The notes below the pieces were generated by a model, which was given only the letters and a program-made list of their open reading frames with translations, made no database searches and had not been told where the DNA came from. DNA of 46,190 nt from Rhodospirillales bacterium. GTDB taxonomy: Bacteria; Pseudomonadota; Alphaproteobacteria; TMED109. Made by a program: the position numbers and the translations under genes. The stretch spans positions 1 to 46,190 of the forward strand of contig VXPW01000065.1 in the NCBI GenBank assembly GCA_009839325.1, written 5' to 3'. How positions within the stretch are numbered: position 1 is the first letter of the stretch; each line of letters starts with the position of its first letter. Shown piece after piece: positions 1-46,190 of the stretch.

Positions 1-142
1 CGGCGGCCGCCCGGCGCCGGGGGGGAGCCCCCGCCGCCCCCCCCCACCCCCCCCGGCGCCGGGGGGGGCCGGCCCCCCGGCGGGCCCGCGGCGCCCGGGG
101 CCGGGCGGGGCCCCGGGGGCGCCCGCCCCCGGGGTCGGGGGG
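1..142. other. Near-pure G/C low-complexity contig end
   Basis: This stretch contains only two A and one T in 142 bases and consists of runs of G and of C. It has no codon structure and resembles nothing else in the window. It lies at the very start, directly after the 3' end of the methyltransferase gene. The likeliest explanation is a sequencing or assembly artefact at a contig end; a real GC-rich repeat cannot be excluded. Confidence 0.7.
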
Positions 143-1180
143 TCAGACCAATCGTGACGGGCGAGAAGGCGGCGGGGGAGTGACCGACCGGTCGCCATCG
201 GTGCGCTCTGGCAGATCGGTCGTAAACGTCACTTCGTTGGCGAACAGGCGACGTTGACCGGTGGTCCCTTCGCCGAGAAGACCCTCGCGGCCCAGTCGTT
301 GGAGGACGACGGACCTGGCATTGCCCCAGATATCAATGCCGACCCACTGTCGCTTAAGGCGCTCGGCGGCCACCAGCGTTGTCGCGCATCCGGCGAATGG
401 GTCGAGTACCACGTCGCCTTCATCGCTGCTGGCGAGAATCATGCGTTCATAGAGGGCGATCGGTTTTTGCGTGGGATAGCCGAGACGCTCGCCGTGCGTC
501 GTCGAAAGCATGGACATATCCCACCAGTCCCGAGCAGAAACAATGGAATACGTGCCCTGGCCGTCGCGGAAGTACTTTACGGCGCCGCCCTGTCCGCCAC
601 CGGTTCGGCCGTACGACTTGATCTTGAGAACGTTGAAACGCGAGAGCTTTTCCACCTTGGCGTAGAACAGGATGATGTCGTGTTTCTTGGCGAATCGCCG
701 TTTGCTGGCGCCTCCTGACTTGTAGCACCACACGACCTCGTTCTTGAAGTTCCGACGCCCGAACACCGCGTCCATGAGCTGCTTGAGGTAGTGGCTCGCG
801 GTCGGGTCGCAGTGGAGGTAGACGCTCCCGGTCGGCTTCAGGATCCGCCGCATGGCCAAGAGGCGCATGGCCATGAAGCACAGGAATGCTCCCATACCGT
901 CGCTGTAGCTGTCCCTCGCGGCGGCAATGACGCGCATGAGACGTGGATGGCTATCGGTGATCTGATCCACCCAGTCCTGATGCACGTCCTGTTCCCACGA
1001 CCATCGGTCCTGAAACTTGGCACCCGCCGCCAGGCTGTCAGGCGTGGCGCGAAAGTCGCGACCCTTGTTGAACGGAGGGTCGGTAGCGATGAGGTCAACG
1101 GATTCGCTGTTCATCGCCTCTAGGAACCCCAGGTTGTCACCGAGGAAAAACGTCCGATTCTTCCAGTTGGGCCTAGCCAT
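143..1180 (-). CDS. Site-specific DNA methyltransferase, beta-class N6-adenine/N4-cytosine type
   Basis: This 345-residue enzyme should transfer a methyl group from S-adenosylmethionine to an amino group of adenine or cytosine in DNA. The catalytic DPPF motif is at residues 34-37 and the SAM-binding DPFAGC motif at 260-265, just after PTQKP. Catalytic motif before SAM motif is the beta-class order, which CcrM shares. The reading frame extends 39 codons further upstream, but that part is not protein-like and the ATG at 1180 gives a natural start. The last 25 residues are rich in proline and arginine and lie next to the artefact-like contig end. No restriction endonuclease is visible, so it is a solitary enzyme or its partner lies beyond the window. 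The target sequence cannot be read from the protein; it is not close enough to CcrM to assign GANTC. Confidence 0.85.
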   Translation of the reverse strand: MARPNWKNRTFFLGDNLGFLEAMNSESVDLIATDPPFNKGRDFRATPDSLAAGAKFQDRWSWEQDVHQDWVDQITDSHPRLMRVIAAARDSYSDGMGAFLCFMAMRLLAMRRILKPTGSVYLHCDPTASHYLKQLMDAVFGRRNFKNEVVWCYKSGGASKRRFAKKHDIILFYAKVEKLSRFNVLKIKSYGRTGGGQGGAVKYFRDGQGTYSIVSARDWWDMSMLSTTHGERLGYPTQKPIALYERMILASSDEGDVVLDPFAGCATTLVAAERLKRQWVGIDIWGNARSVVLQRLGREGLLGEGTTGQRRLFANEVTFTTDLPERTDGDRSVTPPPPSRPSRLV

Positions 1181-1330
1181 CACGGTGTTCCACCAGATCG
1201 CAGTGCGCGGATTTGCTCGAACGAAGCGGGTTGATGCGCGGTCGGGGCTTGCCCGCGCCGCCTGCGATTCCTGCTGGAGTTGCGCAATTGGGGCCAACGC
1301 GTCCGGGCATCCGGGCCGTGGCGGCCGAAA

Positions 1331-1359
1331 GCGCCGGACGAGATTCCCTCATCCGGCGC
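1331..1359 (-). terminator. Hairpin downstream of amt, possible terminator
   Basis: A perfect 8-base inverted repeat, GCGCCGGA (1331-1338) and TCCGGCGC (1352-1359), encloses a 13-base loop. On the minus strand it lies 52 bases after the amt stop and is followed by a short TTTC. The weak T tract makes this only a possible terminator between amt and the methyltransferase gene. Confidence 0.4.
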
Positions 1360-1410
1360 CATGCATTCACGTCGGCTGTTCCGTCCCAAGGGCCATTCCG
1401 GCCGACGGCG

Positions 1411-2715
1411 TCACCCGGAGCGCCCGGCGACGAACTCGGGATACGACGCCACTCCGACTTCGGTCAGGTCGGAACCGTGCATCTCGTCCTCCTCATCGAG
1501 GCGGATGCCCATGACGAGCTTGACCACGTACCACACCAGCAGGCTCGCAAGGAAGGCGAACAAGCCGATGGCGACGATGCCGATCAGCTGGGCTACGAGG
1601 CTTGCCTCCGGGTTGGTAAGGCAAACGGCGATGGTTCCCCACACCCCGGCAAACAGGTGGACAGGGACCGCACCGACCACGTCATCAAGCTTGATTCGGT
1701 CGAGGAAGGGCACACCCACCGCCACGATCACGCCGCCGACGGCGCCGATCAAAATCGACTGCACGAATGACGGTGCCAACGGCTCCGCAGTGATGCTGAC
1801 CAGGCCGCCCAGCACTCCGTTGAGAATCAGCGTGATGTCGAGCTTCCGGAAGACCGCGAAGTACGTCGCCGACGCCGCCAGCGCCCCCCCGCATCCGGCG
1901 AGGTACGTGTTGGCGTATATCCGCGACATCGCGCTGGCGTCCTCAACCGACCCCAAGGCCAGCTGCGAGCCGCCGTTGAAGCCCAGCCAACCGATCCACA
2001 GCACGAATGTGCCGAGCGCCACCAGCGGAACGGCCGATGCCTGCATCGGATTGACCTTGCCGTCGGCCGAGAACTTCCCCCGACGCGCGCCGAGCAGGAT
2101 GATCCCGGCCAGCGCGCACCAGCCGCCCACGGAGTGCACGATGGTGGACCCGGCGAAATCGGAGAAGCCCAATTCGCTCAGCCAACCGCCGCCCCACGAC
2201 CAGGCACCCTGAATCGGGTAGATGACAGCCACCAGCACGGCAATCACCAGAACGAACGGAATCACGCGAACCCGCTCAGCGACCGACCCTGATACGATCG
2301 AAGCGGTAGTTGCCACAAACACGACCTGGAAGAACCAGTCCGAAGCCGCCGCATAACCGCCATCGGAAGCTTCGGAAGCCGGGTCGGGCGTATCAAAGAG
2401 CCCCAGAGACCCGACGAAGCCGCCGTCGACCCCGTTGTACATGAGGTTGTAACCGACGATCGCGTACGTGACGCCGGCGATCGAAAACAGTCCGATGTTC
2501 TTGACGCAAATCGCGCTCGTCGACTTCGACCGCACCATGCCGGCTTCAAGCATGCAAAAGCCGATGGCCATCGCGAACACCAGAGCCCCGTTCGCCAGGA
2601 ACGACAGGGTGTTGAAAATGAAGGCTGCGTCTTCCGGCGAGGGCGCCGCCAAGGCCGCAGCAGGTCCAAACAGAACGGCCGCTACGGCCATCCCGGAAAC
2701 GAGGAATATTTTCAT
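1411..2715 (-). CDS. amt: Ammonium transporter, Amt family
   Basis: This 434-residue inner-membrane channel carries ammonium across the cytoplasmic membrane. It has a cleavable-looking N-terminal signal (MKIFLVSGM to AALAAP), about eleven membrane segments, the conserved DFAGSTIVHSVGG segment with the first pore histidine, and the second pore histidine in VPVHLFAG. The cytoplasmic tail ends in the usual GSDLTEVG-type segment that contacts PII proteins. The ATG at 2715 is preferred over the in-frame GTG at 2730 because GGAG (2722-2725) lies six bases before it. No glnK gene, the usual partner, is found beside it. A sigma-54-like site lies upstream at 2947-2962, which would fit nitrogen control. 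Family assignment is secure; the regulation is inferred. Confidence 0.95.
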   Translation of the reverse strand: MKIFLVSGMAVAAVLFGPAAALAAPSPEDAAFIFNTLSFLANGALVFAMAIGFCMLEAGMVRSKSTSAICVKNIGLFSIAGVTYAIVGYNLMYNGVDGGFVGSLGLFDTPDPASEASDGGYAAASDWFFQVVFVATTASIVSGSVAERVRVIPFVLVIAVLVAVIYPIQGAWSWGGGWLSELGFSDFAGSTIVHSVGGWCALAGIILLGARRGKFSADGKVNPMQASAVPLVALGTFVLWIGWLGFNGGSQLALGSVEDASAMSRIYANTYLAGCGGALAASATYFAVFRKLDITLILNGVLGGLVSITAEPLAPSFVQSILIGAVGGVIVAVGVPFLDRIKLDDVVGAVPVHLFAGVWGTIAVCLTNPEASLVAQLIGIVAIGLFAFLASLLVWYVVKLVMGIRLDEEDEMHGSDLTEVGVASYPEFVAGRSG

Positions 2716-3147
2716 GCGATTCTCCGACACATCCCCGGAACTCCGCTCACGCGACGAAGAGAGGCGCCAAGCGAATGCCCGCCTCCGTTCCGATTCCGGC
2801 CTGGATGACCAAATCTCCGTGACAACGCCCAGCGTCCGGCAAAGGCTCTACGGTGGCCGAGCCGCAGAACAGCCCGTAGCCGTTGACCGCGGCTTCGCCG
2901 TGGGGGGGGCGCGTCTGAGCGAGTGCGAGCCCCCGCAACAGTCACAAACAAGAATCATGCCAATTTGCCACAGGGGCACCAGCGGGCGCTGTCGACTCGC
3001 GTGCTGGCTAATTTATAGGCGTAGAGTGTTTCATAATGATGAATTAGTAGTCAGTTATTGTGCCGACAGCTTGACGGGGGCCCAAAGCGTGGTGCCGTCA
3101 CCGTACGCGCCTCGACGCTCGAGCGGTACTGATGACCGGCCCTTGAC
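2716..3147. other. Intergenic region, probable amt control region
   Basis: This is a 432-base gap between yggS and amt, both on the minus strand. It contains the sigma-54-like site, an AT-rich patch near 3005-3060 with the imperfect palindrome TTCATAATGATGAA, and the perfect 10-base palindrome CGCTCGAGCG at 3116-3125. A 63-codon minus-strand reading frame (2747-2938, TTG start) ends 31 bases before amt, but it matches nothing I recognise, is not glnK, and is not called as a gene. Confidence 0.55.
2947..2962 (-). promoter_or_regulatory. Sigma-54-like promoter upstream of amt
   Basis: On the minus strand the sequence reads TGGCATG-ATTC-TTGTT. The -24 element matches the consensus TGGCAYG exactly, and the -12 element TTGTT differs from TTGCW by the C. 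The match is imperfect at a position that usually matters, and the leader to the amt start would be about 220 bases. Ammonium transporters are commonly under RpoN/NtrC control, which raises the odds somewhat. Confidence 0.35.
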
Positions 3148-3840
3148 CTACCTCCGCGGGCGCGGGCCGAACACGGCGGTTCCGACCCGGACATGGGTGG
3201 CACCCATTTGAATTGCGGCTTCGTAATCGGCACTCATTCCCATACTCAGTTCTGTCAGGCCCATTCGGTCTCGCAACGTCCGCAGCAGCCCGAAGTACGG
3301 AACCGGATCCGTATCCCTGGGGGGGATCCCCATGACGCCTGAGACCCGCAGTCCCAGCTCCGCCTGACACCAAGTGACGAAGCGGTCGGCTTCGGCCGGC
3401 GGACAACCGCCCTTCTGGGACTCCTCACCGACATTGACCTGGACCAGCAGCCGCACAGAACGCTCGCGAATCGCATTGCAGTTCGACAAGGCGCGAGCCA
3501 ACGATTCTCGATCCACGCTCTCGATGACGTGAGCGAGCCCGGCCGCAGCCATGACCTTGTTGGACTGCAGCCGTCCTACGAAACGGAGTTCAGCAGCTGG
3601 GTGGCGTTCCAGAAGCGGCGGCCACTTGACCTGCATTTCCTGAACGCGGTTTTCCGCGAAGGCGCGATGGCCAGCCGCCAGCAGTGTCTCGATGGTTTCG
3701 GCGGCCACGCCCTTCGAGACGGCAACCAGGGAAACGCCTTCGGGATCTCGCCCGGCCTCCCGCTCTGCCGCACGGATGGTGGCCAACACCGATTGCCAGC
3801 GCAAAACAAGCCCGGAAGCAGCGGCAGGCCGAGCACGCAT
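3148..3840 (-). CDS. yggS: YggS/PLPBP family pyridoxal phosphate homeostasis protein
   Basis: This 230-residue cytosolic protein belongs to the PLP-binding family (YggS, human PROSC) that holds pyridoxal 5'-phosphate and affects vitamin B6 and amino acid balance without known catalysis. The PLP lysine sits in VAVSKG near residue 43. The family segments AENRVQE, HVIESVD, LLVQVNVGEE, MGIPP and LSMGMSADYEAAI are all present, as is the C-terminal phosphate site (THVRVGTAVFG). It starts 19 bases from the thiE-like gene on the other strand, so the two genes are divergent and their promoters must overlap coding sequence. Confidence 0.95.
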   Translation of the reverse strand: MRARPAAASGLVLRWQSVLATIRAAEREAGRDPEGVSLVAVSKGVAAETIETLLAAGHRAFAENRVQEMQVKWPPLLERHPAAELRFVGRLQSNKVMAAAGLAHVIESVDRESLARALSNCNAIRERSVRLLVQVNVGEESQKGGCPPAEADRFVTWCQAELGLRVSGVMGIPPRDTDPVPYFGLLRTLRDRMGLTELSMGMSADYEAAIQMGATHVRVGTAVFGPRPRR

Positions 3841-3859
3841 GACCTAGATTGCGAGCGCC

Positions 3860-4543
3860 ATGACGACCGATTCTAGCAAACCGCCGCGCCTGCCTCGGTT
3901 GTGGTTTCTCAGCGCCGAGGAGCGCGGCATCGACTCCCGCGACATCGTACCCTCGCTGCCCCATGGCACCGGCGTGATCTATCGGGACTACCGCAATCCT
4001 GAGCGACGCCGCCGCGCCCGCGAACTCGCCCGTATCTGCCGACGAAAAGGATTGGTGCTGCTCGCCGGCACCTCGCGACCTAGCGCGACGCCGCTGCCGA
4101 CGGCAGGCGTGCACGTCCCGAGCTGGTCCCGCCGCCCGCCGCGCGCCGGAGGTTTGGTCACGCTGTCGGTGCATCGGGGCAGCGACCTGCGCCGCGCCAA
4201 GGCCAGCAGAGCCCACATGTTCATCGTCGCGCCGGTGTTCCGCACCGAAGCGCATCCGGAGGCCGTTCCGCTCGGGCCGCTGCGCTTGGGTCTGCTTGCT
4301 CGCCGTCTCCCGGGTCCGGTCGCCGCGTTGGGGGGCATCACACCGGTATCGGCGCGCCGTCTGACGGGTCTGGGCATACACGCGCTTTGCGGGAGCGGTC
4401 TGTTCACGCACGCAGGCGCTGACAGAGAATTGGCCGGGCTCCGTGTATGGTGTGGGCCGCCCTCCACCCGACCACCGGTCCGGCCCGCGAATCCGCGCGA
4501 CGCACGACGGTTCCGAACGTATGTCCGCTTACAATCCCGCTGA
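3860..4543 (+). CDS. Thiamine phosphate synthase / TenI-like protein
   Basis: This 227-residue protein has the TIM-barrel fold shared by ThiE (joins the thiazole and pyrimidine halves of thiamine) and TenI (thiazole tautomerase). Seen are the opening GTGVIYRDY, the middle GVHVPSW in place of the classical HVGQ-type segment, [11 protein letters not shown], and the phosphate-binding ALGGI and HALCGSGLF ends. Known alphaproteobacterial ThiE-like proteins upstream of leuS look like this. Whether it makes thiamine phosphate, tautomerises the thiazole, or does neither cannot be decided here. Its last 23 bases overlap the start of leuS, so the two are probably translated together. Confidence 0.75.
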
Positions 4544-7082
4544 ACTTGAAGCCAAGTGGCAAGAGGCTTGGGAAGCGGCGGAGGTCTACCGCACGCCGCC
4601 GCCTTCGGACGCACCGGATCGGTACGTCCTGGAGATGCTCCCGTATCCGTCGGGGCGCATTCACATGGGTCACGTCCGGGTCTACACGCTGGGGGACGTG
4701 CTCGCCCGGTACTCGCGGGCCCGCGGGTACAGCGTGCTGCATCCAATGGGCTGGGACGGGTTCGGGCTCCCGGCCGAGAATGCCGCCATGGAGCACGGCA
4801 TCCATCCGGCCAAGTGGACGTGGTCCAACATCGACACGATGCGCGCCCAGCTCCGCTCGATGGGCCTCAGCTACGACTGGGACTGCGAAGTGGCGACCTG
4901 CAGCCCGGCGTACATGCGCGAACAGCAGCGGCTCTTTCTCAAGATGCTGGACGCCGGCCTGATCTATCGGGCCGAGGCGTGGGCCAACTGGGACCCCGTC
5001 GAACACACGGTACTTGCCAACGAACAGGTGATTGACGGCCGGGGCTGGCGCTCGGGCGCGCTGGTCGAACGGCGCCTGCTGCCGCAATGGTTCTTCCGCA
5101 TTACCCGCTACGCGGGCGAACTCCTTGATGCACTCGATCATCTGCCGCGGTGGCCGGAGCGTGTAAAGACCATGCAGCGGAACTGGATCGGGCGGTCGGA
5201 GGGGGCCCGGCTGCGCTTTCAAGTCCTGGGCGGCAAGGAGGAAATCGAGGTCTTCACGACGCGGCCGGACACGATCTTTGGCGCGACGTTCATCGCGCTG
5301 TCCCCGGATCACCCGCTCAGCAGAACCTGCGCAGACACGAATCCGACCGTGGCCGCCTTCATCCAGGAATGCACGCGCGATCCCGGGCGGCGGAACCGGG
5401 AGGCGGCTGGCCCTGCCGGAAAGACCGGCGTCGACACGGGGCTCCGCGTACAGCATCCCTTCCTCGATCGGTCTCTCCGTGTCTTCGTCGCCGACTACGT
5501 GCTGATGGAATACGGCACCGGCGCCATCTTCGCGGTGCCTGCACACGACCAGCGCGACCTGGATTTCGCCCGTGCCCACGAACTTGACGTGGTTCCCGTG
5601 GTGGACCCGGCGCCCGGCGTCGAGCGCCCCGGGCCAGACGAGGCGTACGTCGGCGACGGCACGCTCAAGAATTCCGATTTCCTGAACGGGCTGGACGTGG
5701 CAGCGGCGAAACGGGCGGTCATCGACCGACTCGGAGAACACGGAGAACGCAGCGTTCAGTACCGCATCCACGATTGGTGCGCGTCGCGCCAGCGCTACTG
5801 GGGCTGCCCGGTTCCGGTCGTCTTCTGCCAGGACTGCGGCGTCGTGCCGGTGCCCGATTCCGACCTACCGGTAACGCTGCCTGATGACGTCAAGTTCGAC
5901 CGGCCGGGCAATCCGCTTGAGCGGCACACCGCATGGAAGACGGTCGACTGCCCGGCATGCGGCTCCGCCGCAGAGCGTGAAACCCAGACCCTCGATACCT
6001 TCGTCGATTCCGCTTGGTACTACTACCGGTACATTTCCGCCCGCGCCGATCAGCCGCTCGACCGCGAGGCGGTTACCCGATGGTGTCCGACGTTTCAGTA
6101 CGTGGGCGGCATCGAACACGCCATTCTCCACCTCCTGTACGCACGCTTCTTCACGCGCGCGCTTCGCGATATCGGCGAACTCCCCTTCGACGAGCCGTTC
6201 GACGGCCTCTACTGCCAGGGAATGGTCTGCCACCGAACCTATCGGGAACCCGAGGAAGGAACCTGGCTCTATCCGGAAGAGGTCGAGGCGAGCGGCAACG
6301 GCGGCTTCCGACGTCGTTCCGACGGGGCGCCGGTCGTCGCCGGGCGCGTCGAGAAAATGTCGAAGTCGCGCCGCAACGTCGTCGATCCCGTCGACATCAT
6401 CGCCACCTACGGGGCTGACGTCGCGCGCCTCTTCATGCTTTCGGACAGCCCGCCCGAGCGCGACCTCGAATGGACAACCTCCGGCGTCGAGGGTGCTGCC
6501 CGCTACCTGCAGCGAATCTGGCGAGCGTTCGATGAGCTCGAGCCCGGACCGGTCGGTGCTGCTCAGCCGCCTCGGTTTGCCCCGGCCGCCCACGCGCTGA
6601 GGCAGACCACCCACCGTGCCATCCGCGCGGTGGAGGAAGACATCGAGGCGTTCCGACACAACCGGGCCGTTGCCCACCTGCGCACCCTTTCCAACGCATT
6701 CCTTCGTTTCGATGCGGCAGCCGCCGGAACCGGCGGCGCGTGGGCGCTGCGGGAGGCGCTCGAGACCTTCGTGCGGTTGTCTGCCCCCCTGATCCCGCAC
6801 CTCGCGGAAGAACTTTGGCAGCGCCTGGGACGCGACGGGTTCATCTGCCAGGATGCTTGGCCGGAGGCCGAACCCGATCTGCTCGCCGAGGAGCGGGCAA
6901 CCATCGCGGTCCAAGTGAACGGTAAACTTCGTGGCACGATCGAACTTGCCCTCGGGGCCGGCGAGGCGGACACTCGAAATGCGGCGCTCCAGTTGCCGAA
7001 TGTGATCCGTGCGATCGAGGGCGCGGAGGTGCGGAAAGTGATCGTTGTTCCGGACAGGGTAGTCAACGTCGTTGCCCGGTAA
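4521..7082 (+). CDS. leuS: Leucyl-tRNA synthetase
   Basis: This 853-residue class I enzyme charges tRNA-Leu with leucine in the cytosol. The HIGH-type signature is HMGH in [13 protein letters not shown], and the KMSKS loop is [10 protein letters not shown]. The CP1 editing domain lies between, with [12 protein letters not shown] and the [15 protein letters not shown] segment, followed by [13 protein letters not shown] and the C-terminal anticodon-binding region. Size is normal for the family. The frame is open from 4443, but the ATG at 4521 begins the family-typical [13 protein letters not shown]. It overlaps the thiE-like gene by 23 bases and lptE by 11, so thiE-like-leuS-lptE-holA form one transcription unit. 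Confidence 0.98.
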
Positions 7083-7578
7083 GATTTTCAAGAGCTTGGC
7101 TGCGGCCGCCTTGCTCGCAGCAGCCGCCTCAGGGTGTGGATTCGAACCTCTTCACGGAGCTTCTGTAAACGCTGCGCTGCGCGCGGTCGACGTCTCTCCC
7201 ATCCAAGGCGGGCCCGGCGAACTGGTGTATCGGGCACTGGTCGAACGGTTGCATCCCGCGGGGAAATCGTCGGCCCCTGCCTACCGACTGGAGGTGACGC
7301 TGCGGTCAACGAGTTCACCGCTAATCATCGACCAGTCGACGTTTGTCCGCCGCTACGACGTTCATCTGCAGGCACAATATCAATTGATCGAGATTTCCAC
7401 CGGCCGCGAGGTCGGGAGAGCGGAGCGGGATGCCCACGCGAATCACGGCGTGATCCCCAATGAGATTTACGGCACGCTCATCGGTTCGCACGCAGCTCTG
7501 GAGCGTGCTGCAAACGTTCTTGCAAACGTCATTGCGACTGATGCCGCACTGTTGATTCGTGCGGATCAGCGCGGATGA
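7072..7578 (+). CDS. lptE: LPS assembly lipoprotein LptE
   Basis: This 168-residue outer-membrane lipoprotein plugs LptD and helps deliver lipopolysaccharide to the cell surface. The N-terminus is a signal peptide ending in the lipobox ASGC, with the lipidated cysteine at residue 22, directly followed by the conserved GFEPLHG. Start is TTG at 7072, overlapping leuS by 11 bases. It overlaps holA by four bases (ATGA). Its position between leuS and holA is the standard one in Proteobacteria and supports the call, since LptE sequences diverge strongly. Confidence 0.9.
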
Positions 7579-8582
7579 AGCTGCAGGCACATCAAGTCGA
7601 GGGGTTCTGCGCCAGTCCCTCGCCGGAACCACGAGCGATCCTGCTGTACGGGCCTGATCAAGGTCTCGTTGCCGAACGGTTTGAGCAGCTTTCGCTGGCC
7701 TTTGCACCCGACCTGGATGATCCGTTCCAGGTGGTCTCCCTCGATGGGGACGAGGTCGTATCCGATATGGCCCGTTTTCTGGACGAAGCCGCGCAAATAT
7801 CACTCGACGGGACGCGGCGCGTGATCCGGATTCGCCACGCCGACGATTCCGTGACCGCCGCCCTGGAGTCTTTTCTCGATTTCGAGGGAGACGACGCGGT
7901 TGTCTTGGTTCAGGGCGGCGACCTCGGGCCCAGGTCAAGCCTCCGCAGGCTCTTTGAACGCGCGAAAGGCGCGACAGCGGCGCCCTGCTACGTGGACGAC
8001 AGCCGGACGATCGAGCGGCTGCTGCGCGACGTTCAGGAATCGCATCGCCTCAAGATCGACCCGGATGCCTACGCCTACCTGGTTGCCCGCCTCGGGCGTG
8101 ACCGTGGCGTAACCAGGAACGAGCTAGAGAAGCTCGTGCTCTTTGCGGGAGATGGCGGGACCCTCGACTATGAAGCCGCCGCCGCGTTGTCCGGCGACAA
8201 TGCGTTGTTGGGGGCGGACGCGCTCGCCGATGCGGTCGGGCTCGGCCGGGCTGGAGAAGCGTTTCGGGCCCTTCGGCGACTGCACGAGGATGGACTGAGT
8301 GAAATCGCGGTGATCCGACGTCTGCTCCGTCACTTTCAGAGCCTGCACATCGTCACCGCGGCAGCGGATCCACTTCAGGCCGTCAAGAACCTTCAACCTC
8401 CCGTCCATTTCAAACGCAAGGCGGCCGTCGAAACGCAGGCCAGACAGTGGTCGACGCAACGCGTTGAACGCGTGTTGCGGCTCCTCGGGCGCGCCGAGCA
8501 GACGTGCAAGCGAACGGGGACGCCGGGCCGGGAAGTCGTACGGGAAACCGTGCTCCGGATCGCCCGCATCGCAGGCCCCTGA
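7575..8582 (+). CDS. holA: DNA polymerase III subunit delta
   Basis: This 335-residue protein is the delta subunit of the clamp loader, which opens the beta sliding clamp. It has the family opening [11 protein letters not shown], the segment LLYGPDQGLVAERFEQL where ATPase relatives carry a P-loop, and the alphaproteobacterial form of the middle domain (LGRDRGVTRNELEKLVLF). The C-terminal helical collar domain contains FRALRRLHEDG. It is the last gene of the leuS unit and ends 16 bases from the convergent parB. Confidence 0.95.
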   Translation: MKLQAHQVEGFCASPSPEPRAILLYGPDQGLVAERFEQLSLAFAPDLDDPFQVVSLDGDEVVSDMARFLDEAAQISLDGTRRVIRIRHADDSVTAALESFLDFEGDDAVVLVQGGDLGPRSSLRRLFERAKGATAAPCYVDDSRTIERLLRDVQESHRLKIDPDAYAYLVARLGRDRGVTRNELEKLVLFAGDGGTLDYEAAAALSGDNALLGADALADAVGLGRAGEAFRALRRLHEDGLSEIAVIRRLLRHFQSLHIVTAAADPLQAVKNLQPPVHFKRKAAVETQARQWSTQRVERVLRLLGRAEQTCKRTGTPGREVVRETVLRIARIAGP

Positions 8583-8598
8583 CCACGATCGCCAGCGC

Positions 8599-9495
8599 CT
8601 ATTCGCGCCGCAGACGTCTGAGGATTTCTTCCAGCTGCGCGCTGCGCTGATAGCGGATTCTGACTTCGCCGCGGTTTGCCCTGGCACGGACCGCCACTTC
8701 CATTCCGAGCGTTTCCTGGAGTTCACGCTCGAGTTCCTCCAGATTCGGATCCCGCTGGGGCGGCGTGCGACCTCGACGTTCGCGACGCACGAGCCGCTCT
8801 GCGGCACGGGAGTTGAGACCGCGCCGCACGATCACCCGGGCCAGCTTCAACGCGTCCGGCGACCCGATGAGCGGACGAGCCGAGCCCGCACTCAGCTCGC
8901 CGCTGCGGACCATTTGCTGTACCGGCTCCGGAAGCGACAGCAGCCGAACGGCGTTGGCCACGTAGCTCCGGCTTCGACTTACCGTTTCGGCCGCCTGCGC
9001 CTGCGTAAAGCCAAATTCATCCATGAGGCGGGACAGCCCGCCAGCCTCCTCAATCGCATTGAGGTCAGCCCGTTCCATGTTCTCGATCAGGGCCAGGCCG
9101 ACGGCCTCCTCATCGCTCGCTACCCGAATCCGCGCCGGGACACGGTGCAGGCCGGCTTTCTGGGCGGCCCGCCATCTCCGTTCGCCGGCCAGGATCTGAT
9201 AGCGGCCGGACTGCGCGGGATCGGCGCGGGCCAGGATCGGCTGCAGCATGCCCGACCGCCGGATCGAATCAGCCAACGTGTCGAGGTCGTCCGGATCGAA
9301 GTCGGATCGCGGCTGAAACGGGTTCGGGACCAGGTCGGTGATGGACAGGGTGGCGTCCGGGCCTGGCCCCGGCTCCGCGCTGCGGACTTCCGGTGTCGTG
9401 CGGGTGTCTACGGTCGCGGCCCGCTCCGCCACCAGCGACTCGAGCCCGCGAGAGAGGCCTCGGCGCATCCGTGTCCTGCCGGTTTTCTGGGTCAC
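8599..9495 (-). CDS. parB: Chromosome partitioning protein ParB
   Basis: This 298-residue CTP-dependent DNA clamp loads at parS and spreads to organise the origin region. The N-terminus ([13 protein letters not shown]) carries the ParA-contacting basic stretch. The ParB/Srx CTPase domain has [16 protein letters not shown] and [14 protein letters not shown] (most relatives read ENIQR here). The helix-turn-helix is [18 protein letters not shown], and a C-terminal dimer domain follows. It overlaps parA by four bases and faces holA, an arrangement kept in many Alphaproteobacteria. This is the chromosomal type by sequence and neighbours. Confidence 0.97.
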
Positions 9496-10295
9496 GGCCG
9501 CATCCGATACGCCTCGTGTGTCAGCAGCTCTCGGGCGAGCGATACGTAGGCCTGCGACGCAGGCGAGTTCCGATCGTACAGGAGAACGGGCTCCCCGGCC
9601 GACGGCGCTTCGGCAACGCGCACGCTCCGCGGAATTTCCGTCCTGAACACCTTCGATCGAAGGTGCTCGCGGACATCACGCTCTACGTCGCGCGCGAGAT
9701 TCGTGCGGGCGTCAATCATGGTCAGGAGCACGCCATCCAGCGCAAGGCTCCGATTGGGTCCCGCCCGCACCAGTTCGATCGTCTCGAGCACCTGTGCGAG
9801 CCCCTCCATCGGCAAGAACTCGCACTGAAGAGGAATGATGACACCGTCGGCGACTGCCAGCGCACCGAGCGTCAGCCAGCCGAACGACGGAGGACAGTCG
9901 AAGAAAATGTCGGTATGCGTGGTGCGAAAGGCGGCCACCGCAGATCCCAGGTGCCCGGCATCGGTCTGCGGGTGGATCTCGTCGACCCGGGCCAGAGCCG
10001 AAGTGGCCGGCACAAGTTGGAGATCATCGACCAGCGTGGAACGGATCGCGTCTGCCGGCGCCGTCCGTCCCTCCAGGAGTTCCGTGACGCCCGGGTTCCT
10101 GTCTCCCAGCGCCACCCCGAGGCTGGTCGACGCGTTCCCCTGTGGATCCATGTCGACCAGCAAGACCCGTCGCCCCGCGGCGGCAAAAGCCGTGGCGAGA
10201 TTGACGGCCGTCGTGGTCTTGCCAACGCCGCCTTTCTGGTTGGCGATTGCGACCACCCGCCCGTGGCCGGGAGCAGGTCCCGACGGTCGGTTCAC
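9492..10295 (-). CDS. parA: Chromosome partitioning ATPase ParA (Soj)
   Basis: This 267-residue Walker-type ATPase forms the nucleoid-bound gradient that moves ParB-parS complexes. The deviant Walker A box KGGVGKTT is at residues 21-28, followed by [14 protein letters not shown] and [11 protein letters not shown]. Normally rsmG (gidB) lies directly upstream in this class; here an Smr-domain gene does, overlapping by four bases. It is therefore part of the lutA-lutB-lutC-smr-parA-parB chain. Confidence 0.97.
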
Positions 10296-10813
10296 CGCGT
10301 CGGGCGGATTCGGAGTAGTAGATGAAATGCCCCGTCACCCCCGTGACGTGTCGGTGCCGGTTCGCAACCCAGGACGACCCCGCGGAGCGCCGGAGAGCGG
10401 ACGATCTCCGGCAGCGCTTCTCTGAGCGCACCGGTGGGGCCAGCCTCGCCGAGCTTCCGCCCGGTGACCACGCGGACGCAGCGGTGCCCTCCTGCCTGGG
10501 CCTCGAGTGCGAATTCACGCACGGCCGCCCACGCCTCTGACACGCGAAAGCCGTGCAGGTCGAGCGTTCGGGTCGGCGCGATTCGGCCCCGCCGAAGCTT
10601 CTGCCGCGTCGACCGATCGATCCCGTTGTGCGGCCGCTTCGAAACCGCGGCCCGATTGATCGCCGCCGGGCCCGCCGGCGGCGAGTCGGGAGCGGCAGCG
10701 GCGTGGAGTCTGCCGCTCTTCCCCCGCGGGTGCGGCAGCTTCAGGCTGGCCTCGAATTCCGCAATCTCCTCGGGCGTCGCGGTCGAGGACGTGCGGCGCT
10801 TGAAGCGCGTCAT
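10292..10813 (-). CDS. Smr-domain protein
   Basis: This 173-residue protein has a charged N-terminal half and a C-terminal Smr (small MutS-related) domain, recognised by [23 protein letters not shown] and the closing [11 protein letters not shown]. Smr domains are nicking or RNA-cleaving nuclease folds; the role of single-domain alphaproteobacterial versions is not settled. The ATG at 10813 is chosen over a longer frame that begins in lutC antisense. It overlaps lutC and parA by four bases each. In many Alphaproteobacteria this gene follows mltA near the origin; here it stands away from mltA. Confidence 0.88.
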
Positions 10814-11418
10814 TTCTTGGTCACCAGCACATGAAGCGAGCGTGGACCGTGCGCGCCGAGTTCGATGCGCTGCTCGATGTCGCCGGTTCGGGAGGGTCCG
10901 GTAATCAGACAGACGGTGCGCGGCATGGCCGAGCCTGACGCCGCCGAAAACGCGGTCTCGAGGTCGGCGCACACCGCCTCTTCCGCCACCACGGCGATCG
11001 CGTGATCAGGCAGGAAATGGTTGGTGGTGGGGTTATCGCCAGCCGAAACGTGGACAAGACTGCCCGTTTCGGCGACCCCGAGGACCGCTGGCACAACCGC
11101 TGCCGCATCGTCGAGTTCGGCGATTCCGAAAGCGGTTTCGAGCAACGGTTCGGCATCCCAGCCGAGTTTCGCCAGCGCCGGGGACACCCTGACCCGTGCC
11201 GCCAGGTTGCGCTGCGCAAGATATTGCGCGACTGCCTGTGGAACCGAGTCTTCGGGAATTCGCTCGACGGTCGCTCCGGCCGCCTCCAGACGCCGGCAGA
11301 ATACGTCCACGTCCCCGGCGCGCACTGACGAGGTCGCCGGTGGGCACGGAGATTCCTGCGATCCCTCCCCGAGACGATCCCGAAGACGACCCAGAATCCG
11401 TTCGCGTGCCGCGCTCAT
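10810..11418 (-). CDS. lutC: LUD-domain lactate utilization protein C
   Basis: This 202-residue LUD-domain protein is the third component of the LutABC complex that oxidises L-lactate to pyruvate. The N-terminus (SAARERILGRLRDRL) and the LUD core (AETGSLVHVSAGDN, CLITGPSRTGDIEQRIELGAHGPRSLHV) match the family. The ATG at 11418 is used; the frame extends upstream into lutB. It overlaps lutB and smr by four bases each. It carries no iron-sulphur cysteines, as expected for LutC. Confidence 0.92.
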   Translation of the reverse strand: MSAARERILGRLRDRLGEGSQESPCPPATSSVRAGDVDVFCRRLEAAGATVERIPEDSVPQAVAQYLAQRNLAARVRVSPALAKLGWDAEPLLETAFGIAELDDAAAVVPAVLGVAETGSLVHVSAGDNPTTNHFLPDHAIAVVAEEAVCADLETAFSAASGSAMPRTVCLITGPSRTGDIEQRIELGAHGPRSLHVLVTKK

Positions 11419-12836
11419 GGTCGGCGGTTCCAGCTGTTGAGAAAGGTTCTGCCAGCCGGCGCAGGAAAGTCGCGCGATCGGGTCCACCCGTTCGCCAGGA
11501 TCAGGTTCCGATAGCGGCGGGACCGGCCAGCCAGCCGCGACAATATCCACATTGCCGCTCCCGTCCCCAACCGATACAGCCGAGGGTGCGCGGCGAGCCA
11601 GCCCCAAAGTGCAAGCGCCAACCGCGCACGGACCGTGTTCAGGCGTGCTTCATGTTCCTTCGCCCGCCAATACCGGAAGATCTTCGGAAGCGGGATCCGC
11701 ATCGGGCACACCTCTTCGCAGCGCCCGCACAGACTGGAGGCATTGGGGAGATGACGCGCTGCTTCGACGCCGAGCAAAGCAGGTGTCAACGCCGCTCCGA
11801 TCGGGCCGGGGTATACCCAGCCATATGCATGCCCACCCACGGCGCCGTACACGGGACAATGGTTCATGCAGGCCCCGCACCGGATGCAGCGCAGGACCTC
11901 CTCGGCCGGCGTGCCCAGGAGGCTTGACCGGCCATTGTCCAGCAGGACGACATGGTATTCGGAAGGCCCGTCGATATCGGTGGACCGCCGGGGCCCGGTC
12001 GAGATCGTCGTGTAGGCGGACATGTCCTGACCGGTGGCTGACCGGGCCAGGACCCTGAGAATGGCCGCGCCGTCCGCCAGCGTCGGCACCACTTTCTCGA
12101 TCGTGGCCAGCACGATGTGCAAACGCGGGAGCGTCTGGGTGAGGTCACCGTTGCCTTCGTTCGTAACGATGACCGAACTCCCCGTATCGGCGACCAGAAA
12201 GTTCGCGCCGGTGAGGCCGGCGTCCGCCTCCAAGTACCGCCGTCGAAGCACGGTGCGCGCTTCGGCAACCAAGTCGGCCGGCGTGCGACGAGGGAACGGC
12301 GCCGCCTTGAGCTTGTCGTGGTGCTGCCGGAAGAGTTCGACGACTTGCGGCATCGTCTTGTGGATAGCCGGGGCAATAATGTGGCTCGGCACCTCTTCGG
12401 CGAGCTGGATGATGTATTCGCCCAGATCGGTTTCGACCACCTCTATGCCATGTTCCTCGAGGAAGCCGTTGAGACCGATTTCCTCGGCGACCATGGTCTT
12501 GCCCTTGCTCAGCACCCGCACGCCTCGGGAGGTCAGCAGCTCCAGCACGATCTGGCGGGCGTCTGCAGGGGTTTCCGCCCAGTGCACCACCCCGCCCTGT
12601 TCCTGGCAGCGCGCCTCGAAGGCCTCCAGATGGTGGTGCAGCTGACGGAGGGTGCGCCTCTTTGCATCCACGGCCGCGTCGCGCGCATCCTCGAACTCGG
12701 AGAACCGCTCGACAGCATCGGTGCGGCGGGCCTGAAACCCTTCCCCGAGCAGTCGCAGCGCTGCCTGCAGATTTTCGTCTCCGAGAGCCCGAGCGCTTGC
12801 CTCGGGAAACTGCGCGATCTCGCGTCCGTCGAACAT
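11415..12836 (-). CDS. lutB: Iron-sulphur lactate utilization protein B
   Basis: This 473-residue LutB joins a LUD domain to two 4Fe-4S clusters. The LUD part includes RVLSKGKTMVAEEIGLN and the nucleotide-type segment ADTGSSVIVTNEGNGDL. The clusters are bound by CIRCGACMNHCPVYG and SLCGRCEEVCPMRIPLPK near residues 310-375. The start at ATG 12836 gives MFDGREIAQFPEA; the frame upstream is lutA antisense. It begins two bases after lutA ends. The product should act with LutA and LutC in cytosolic or membrane-linked lactate oxidation. Confidence 0.95.
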   Translation of the reverse strand: MFDGREIAQFPEASARALGDENLQAALRLLGEGFQARRTDAVERFSEFEDARDAAVDAKRRTLRQLHHHLEAFEARCQEQGGVVHWAETPADARQIVLELLTSRGVRVLSKGKTMVAEEIGLNGFLEEHGIEVVETDLGEYIIQLAEEVPSHIIAPAIHKTMPQVVELFRQHHDKLKAAPFPRRTPADLVAEARTVLRRRYLEADAGLTGANFLVADTGSSVIVTNEGNGDLTQTLPRLHIVLATIEKVVPTLADGAAILRVLARSATGQDMSAYTTISTGPRRSTDIDGPSEYHVVLLDNGRSSLLGTPAEEVLRCIRCGACMNHCPVYGAVGGHAYGWVYPGPIGAALTPALLGVEAARHLPNASSLCGRCEEVCPMRIPLPKIFRYWRAKEHEARLNTVRARLALALWGWLAAHPRLYRLGTGAAMWILSRLAGRSRRYRNLILANGWTRSRDFPAPAGRTFLNSWNRRP

Positions 12837-12838
12837 GA

Positions 12839-13621
12839 TCAAACCGGGACGACGGGGTCCGTGTCCGCCGCGCCGGCCAGTACTTCTGCCACATGCCTGC
12901 AAGCGATCGGCCGCCCCTCTCGTGCCAGCCTCCCGGCGATGTTCAGGAGGCAGCCGAGGTCTCCGGCCAGCACGGTATCCGCACCGGTCCCGGCGATCGA
13001 AGCTGTCTTGTCCGAGACCATCTTGGTGGAAATGTCCGGGTACTTGACGCAGAACGTGCCGCCAAACCCACAGCAAGCATCGCGATCCGGGAGTTCCACG
13101 AGCTCCAGCCCGTCCACCCGTGCCAACAGGGTACGAGGCTGGTCGCGCACCGCCATCTCACGCAGCGACGAGCAGGAATCGTGGTAGGTCACGCGGTGCG
13201 GGAACGTCGCTGAAATCTCGGTCCAACCGGCCACGTCCACCAGAAAGCTGGTCAGTTCATGGGTCCGACCGGCAAGCCTCTCGGCGCGCGCTGCCTCTTC
13301 CGGCTCCGACGCGAACAGCCTGCCCAGGTGCAACCGCAGCATTCCGGCGCAACTGCCTGACGGCGCGACGACGTACTCGAATGGCTCGAAGGCATCCAGG
13401 AACCCGCGGGCAACGCGGCGCGCTGTGCGCAGGTCGCCGGAGTTGTATGCGGGTTGGCCACAACAGGTCTGACCCTTCGGGACTTCCACCCGGAACCCCG
13501 CCCTTTCCAGCAGTGTCACCGACGCCCAAGCCACCGACGGCCTGAACAGGTCGGCGAGGCAGGTCACAAACAAGCCAACGCACGCGCGATCGGACTCGCT
13601 ACCGGGGGCAGACACGACCAT
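12839..13621 (-). CDS. lutA: Lactate utilization protein A (CCG-domain Fe-S oxidoreductase)
   Basis: This 260-residue protein has two cysteine-rich CCG domains, seen as QTCCGQPAYNSG near residue 52 and DACCGFGGTFCVKYP near residue 182. These bind a cluster in heterodisulfide-reductase-like subunits and in LutA/YkgE proteins. It is the first gene of lutABC and follows a decayed small gene by ten bases. No lactate permease or LutR-type regulator is next to it. Confidence 0.94.
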   Translation of the reverse strand: MVVSAPGSESDRACVGLFVTCLADLFRPSVAWASVTLLERAGFRVEVPKGQTCCGQPAYNSGDLRTARRVARGFLDAFEPFEYVVAPSGSCAGMLRLHLGRLFASEPEEAARAERLAGRTHELTSFLVDVAGWTEISATFPHRVTYHDSCSSLREMAVRDQPRTLLARVDGLELVELPDRDACCGFGGTFCVKYPDISTKMVSDKTASIAGTGADTVLAGDLGCLLNIAGRLAREGRPIACRHVAEVLAGAADTDPVVPV

Positions 13622-13631
13622 GATCCGCCGG

Positions 13632-13920
13632 TCAGGAGACCCGACGGGTGTCGGACGGGCGGCAGGAGCAGAATCCGGTCAGAACCCCGTCGCCGATCAG
13701 TTTGAACGTCCGCTCAAGCATGATCGGCTCCAAGCCGTCGACCTCGGGCAGCGTCGGCGTCATGCCGAGCTTGAGCGCCTCGCGGTAATCCAGCTGCTCG
13801 TACGGCACCATGCCCTCCGCCATCGTGGGGTCCGCGTACTCCTGCGCGGGACCTGGAACCGCCCACACACACGACCACCACCGCGAGTCCGGTAACCGGG
13901 AATAACCGAGACCACTGCAT
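13632..13920 (-). pseudogene. Small secreted protein, apparently frameshifted
   Basis: Two overlapping frames make sense only when joined. From the ATG at 13920 one frame reads a signal-peptide-like MQWSRLFPVTGLAVVVVC. From about 13870 the next frame reads a protein-like stretch (AQEYADPTMAEGMVPYEQL, later PTLPEVDGLEPIMLERTF) ending in TGFCSC and a stop at 13632. The switch falls in a GTGTGTGTGGG run, a likely site of an indel or sequencing slip. Joined, the product is about 95 residues with signal peptide. I do not recognise the family; a very weak likeness to DUF3299-type lipoproteins, which accompany such permeases, is unproven. It lies between the permease remnant and lutA on the same strand. 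Confidence 0.5.
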
Positions 13921-13942
13921 GCCTGGCCTCCGTACTACCGCC

Positions 13943-14548
13943 TCAACCACCAGACCATACCCGTGAAACGTCGATTCGGGCCGCCCGGATGGTGGCCGGC
14001 AGCGCCGCGAGCGCGCAGAGACCGAGTACTGTCAGGACCAGCAGGGCCTCACCGTCAACCCAGGCAAAGGACATCAGGATCTGGTTGTGCTCCCACAACC
14101 ACAGGCCCGCGCGCCAAGCTACGCCGTGGGCTGCGGCCAAGCCGAGACCTGCACCAACGCCAGTCAATATAAGGTTCTCGGCCACAGTCCGCCAGAACGG
14201 CCGCAACCGGACAGTGGCCGGCACCCGCATCACTGCAAGGTCGGCCCGCCGATTCTCGCGTGCCCGAAAATGCGCGACAAGCAGGCCCAGAACTGCTCCG
14301 ACAATCAGGATGACCGTGAACGCGCGCACCGCATCAGCGCCGGATCCGACAAGCCGAAACAGGTGCGGGATTTCGAACGCCGGGCCCGCCGCCTGCATCA
14401 CCATCGGCTGATTGATCACACGCGGTAGCGAGACGGCCGCCATCAGCGTGGGAAAATCAACGAGAAGTGCCGTGATTTCGGGTGCCGAAGACCGGCGGAA
14501 GCGGGCTGCGGGCGGGTCTCTCGGACGCGGGGCGGGGCGCTGCCGCAA
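13943..14548 (-). pseudogene. ABC transporter permease remnant, C-terminal FtsX domain
   Basis: The frame encodes the C-terminal half of a MacB/LolC-type permease. EITALLVDFPTLMAAVSLP leads into a membrane segment (FTVILIVGAVLGLLVAHF), the polar ENRRADLAVMRVPATVR loop, two more membrane segments and the closing LPATIRAARIDVSRV. The N-terminal half, normally about 200 residues with the first membrane helix and the periplasmic domain, is missing. Only 211 bases separate this frame from the next gene, so it cannot be nearby. The first 20 residues are arginine/proline-rich, begin at TTG and look non-coding. No ATPase gene is present. A 5'-truncated pseudogene is the best reading. Confidence 0.65.
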
Positions 14549-14759
14549 CCCGCGTCCCCGTCATCCTCATCGTCGACCAGGGGCGGGCTCCGGATTCCGT
14601 GCGCTCGGCCCGGTGATCATGTTCAGCGGAGCGGCCGCGAGTTAGACCTCACCGGGGAGCGATGCCGTGCACCTGCTATGCCGCCGCCGGGGTGGACCCA
14701 AGCAACGAGGCGGTTTCAGACCGTCAGGGCGTTTCGGAGCAGCTCATCGTGCGCCGGGC

Positions 14760-15497
14760 TCACGACCCATCCAGACGCCGTTTCAGGTTTCGAAGATCAT
14801 CCCAGGCATCTGCTTTCCGAGCCGGCTGACGTAGCAGGAAAGCCGGATGAAACGTCGGGAGCACGGGGACAGGCGGAATACCCTCGATCGGAATCTCCCG
14901 CCACTGGCCACGCAACTTGCTGATCCCCAGCCGGGTCCCCAGCAGGACACGGGCCGCCGCCGCCCCAAGCAGAAGAATCGCCTGCGGGCGGACCAAGGCG
15001 ACGTGAGTCCGCACGAGTGGCAGGCAGGTGGCCATTTCCTCGTCGGTGGGGGTCCGGTTGTTGGGGGGGCGCCAGAACACGACGTTCGTGATGTACGCGC
15101 TGGTTCGGTCGCGGCCGATTGCGGCCAGCATCTGGTCAAGGAGTTTCCCGGCGGATCCAACAAACGGGAGACCAATTCGGTCTTCTTCGCGACCGGGGGC
15201 CTCGCCGATCAGCATCAGCCCCGCTTCCGGATTGCCGTCTGCAAACACGGTTCGGGTTGCATCCGTCCGCAGCGCACAGCCGCGAAAGCCCTCTACCTCG
15301 GCGCGAAGTTCTTCGAGGGTCGTGGCCGGAGCCTGCTGGCCCGCAACAACTGCGGCGGGTTCGCTTGGAACCTGCTCTTGTGGGGGGGAGTCAGCCGCCA
15401 GACGATTCAACGGTTCTGGTGCCAGCGCCTCGTCCGCGCCCATGTCGACATACCAGCGCAGCAGAGCGGTCGTGGCCGCGCGATCGCCGGTCGACAT
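14760..15497 (-). CDS. Family 4 uracil-DNA glycosylase (iron-sulphur type)
   Basis: This 245-residue enzyme removes uracil from DNA in base excision repair. The active-site segments GEAPGREEDRIGLPFVG and LPTFHPAFLLRQ are present, along with TNVVFWRPPNNRTPT, all typical of the thermostable-type UDGa family also found in Alphaproteobacteria. The non-catalytic N-terminus of about 85 residues is variable in this group. The ATG at 15497 avoids overlap with the small gene upstream, which ends 13 bases earlier on the same strand. Confidence 0.93.
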   Translation of the reverse strand: MSTGDRAATTALLRWYVDMGADEALAPEPLNRLAADSPPQEQVPSEPAAVVAGQQAPATTLEELRAEVEGFRGCALRTDATRTVFADGNPEAGLMLIGEAPGREEDRIGLPFVGSAGKLLDQMLAAIGRDRTSAYITNVVFWRPPNNRTPTDEEMATCLPLVRTHVALVRPQAILLLGAAAARVLLGTRLGISKLRGQWREIPIEGIPPVPVLPTFHPAFLLRQPARKADAWDDLRNLKRRLDGS

Positions 15498-15510
15498 CCG
15501 GACAAGCTGA

Positions 15511-15714
15511 CTAGAGCGAAGCGAACGGGACCGGTCGGCCCTTGGAATCGCGGACCAGCGCACCTGACTCGTCCTGAGCGGCCACGTAGCGCCCGTGCCC
15601 GACCCACTTACCGACGTACAGCACCGGCTTTACCGGTTTCCCGTCATACGTTTTCTCGCGACGGTTGCGATTCGCTTCAGCCCGGATCGCGGGATTGTTC
15701 TTGGTGAGCGGCAT
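15511..15714 (-). CDS. Small conserved basic protein of unknown function
   Basis: This 67-residue protein is hydrophilic and rich in lysine and arginine at its N-terminus (MPLTKNNPAIRAEANRNRRE), with a compact C-terminal half containing KPVLYVGKWVGHGRYVAAQ and SKGRPVPF. It has the look of a short conserved alphaproteobacterial protein, but I cannot name a function or domain. It has no signal peptide, membrane segment or cysteine. It lies just upstream of the glycosylase on the same strand, so the two may be co-transcribed. Confidence 0.7.
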   Translation of the reverse strand: MPLTKNNPAIRAEANRNRREKTYDGKPVKPVLYVGKWVGHGRYVAAQDESGALVRDSKGRPVPFASL

Positions 15715-16076
15715 CGTTTGCTCTCTCCGTAGCCGTGCCTATCGAATCTATCCGCGGCGCCTCGCAACGCCAGTCAAGAAACCACAAACTAGCATACGAA
15801 GCCGCCGGTACGAGTCTGCGGAAGGAACCGCCAGCGTGACGTCGCGCCTGCCTGTGCCCTGCCTGCGTCAGGAAACCAACAGCGCCGCCGCCCCGGGTCC
15901 GGGCGAGACGTATGGGCGCCCGTTCGTAAGGGTTCTCGCTCCCCAGGATTCCCGGCCGCGACAGCTTTACGGGACAGACGGTCTCGATCATGCTGCCCCA
16001 GCCGAGTGTCGCGGCCCAGCGAACCTGTTCGTCCACCACGTTGGCGGCGGCATGATGCAGTGCGGAGAACCGCTCG
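15715..16076. other. Intergenic region between divergent genes
   Basis: These 362 bases separate the small basic protein gene from the amidotransferase gene on the other strand. A 140-codon minus-strand frame (15677-16099) crosses it and its first 60 residues look moderately protein-like, but it overlaps the small gene, resembles no family I know and has no clear start signal, so it is not called. No RNA gene or terminator is seen. Promoters for both flanking genes should be here. Confidence 0.5.
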
Positions 16077-16799
16077 GTGTCGACTGACCGACCGCTCATT
16101 GGCCTGACCCTCGACCATGAAACGGCCCAGACGTATTCCAGATTTCCCTGGTACGCGCTGCGCCAGAATTATGTGGACTGGATGACCGCATCCGGGGCCG
16201 TTCCGGTCGCGCTCCCGCATGAACCCGGCCTCGTGGCTGATCTGCTGCAGCACCTGGATGGTCTCGTCGTGACCGGCGGCGCGTTTGACGTGGATCCGGC
16301 CTTGTTCGGCGCGAGCGAGCGCCACGCGACCGTCACCACGAAAGATCGGCGCACCGAATTCGAGGCCGACATCACGCGCCGGGCCCTGTCGCGTGATCTT
16401 CCGGTCCTGGGAATCTGCGGCGGCGAGCAACTGCTCAACGTCGTGCTGGGCGGCACGCTGCTGCAGCATATCCCGAGCGCAATCACCGAAGCGCTGGAAC
16501 ACGAGCAACCCAACCCGCGCGACGAACCCGGTCATTCGGTCAGGGTCATCGATGGCACCCGGCTGGGGTCCATCGTGGGTTCCGCCCGACTGGATGTGAA
16601 CAGCGCCCACCATCAGGCTGTCGCCGAATTGGGAGAGGGCGTGGTTGTCAATGCCGTCGCGCCCGACGGCGTGATCGAGGGCATCGAGCATCCCGAATTC
16701 CGGTTCTGCATCGGGGTCCAGTGGCACCCGGAATTCATGCTGCAGGATGGCGACCGCCGGTTGGGAAGGGCGTTTGTGGAGGCAGCTGCGAAACCGTGA
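16077..16799 (+). CDS. Class I glutamine amidotransferase, peptidase C26 (PuuD-like)
   Basis: This 240-residue cytosolic hydrolase belongs to the gamma-glutamyl-gamma-aminobutyrate hydrolase group. The nucleophile cysteine lies in LGICGGEQLLNV near residue 116. The histidine and glutamate of the triad lie in VQWHPEF near residue 220. The DGLVVTGGAFDVDP segment is typical of the family. Start is GTG at 16077, leading into STDRPLIGLTLD. The substrate is uncertain: PuuD itself acts in putrescine breakdown, but no other putrescine gene is nearby. It overlaps the next gene by four bases (GTGA). Confidence 0.88.
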   Translation: MSTDRPLIGLTLDHETAQTYSRFPWYALRQNYVDWMTASGAVPVALPHEPGLVADLLQHLDGLVVTGGAFDVDPALFGASERHATVTTKDRRTEFEADITRRALSRDLPVLGICGGEQLLNVVLGGTLLQHIPSAITEALEHEQPNPRDEPGHSVRVIDGTRLGSIVGSARLDVNSAHHQAVAELGEGVVVNAVAPDGVIEGIEHPEFRFCIGVQWHPEFMLQDGDRRLGRAFVEAAAKP

Positions 16800-17515
16800 C
16801 CGCGGAACGCATCGGCCGGCGCATCGCGAGGTCCGGGCTGTGCTCACGACGAACGGCCGAAAGATGGATTGCCGCCGGCCGCGTCCATGTCAACGGCGAG
16901 CCCGTCATCCTTCCCGGCCGCAATGTGGTTGCCGAAGATACGGTCACGGTGGACGGGAACGTGCTGCCCGCACCTGCGCGGGCACGGCTATTCCGCTTCC
17001 ATAAGCCTCCAGGCTGCGTCACTACGCGTGCCGACCCGGCAGGGCGGCGAACGGTCTTTGACCTCCTCCCGGACGGCCTCCCGTACCTCCACCCGGTCGG
17101 TCGCCTTGACCTGGCCTCGGAGGGACTCCTGCTCCTGACCACCGACGGCGCGCTGAAACGACGCCTAGAACTTCCGCGGACCGGCCTCCCCAGGCACTAC
17201 CGGGTTCGCGTCCATGGCCGAATCGACCCCAATCGCCTGGCTGCCCTCGCCAACGGCACGCAAGTCGAAGGAGTCCGCTATGGCCCGATCGCCGTCGAAG
17301 TTGCCCGTGGCGGACGATCGAATGCCTGGCTGGAAGTGACCTTGCACGAGGGCAAGAACCGCGAGATACGCCGCGTGCTCCAGCATGTCGGACTGCTGGT
17401 CAACCGCCTGATCCGAACGGCCTACGGCCCGGTCGAGCTCGGTTCGCTCCCGCGCGGCAGCCTCGCTGAGGTGCCGGCGGCAGAGCTGCACGAGCACTTC
17501 GGCTGCTCGCGTTGA
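16796..17515 (+). CDS. RsuA/RluB/RluE-family pseudouridine synthase
   Basis: This 239-residue enzyme converts uridine to pseudouridine in rRNA. An N-terminal S4 RNA-binding domain (RIGRRIARSGLCSRRTAERW, VHVNGEPV) is followed by the synthase domain with the catalytic aspartate in HPVGRLDLASEGLLLLT and the closing EGKNREIRRVLQHVG. The order and size fit RluB. The GTG at 16796 overlaps the stop of the amidotransferase; a longer frame begins inside that gene. It overlaps rsmD by four bases, and such a synthase-rsmD pair is common in Alphaproteobacteria. Confidence 0.92.
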   Translation: MTAERIGRRIARSGLCSRRTAERWIAAGRVHVNGEPVILPGRNVVAEDTVTVDGNVLPAPARARLFRFHKPPGCVTTRADPAGRRTVFDLLPDGLPYLHPVGRLDLASEGLLLLTTDGALKRRLELPRTGLPRHYRVRVHGRIDPNRLAALANGTQVEGVRYGPIAVEVARGGRSNAWLEVTLHEGKNREIRRVLQHVGLLVNRLIRTAYGPVELGSLPRGSLAEVPAAELHEHFGCSR

Positions 17516-18072
17516 GCGGCCTCACCGTGCTCGCTGGCCGCCTCCGCGGCCGGCGTCTCGAAACACCGCCCGGCTCGCGGATACGGCCGACTCAAGTGCG
17601 AGTCCGCAAGTCCCTGTTCGACTTGCTCGAGCATTCTCCGCGTCTCGACCGTCAACTCGCCGGCGCCTCCGTCCTCGACCTGTTTGCCGGTACCGGCGCG
17701 CTCGGAATCGAGGCGCTGTCACGGGGGGCTGCCGTCGTCACCTTCGTGGAACGGGACCCGGACGCGGTCTCCGTACTCAGTCGAAACGTCGTGGCGCTGG
17801 GCGAGCAGCGCCGGGCCCGGATCCTCCATGCAGACGCATTGCGGTTGCCGGCATCGACGTTCGCCGCGGAGTTCGTGTTCGTCGACGCTCCCTACGGGGA
17901 AGGGCTCGCGGAGCCTGCCCTCGCCGCCGCCCGGGGCGCGGGGTGGCTGATCGCGGACGGCATCGCTGCCGTCGAGCTGGGCCGACGCGAGGCGTTTCCG
18001 CTTCCTTCAGGCTGTCGCCTCATCGACGAACGCGTCTACGGCACGACCAGGATTTGCCTGCTCCGGACCTGA
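17512..18072 (+). CDS. rsmD: 16S rRNA (guanine966-N2)-methyltransferase RsmD
   Basis: This 186-residue methyltransferase modifies G966 of 16S rRNA in the small subunit. It has the family opening LAGRLRGRRLETPPG and IRPTQVRVRKSLFDLL, the SAM-binding VLDLFAGTGALGIEALSRG, and the acidic VERDPDA. The catalytic motif, normally DPPY, reads DAPYGEG. Start is TTG at 17512, overlapping the upstream gene as TTGA. Its last 53 bases overlap the convergent ispE. Confidence 0.93.
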   Translation: MSGLTVLAGRLRGRRLETPPGSRIRPTQVRVRKSLFDLLEHSPRLDRQLAGASVLDLFAGTGALGIEALSRGAAVVTFVERDPDAVSVLSRNVVALGEQRRARILHADALRLPASTFAAEFVFVDAPYGEGLAEPALAAARGAGWLIADGIAAVELGRREAFPLPSGCRLIDERVYGTTRICLLRT

Positions 18073-18952
18073 TCGAGCCCAAGGCCCGCCCCCGAGGCAG
18101 GAACGAAGCGGCGCGCAGCCACCAGCCGGGGCGGGCGCGGCGGAGCTGACGCGCAGCCGCTTCAGCCTCGCACCGGCGAGCGAACAGTGCGAACACCGCC
18201 GTACCGCTTCCCGTCATCCGCACACCCTGGGCGCCCGGAACGGAGGCCAACGTCATCTCGACGCTGCGGATCACGGGCGCGAGGCGAGCAGCAGAGGTCG
18301 CGAGATCGTTGGCCGTACGTGCAACGTGTTGCCGTACCGGCATCCGGCGCCTGGATGCCGGGCGGGATCCCGGGCCTCGCCAACCGGCGTAGACGCTTGA
18401 AGTCGCCAGCTCGGTTCCTGGCCAGACAACGAGCACGTTGCCGGTCGGTGCCGCCATCGACGCAAGATCGGCGCCGGTTCCGCCAGCCCAACAGGCCTGC
18501 GACTCCAGGCACGCGGGGCCATCGGCGCCCAGCGCGGACGCCGCGCCCCGCATGGCTGGATCATGGCGGCTGATCCCCCATAGGCGGCCCAGAGCCCGCA
18601 GGGCCGCCGCCCCATCGGCCGTGCCCCCTGCCAACCCCGCCCCGGGAGGAATGTGCTTCTCCAGATGGAGGGCTGCGCCGGCGCTGACCCCCGCGCGCTC
18701 ACGGAGTTCCGACGCGGCCCGCATCACGTAGTTGGCGGCGCCGAGTGAATCCACCGTCCTGGCCATCGGGCCCGAGACGGAGAGTGACAGGCCGGGCGCC
18801 GGCGAAGCCCGGACGACGTCAAAGATGTCCACGAATGCCAGCGCCGAATCGATTCGATGAAGGCCGGAAGGAGTCCGTCCGAGCACGTGGAGATGCAGAT
18901 TGATCTTGGCGGGGGCACCCTCGATTTCGGAACCGAAACGGCCGGCAATCAG
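18020..18952 (-). CDS. ispE: 4-diphosphocytidyl-2-C-methyl-D-erythritol kinase
   Basis: This GHMP kinase phosphorylates CDP-methylerythritol in the non-mevalonate isoprenoid pathway. Seen are APAKINLHLHVLGRTPSGLH with the active-site lysine, the ATP loop PPGAGLAGGTADGAAAL, LGADGPACL with the catalytic aspartate, and MTGSGTAVFALF near the C-terminus. The start is unusual: no ATG, GTG or TTG lies between 19009 and the conserved core. CTG at 18952 overlaps the TPR-gene stop as CTGA and has GAGGAG eight bases upstream. That gives 310 residues. The alternative ATG at 19009 gives 329 residues with a basic extension read antisense-like to no known homology. The C-terminal tail overlaps rsmD. Confidence 0.9.
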   Translation of the reverse strand: MIAGRFGSEIEGAPAKINLHLHVLGRTPSGLHRIDSALAFVDIFDVVRASPAPGLSLSVSGPMARTVDSLGAANYVMRAASELRERAGVSAGAALHLEKHIPPGAGLAGGTADGAAALRALGRLWGISRHDPAMRGAASALGADGPACLESQACWAGGTGADLASMAAPTGNVLVVWPGTELATSSVYAGWRGPGSRPASRRRMPVRQHVARTANDLATSAARLAPVIRSVEMTLASVPGAQGVRMTGSGTAVFALFARRCEAEAAARQLRRARPGWWLRAASFLPRGRALGSIRSGAGKSWSCRRRVRR

Positions 18953-20724
18953 ATCTCGTGCTCCTCGACGACCGGCGGCAGTTCGTCGAACCCGTGTTCC
19001 AGCTTCCATTCGATCTCGGCCGCGAGTTCCGGGTCGGGATCCGCCCGGAGCGCGTTGCGCCATTGCATGCGTGCTTCCAACTTGCGCCCGGTACGCCACA
19101 GCGCGTCCCCGTAATGACTGGTGATCACCGGGTCTCCGGGTTGCGCCGCCATGGCCCGTTCCAGCGTTTCCACAGCCAGCTCGTAATCACCCAACCGATA
19201 GTGCGCCCAGCCGAGGCTGTCGATGATGAACCCGTTGTCGGGTCGGAGCCTGGCGGCCAGGGCCGCCATCGCCTTGGCCTCTTCGAGCCGCCGGCCCTGC
19301 TCAATCCAGGAGTACGCCAGGTAATTGAGGATGAACGGTTGATCGGGCGACAGTTCCAGCGCCCGCTGCAAGTCTTCCTCCGCCCGCTCCCAGAGGCCTG
19401 ATCGCTCGAAGGCCGCGCCGCGGCCATAGAGCAGGGGCCAGTGGTGGGGTTCCAGCCAATCAAGACGGTCGAGCGCCTCGGAATAGGCGGCGATCGCTTG
19501 ATCGTACCGCTTTTCCGTGGCCATCAGCTGGCCCAGCGCGCTGAGGGCTCCCACCCTGCCAGGGAAGCGTTCCCCAAGCAGCTGAAGTTCCGAGCGCGCT
19601 TCCTCGACCCGGCTCAGCCGGCCGAGCAGACCGGCGAGCGCCAGGCCTGCATCCCACGATTCGGGAGCATCCGACGGGACACGCCGGTAGGACGCCAGCG
19701 CAGAGTCGTTCGCGCCCAGCTGCTCCTGGACCTGCGCGACCAGGAGGCGAGCCGCCAGAAAGTCCGGTTCCAGGTACAGCGCGATCTGCACGTACGCCAG
19801 TGCGCCACGATAGAACTGTTGCGAAAACAACATGCGGGCGCCGTCGAAGAACGTTTCGGCGACCCCGACGGCCACGTCGCGCTGATCCAGACCTTTCGCC
19901 TGGCCCTGATCCCCGTCGGAACGATCGACACCCGCTGCCGGCGGCACGGCAAGATTGACCGGGCCGCCCAGGGACCGGAGTTCTGCCCCCTCCTGGAGTG
20001 CCAGCACCGTGCCGCTCGCCGGACGACGTCCTGCGAGGCTGGTCCGCGCGCGGATGGCGTCATCGGTCTGCCCGGTCGCCGAAAAGTGGGCAAGGGCGGC
20101 CAACGCCATGCGGTCGGGGATCGCCGCTTCCTGAATCGCCGCTCGATAACGCTGGCCCGCCGCCTCCCGCTGGCCCCAGTGATCAAGAATGCGGGCGGCG
20201 TGATAGTTGAAGAAAGAAATGAGTACGCCGCGCTCGGCAATGCGGTCAATCTGCTCGAAGGCCGCACTCGGCGGGCCCCGGGAACCCGAGATCCAGGCGC
20301 GCAGCACGGGGACCAGGTATCCGTCCAGGCCGCCCACGGTAGCCATCGGGTCCAACAGCGCTTCCGCAGATGCCATGTCGTTCCGGAGAACATCGCCCGC
20401 GAACCGGAGGAAAATCGCGAGCCCCCAGGGCCGTGTTCCGGATTGGTCCAGTTCCCGGGACAGCTTCTCAGCCGTCGCGACCTCGCCGCTGGCGACAAAA
20501 GCCTTGATGGCATCGGCGATGACGGCTGCCTTTTGGTCGCTTCCGATCAGCGCGCGGAAATAGGCTGAGGCGGTGGAATAGTCGCCTGATTTCGCAGCGT
20601 GTTGGGCCGCGAGATAGGCGCCGAACGGCGACGCCGCCTCAAGCTGGTCGCCCGCCGCACTCGCAGTCCCACCAGTTCCGAGGACCACCGCGGCAGCGAT
20701 CGCGGCAACTACGCGGATGATCAC
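18949..20724 (-). CDS. Tetratricopeptide-repeat protein, exported
   Basis: This 591-residue protein begins with a signal peptide (VIIRVVAAIAAAVVLGTG to ASAAG) and is otherwise helical TPR repeats. Clear repeats occur in the last third: ALSALGQLMATEKRYDQAI, RAEEDLQRALELSPDQP, AYSWIEQGRRLEEAKAM, WAHYRLGDYELAVETLERA and YGDALWRTGRKLEAR. Such proteins precede ispE in many Alphaproteobacteria; they are thought to act as periplasmic or outer-membrane scaffolds, but no role is proven. GTG at 20724 is chosen because the signal peptide starts there; the frame remains open to 20934 with non-homologous sequence. Its stop overlaps the apparent ispE start. Confidence 0.85.
   Translation of the reverse strand: MIIRVVAAIAAAVVLGTGGTASAAGDQLEAASPFGAYLAAQHAAKSGDYSTASAYFRALIGSDQKAAVIADAIKAFVASGEVATAEKLSRELDQSGTRPWGLAIFLRFAGDVLRNDMASAEALLDPMATVGGLDGYLVPVLRAWISGSRGPPSAAFEQIDRIAERGVLISFFNYHAARILDHWGQREAAGQRYRAAIQEAAIPDRMALAALAHFSATGQTDDAIRARTSLAGRRPASGTVLALQEGAELRSLGGPVNLAVPPAAGVDRSDGDQGQAKGLDQRDVAVGVAETFFDGARMLFSQQFYRGALAYVQIALYLEPDFLAARLLVAQVQEQLGANDSALASYRRVPSDAPESWDAGLALAGLLGRLSRVEEARSELQLLGERFPGRVGALSALGQLMATEKRYDQAIAAYSEALDRLDWLEPHHWPLLYGRGAAFERSGLWERAEEDLQRALELSPDQPFILNYLAYSWIEQGRRLEEAKAMAALAARLRPDNGFIIDSLGWAHYRLGDYELAVETLERAMAAQPGDPVITSHYGDALWRTGRKLEARMQWRNALRADPDPELAAEIEWKLEHGFDELPPVVEEHEI
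18961..18966 (-). promoter_or_regulatory. Ribosome binding site that points to a CTG start of ispE
   Basis: GAGGAG on the minus strand lies inside the last codons of the TPR gene, eight bases before CTG at 18952. It is a strong Shine-Dalgarno match at good spacing and is the main reason to prefer CTG over the distant ATG at 19009. Confidence 0.55.
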
Positions 20725-21166
20725 GAAACTGCAGCCTCCTGCCCCCTCGTCGAGCGAGGGCCTCTTCCCATATGCCACCATAAATATAGGCGGTACAAGC
20801 CAAATTGTAGTCGGCCGCCGTTCTGTCGCAGGGGGGCGCGGCGATGTGCGTAAAGTTCGGCGCGACCTGGCGCATTCAGGTCCACCACGGGTGGATGCGG
20901 CAGCTTCATCGGCCACCCGCATGGCCCCGGCCATCCAGCCGGGGGGGGCCGGGATTTCGCGGCGGACATGCCCTACATCATGGGCGCCCGGTGCTTTCTG
21001 CCCCGGGCCGTCCCGGACGCGACCAATGCAGCGTGCCGTCCAGCGCGAGCGCCGGCGGCCGATCCCCTATGCTTGGTGCCATCATCCATGCTGCCCGCCG
21101 TCGTTCGTGGGAGTCCGCGCAGGGATGGGCCAACGGCCCGCCGATACATGCCAGGAGGTCGACGCC
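20725..21166. other. Intergenic region between divergent TPR gene and nfuA
   Basis: This is a 442-base gap with an AT-rich patch near 20770-20815 (CATAAATATAGG) and otherwise GC-rich sequence. Open frames run through it on both strands but none is protein-like. It should hold promoters for both flanking genes; none matches consensus well. A strong ribosome binding site, AGGAGGT at 21153-21159, fixes the nfuA start. Confidence 0.5.
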
Positions 21167-21724
21167 ATGTTCATCCAGACAGAAGGCACGCCGAATCCGG
21201 AAACCCTCAAGTTCCTACCCGATCAGGCCGTGCTGGACCGCGGCACGGCTTCCTTCAACCGTCCGGAAGAGGCCGAACGGTCGCCTCTGGCCGCCCGGCT
21301 GTTCTCCGTCGAGGGGGTAGCGGGCGTCTTCCTCGGACGTGACTTCATTACCGTAACGCGTGCCCCCAACGTTGAATGGCAGCCGCTGAAGCCGCTATTG
21401 CTCGCAGCGATCATGCAGCACTACGCGTCCGGCGAGCCGACCGTGGCCGCTCCCGCCGAACCGGCGGCAGAAGCCGCGGTGAGACCGGAAGATGCGGAAG
21501 TGGTGGCAGAAATCCGCGACCTCATTGACACACGGGTGCGGCCCGCGGTGGCCGGCCATGGTGGCGACATCGTATTTCACGGCTATCGCGACGGTGTCGT
21601 GATGCTGGAACTGCACGGTGCCTGCTCCGGCTGCCCAAGTTCGATGACGACCCTGAAGATGGGCGTGGAGAACATGCTGCGGCATTACATTCCGGCGGTG
21701 CAGGAAGTTCGCGAGGTCGCCTGA
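21167..21724 (+). CDS. NfuA/Nfu-type iron-sulphur cluster carrier
   Basis: This 185-residue protein carries assembled Fe-S clusters to target enzymes. It has an N-terminal Nfu_N domain (FIQTEGTPNPETLKFLP through VTRAPNVEWQPLKP), a short alanine/proline linker, and a C-terminal NifU-like domain with the cluster-binding GACSGCPSS and the preceding VAGHGGDIVFHGY. This is the mitochondrial/alphaproteobacterial NFU1 layout. The ATG is preceded by AGGAGGT seven bases upstream. tsaB follows ten bases later, probably in the same transcript. Confidence 0.95.
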   Translation: MFIQTEGTPNPETLKFLPDQAVLDRGTASFNRPEEAERSPLAARLFSVEGVAGVFLGRDFITVTRAPNVEWQPLKPLLLAAIMQHYASGEPTVAAPAEPAAEAAVRPEDAEVVAEIRDLIDTRVRPAVAGHGGDIVFHGYRDGVVMLELHGACSGCPSSMTTLKMGVENMLRHYIPAVQEVREVA

Positions 21725-21733
21725 TCCGGGCAC

Positions 21734-22426
21734 GTGCGATTCCTGTTCTTTGACACGGCGCTTGACCACCTGACCGCGGGCCTGGCTCACGGGGAACAGG
21801 TCATTGCCGAGCACAGCGAGCACTGCCCGCGCGGACACGCCGACCGATTGGTCCCGTTGCTTCGCGACCTGATGGATGCATCAGGAATTGGTTTCGGGGC
21901 CCTTGAAGGAATCGGCTGCACCCGCGGGCCCGGCACCTTTACCGGCATCCGATCCGGGATCGCCGCCGCGCGGGCGATGGGGCTTGCCGCGGACCTGCCG
22001 GCGGTGGGGGTGCCGACGTTGGACGCACTCGCCCGCACGGCAATCACCGGGCCAACCGCCGAAGCCCCTGTTACCGCCGCGATCGATGCGCGGCGGGGCG
22101 AGCTGTACCTCCGGCACTTCCGGCCGGACGGCACGCCGGTTGGACCGCCGTTGCGTTCGGCCACCGAAACCGCCGGATCGCTCTGCCCCGAGGGGACGCG
22201 GCTCCTGGTGGGCAGTGGCGCGGCCATACTGCGGGACGTCCTGGGACGCGGGATACCGCGGACTGACATCTCCTCCCCGAGTCCAAGAGCGCTGGCCGTG
22301 ACCCTAAGCCAAGCCCTTCGGGGGCGCCGGGGACATGGATACACGAGTGGGCCCAAGCCGCTGTATCTGCGGCCTGCAGACGCCACCCCGCCTGCGGACT
22401 GGCGTCAGCCGCCTGAGGTCGCCTGA
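21734..22426 (+). CDS. tsaB: tRNA threonylcarbamoyladenosine biosynthesis protein TsaB
   Basis: This 230-residue protein is the TsaD partner needed for the t6A37 modification of ANN-decoding tRNAs. It has the ASKHA opening (FLFFDTALDHLTAGLA), the family hallmark CTRGPGTFTGIRSGIAAARAMG, and VTAAIDARRGELYL. Start is GTG at 21734. The rimI gene that usually follows in this class is not here. The 3' end overlaps the convergent TusA-like gene by 22 bases. Confidence 0.93.
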   Translation: MRFLFFDTALDHLTAGLAHGEQVIAEHSEHCPRGHADRLVPLLRDLMDASGIGFGALEGIGCTRGPGTFTGIRSGIAAARAMGLAADLPAVGVPTLDALARTAITGPTAEAPVTAAIDARRGELYLRHFRPDGTPVGPPLRSATETAGSLCPEGTRLLVGSGAAILRDVLGRGIPRTDISSPSPRALAVTLSQALRGRRGHGYTSGPKPLYLRPADATPPADWRQPPEVA

Positions 22427-22650
22427 GGATGGTGGCGGATGGTGATCCGCCAAATCCCGGATCCCGGGGGATGCGGCTCGGGCGGGTCCACCCGGTATCC
22501 GAGTTCCGCCGCGGAACGCGGCACGTTCTCCAGTGGCTCACCGTCGGCCAGCAGGACGACGAGAACGCCGTCGGCGGGCAATCGGTCCAGTTCGATCCGC
22601 GTACGGACGAACGTCATCGGACAGACGTCGTCAGTGATATCTAGTGTCAC
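22405..22650 (-). CDS. TusA-family sulphurtransferase-like protein
   Basis: This 81-residue protein has the TusA/SirA fold (COG0425). The GTG at 22650 starts VTLDITDDVCPMTFVRTRIE, the form typical of alphaproteobacterial members, with the single conserved cysteine in CPMT where TusA proper has CPxP. The end of the domain is GEPLENVPRSAAELGY. TusA passes sulphur to tRNA thiolation or molybdenum cofactor synthesis; what this branch does is unknown. A longer frame from ATG 22740 crosses the -10-like TATACT at 22701-22706, which favours the short form. Confidence 0.8.
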   Translation of the reverse strand: MTLDITDDVCPMTFVRTRIELDRLPADGVLVVLLADGEPLENVPRSAAELGYRVDPPEPHPPGSGIWRITIRHHPQATSGG

Positions 22651-22700
22651 GACCGAAACTGTCGGCGGAATCTCGGCGGAAGAAACAGGCACAATATTCC

Positions 22701-22706
22701 AGTATA
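22701..22706 (-). promoter_or_regulatory. Possible -10 element for the TusA-like gene
   Basis: TATACT on the minus strand would place transcription start about 44 bases before the GTG at 22650. No good -35 element is seen, so this is a weak call. Confidence 0.3.
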
Positions 22707-22741
22707 TCGTCCGGCTTCTCTGCCCACGGGCACATCCCATC

Positions 22742-22747
22742 TATAAT
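22742..22747 (+). promoter_or_regulatory. Probable -10 element for fur
   Basis: A perfect TATAAT lies 35 bases before the TTG start of fur, in the short gap between divergent genes. A -35 match at 16 to 18 bases spacing is poor, as is common for regulated or extended promoters. The AT-rich block 22690-22747 stands out in this GC-rich window and may also hold an operator. Confidence 0.45.
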
Positions 22748-22782
22748 GCGGGTCCCGGACGCAATCGGAACTGTTAGGAACG

Positions 22783-23214
22783 TTGTCCTCCACCGCTTCA
22801 GACTTGGAAAAGCTCTGCACTGACAGAGGACTAAAGATGACCTCGCAACGCCGGGTCATCGTGAAAGTTCTTGCTGAATCGGACGATCACCCGGCGGCCG
22901 AGGACGTCTACCGCAGAGCGTCGCGGATTGAAGGGCGCATCAGCCTGGCGACCGTGTACCGAACCATGCGGCTGCTCGAGGAAGCGGGAATTCTGGAGAA
23001 GCATGATTTCGGTGACGGGCGGGCGCGCTACGAAGAGATCCAACGCACCCATCATGACCATCTGATCGATGTCGACACCGGCGAAGTCATAGAGTTCGTG
23101 AACGAAGAGATTGAGGACCTGCAGGAAGCCGTGGCCCGCAAGCTGGGCTACCGGCTGACCGGCCATCGGCATGAGTTGTACGGAACCCGGATCAACAAGC
23201 CGGAGCAGGATTGA
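22783..23214 (+). CDS. fur: Fur-family metal-responsive transcriptional regulator
   Basis: This 143-residue regulator has an N-terminal winged helix (GLKMTSQRRVIVKVLAESDD, RISLATVYRTMRLLEEAGIL) and a C-terminal metal-binding dimer domain with RTHHDHLIDVDTGEVIEF. The C-terminal CxxC zinc motifs of some Fur proteins are absent, as in alphaproteobacterial Fur/Mur. It could sense iron or manganese. It is read from TTG at 22783, and olsB follows three bases after its stop, so it heads a long unit and may control it. Confidence 0.93.
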   Translation: MSSTASDLEKLCTDRGLKMTSQRRVIVKVLAESDDHPAAEDVYRRASRIEGRISLATVYRTMRLLEEAGILEKHDFGDGRARYEEIQRTHHDHLIDVDTGEVIEFVNEEIEDLQEAVARKLGYRLTGHRHELYGTRINKPEQD

Positions 23215-23217
23215 AGG

Positions 23218-24030
23218 ATGCCGCCGTGCGCACCCCGCCACAGCGCAGTGCCAGTCGCGCGGGCCGGAGACCTCGAGGTACGCTTAGCCACAAAGGCCGA
23301 TGAGGTGGATGCCGCCCAGGCGCTGCGGTACCGGATCTTCTACGAGGAAATGTCGGCGAAGCCGTCGCCGGAGATGCGGAAACGCCAGCGCGATTTTGAT
23401 CGCTATGACCCGCTGTGGGAGCACCTGCTGGTACTCGACCATAGCTCGGGCGGATCCGTCATCGGCACGTACCGACTGCACCGATGCGGCGCGGAAACAC
23501 CTTCGAGCGAGCTCTACACCAATACGGAGTACGACCTGGCGCCGATACTCGAGCAGACCGGGGTTCTCGTCGAACTCGGCCGCATGTGCATCCACCCGAG
23601 CTACCGAAATGGGGCCACGGCCCAATTGCTGTGGCGCGGCATCGCCCACTACGTGTTCCACTACGACGTGCAGCTGATGTTCGGATGCGCCAGCCTCAGC
23701 GGGACGGATCCGGACGAACTCGCGCTTCCACTCAGCTACCTGCACCACGCCCATCTGGCGCCTCCCGACCTGCGACCCCGGGCGCTCGAGAATCTCAGGG
23801 TACCGATGGATCGGCTGGCACCGGACGCATTCACTTCGCGCGACGGCCTGAAAGCGCTGCCGGGGCTTGTCAAGGGTTACATCCGGCTTGGCGGGTTCGT
23901 CGGGGATGGCGCGGTCATCGACTGGCAGTTCGGCACGGTCGACGTCTGCATGGTTGTGAAGACCGAACTGGTCAGCAAACGGTACCGCCAGCACTACGAG
24001 CGGGAAGCCGGAGTGAGCGAGTACAACTAG
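23218..24030 (+). CDS. olsB: L-ornithine N(alpha)-acyltransferase OlsB
   Basis: This 270-residue GNAT-like enzyme adds a 3-hydroxyacyl chain from acyl carrier protein to ornithine, the first step of ornithine lipid synthesis. Characteristic are ALRYRIFYEEM with DRYDPLWEHLLVLD, VIGTYRL, VLVELGRMCIHPSYRNG, and LMFGCASLSGTDP. It sits directly before olsA, which makes the assignment firm. Ornithine lipids replace phospholipids when phosphate is short in many Alphaproteobacteria. Confidence 0.94.
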   Translation: MPPCAPRHSAVPVARAGDLEVRLATKADEVDAAQALRYRIFYEEMSAKPSPEMRKRQRDFDRYDPLWEHLLVLDHSSGGSVIGTYRLHRCGAETPSSELYTNTEYDLAPILEQTGVLVELGRMCIHPSYRNGATAQLLWRGIAHYVFHYDVQLMFGCASLSGTDPDELALPLSYLHHAHLAPPDLRPRALENLRVPMDRLAPDAFTSRDGLKALPGLVKGYIRLGGFVGDGAVIDWQFGTVDVCMVVKTELVSKRYRQHYEREAGVSEYN

Positions 24031-24033
24031 GCG

Positions 24034-24855
24034 ATGGCAGACGATCTCGCGGCCTCGCATGTGCGCGCGACGTTTCGGAGTGTTGCTTTCTTGATTTGGT
24101 TCCTGCTGCTCCTTCCCGTGCACCTGGTGGCACTCGCCAGCGGTTCTCGTCTGTCGCGTCGGATACCGGTCTTCTTCCATCGGGGACTCCTGCACCTGTT
24201 CGGGATCCGGGTCCGTCGCATCGGCCGTCCCAGCGACAAGCCCCCTACCCTGTTTGCCAGCAACCACACCTCTTGGCTGGATATCGTCGTGCTCTCGTCC
24301 CTGGCGCCGGTGTCGTTCGTGGCTAAGGCGGAAATCGCCAGGTGGTTCTTCTTCGGGTGGCTCGCGAAACTGCAGCGGAGCATCTTTATCGACCGTCGTC
24401 GCAGCCAAGCGGTCGCCCACGGTACTGAACTGACCCGTCGACTGGCAGACAGCGACAACATTGTCCTCTTTCCCGAGGGCACCAGCGGCGACGGTAATCG
24501 CGTCCTTCGCTTTCGCTCCGCACTGTTTAATTTTGCGGAACGGGAGGCTCTACGCAGCCTGACGGTGCAGCCGGTGTCCATCTGCTACAGCGGGCTCAAC
24601 GGCCTGCCTCTGGACCGTAGAAATCGCCCGCTCATCACTTGGTACGGAGGTATGGACCTGCTCCCGCACGTGTGGAGGCTGCTGGGACACGGGCACATGG
24701 AGGTCACGGTGAGCTTTCACCCGCCGCTGCCCGAGATTTCGGATCGGAAGCAACTTGCCCGGCTCGCGGAACGGAGCGTCGCTGATGGGCTGGCGCGGGC
24801 GCTGGCCGGCCGTGCCCGGGGTGCCGGAGTGAGGAGTCAGCCGTCCGCCGCATGA
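24034..24855 (+). CDS. olsA: 1-acyl-glycerol-3-phosphate-type acyltransferase OlsA
   Basis: This 273-residue PlsC-fold membrane enzyme adds the second acyl chain to lyso-ornithine lipid. An N-terminal membrane segment ([18 protein letters not shown]) is followed by the catalytic NHTSWLD motif near residue 77 and FPEGTSGDG near residue 147. The gene lies three bases after olsB and overlaps miaB by four bases. An action on phosphatidic acid synthesis is possible from the fold alone; the olsB neighbour favours OlsA. Confidence 0.9.
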
Positions 24856-26222
24856 CTGAGCCGTCAACCGCACGCCAGGTGTACATTCGTACGTACGGCT
24901 GCCAGATGAACGTGTACGATTCGGAGCGGATGGCGGAGATGCTGGCCCCGCTCGGATACACGCGTACCGACGCCCCCGAGGCTGCCGACCTGATCGTCCT
25001 GAATACCTGCCACATCCGCGAGAAAGCAGCGGAGAAGGTTTACTCCGATCTCGGCCGGCTGGTGCCGCTCCGGGCTACCGCTCGCCAAGCGGGTCGCCGC
25101 GTGCGTTTCGTCGTGGCCGGTTGCGTGGCCCAGGCTGAAGGAGCGGAAATCCGCCGGCGACGTCCCGAAGTCGACATCGTGGTCGGCCCGCAGACGTACC
25201 ACCGGCTGCCGGAGCTCCTGGCTCGAGCCGACCGCGCGGGCAAGGCACCGGCCATCTGCACGGACTTCCCGGCGGTCCGCAAGTTCGACGAGTTGCCCTC
25301 CCGCAGCGGTTCGGGGCCGGCCGCGTTCCTCTCCGTCCAGGAAGGGTGTGACCGATTTTGCACGTTTTGCGTGGTGCCGTACACGCGTGGGGCGGAATAT
25401 TCGCGGCCTGTCGAGGACGTGGTCCGGGAGGCGGAGACGCTCGTGGAGCAAGGCGCCAGCGAACTGTGCCTGCTTGGGCAGAACGTGAACGCCTACCACG
25501 GTCTGGATCCGAGCGGCAGGGAAGTCTCGCTGGCCGGTCTGCTTCGAAGACTCGCGGAGATCGCCGGCGTCGCGCGGCTGCGCTACACCACTTCGCATCC
25601 CGCCAACATGACCGACGAGCTGATTCGCACCCATGGCGATCTCGAACCCTTGATGCCGTATCTGCATCTCCCCGTTCAGTCAGGATCGGATCGGGTCCTG
25701 CGGGCAATGAATCGGGCTCACACCGCCGCTTCCTTCGGGGCGACTGTCCGCGCGCTGCGAGAGGTGAGGCCCGATCTCGCGCTGTCGTCCGACTTCATCG
25801 TGGGGTTTCCCGGAGAAACAGAGCACGACTTCGAAGCGACCTTGCGGCTGGTCGAGGAAACCTCGTTTGCGGCCGCATATTCCTTCCGCTACAGCCGCCG
25901 GCCAGGAACGCCGGCCGCCGTCCTGCCGCATCAGGTGGCCGAGCCGGACAAGGCCCGCCGACTCTCGATCCTTCAGGCGCTGCTCGCCGACCAGCAGCAC
26001 AGCTTCAACCGCAGTTTCGAGAATGCGACCGTGCCGGTCCTGTTCGAGCGTCGCGGACGCCACAGCGGGCAGCTCACCGGACGCAGCCCCTGGATGCACG
26101 CGGTCCACGTGGACGCGGACGAGTCCTTCCTGGGCACCATCCAACCCGTGTTCGTCACGCGGGCGGGGCCGCACGGCCTGGCGGGGGTCTTGGCAATTGA
26201 ACGCGAGAACGCCACGGGATGA
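24852..26222 (+). CDS. miaB: tRNA-2-methylthio-N6-dimethylallyladenosine synthase MiaB
   Basis: This 456-residue radical SAM enzyme adds a methylthio group to i6A37 of tRNAs. The N-terminal UPF0004 domain has cysteines in [15 protein letters not shown] and VAGCVAQ that hold the auxiliary cluster. The radical SAM motif is [22 protein letters not shown] domain is at the C-terminus. The ATG overlaps the olsA stop, and the stop overlaps phoH by four bases. A parS-like palindrome is embedded near its 3' end. Confidence 0.97.
26101..26116. promoter_or_regulatory. parS-like palindrome
   Basis: The centre reads GTCCACGTGGAC, a perfect 12-base palindrome at 26103-26114. Its inner ten bases are identical to the core of the parS consensus TGTTCCACGTGGAACA; overall 11 of 16 positions match. 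It lies in the coding sequence of miaB (residues HAVHVDAD), about 7.5 kb from the putative origin and 16 kb from parAB. No full-consensus parS was found by eye elsewhere in the window. Confidence 0.4.
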
Positions 26223-27184
26223 GCAAGCAAAGCGAAGCCGTTCAGGTCTCGTTTCAAGACAATGCCCTGCTCGCCGAACTCTTTGGCGAAAAAGACGGCA
26301 ACTTGCATCAGGTCGAGCGCATGTTGGACGTGACGGTGTCGAGCCGCGGCAACACCATCTCGATCACCGGTGCGGAGGCGAAGCGCGCCCGGGACATGCT
26401 CGCGGACCTGTATCGCCTGCTCGAGACCGGTCAGCGAGTGGGAAGACCGGAAATCGAAGCCGCCTTCCGCATGGGCGGGAAGCCCTCCCGCGCGGCCGAC
26501 ACCATCAAGACCGCAAAGCGAAGCGTCTTCCCGCGCACGGTCCACCAAACGGAATACATCCGCGCCCTGCGCACCAAGCCGCTTACGTTCGGTGTTGGCG
26601 CGGCCGGTACCGGCAAGACCTACCTGGCGGTGGCGGTGGCCGCTGCCGAACTCCGGAGTGGCGCGATCGAACGAATCGTGCTGTCACGGCCCGCCGTTGA
26701 AGCCGGCGAGCGACTGGGATTCTTGCCCGGGGACCTCCGCGAGAAGATCGATCCGTATCTTCGGCCCTTGCATGATGCTCTGGGCGACATGCTGCACCGC
26801 GATTGGCTCGCGCGGCGTATGGAAAAGGGCGTGATCGAAATTGCTCCGCTCGGCTTCATGCGGGGCCGGACACTCACGAACGCCTTCATCATCCTTGACG
26901 AAGCTCAGAACGCCACCACCATTCAGATGAAGATGTTCCTTACGCGACTGGGCGAAGGGGCGAGAATGGCAGTCACTGGAGACCTCTCCCAGATCGACCT
27001 TCCGCCCGGCAGTCGGTCCGGGTTGGCCGAAGCACTGCAGGTCACCGCCGGCCTCAAGGACGTAGCCCAGGTGCGCTTCAACGATCGGGACGTGATCCGA
27101 CCTCCCCTCGTTTCCGAAATCGTGCGAGCGTACGAACAGGCCGATGCGGGCGGCAAGGCCGTTCCGAACAAGTCCGACGCATGA
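26219..27184 (+). CDS. PhoH-family ATPase
   Basis: This 321-residue cytosolic protein has a short N-terminal region and a PhoH ATPase domain with Walker [15 protein letters not shown] near residue 125, [21 protein letters not shown], Walker [13 protein letters not shown] and [11 protein letters not shown]. It is the PhoH-like protein that precedes ybeY in most Proteobacteria and is thought to act in RNA or ribosome quality control; its substrate is not known. It overlaps miaB and ybeY by four bases each. Confidence 0.94.
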
Positions 27185-27654
27185 GCCGTGTCGTGCTGCA
27201 GATTGCGGATCCGCGTTGGGACGACCCCCAGCTTACGGGGCTGGCGCAGGCCTGCGCGGCCCGTGCAATCCGGGGACATGGTTCGGAGCGCGCCAATCTT
27301 CGTCTCACCAGCGATGCCGAGATGCAAAGGTTGAACCGCTGCTGGCGCGACATCGACCAGCCCACCAACGTGCTTTCGTTTCCGCAAGAAGACACGGTTT
27401 CACCCAATGAAGCAGGCCCGGAATTGGGTGATGTCGCGATAGGGTTCGAGACCACCGAGCGGGAAGCGCGCGAGCGGGGCCTGCCACTGAGCCACCACCT
27501 TGCGCATCTCGCAGTACATGGCATGCTCCATTTGGTAGGGTTTCGGCACGACACCGATCCGTCCGCGAAGTGCATGGAAGACACTGAACGCTTGATGCTT
27601 GCCGATTTCGGTATCGGCGATCCGTATCTGGAAACGGGCGCTGGCCGCAAGTGA
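27181..27654 (+). CDS. ybeY: Endoribonuclease YbeY
   Basis: This 157-residue metal-dependent RNase takes part in 16S rRNA 3'-end maturation and ribosome quality control. The zinc site HGMLHLVGFRH near residue 117 keeps all three histidines (canonical HGxLHLxGxDH, here R for D). The segments LNRCWRDIDQPTNVLSFP and ELGDVAIGFE are also typical. It overlaps phoH and corC by four bases each. Confidence 0.94.
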   Translation: MSRVVLQIADPRWDDPQLTGLAQACAARAIRGHGSERANLRLTSDAEMQRLNRCWRDIDQPTNVLSFPQEDTVSPNEAGPELGDVAIGFETTEREARERGLPLSHHLAHLAVHGMLHLVGFRHDTDPSAKCMEDTERLMLADFGIGDPYLETGAGRK

Positions 27655-28517
27655 CTGAGCCTGCCGATATCCAGTCCAGACCTCCGTTCTGGACATTTCT
27701 TGCCGATCGCTACTGGAAGATGCTCGGGCGACCAACCGGCCGGGACGGACGCATCCGGCATACCGTCGAGACGGTCGGCCAGTTCCACGACTTGACGCCG
27801 AAACAAGCGGGGATTCTGCGTCAGCTGCTCCGCCTCGGCACCATCGACGTCGAAGAGGTGATGGTGACGCGCAGCGAGATCGTTGCGGTGCCCGCGACGG
27901 CTTCGATCAAGCAGCTGATCGACACGGGCAGGCAAGCGGGACACTCCCGCCTACCGGTGTTCGACCGCGATCTCGATGACATCATCGGCATGATCCACAT
28001 GAAAGACTTGCTGTCGTGGTGGGGCAAGAGCGACGGGTTTCAGCTCTCCGACATCACGCGGCCCATTCTCACGGTTGCGCCCTCGACACCGGTCACGGAA
28101 CTCCTTGGCCAAATGCAGAGTGAGCGTTGCCACATAGCGATCGTTGCCGATGAGCACGGAGGCACTGACGGACTGGTCACGATTGAGGACCTGCTCGAGG
28201 AGATTGTGGGCGAAATCGAGGATGAACACGACCAGACTCCCCCGCCGGATCTCGTGGAAGTCGCGAACGGGATCTACGAAGTCGACGGGCGCTATCCGAT
28301 CAAGGAGTTCGAAGAAGAGGTCGGGATGCATCTGCGGACGGGCCGATTTGAGGACGTGGAGAGCATTGGCGGACTGGTGATTGCCGTTGCCGGCGAGTTC
28401 CCGTCCGAAGGCGAGCACCTGGAACACAACGGGCTTGAACTTACGCCCGTAGACGTCAGCGACCGCGCGGTGCTGAGAGTGCAGGTATGTGCCAAGGGAC
28501 ACCGCGTCTCCGGATAG
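27651..28517 (+). CDS. CBS-domain transporter-associated protein, CorC/HlyC family
   Basis: This 288-residue soluble protein has two CBS domains (from EEVMVTRSEIVAVPAT to HMKDLLSWW, and ITRPILTVAPSTPVTELL to IEDLLEEIVGEIEDEHD) and a C-terminal CorC_HlyC domain (YEVDGRYPIKEFEEEVG, ESIGGLVI, EHNGLELTPVD). E. coli CorC (YbeX) was linked to magnesium and cobalt efflux and more recently to ribosome metabolism. Start is GTG at 27651. The lnt gene that often follows is absent; the convergent mltA ends 18 bases away. Confidence 0.92.
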   Translation: MTEPADIQSRPPFWTFLADRYWKMLGRPTGRDGRIRHTVETVGQFHDLTPKQAGILRQLLRLGTIDVEEVMVTRSEIVAVPATASIKQLIDTGRQAGHSRLPVFDRDLDDIIGMIHMKDLLSWWGKSDGFQLSDITRPILTVAPSTPVTELLGQMQSERCHIAIVADEHGGTDGLVTIEDLLEEIVGEIEDEHDQTPPPDLVEVANGIYEVDGRYPIKEFEEEVGMHLRTGRFEDVESIGGLVIAVAGEFPSEGEHLEHNGLELTPVDVSDRAVLRVQVCAKGHRVSG

Positions 28518-28535
28518 CATCCGGTCCTTCTCGCG

Positions 28536-29759
28536 TTACCTTGGCTCCCGGCTCGCATCGATGTGAGATCGGGGGGCCAGAGCCCAGATCCGACCTGAAG
28601 CGCGCATGCGTCCCGCCTGCTCCCGCGCCTGGGATCCATGTCCGAAGAACAGGTCCCCGCGCTGCCGGCCTCGAATGGCGGCACCAGTGTCCTGCGCCAG
28701 CATCAACTGCGCGAAGACCGCATCGCCGCCGCCAGAAACCGGGACACGGGTTTCGACCCAGACCGGCAGGTGGAGCGGGACATGAAACGGGTCCACTGCT
28801 ATGGAACGTCGCGGGGTGAGGGGAACACCGGCAGAGCCGATCGGCCCTGACGGCGAGCGGGTCTCGAAAAACACGTAGGAAGCGTTCTCCGCCATCAGCG
28901 ACCGCATCTCGCCAGGGTGCTCCCGCAGCCAGGCGGCAATGGACTGGAGTGACATTTCGCTGGCGGCGATGGCCCCGCGCCGCAGCAACGTCCGACCGAT
29001 CGCGTAGTACGGATGCCCGTTGGAGCCGGCGTAGCCGACGTGCATGACTGAACCGTCGGCAAGACGTACGCGCCCGGATCCCTGGATGTGCAGGAAAAAC
29101 GCCTCCACCGGATCGAGAATCCAGACCAGCTCCAGGTTCCGACCGGCAAGCGCTCCATCCTGAATCGATGCCCGATCAGGCATCGGCACCAGCTGCCCGT
29201 TCTCCACGTGCCCCGCCAACCGCGTGCCGCGAAGTGACGGTCGAAATTCACCGAGGTCGACTTCCACCATCTCCGGCGGTCGCGCGTACAGCGGCTCCGC
29301 ACCCGGCGCCGGCGTGCGCCGGCCGGCAACCTCGGGTTCGAAGTACCCGGTAAACAGGGCTTCCGCTTCGGGGTCCGCCGGCAGGGACACCGGAGCGAAC
29401 CAGCGTTCGAAGAAGGCCCGCCCTTCACGTGCGCTCGTGATCGACGTCCCTTGCAGGGCCGAGCAGATCTGCTGCATGTGGCGGGCCGGGCCGGCCAATC
29501 CGCCGAGATCCGTCTCCGGCGGCATCGACGCCAGCTTGCTGCAGCTCTTGGTCAAGGCAGCAAGAGCCTCGGCCTGATTGTCGCCCTGCCACCCGGGGAG
29601 GTCGGCGAAGTTCACGGCTGACGTGTACACGGTCGGGGTCGGCACCGGTGCCCCCGTGGGCCCCGATTCAGGTGCGCAACCAACAATTAGGACGGCAAGC
29701 GTAAGCCAGCCGCTGGCTTCCAGTAGTCGACCGATTCCAGGTCCTCTTGCCAGCCTCAT
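28536..29759 (-). CDS. mltA: Membrane-bound lytic murein transglycosylase A
   Basis: This 407-residue outer-membrane lipoprotein cleaves peptidoglycan glycan chains to 1,6-anhydro ends. Its signal peptide ends in LIVGC near residue 28. The MltA domain has EALFTGYFEPEV, VFFLHIQGSGRVRL-like sequence (EAFFLHIQGSGRVRLADG), and HVGYAGSNGHPYYAIGR. The C-terminal 3D domain carries the catalytic aspartate in LMLAQDTGAAIRG and ends GDLFFGHG. The ATG overlaps the stop of the Tim44-like gene. Confidence 0.95.
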   Translation of the reverse strand: MRLARGPGIGRLLEASGWLTLAVLIVGCAPESGPTGAPVPTPTVYTSAVNFADLPGWQGDNQAEALAALTKSCSKLASMPPETDLGGLAGPARHMQQICSALQGTSITSAREGRAFFERWFAPVSLPADPEAEALFTGYFEPEVAGRRTPAPGAEPLYARPPEMVEVDLGEFRPSLRGTRLAGHVENGQLVPMPDRASIQDGALAGRNLELVWILDPVEAFFLHIQGSGRVRLADGSVMHVGYAGSNGHPYYAIGRTLLRRGAIAASEMSLQSIAAWLREHPGEMRSLMAENASYVFFETRSPSGPIGSAGVPLTPRRSIAVDPFHVPLHLPVWVETRVPVSGGGDAVFAQLMLAQDTGAAIRGRQRGDLFFGHGSQAREQAGRMRASGRIWALAPRSHIDASREPR

Positions 29760-30421
29760 TCGCCGGTGCGAATGAGAATCCAGTTTGGGTCGCCCTGGCT
29801 GACGTCCCTGGAGAAGGTCCAGAGATCATTCGCACGGCCGGGAATGTCAGGGTCTCCGTCAACCACCGCGCCGGCGGCATCACGGATCACCTCGATCTTC
29901 TCGCTCTCGAATTCGACCCGAACCACGGCGTGCGTATTCTCCATCCAGGCACTCTCGATCGAGGCGTGCACGACCTTGATGTCCCTGACTTCCATCACGT
30001 TGCCGTCTCGTTCCCGGTCAGTAATGGAGGCTTCAAAGCTGCGGTACACCGAAGCGGAGAGCAGTCTCTGCAGCAGTTCACGCTCTCCTGCAGCAAACGC
30101 TCCAACGATCATCGCGAATGCCTGCCGTGCACCTGCAAGGAAATGTTCCGGCTCGAACGACGGATCAGCCGCCTGCACCGCCGCCAAGCCCGTAGCCTGG
30201 CCTTGCGCACCGGCTGGTCCGGTCTCCGGGGCTTCCCGCATCTCGCCTTCTGTCTCGATTTCCGCCGCCAACGGTGAATCGGCCTGACCTTGCGGGTCGG
30301 AATTCGACGGCGCCTCCGGGGGCGGGCTTTCGTGACCTGTGCGGCGGCCCAGCACTCGGTGCAAGCGGATCAGCAGGAAGCCCGTGATCACCGCGAACAG
30401 GAGGATGTCGAAATACTGCAT
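29756..30421 (-). CDS. Tim44/TimA-domain protein
   Basis: This 221-residue protein has one N-terminal membrane helix (FDILLFAVITGFLLIRL), a proline- and acid-rich linker, and a Tim44-like domain (EHFLAGARQAFAMIVGAF, LLSASVYRSFEASI, DLWTFSRDVSQGDPNWILI). Its relatives in Alphaproteobacteria (TimA) are the ancestors of mitochondrial Tim44, and their bacterial role is not settled. The ATG at 30421 is the start of MQYFDI, the family-typical N-terminus. It overlaps mltA by four bases, the usual pairing. Confidence 0.92.
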   Translation of the reverse strand: MQYFDILLFAVITGFLLIRLHRVLGRRTGHESPPPEAPSNSDPQGQADSPLAAEIETEGEMREAPETGPAGAQGQATGLAAVQAADPSFEPEHFLAGARQAFAMIVGAFAAGERELLQRLLSASVYRSFEASITDRERDGNVMEVRDIKVVHASIESAWMENTHAVVRVEFESEKIEVIRDAAGAVVDGDPDIPGRANDLWTFSRDVSQGDPNWILIRTGE

Positions 30422-30552
30422 GGGAGCGCGGTAATTCCTCGAAGCTGGCCGTCCAGCGATTGTTCCCGCCAACGGGCATCAATGTAACACAAGGCTCCCG
30501 CGGCGCGTGCGGCCGGCGGAGTCTCGCTTTCCTCGAGAGCTCGGCAATCGAT

Positions 30553-31233
30553 TCAGTCGAGGTACCTCTTCCAAATAGGGTTCGACAAGCCTTGAAGCAT
30601 CACGCGGTGTGCTCGCGCTTCTTCCTCGTCGGGCGCATACCGCCGCTCGGGCCAATTCACGTCGGCCGCCGTCTCCGCCTGCAGGCCGGTGGCGGCCGCA
30701 GTGGTATCGAGCAGGAATGACCCCTGACGCCCTCCGGTCATCTCGATGTAGACCTCCGCCAGCAACTGCGCGTCAATCAGGGCGCCGTGTCGGTGGCGAC
30801 GTACCGCAAGGTCGATTCCGTGTCGGCGGCAAAGGTTGTTCAGCGTTACAAATCCACCAGCGAGCTCCATGGTGTCCAGGATTTCCCGACCGGACGACAC
30901 ACCCCCATGGCCCACCCTCGTCAGCTCGGCGTCCAGAAACCCGAGATCGAACGGGGCATTGTGGAAGAGCAGCGGCGATTCCCCCAGGAACTCGACGAAC
31001 TGGTCCGCAATGTCCTCAAATGTCGGCTTGTCGGCCAGGAACTCTTCGGAAAGGCCATGGACTTGCCGAGCTTTCTCGGGAATGTCACGCCTCGGATTCA
31101 CGAACGCATGCCAGGTACGTCCGGTGGGCACGTTGTTGCGCAGTTCGACACAGCCGATTTCCACGACCCGGTGCCCTTCATCCGGACGAAGGCCGGTCGT
31201 TTCCGTATCCACCGCCAGCAGTCGAGCCGTCAT
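30553..31233 (-). CDS. dnaQ: DNA polymerase III subunit epsilon
   Basis: This 226-residue 3'-5' exonuclease proofreads for the replicative polymerase. The DEDDh motifs are all visible: AVDTETTGL at residue 7, HNAPFDLGFLDAEL, and the final HGALIDAQLLAEVYIEM. A C-terminal region of about 50 residues should contact the polymerase alpha subunit. ATG at 31233 is chosen; the frame stays open far upstream through coaE antisense. It lies 43 bases after coaE on the same strand. Confidence 0.95.
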   Translation of the reverse strand: MTARLLAVDTETTGLRPDEGHRVVEIGCVELRNNVPTGRTWHAFVNPRRDIPEKARQVHGLSEEFLADKPTFEDIADQFVEFLGESPLLFHNAPFDLGFLDAELTRVGHGGVSSGREILDTMELAGGFVTLNNLCRRHGIDLAVRRHRHGALIDAQLLAEVYIEMTGGRQGSFLLDTTAAATGLQAETAADVNWPERRYAPDEEEARAHRVMLQGLSNPIWKRYLD

Positions 31234-31276
31234 CGTCGTCCTCCCTGGACCCGAACTCCGGCGGCCGAGCCCGGTC

Positions 31277-31894
31277 TCATCGAATCGGCCTCGGTCGGCC
31301 GGTCCCGCGTGGTCCATGCCGACGGAGGGCGCGGCGGAGCGCCCGCAATGCCACTCGGAGACCCTGCCCGGTTGGAATGACGTCATCGGCCCTTCGTTGC
31401 TGTTCCAACGTCGACATCTGCCGCTCCAGAATTCCGCGCAGCCGGGCTTCATCCATGTTCGGGCGCTGCAGCACCCGCTGACGCTGGAGGAATCTTGGAG
31501 CGGCAACGACCAGCACAGCGTCACAGTGGATGTCTCCACCCGTCTCGAAGAGCAACGGCACGTCAAGCACGACGACAGCGGCCCGGGCCAGCGCCCAGCG
31601 ACGCAACCAGATATTTCGCGCCTGGGCCACATATGGATGCACGATTGCCTCTAGCTGCCTGAGAGCGGCACGGTTAGAGAACACCTGTTGAGCCAGCGCA
31701 GCCCGGTCGATCGCGTTTCCGGTTGCAGCCTCGGGGAAGGCGTCCAGCACAGCAGCCGTGGCCGCTCCGCCCGGAGCCGTAACGCTGCGGGCCACGGCAT
31801 CAGAATCGAATACAGGCACACCGAGACGAGCACAAAGTCCCGCTGTCCGACTCTTTCCCATCGCGACGGTACCTGTGAGTCCAAGAACAACCAC
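31277..31894 (-). CDS. coaE: Dephospho-CoA kinase
   Basis: This 205-residue enzyme makes coenzyme A from dephospho-CoA and ATP. The P-loop is GLTGTVAMGKS at the N-terminus, followed by PVFDSDAVAR, IVHPYV, and VVLDVPLLFETGGD. GTG at 31894 shares its first base with the aroE stop (TAGTG) and puts the P-loop where the family has it. The arginine-rich tail after residue 180 is variable in the family. Confidence 0.95.
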   Translation of the reverse strand: MVVLGLTGTVAMGKSRTAGLCARLGVPVFDSDAVARSVTAPGGAATAAVLDAFPEAATGNAIDRAALAQQVFSNRAALRQLEAIVHPYVAQARNIWLRRWALARAAVVVLDVPLLFETGGDIHCDAVLVVAAPRFLQRQRVLQRPNMDEARLRGILERQMSTLEQQRRADDVIPTGQGLRVALRALRRALRRHGPRGTGRPRPIR

Positions 31895-32757
31895 TACTTC
31901 TCCAGCGTTGCCAGCACATGCTTTCGAAGGTCCTGATCCACTACCGGGCGCACACCGAACCACCCCTCGAAGCCGGGGACAGCCTGATGAAGAAGCATCC
32001 CGAGACCGTCCACGGTTGCCAGTCCCCGACGCGACGCCCCGCGCAGCAAGGCGGTCTCAAGCGGCACGTAAACGATGTCCGCCACGACGGCATCGGCGGC
32101 GAGACCGGCGAGGTCAGGATCCAAGGTCGGACCATTTCCCATTCCGAGTGTCGACGCATTGACCAGCAGGCCCGCGCCAGCCAGTTCAGCTTCGAGCTCG
32201 CGAAGGCCTACCGCGCGCACGCTCTCGAACTGGGCAGCAATTTCCTCGGCCTTCGCCACCGTGCGGTTGGCAATCACGATTTCGTCGCCGTGCTCGGCAC
32301 GCAATCCCGCAACGATCGCGCGTGCAGCTCCACCGGCACCGACCACGACGGCTCGCCGGCCCGACCGGTGCCATTCCGGCCGTTGTTCATGCAGTCCATC
32401 GACAAAGCCGCCCACATCAGTGTTGGCACCGATCAGACGTCCATCCCGTACGAAAATCGTGTTCACGGCCCCTACGGTGCCTGCCAATGCACTTTCCTCA
32501 TCGACGAGTGAGCGCGCTTCCACTTTGTGCGGAACCGTCACATTGCAGCCGCGAAATCCCAGGGCCGGCAAAGCTCGGAGTGCTGTCTCCAGATGTCCCG
32601 GCCGCACCGGCAAGGGTACGTACGCGGCGTCCAGCCTGTGCTTGCGAATCCAGTACGAGTGAATCACGGGAGATAACGAGTGAGCCACCGGCCAACCGAC
32701 GATCCCGGCGAGCCTGGTTCCGGCAGACGAAGGTCCCGCCGAAGCCTGTTCGGTCAT
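31894..32757 (-). CDS. aroE: Shikimate dehydrogenase
   Basis: This 287-residue enzyme reduces 3-dehydroshikimate with NADPH in aromatic amino acid synthesis. The substrate site has GWPVAHSLSPVIHSYW and GCNVTVPHKV with the catalytic lysine. The cofactor loop is VVGAGGAARAIVAGL followed by IANRT, and NTDVGGF and GLGMLLHQA are present. It overlaps ppsR by one base (TGATG) and coaE by one. The maf gene usually found between ppsR and aroE is missing. Confidence 0.96.
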   Translation of the reverse strand: MTEQASAGPSSAGTRLAGIVGWPVAHSLSPVIHSYWIRKHRLDAAYVPLPVRPGHLETALRALPALGFRGCNVTVPHKVEARSLVDEESALAGTVGAVNTIFVRDGRLIGANTDVGGFVDGLHEQRPEWHRSGRRAVVVGAGGAARAIVAGLRAEHGDEIVIANRTVAKAEEIAAQFESVRAVGLRELEAELAGAGLLVNASTLGMGNGPTLDPDLAGLAADAVVADIVYVPLETALLRGASRRGLATVDGLGMLLHQAVPGFEGWFGVRPVVDQDLRKHVLATLEK

Positions 32758-33593
32758 CAGGAGTCCCGCCGCTTGCGCATGAGTTCCAGCACCGACGCCG
32801 ACGTTTCTTCAATCGATCTGCCCGTCACATCGATTGTGGGCCAACCCATGCGGGCGTACATCCGGTTCGCTTCGATGACCTCATCTCGAATGCGAACGCG
32901 GTCGGAATAACTTGCATCGGCTTCGACACCGATGCTCGAAAGCCGGGCACGCCGGAGCACGGACAGCCTGTCGGGAGACGTCGTCAAAGCCACGATCAGC
33001 GCGTTCCCGGTGCCGTCCATGATCCAGCGCGGAAGTTCGATGCCGGGAACCACCGGCACGTTGGCAACGCGAACGCCCCGGTTGGCGAGATACATCGAGG
33101 TTGGCGTCTTCGAAGTTCTTGAAACCCCTACCAGCATCACGTCCGCATCTTCCGCCTGAGCAGCAAGCTGACCATCGTCATGAGTCAGCGCGAACTCCAT
33201 CGCCTGAATCCGTCGAAAGTACTCGCGGTCGATTCGGTGCTGGGAACCTGGCCGGCTGGCAGCCGGTTCCACTCCCAATATCGTGGCCAGGGTGGCGACC
33301 ACGGGATCCAGGATGGCCAGCGCCGGTACCCGCATTCGTCGGCATTCTGTTTCGAACGCAGTGCGGAGTTCGGAATCCGCCAGTGTGTAAAGGGCAATCC
33401 CGCGATGTTTCTCAACTTGCTTCAGAACGCGGTTGAGCTGAGAGCGAGTCCGGACGAGGATTGCGTTGTGCTCCACCGTTTCAACATCCCGGAAGTAGGT
33501 CACGGCGGCGCGGGCGACAGTGCTAACGGTCTCACCTGTGGAATCCGACACGAGATGAATGTGGAAAGGGTTACTGGAAAAAGCCTTACGCAT
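32757..33593 (-). CDS. ppsR: PEP synthase / PPDK regulatory kinase-pyrophosphorylase (DUF299)
   Basis: This 278-residue enzyme reversibly phosphorylates, and so switches off and on, PEP synthase or pyruvate phosphate dikinase using ADP. Typical are FHIHLVSDSTGETVSTVARA at the N-terminus, the P-loop-like LVGVSRTSKTPTSMYLANRG, and MGWPTIDVTGRSIEETSA at the end. In other Alphaproteobacteria this gene stands at the edge of the chromosomal origin, transcribed away from it, and the same holds here. Confidence 0.94.
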   Translation of the reverse strand: MRKAFSSNPFHIHLVSDSTGETVSTVARAAVTYFRDVETVEHNAILVRTRSQLNRVLKQVEKHRGIALYTLADSELRTAFETECRRMRVPALAILDPVVATLATILGVEPAASRPGSQHRIDREYFRRIQAMEFALTHDDGQLAAQAEDADVMLVGVSRTSKTPTSMYLANRGVRVANVPVVPGIELPRWIMDGTGNALIVALTTSPDRLSVLRRARLSSIGVEADASYSDRVRIRDEVIEANRMYARMGWPTIDVTGRSIEETSASVLELMRKRRDS

Positions 33594-33594
33594 C

Positions 33595-33603
33595 TGTGGA
33601 AAA
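33595..33603 (-). promoter_or_regulatory. DnaA-box-like site 1
   Basis: TGTGGAAAA differs from the complement of the TTATCCACA box at one position. It lies one base from the ppsR start codon. Confidence 0.45.
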
Positions 33604-33738
33604 ATTCCGAAGAAAGCCTTGCGTGGTTCCGCCGCCGGATATTCCTCAAACCCCTAAGGGTTCCGCACAGGTTATACGATACGACGGCCAGCCACGATGA
33701 AACCGTGAAAACCCCACCACGACCGATTTCGCACAGTT

Positions 33739-33827
33739 TTCGTCCACTACCCTATGTTCGTCCAACCATCTGCTGGACAATGATTTAGAACGGTTTTCCG
33801 ACCTTTATCCATCAAGATATGATGGAC
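33739..33827. repeat. Short TTCGTCCA / TGGAC repeat family
   Basis: TTCGTCCA occurs at 33739-33746 and 33757-33764, spaced 18 bases. The inverse core TGGAC follows at 33774-33778 and 33823-33827. Four related pentamers within 90 bases, in both orientations, suggest a binding site cluster, though the unit is short. Confidence 0.4.
33805..33813 (+). promoter_or_regulatory. DnaA-box-like site 2
   Basis: TTATCCATC matches 7 of 9 positions of the DnaA box, including the full TTATCCA half, and lies in the AT-rich core. Confidence 0.4.
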
Positions 33828-33909
33828 TGAAATTGTCATCCTGCTCTTTGGAAAAATCCCGCAAAAACACCTGATTCCTGTAACCAACAGACCAACTATA
33901 ATCGATTAC

Positions 33910-33918
33910 TTATACAAA
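33910..33918 (+). promoter_or_regulatory. DnaA-box-like site 3
   Basis: TTATACAAA matches 7 of 9 positions of the DnaA box and lies in the AT-rich core. AT-rich sequence makes chance matches likelier, so this is the weakest of the three. Confidence 0.25.
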
Positions 33919-34273
33919 CTATTTGGTATTTTGATTTGCATCCGGGTTGAAGAACGCATATATCGTGCAGGCGGCATCATCACTGTTCCGGCGCGGGTAT
34001 CCATGATCTGCGAACGCGGCCATCGAGCTGGCGATCGCGTTCGATGGGTGGAGCCCAGGTTGACTCGTTCCGGTGCCTTGGTAGCGTTATCGCCTGCAAG
34101 GCCGGATCCCGTCACGCCGATCGGGCCTGTTTAGCGGCACCTCGGCCCTATTGGTCCGCTTCCGGTTTCCGGGCGAAGCGGCTGGCTACCCGCTTCATCA
34201 TCGGTTGCCACCCCGCAGCCAGCGACACCTTTCTTCTGCTGCTGCCGAATCTCTACGTCATGGGTTATTGATT

Positions 34274-35533
34274 ATGCACCTCCAGGAACTGAAACGTAAA
34301 TCGCCTTCCGATCTCCTTGCATTTGCTGAAACCGAAGGGGTCGAGAACGCCGGTAACCTGCGAAAACAGGACATCATGTATGCGATTTTGCGGGCCAGGG
34401 CGGACCGGGAGGAACCGATCTACGGAGAGGGTGTGATCGAGGTGATGCAGGACGGGTTCGGCTTCTTGCGTTCACCTGAATCCAATTACCTGTCCGGCTC
34501 TGACGACATTTATGTATCACCAGCGCAAATAAAACGTCTCGGTCTTCGAACCGGAGATACAGTTGAGGGAGAGATCAGCCAACCGGGCGAAGGTGAACGC
34601 TACTTCTCTTTGCTCAAACCGACAAAGATCAATTTCAGGACGCCGGAGGAAGTTCGCAGCCGCGTGAATTTCGACAATCTCACGCCTCTTTATCCTGACA
34701 GTGCCATCAAGCTGGAAGTGGAGGCGGGATTGCCGGCGGGGGATAACACGTGCCGGGTTATCGAGCTGGTGGCACCGCTGGGCAAGGGGCAGCGCGGCCT
34801 GATCGTCGCCCCGCCAAGGACCGGGAAGACGGTTGTTCTCCAGAATATTGCCCACGCGATCGAGGAAAACCATCCCGAGATCTATCTGATTGTCCTGCTC
34901 ATCGATGAACGCCCGGAGGAAGTCACCGACATGCGCCGATCCGTTCGGGGAGAGGTCGTCAGTTCCACGTTCGACGAACCGGCGACACGCCATGTTCAGG
35001 TGACCGAGATGGTGAACCGTAAGGCCAAGCGGCTGGTCGAAAACGGTTACGACGTGGTGATTCTGCTGGATTCGATTACGCGTCTGGCACGTGCCTACAA
35101 CACCGTCGTCCCAAGTTCCGGCAAGGTGCTGACCGGCGGGGTGGATTCGAATGCGTTGCAGCGCCCGAAACGGTTCTTTGGGGCAGCCAGGAACATTGAG
35201 GGCGGGGGATCGCTGACCATCATTGCCACTGCCCTGATTGAAACCGGTTCGCGGATGGACGAGGTGATCTTCGAAGAATTCAAGGGCACGGGAAACTCGG
35301 AAATCGTGCTCGACCGGAAACTTGCCGACAAGCGGGTGTTCCCGGCGATCGACATCGCGAAGTCCGGAACACGAAAAGAAGAACTGCTGGTCGAGGCCGA
35401 GGAACTTACGAAGATGTGGGTATTGCGACGAATTCTGTCGCCCATGGGGACATCCGACGCAATGGAATTCCTGTTGGAGAGGCTTCGACCGACCAAGAAC
35501 AATGCCGAATTCTTCGACACAATGAACCAGTAG
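34274..35533 (+). CDS. rho: Transcription termination factor Rho
   Basis: This 419-residue hexameric RNA helicase ends transcription of untranslated RNA. The N-terminal helical part ([20 protein letters not shown]) is followed by the cold-shock RNA-binding domain ([20 protein letters not shown]). The ATPase domain has the P-loop [11 protein letters not shown], Walker [17 protein letters not shown] and the Q- and R-loop segments. The ATG at 34274 gives the family start; an in-frame extension to 34151 is non-homologous. No clear Shine-Dalgarno sequence precedes it. It is the first plus-strand gene right of the putative origin. Confidence 0.98.
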
Positions 35534-35549
35534 CTGAACACGGGAATTC

Positions 35550-35589
35550 GTGGTGCCGGTGCGGGTACCTGCCGCGACACCGACACCAC
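35550..35589. terminator. Hairpin between convergent rho and quinone oxidoreductase genes
   Basis: GTGGTGCCGGTG (35550-35561) pairs with CACCGACACCAC (35578-35589) at 11 of 12 positions, with a further short CGG/CCG pairing inside the loop. It lies 17 bases after rho and 14 bases after the opposing gene, so it could stop transcription from both sides. Neither side has a strong T tract. Confidence 0.5.
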
Positions 35590-35602
35590 CAATCCGGCGA
35601 AC

Positions 35603-36580
35603 CTACGGGATCAGGAGCGTTGATCCCGTTGTCTTTCTTCCCTCGAGATCCCGGTGGGCCTGCTGCGCTTCGGCCAATGCATAGCGCTGGTTGATCTCAA
35701 TCCGGACCTGGCCGTTGCCCACGACATCGAACAGGGCAGCGGCGCTGGCTTCCAGGTCTTCGCGCTTCTTCGTGTAGGTCATCAGCGTCGGGCGGGTGAT
35801 GAAGTTGGAACCGGCAGCCAGGACCGCAAGATTGATCGGGTCGGTTGGGCCGGAGGACTGCCCGAATAGCACCACCATGCCATGCATCGCGAGACACTGA
35901 ATGGATTTGGCAAGCGTTGTCTTTCCGATGCTGTCGTAGACGACCGGAACACCCTCACCGTCGGTGATGTTCTTGACTTCCTCGACCCAGTCCACCTGAT
36001 CAAAAAGGATCGGGTAGTCGCACCCGTGGGCGCGCGCCAGCTCCGCTTTTTCCTCCGTACCGACAGTACCGATCACCGTAGCGCCAAGCGCCTTCAGCCA
36101 TTGGCACGCAATCAAGCCAACGCCTCCGGCCGCAGAGTGGAACAACACAGTCATTCCCGGCTCGACACGAAATGTCCGCCGCAGCAAGTACTCGGCGGTC
36201 ATCCCCTTCAGCATCATGGCGGCGGCTTGTTCGTCGGTCACGGAATCCGGGACCCTGACCACCCGGTCGCCGGGCATCCGGCGGGTTTGGCTGTAAGCAC
36301 CGGGAGGAGGAGAGGCATAGGCGACCCGATCACCGGCGCTAAGTCCTGTGACGCCCGGGCCGAGCTCTTCAACCACGCCGGCAGCCTCGAGACCGATAGG
36401 CCGCGGCAGGTCCGGTAACGGATAGATGCCCGAGCGCATGTAGGTGTCGATGAAATTGAGGCCAACGGCGGTGTGACGGACCCGAACCTCGCCTTCCTGC
36501 AGGTCCCCCACGGGATATTCCTCCCACTGAAGTACCTCTGGTCCTCCCTGTTCGTGAATGCAGACGGCCATATTGGTCAT
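35603..36580 (-). CDS. NADPH:quinone oxidoreductase, zinc-independent MDR family
   Basis: This 325-residue cytosolic enzyme reduces quinones with NADPH by one or two electrons. Seen are VGLNFIDTYMRSGIYP, PIGLEAAGVVEELGPGV, the dinucleotide site VLFHSAAGGVGLIACQWLKALGA, and the closing GRKTTGSTLLIP. The zinc ligands of alcohol dehydrogenases are absent. It follows the dienelactone hydrolase gene with a four-base overlap, so the two form an operon. Confidence 0.93.
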   Translation of the reverse strand: MTNMAVCIHEQGGPEVLQWEEYPVGDLQEGEVRVRHTAVGLNFIDTYMRSGIYPLPDLPRPIGLEAAGVVEELGPGVTGLSAGDRVAYASPPPGAYSQTRRMPGDRVVRVPDSVTDEQAAAMMLKGMTAEYLLRRTFRVEPGMTVLFHSAAGGVGLIACQWLKALGATVIGTVGTEEKAELARAHGCDYPILFDQVDWVEEVKNITDGEGVPVVYDSIGKTTLAKSIQCLAMHGMVVLFGQSSGPTDPINLAVLAAGSNFITRPTLMTYTKKREDLEASAAALFDVVGNGQVRIEINQRYALAEAQQAHRDLEGRKTTGSTLLIP

Positions 36581-37317
36581 TCGGAGTTCTCCGGTGCGGC
36601 AAAAACTCTTGGCTTGGGACGAAGGTAAGTGTTCAGATGCGAGAGGGTTCGCTCGTCAGCGAGCGCGGCTGCCTCGCGGTCGTAGTGTTCGCCGCCGGGG
36701 CGTGCGAACGCGTGGTTGCAACCGGGGTAGGTCTCCACGGTGACCTTCGGATGTTCATCGAGCGCCTCGTGGATCTGCTTTTGCGCTTCCGGGGGGCAGT
36801 ATTCATCCTCGGTCGCGACGTGGAGCAGCAGTGGACCACGAATCATGCGCGCCTGGTTCAAGGCGGTTTCGATTCCGACCCCGTAGTAACCGACGGCAGC
36901 CTCGATATCCAGCCCGCAAGCAGCGAGATAGGAGAGTTTCCCGCCGAGACAGAAACCCAACGTCGCGGACGCGCCAGTGCACTCGTCTTGATGTCGGAGC
37001 CAACGGAGGGTCATGGCGACGTCTTCGAATCCCTTGGTCTCGTCGAACCCCTTGTAGAGTTCAAATGCGCGGGCCCATTCGTCCTCGGATTGGTCCGTGA
37101 TCTCAACCTCCGGCTCTTGCCGCCAGAACAGGTCTGGCACTGCTACCGCGAATCCGAGCGCGGCATATTGCTCGGCAACTGCTCGCATGACCGGATTGAT
37201 TCCGAAGATTTCTTGGATGACGACAATGCCAGGCGAAACTTTGCCGGGAGGAGCGGTGAAATAGGCGGTGAATTCCTCACCCTCGCGGGAGGGAATACGC
37301 ACGTAGCGGGAAGGCAT
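36577..37317 (-). CDS. Dienelactone hydrolase family protein
   Basis: This 246-residue alpha/beta hydrolase has the DLH catalytic triad: cysteine in LGFCLGGKLSY near residue 122, aspartate-type acid in VATEDEYCPP, and histidine in GCNHAFARPG. The opening IVVIQEIFGINPVMRAVAE is also typical. Classical members open dienelactone in chloroaromatic breakdown, but many are general carboxylesterases, and no other aromatic-degradation gene is near. It is co-transcribed with the quinone oxidoreductase. Confidence 0.9.
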   Translation of the reverse strand: MPSRYVRIPSREGEEFTAYFTAPPGKVSPGIVVIQEIFGINPVMRAVAEQYAALGFAVAVPDLFWRQEPEVEITDQSEDEWARAFELYKGFDETKGFEDVAMTLRWLRHQDECTGASATLGFCLGGKLSYLAACGLDIEAAVGYYGVGIETALNQARMIRGPLLLHVATEDEYCPPEAQKQIHEALDEHPKVTVETYPGCNHAFARPGGEHYDREAAALADERTLSHLNTYLRPKPRVFAAPENSE

Positions 37318-37407
37318 GGACGGTTTCCTGATCGGGAAGCCAGAAGGGCGCGCAACCTACCGCAGAATTGGCGCTGCCGCACCTTGGAGGCGCGGAGACC
37401 GGTCAGG

Positions 37408-39432
<2,025 letters not shown>

Positions 39433-39722
39433 GTCGACTGCCTCCAGGCGCGTGGGGTCTCCAGAGCATTATGTACGAGCGAACCGTTGCCCAGGCCACG
39501 CCTCCGTGCGGCAGGGCTTCGGGGCGCGACGCCCTCCGGAAGCGGGGCCCGAACACGGGGTGGATGTCGCCGACTGCACTTGTTCCTTCCCCGGGGTTCC
39601 GTCCGAACGGGCAGGCAGGCCTCGGACCTCGTTTCGCTGCGCAGGAACGCGGCGGCGGGCGGCACGCGCCGTATTTCCGCTAACCTGTGCGAATCGAAGA
39701 CGGTCGCCGCCGGAGAATGATG

Positions 39723-40073
39723 ATGACGGGCCAGGACGCCGCCGATCCGCTCTATTTCCGTTCACACGTTTTTTGCTGCACGAACGTCCGGGCGCCCGGA
39801 CATACCAAGGGATGTTGTCATGACCGGGGCGGTACGGACCTCCGGACCTACATGAAGGCCAAGGTGCGCGAGCTCAAGCTCGAAAGCGTGCGCATCAATG
39901 CATCCGGCTGCCTCGACCGGTGCGAGCACGGACCGGTCATGGTGATCTATCCGGATGGCGTGTGGTACTCGTGCAAGACGCGAAAAGATGTGGACGAAGT
40001 CATTGAGACCCACCTCCGCGGAGGCAAGGAGGTGAGCCGCCTCAAGTTGCCGCCGGCGGAGCCCGCCAGCTAG
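39723..40073 (+). CDS. Small thioredoxin-like 2Fe-2S ferredoxin
   Basis: This 116-residue protein is of the (2Fe-2S) ferredoxin family with a thioredoxin fold. Cluster cysteines are expected among HVFCCTNVRAPGHTKGCC and GCLDRCEHGPVMVIYP, and the closing VWYSCKTRKDVDEVIETHL is typical. Three ATG codons follow each other at 39717, 39720 and 39723; the last is best spaced, seven bases from GGAG at 39712-39715. It probably passes electrons, but the partner is unknown. mnmE starts 17 bases after it, suggesting co-transcription. Confidence 0.88.
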   Translation: MTGQDAADPLYFRSHVFCCTNVRAPGHTKGCCHDRGGTDLRTYMKAKVRELKLESVRINASGCLDRCEHGPVMVIYPDGVWYSCKTRKDVDEVIETHLRGGKEVSRLKLPPAEPAS

Positions 40074-40090
40074 CCGCGGACGGCGCACCC

Positions 40091-41410
40091 TTGGCGGGAG
40101 ACACGATTGTTGCTCCGGCGAGCGGCCCTCCACCGAGCGCCATCTGCATCATCCGCATTTCGGGTCCGGCCACCAAGGCAGCGCTGCACCGCCTGTGCGG
40201 CAAGGAGCTTTGTCCGCGCCGCCTGGCCCGCGTCACGTTGCGGGAAACGGACCGGACCGTGCCCCTTGACGAGGGGCTCGCCGTGTATTTTCCAGGCCCC
40301 GACAGCTTCACGGGCGAGGATGTCGGCGAACTGCATGTTCATGGAAGCCGGGCCGTCATCGACGGGGTGATCGACGAGCTCTGCCGGCTGCCCGGCGTTC
40401 GACCGGCCGACCCCGGTGAGTTTTCGCGAAGAGCCTTCGCGAACGGCAAACTCGATCTCATCCAGGCCGAAGGGATTGCCGACCTGGTGGCTGCGGAGAC
40501 CCGCTTCCAGCGCATCCAGGCGGTTCGTCAGGTTCAGGGCGGCTTGAGCGAGCTCTACGATTCGTGGCGTTCCCGGGCAATCGAGTGCCTGGCTGAAGCG
40601 GAAGCCTCCCTCGACTTCATCGACGAAGCCGATGTGGGGTCGGTGCCGCTACAACCGGGCAAGGCGCAGGCCCTTGCCCATGACATCACGGCACACCTCG
40701 ACGACGGCCGTCGCGGAGAGCGGTTGCGGGAAGGATTTCAGGTCGCCGTGCTCGGCCCCCCCAATTCAGGGAAGTCCAGTTTGGTGAACTTGTTGGCACG
40801 GCGGGAGGCGGCGATCGTTTCCTCCACCGCAGGCACGACACGCGACATCATCGAAGTGCACATGAACCTTGGGGGGTGGCCGGTAACCCTTGCCGACACC
40901 GCCGGAATCCGAAAGTCGGGCGACTCGATCGAGCGTGAGGGCATCCGGCGGGCACTGAATTGGGCCGAGCAGGCGGACGTGACGTTGATTCTGGGCGATC
41001 TTTCCACCGGGGAGAAGCCGCAGTTCGAATTTACGCTAGCGCGATCGGTGCAGGTGTGGAACAAGTCGGATCTCCGTTCGCCGCTTCGGGATCCGCGCGT
41101 CCAGCCCGGCGATTTCACGATCTCCTGCCGTACCGGCAGCGGCATCGACACGCTGCTGGACGGGTTGGAAGCGGCGGTCGCCGTGGTAGGCGGTCATCCG
41201 GAGGAAGGATTGGCCCTCACGCGCGTGCGGCACCGCGAAGCGCTGAAGCGGGCGGCCGATGCGCTACGGAATGTCCAGCACTCGGTTTCCGCGGAATTGG
41301 CCGCGGAAGAGTTGCGTGCCGCGGTGCATGCGCTGGGCCGGATCACTGGCCGCGTCGACGTAGAAGACGTGCTTGACAGGGTATTTTCCAACTTCTGCAT
41401 CGGAAAATAG
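40091..41410 (+). CDS. mnmE: tRNA uridine-5-carboxymethylaminomethyl modification GTPase MnmE
   Basis: This 439-residue GTPase works with MnmG (GidA) to modify U34 of tRNAs. The N-terminal folate-binding domain has ICIIRISGP and SFTGEDVGELHVHGS. The G domain has the P-loop GPPNSGKSSLVNLL, SSTAGTTRD, ADTAG and VWNKSD. The C-terminus carries the catalytic-cysteine ending FCIGK. Start is TTG at 40091. In most Alphaproteobacteria mnmG and rsmG follow it and then parAB; here an ABC importer operon follows instead. Confidence 0.97.
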   Translation: MAGDTIVAPASGPPPSAICIIRISGPATKAALHRLCGKELCPRRLARVTLRETDRTVPLDEGLAVYFPGPDSFTGEDVGELHVHGSRAVIDGVIDELCRLPGVRPADPGEFSRRAFANGKLDLIQAEGIADLVAAETRFQRIQAVRQVQGGLSELYDSWRSRAIECLAEAEASLDFIDEADVGSVPLQPGKAQALAHDITAHLDDGRRGERLREGFQVAVLGPPNSGKSSLVNLLARREAAIVSSTAGTTRDIIEVHMNLGGWPVTLADTAGIRKSGDSIEREGIRRALNWAEQADVTLILGDLSTGEKPQFEFTLARSVQVWNKSDLRSPLRDPRVQPGDFTISCRTGSGIDTLLDGLEAAVAVVGGHPEEGLALTRVRHREALKRAADALRNVQHSVSAELAAEELRAAVHALGRITGRVDVEDVLDRVFSNFCIGK

Positions 41411-41610
41411 GGCAGGCGCGCGGGCCGCCGCCGCCCGGTACGATCATGTGCCAATCCGGAACTCCGGGGCCAGGAAACCGCCTCGATCGGGCGCAACCGG
41501 CGCCCGTCAAGGCGGCGACCCGCGTTTGGATCGAGTGCCTTGAAGACCCCATCCGGGTATGGTTTGCTCTAACGCCGGAAACAGAGCGGATACCGATTGG
41601 GAGAACGAAC

Positions 41611-42879
41611 ATGGCCTTGATCAAGTGGGTCCGCACGTTCGCGGTGATGTTGCCGGTCGTCCTCGTCGCGTTCTCCGCTCGCGGTGCTGACACGGTCAAA
41701 CTCGGATTGATTGAACCCTTCTCCGGTCCGATTGCCGCCGTCGGCCGCGACACGCTCGAAATCTTTGAGTTCTTTGCAAACGAAGTGAACCAGAGGGGCG
41801 GCGTTCTCGGCGGCCGTCACATCGAGATCGTACCGCTCGACAACGCGATGAACGCGGAAAAAACGACGCAGCAACTCCGCAAGGTCATCGACGATGACAT
41901 CCGGTTCGTAAGCCAGGGCGTGGGGTCAAACCATGCGCTCAACATCATCAAGTTCCTGCAGCGCCATAACCGCCGAAACCCGGACCAGGCCATTCTCTAC
42001 CTCAATCATTCCGCGGTCACGACCTCGTTCACGAATGAGCTGTGCTCCTTTTGGCATTTTCGCTTCGACGCGAACGTGGACATGAAGGTGGCTGCACTGG
42101 TCACGCAGCTCGGCCGTGATCCTTCGGTTCAGAAGCTATACATGCTCAACCAGAACTATGCCTACGGGCAGGCCTTTCAGGTGGCAGCACAGCAGATGCT
42201 CGCCGAGCGGGCGCCCGGTATCGAACTGGTTGGGGACGAGCTGATCGTGCCGTTCGGAAAGGTGCTCGATTTCACCCCGTACATCGCGAAGATCAAGGCT
42301 GCGGGCGCCGACACCGTCCTGACGGGTAACTGGGGCCCCGACCTTGTGCGGTTCGTCAAGGCAGCTTCCGAAGCCAACCTCGATGCATCCTTCTACACGA
42401 TTTACGCAGGCATACCGAGTTCAGTCGCCGGTATTGGCGCGAAAGACGGTATCGCGACGCGATTGAAGCAGGTCACGGAAATGCACGAGAATGATCCGCT
42501 GTATGACCAGCAGCCTGCCGAACTCCTGGATACCTACGACCGTTGGCGTCAGCAGACGGGCAAGAGCATTTATTCGGAGCGCATGCGATGGACGATCGAG
42601 TTTTTCGCTGCGGCGCTGAATAAGGCGGGGAGCGATGATCCCGCCCTGGTCGCTGCCGCGATGGAAGGCATGACGATGGAGGGTCCGGCCGGCCCGCTGG
42701 TGATGCGTGGCGCGGACCATCAGATCATCTTCCCGATGGTCATCAGCACCATGGCCGAAGACCTGGAGCGACCGTACATCTACGAAGGCGACAATTACGA
42801 AGTAGCGTTTGCGACGGATGGCTGGATCATGTCGGACGCGATCGAACTCCCGACCACATGTGAGATGAAGCGCCCGTAA
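41611..42879 (+). CDS. Branched-chain amino acid type ABC transporter, substrate-binding protein
   Basis: This 422-residue periplasmic binding protein has a signal peptide (VRTFAVMLPVVLVAF to ARGADTV) and a type I periplasmic-binding fold with KLGLIEPFSGPIAAVGRD, NQRGGVLGGRHIEIV and the hinge region NQNYAYGQAF. ATG at 41611 is preceded by GGGAG at good spacing; a frame from 41446 adds non-homologous sequence. The ligand cannot be read: members bind leucine/isoleucine/valine, other amino acids, amides or urea. It leads an operon with livH, livM, livG and livF. Confidence 0.93.
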   Translation: MALIKWVRTFAVMLPVVLVAFSARGADTVKLGLIEPFSGPIAAVGRDTLEIFEFFANEVNQRGGVLGGRHIEIVPLDNAMNAEKTTQQLRKVIDDDIRFVSQGVGSNHALNIIKFLQRHNRRNPDQAILYLNHSAVTTSFTNELCSFWHFRFDANVDMKVAALVTQLGRDPSVQKLYMLNQNYAYGQAFQVAAQQMLAERAPGIELVGDELIVPFGKVLDFTPYIAKIKAAGADTVLTGNWGPDLVRFVKAASEANLDASFYTIYAGIPSSVAGIGAKDGIATRLKQVTEMHENDPLYDQQPAELLDTYDRWRQQTGKSIYSERMRWTIEFFAAALNKAGSDDPALVAAAMEGMTMEGPAGPLVMRGADHQIIFPMVISTMAEDLERPYIYEGDNYEVAFATDGWIMSDAIELPTTCEMKRP

Positions 42880-42942
42880 TTGGCCGACGCGCGCTCCGCG
42901 TAGCTGGCCGAGGGCCGGGCAACTCGGTCCGGGCGGAAGCGG

Positions 42943-43890
42943 GTGGAAAGCTTCATCTTCGCGATGTTCAACGGCGTGCTGTACGGCATGCTGCTGTTTC
43001 TGCTGGCGAGTGGACTCACGCTGATCTTCAGCATGATGGGGGTGTTGAATTTTGCCCACGCCAGTTTCTTCATGTTGGGCGCCTATTTTGCCTATCAGAT
43101 CAGTGAGGGACTGAATTTCTGGGCGGCATTGATCGTTGCGCCCGTGATCGTTGGTTTGGTGGGAGCGGGAATCGAACGCTGGGGACTACGACCCGTCCAT
43201 CGATACGGCCATGTCGCCGAGCTGCTGTTTACGTTCGGGGTGGCCTACGTAATTGAAGAGTTGGTGCAGATGATTTGGGGACGGGTGCCGGTCCCATACG
43301 AAATTCCCGATGTGATGGCGGGCGCACTCTTCACGTGGCAAGGCTTCGACTACTCGATCTATCGGGTCTTTATGCTCGTGGTCTCGGTGGCCATCTTCGT
43401 CGCCCTGTTCGCATTGCTGACCTATACGCGTATCGGTCTGATCATCCGTGCCGCCGTGTCCGATCCGATCCATGTCGCGACGCTGGGGCACGATATTCCC
43501 CGCATTTTCATGTGGACGTTCGGGTTCGGCTGTGCTCTGGCTGGCGTAGCCGGAGTGGTCGGCGGGAACGTCCTGGGCACCGAACCGGCGATGGCCATCC
43601 AGCTCGGGCCCATTGTCTTCGTGGTCATCGTCATCGGCGGCCTGGGTTCTCTCGGGGGTGCCCTGGTCGCGGCCCTGCTCATCGGGATCGTTACCAGGCT
43701 CGCCATCTTTTACGACTACGGAGTCGGCAGCCTCATTCTGGCGCTCGGGCTGGAGATTGATACCGCGGGGATGTTGCGGGACTTCACGCGCATCACGACC
43801 GCGCAGGTTGCCCCGGTGCTTCCGTACCTGATGTTGGTGCTGATGCTGATCTTCAAGCCCCGCGGTCTATTCGGCACCCGCGACGTATGA
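42943..43890 (+). CDS. livH: Branched-chain amino acid ABC transporter permease LivH
   Basis: This 315-residue inner-membrane permease has eight or so hydrophobic segments, the family opening NGVLYGMLLFLLASGLTLIF and MGVLNFAHASFFMLGAYFAY, and the ATPase-contact EAA-like loop around ALLTYTRIGLIIRAAVSDP. GGNVLGTEPAMAIQLGP and GGLGSLGGALVAALLIG are typical. Start is GTG at 42943. It overlaps livM by four bases. Confidence 0.95.
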   Translation: MESFIFAMFNGVLYGMLLFLLASGLTLIFSMMGVLNFAHASFFMLGAYFAYQISEGLNFWAALIVAPVIVGLVGAGIERWGLRPVHRYGHVAELLFTFGVAYVIEELVQMIWGRVPVPYEIPDVMAGALFTWQGFDYSIYRVFMLVVSVAIFVALFALLTYTRIGLIIRAAVSDPIHVATLGHDIPRIFMWTFGFGCALAGVAGVVGGNVLGTEPAMAIQLGPIVFVVIVIGGLGSLGGALVAALLIGIVTRLAIFYDYGVGSLILALGLEIDTAGMLRDFTRITTAQVAPVLPYLMLVLMLIFKPRGLFGTRDV

Positions 43891-45152
43891 ACATGCTGGT
43901 GGGCAGGCTGGGTCCTTGGATCGGCGGTGCAATCGTGCTGATCGCGCTGCCGTACGTGTTTTCGTCCGGCTTCGCGCTGACCTTGATGAGCCAGATCGGG
44001 CTGCTCATCGTTTTTGCCCTGGCGTACAACATGCTTCTTGGCCAGGGGGGAATGCTGTCGTTCGGCCACGCCGTCTATTTCGGGCTCGCCGGTTACTTCA
44101 CCATTCACTACCTGAATTTCATCTACGAAGAGGAAGTCCCCTACATCCCGGTGACGCTGATCCCGCTGCTGGGCGGCCTTGTAGGCCTGTTCTTCGGAAT
44201 CCTGATTGGCTACGTCTCCACCCGCCGCGCCGGGACCACGTTCGCGATGATCTCACTTGGCTTCGGGGAAATGGTCACCGCCCTGACGCTGGTGCTGGTG
44301 GCCATCTTCAACGGCGAAGACGGGATCCAGACAGACCGTGTGATCGGCGAGGAATTGTTCGGTGTCACCTACGGGCCCAACATCGAGGTCTATTACCTGA
44401 TCGCCGGATGGTGCCTGCTCTGCACGCTGGCGATGTTCCTGCTCACCCGAACACCGTTCGGGCGCATCTCCAATGCGGTCCGTGACAATGCCGAGCGCGT
44501 GGAGTTCATCGGGTATTCCAGCCAGCGCATTCGCTGGCTTGCTTTCTCGCTGTCTTCCTTCTTCGCGGGGATCGCTGGCGCGCTGCATGCCGTGAATATC
44601 GAGCATGTCGGTTTCGAGCAGGTAAGCGTGCTTCAGTCAGGCCTGGTCCTGTTCATGGTTTACATCGGCGGCACCGGAAGCTTCGTGGGCCCAATAATCG
44701 GGGCCACGCTGCTCTATTTCCTGCAGAGCACGCTGACCGGCGTCACCGAAGCATGGGTCCTTTATCTCGGGGTCATGTTCGTGGCGGTCATCATGTTCTT
44801 CCCGGGCGGCCTGGCCGGGCTGATCACCATGCATCAGCCCATTTGGCGCGTGCATTCGCGTCTCCTGGCGCCGTTGCTGATCCCGTACGCGCGATTCTTC
44901 GCCGCTCTGGTGGCGTCGGTCCTGGGCTGTATCGGCCTGATCGAGATGCTGTATTTCCGCAGCTCGCGTCTTAGCACGGAAACCGAACTCATCATCTTCG
45001 GCATCGAAAGCGACCCGTTTTCAGCGGTCCCCTGGGTCGTCTTCACCGGCATCGCCGTCGCCGGCGGGTTCGCGGTCCGCAAGACCTTACCGAGCGCGGT
45101 TTCGGCCTGGAATACCGCCATTGCTGACGCGCGCGCACTGCCACGCGGATGA
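43887..45152 (+). CDS. livM: Branched-chain amino acid ABC transporter permease LivM, extended
   Basis: This 421-residue permease is the LivH partner. Typical are NMLLGQGGMLSFGHAVYFGL, STRRAGTTFAMISLGFGEM, RTPFGRISNAVRDNAERVEF and LVLFMVYIGGTGSFVGPIIG. After the normal end of the fold near residue 310 (FPGGLAGLI) it continues for about 110 residues with two further hydrophobic segments (LIPYARFFAALVASVLGCIG and VPWVVFTGIAVAGGFAV). That tail is longer than in classical LivM. It overlaps livG by four bases. Confidence 0.94.
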   Translation: MNMLVGRLGPWIGGAIVLIALPYVFSSGFALTLMSQIGLLIVFALAYNMLLGQGGMLSFGHAVYFGLAGYFTIHYLNFIYEEEVPYIPVTLIPLLGGLVGLFFGILIGYVSTRRAGTTFAMISLGFGEMVTALTLVLVAIFNGEDGIQTDRVIGEELFGVTYGPNIEVYYLIAGWCLLCTLAMFLLTRTPFGRISNAVRDNAERVEFIGYSSQRIRWLAFSLSSFFAGIAGALHAVNIEHVGFEQVSVLQSGLVLFMVYIGGTGSFVGPIIGATLLYFLQSTLTGVTEAWVLYLGVMFVAVIMFFPGGLAGLITMHQPIWRVHSRLLAPLLIPYARFFAALVASVLGCIGLIEMLYFRSSRLSTETELIIFGIESDPFSAVPWVVFTGIAVAGGFAVRKTLPSAVSAWNTAIADARALPRG

Positions 45153-45898
45153 ACAACGCCCTGACACTGACCGGCGTTCGGAAGAGCTTCGGCGCCACGG
45201 AGATTATTCGCGGGGTCGACATGGAGATCCGGGATGGCGAGCGACACGCGATCATCGGGCCGAATGGGGCAGGCAAGTCGACGCTCTACAACCTGATCAG
45301 CGGGCGGTTTCCTCCATCAGCCGGCGGCATCCGCCTGTACGACACCGACATTACCAACAAGAAAGCGTTCGAGATCAACCGATTGGGACTGACCCGGTCG
45401 TTCCAGGTCACGAATATCTTCGCGCGGATGAGCGTGTTGGACAATGTCCGATGCGGCTGCCTGTTCGCCTTGGGCCACCGCTACGCCTGGTGGAAGCTCG
45501 TGGGCCGCCTGCGTGATCTGAACGATCGGACCGCGGTGATCCTCAAGGACATCGGATTGTGGGGGAAGCGAGACCTTCCCGCCGGCCTCCTCTCTTACGC
45601 CGATCAACGTGCCCTGGAACTGGGAATCGCGGTGGCCGGGGGCGCGAATGTGATCCTGCTGGACGAGCCCACGGCAGGCATGAGCCACTCGGAAATTGAG
45701 CAGGCGGTTTCACTCATCCGCCGAATCTCGGAAGGCAAGACGCTCGTGATCGTGGAGCATGACATGGGCGTTGTGTTTGACTTGGCAGATCGGATTTCGG
45801 TCCTGGTGTACGGCGAGATCATTGCCACCGGCACGCCTAGCGAGATCCGCTCCTCGGCGGCGGTACAGGAGGCCTACTTGGGCACGGGAGCGAGTTGA
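45149..45898 (+). CDS. livG: Branched-chain amino acid ABC transporter ATPase LivG
   Basis: This 249-residue cytosolic ATPase has Walker A GPNGAGKST near residue 37, the Q-loop region LTRSFQVTNIFARMSV, the signature LLSYADQRALELGIAVAGG (usual LSYGEQR), Walker B VILLDEPTAGMS and the switch histidine in VIVEHDM. The end VYGEIIATGTPSEIRSS is typical of the family. It shares one base with livF. Confidence 0.96.
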   Translation: MNNALTLTGVRKSFGATEIIRGVDMEIRDGERHAIIGPNGAGKSTLYNLISGRFPPSAGGIRLYDTDITNKKAFEINRLGLTRSFQVTNIFARMSVLDNVRCGCLFALGHRYAWWKLVGRLRDLNDRTAVILKDIGLWGKRDLPAGLLSYADQRALELGIAVAGGANVILLDEPTAGMSHSEIEQAVSLIRRISEGKTLVIVEHDMGVVFDLADRISVLVYGEIIATGTPSEIRSSAAVQEAYLGTGAS

Positions 45899-46190
45899 TG
45901 CTGGAAGTCCGGGATTTGCACGCGTACTATGGAAAAAGCCATATTATTCAAGGCGTAAATCTCAACGTTGGTGCGGGAGAAATTGTCAGCCTGTTGGGAC
46001 GCAACGGCGTGGGGAGGTCGACGACGCTGAAGGCGATAACCGGTGAGGTGGAACCTGAAGGAACGATCATTTTCAAGGGAGAACCGATTGCGGGGCGCAA
46101 AATGCATGAAATCGCCCGTCGAGGAATCGGATACGTCCCGGAAAACCGCAACATTTTCCCGACGTTGACGGTCCGTCAGAACCTGATTCT
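45898..46190 (+). CDS. livF: Branched-chain amino acid ABC transporter ATPase LivF, partial
   Basis: Only the first 97 codons are in the window; the gene runs off the right end. It reads MLEVRDLHAYYGKSHIIQGV, then a Walker A box GRNGVGRST in which arginine takes the place of the usual lysine, then IARRGIGYVPENRNIFPTLT with the Q-loop region. Arginine here is known in some LivF-like ATPases by my recollection, so the protein may still be active together with LivG, whose Walker A is normal. Confidence 0.93.
   Translation, partial: MLEVRDLHAYYGKSHIIQGVNLNVGAGEIVSLLGRNGVGRSTTLKAITGEVEPEGTIIFKGEPIAGRKMHEIARRGIGYVPENRNIFPTLTVRQNLI

Follow-up and report, generated by a model that had tools for sequence, protein, structure and literature searches.

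The replication origin of Caulobacter crescentus (Cori) lies between hemE and CC0001, a COG1806 gene equivalent to ppsR, according to the excerpted text of PMC1914354. The same excerpt lists the origins of E. ruminantium and one Wolbachia strain as lacking CtrA sites (PMC1914354). hemE is one of the indicator genes for locating oriC in the excerpts of two further sources (PMC2275245, PMC4741004), and the DnaA-trio element of the basal unwinding system is presented as a feature of bacterial oriC in an excerpt of PMC10225481.

In the DNA analysed here (the window, i.e. bases 1-46190 of the 136,814-nt contig C5 from G000, a draft genome of 2.73 Mb in 111 contigs), a gene-free interval of 680 nt separates ppsR from rho. 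This interval is very likely the chromosomal replication origin. We assign it with high confidence to the known type in which oriC lies between ppsR and hemE, the right flank having probably changed after a heme cluster elsewhere took over.

The ppsR-rho interval and its flanking genes

The start codon of ppsR, on the minus strand, ends at 33593 and the ATG of rho, on the plus strand, is at 34274. Both starts were conserved across six aligned genomes of the genus, in agreement with the original prediction of a 680-base gap without genes between divergent ppsR and rho. An in-frame TTG at 34151 could in principle give rho a longer start, but relatives do not share it: in G004 and G006 the frame is no more than 427 codons long. 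A seventh genome, G003, was left out of the alignment as its gap is split over two contigs. The genus (G000-G006) has contigs of ~66% GC and genomes of 2.5-3.8 Mb, and is placed in the same family as other genera with a GC content of 24-29% at the ppsR locus and genomes of 0.8-1.7 Mb (L011, L014-L017, L020, L031-L033).

To the left of the gap, the minus strand carries ppsR, aroE, coaE, dnaQ, a Tim44-type gene and an mltA-type gene; to the right are rho, three minus-strand genes and mnmE, with mnmG farther on at C5:49793-51721 (Table 1). The expectation that genes on either side point away from the gap held for ppsR-aroE-coaE-dnaQ and for rho, but not for the three genes past rho (35603-39432), which point toward it. 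No tRNA genes were found within the window, and an Rfam search over 33000-35000 gave no match in the gap and a single sub-threshold, implausible match inside ppsR.

Table 1. Features of the ppsR-rho locus and the heme cluster (window positions unless a contig or locus is named)
Feature	Position	Strand	Evidence
Proposed oriC-bearing intergenic region	33594..34273	.	gene-free; skew minimum on 6/6 contigs; GC minimum of contig
ppsR (kinase-pyrophosphorylase), left flank	32757..33593	-	PF03618, 1.8e-85; NF003742 match
aroE	31894..32757	-	
coaE, ORF taken from the list; start overlaps aroE	31277..31963	-	PF01121, 5.5e-39
dnaQ, ORF as listed; match starts at residue 137	30553..31632	-	
rho, right flank in the place of hemE	34274..35533	+	NF006886, 670.9 bits; start by conservation
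mnmE	40091..41410	+	
DnaA box TTTTCCACA (exact match), separated by one base from the ppsR start codon	33595..33603	-	
Invariant CGCACAGGTTATACGA block; may serve as a ppsR promoter or protein site	33664..33679	.	invariant in 6/6 aligned genomes
DnaA-like site TTTCGCACA, one mismatch; G006 has an exact TTTTCCACA at this alignment position	33727..33735	+	
AT-rich core, candidate duplex unwinding element	33783..33962	.	36.7% GC, lowest 180-nt window of contig
Weak DnaA-like site TTATCCATC; G005 has an exact TTATCCACA at this alignment position	33805..33813	+	
DnaA-like site TTTTCCAAA, one mismatch, within direct repeat D1	33847..33855	-	
DnaA-like site TTATACAAA, one mismatch, within the AT-rich core	33910..33918	+	
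Promoter-like TTGCAT-N17-TATATC toward rho, edge of AT-rich core	33936..33964	+	by eye, six-genome alignment
Promoter-like TTGACT-N16-TAGCGT block before rho	34060..34087	+	most conserved 40-nt bin of right half; promoter by eye
Heme cluster	L146:4456-10675 (G001:C36); L147:4411-11638 (G002:C21); G000:C43:22740-25594		

Strand asymmetry switches at the interval

Skew was examined on the six contigs that hold the whole gap (119-440 kb as fetched), which come from six draft genomes of related species and are therefore not independent samples. Cumulative G-C was lowest 387-402 nt to the right of the gap-centre reference point on all six contigs, with skews of -0.022 to -0.036 on the ppsR side and +0.019 to +0.027 on the rho side. 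The two contigs of G003 that end in the gap showed the expected signs. A skew minimum had been proposed as a check on the origin, and it was located at the gap on every contig, these being contigs and not whole chromosomes. In the window the minimum fell at 34333, just inside rho, so the switch is placed to about a kilobase and not to the core.

A complete chromosome of the class with hemE beside ppsR (G036, sampled as 20 stretches) served as a control. Skew was positive past the ppsR-hemE gap in 9/9 samples to 1.50 Mb and negative in 11/11 samples from 1.68 Mb to the gap, with a second sign change between 1.50 and 1.68 Mb.

The genes adjoining the gap diverge, as would be expected if the switch arose from gene orientation or marked an inversion boundary instead of a replication origin. 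For 844 ORFs split by side and strand (called by codon-position GC and uncurated), coding-strand GC3 skew to the left of the gap was -0.013 for leading (241 ORFs) and -0.101 for lagging (196 ORFs) genes, and to the right -0.026 (218 ORFs) and -0.099 (189 ORFs), respectively. Leading and lagging genes thus differ by 0.07-0.09 on both sides, indicating that the flip in asymmetry is not a by-product of gene direction. The same switch also recurs in six genomes over stretches of up to 440 kb, and an explanation from orientation or inversion is largely refuted and in our view extremely unlikely.

The AT-rich core is the GC minimum of the contig

The original prediction of a 180-base core of 37% GC was accurate (Table 1), and the GC content of this core contrasts with 65.9% for contig C5 as a whole. 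Among 13,525 windows sampled on C5, none outside the gap had so low a GC content, and all 15 of the lowest-GC 100-nt windows of C5 fall inside it. In four of six genomes, no 100-nt window of the contig was below the lowest of the gap, the exceptions being G002 (three windows) and G006 (two windows). The low GC of the core was kept in all six genomes; its sequence was only moderately conserved in the genus. Conservation in relatives applies to AT-rich composition and to the ppsR-proximal DnaA box, and only in moderate degree to the core sequence itself.

The right part of the gap has 62% GC, and a GC-rich block before rho (34049-34241) still matches across the genus and may be a rho leader. The split in G003 separates the AT-rich core from the block preceding rho. 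Its position suggests an origin proper to the left of ~33985 and a right part that belongs to rho. The two gap ends of this genome carry the same 23-nt sequence in opposite orientation beside an 8-nt direct repeat (L041:1889-1950, L037:1789-1848), the pattern of a transposon that probably sits between the origin core and rho.

DnaA boxes and other sites in the gap

The gap was predicted to contain sites resembling DnaA boxes, and one exact and three one-mismatch sites were found, i.e. four as compared to 0.9 expected from 40 shuffles. The pattern TTWTNCACA occurs exactly once on the 136.8-kb contig C5, beside the ppsR start codon. One exact box was matched by 20/500 shuffles and is modest evidence alone, but it carries weight because it is also present in relatives, the ppsR-proximal box being exact in 7/7 genomes of the genus (six aligned and the G003 contig end). 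Between one and two exact boxes were observed per gap across six genomes, counts that were reached in 1 to 28 of 500 shuffles and that give moderate support for any single gap. On the six contigs together (1.33 Mb), 8/17 exact matches lie in the gaps (4.1 kb), where 0.05 would be expected by length. Genome-wide, G000 has 14 exact boxes, below the number for a reversed control pattern (31).

Direct repeats exist as predicted, although as short families of two or three copies that have little weight, apart from D1, which is a pair of DnaA-like sites. CtrA-type sites (TTAA-N7-TTAA) were absent from the six gaps at one mismatch or fewer, and IHF sites were sporadic, with an exact site in 1/6 gaps and 0-2 per gap at one mismatch. 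CTA/CAA-type runs, as in a DnaA-trio, were seen by eye in relatives but could not be clearly made out in this genus. None of the profile HMMs made from the hemE-proximal origin core of 17, 8 or 9 relatives matched a gap of the six contigs, and a likeness of the gap to the origin cores of relatives that had been noted by eye was dropped for this reason.

Several of these observations would suit a gap that serves just as a common promoter and leader region for the divergent genes ppsR and rho, with the true origin at another intergenic site within a few kb: two promoter-like blocks face rho and an invariant block precedes ppsR, the right half is GC-rich and conserved like a leader, and the skew minimum is no sharper than about a kilobase. 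This arrangement is improbable, as the lowest GC of the contig and its only exact DnaA box are both in this gap, so that none of the 35 other gaps of at least 150 nt has an exact box. Folding of the rho leader RNA was likewise not unusual (z -0.28). Moreover, the excerpt of PMC1914354 places the origin in the gap beside ppsR, by experiment in Caulobacter and by prediction in Rickettsia.

A parS site lies 17.5 kb from the gap

An exact parS core occurs once in the G000 genome, at C5:51750, just behind mnmG and 17.5 kb from the gap; at three mismatches, the window itself contained no match. Two exact parS sites were present on the ppsR or rho contig in all six remaining genomes of the genus. In G002 exact sites flank an mnmG-sized ORF on either side, and G001 has three further exact sites on another contig. 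No ParA or ParB was detected among eight scanned ORFs near parS, a region with 100-N scaffold gaps nearby in G000. An HslU/HslV-like pair (AAA_2 and proteasome-family genes by Pfam) was observed 3-5 kb from parS (L056:15064-16937).

hemE is absent from the flank of the proposed origin in this genus

The prediction that hemE is missing beside the gap proved correct: it adjoins ppsR in 0/7 genomes of the genus and sits on another contig in 7/7. Across the rest of the family (21 genomes searched), hemE was within ~310 nt of ppsR in 14/14 genomes with a ppsR match, and in a class sample (33 searched) the two genes adjoin in 12/15 genomes with ppsR. In the relative G010, the order is ppsR, gap, hemE, ferrochelatase, a flavodoxin-type gene and rho.

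Two genomes of the wider sample were considered as parallel cases. G031 was rejected as a second hemE-less origin and became a negative control. On its contig C15 (L140:8000-14400) the order is ppsR, ferrochelatase, a UPF0093 gene and rho, so that ppsR and rho are 2 kb apart without hemE, but there is no skew switch; skew is positive on both sides and the maximum lies ~15 kb away. In this lineage the origin seems to have relocated, and synteny alone would mislead, since G031 keeps ppsR-rho without hemE and yet lacks the skew minimum. No claim is made for G037, which has a PF06778 match and hemE and ppsR on different contigs, because it also carries HemF and another ORF directly before ppsR.

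By analogy with G031, where hemE is also gone and no skew minimum is seen at ppsR-rho, the origin of the present genus could have moved with hemE or to another site, e.g. the contig of dnaA (match from C55:804 onward in G000) or C49:95094-95312, where three exact DnaA boxes occur within 219 nt. The clear skew switch at the ppsR-rho gap speaks against such a move, as does the absence of any exact box from the fetched hemE and dnaA stretches. The 90-100 kb region of C49 shows no change in the sign of skew, both bins being negative, and hemE of the genus stands apart from the origin-linked copies of this gene in relatives. We regard a moved origin as very unlikely. The boxes on C49 are intergenic and precede a UvrC-like ORF (named by eye); they could serve to titrate DnaA or be part of a promoter under DnaA control.

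A probable coproporphyrin-type heme cluster elsewhere

The coproporphyrin-dependent pathway of heme synthesis is defined by HemQ/ChdC, a CpfC-type ferrochelatase, an FAD oxidase and a lack of HemF. Read gene by gene, the hemE-bearing cluster of G002 has the order hemC, hemD, hemB, hemE, HemQ-like gene, ferrochelatase and FAD oxidase, followed by a TonB receptor; in G001 the cluster was read from hemD to the FAD oxidase. By coordinates, hemE, the HemQ-like gene and ferrochelatase are neighbours in 7/7 genomes of the genus.

The HemQ-like gene was found in 7/7 genomes of the genus, 0/21 of the rest of the family and 1/33 of the class sample. Its Pfam match runs from ~91 to 188 of the 189 profile positions, the second half alone, and NCBIfam gave no match at 1e-8; with just half of the Pfam profile matched, the role of the protein is uncertain. 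A search of plasmids with this protein gave no match. HemF showed the reverse distribution, with matches in 0/7 genomes of the genus, 16/21 of the rest of the family (several of these genomes being incomplete) and 25/33 of the class sample. A single ferrochelatase match was found per genome of the genus, always within the heme cluster; its best PDB match is the coproporphyrin III ferrochelatase 28wn, and a cluster neighbour belongs to the flavin amine-oxidase family.

Trees were generated for hemE (10 alphaproteobacterial rows, five of the genus and eight others) and ferrochelatase (14 alphaproteobacterial rows, five of the genus and six others, with G028, G039 and G043 left out), the genus being represented in both by G000, G001, G002, G004 and G005. 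Both trees are small and unrooted, and several long or compositionally odd rows were flagged. The ferrochelatase of the genus grouped with the three actinobacteria used at 100/99, apart from the 14 alphaproteobacterial rows, and did so with and without G028, G039 and G043. Support of 100/100 separated the hemE of the genus from the full set of 10 alphaproteobacterial rows, and its closest relative is uncertain.

Judged from gene content, a coproporphyrin-dependent heme pathway is probable in this alphaproteobacterial genus. It has probably taken the place of the hemE-hemH-hemG block at the origin; loss of this block after the heme cluster elsewhere took over would have brought rho up against oriC. 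The likeliest order would be gain of the coproporphyrin-type cluster followed by loss of the old block at the origin. We lean towards a fuller scenario, in which hemE-hemH-hemG was deleted as redundant once an actinobacterial-type cluster had been gained, transcription at the right edge passed from hemE to rho, and the dose of rho became coupled to the origin.

Discussion

The reading of the ppsR-rho gap as a hemE-less alphaproteobacterial origin is supported by the skew, the AT-rich core, the conserved DnaA box and the presence of hemE elsewhere. At such an origin, DnaA would bind the conserved TTTTCCACA box by ppsR together with weaker boxes in the left and middle parts of the gap, and a DnaA filament would open the AT-rich core. 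Two forks would then leave, one via ppsR-aroE-coaE-dnaQ and the other via rho, mnmE and mnmG, and parS, 17.5 kb off, would mark the copied origin for segregation. The hemE-hemH-hemG block, which follows the gap in relatives, would have been lost once the coproporphyrin-type cluster elsewhere had taken over.

What is new is the change of flank and its probable cause; the origin itself is as one would predict. The genus separates what an alphaproteobacterial origin may need (a box on the ppsR side, an AT-rich core and a strand switch) from hemE as a mere companion. As hemE is used as an oriC indicator, a search keyed to this gene would pick the wrong contig in this genus. The change of flank is tied to a likely replacement of the heme pathway, which makes it testable by comparison. 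If this is true, an origin landmark was lost through a swap of metabolic pathways and not through a change of origin, and the dose and expression of rho, an essential transcription terminator, are coupled to the origin.

At Caulobacter Cori, transcription that enters from hemE is of importance, and the order aroE-coaE-dnaQ is presumably shared between the Cori flank and this locus. Among the literature matches listed, no description of a ppsR-rho origin without hemE was found. The Caulobacter origin resembles this one in its ppsR-type flank (COG1806, DUF299), AT-rich region and DnaA boxes, as given in the excerpt of PMC1914354, and in having parS near the origin, within 8 kb in Caulobacter by the excerpt of PMC4468827. 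In contrast to Cori, hemE is absent here with rho on its side, no CtrA sites were found and exact DnaA boxes are few. The origins of Rickettsia between hemE and COG1806 have the same COG1806 flank, with gaps of 383-396 nt in the excerpt of PMC1914354; hemE is kept there, whereas the gap described here is 680 nt long and lies in a GC-rich genome. One flank is likewise rearranged in the predicted origins of Wolbachia, Ehrlichia and Anaplasma (between COG1253 and hemE) and Neorickettsia (between hemE and a phage gene) that the same excerpt describes (PMC1914354). As origin flanks vary in this way, at least within the excerpted text (PMC1914354), the absence of hemE identifies a variant and is compatible with an origin. 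Those lineages lost the COG1806 side and kept hemE; in the present genus hemE was lost and ppsR was kept.
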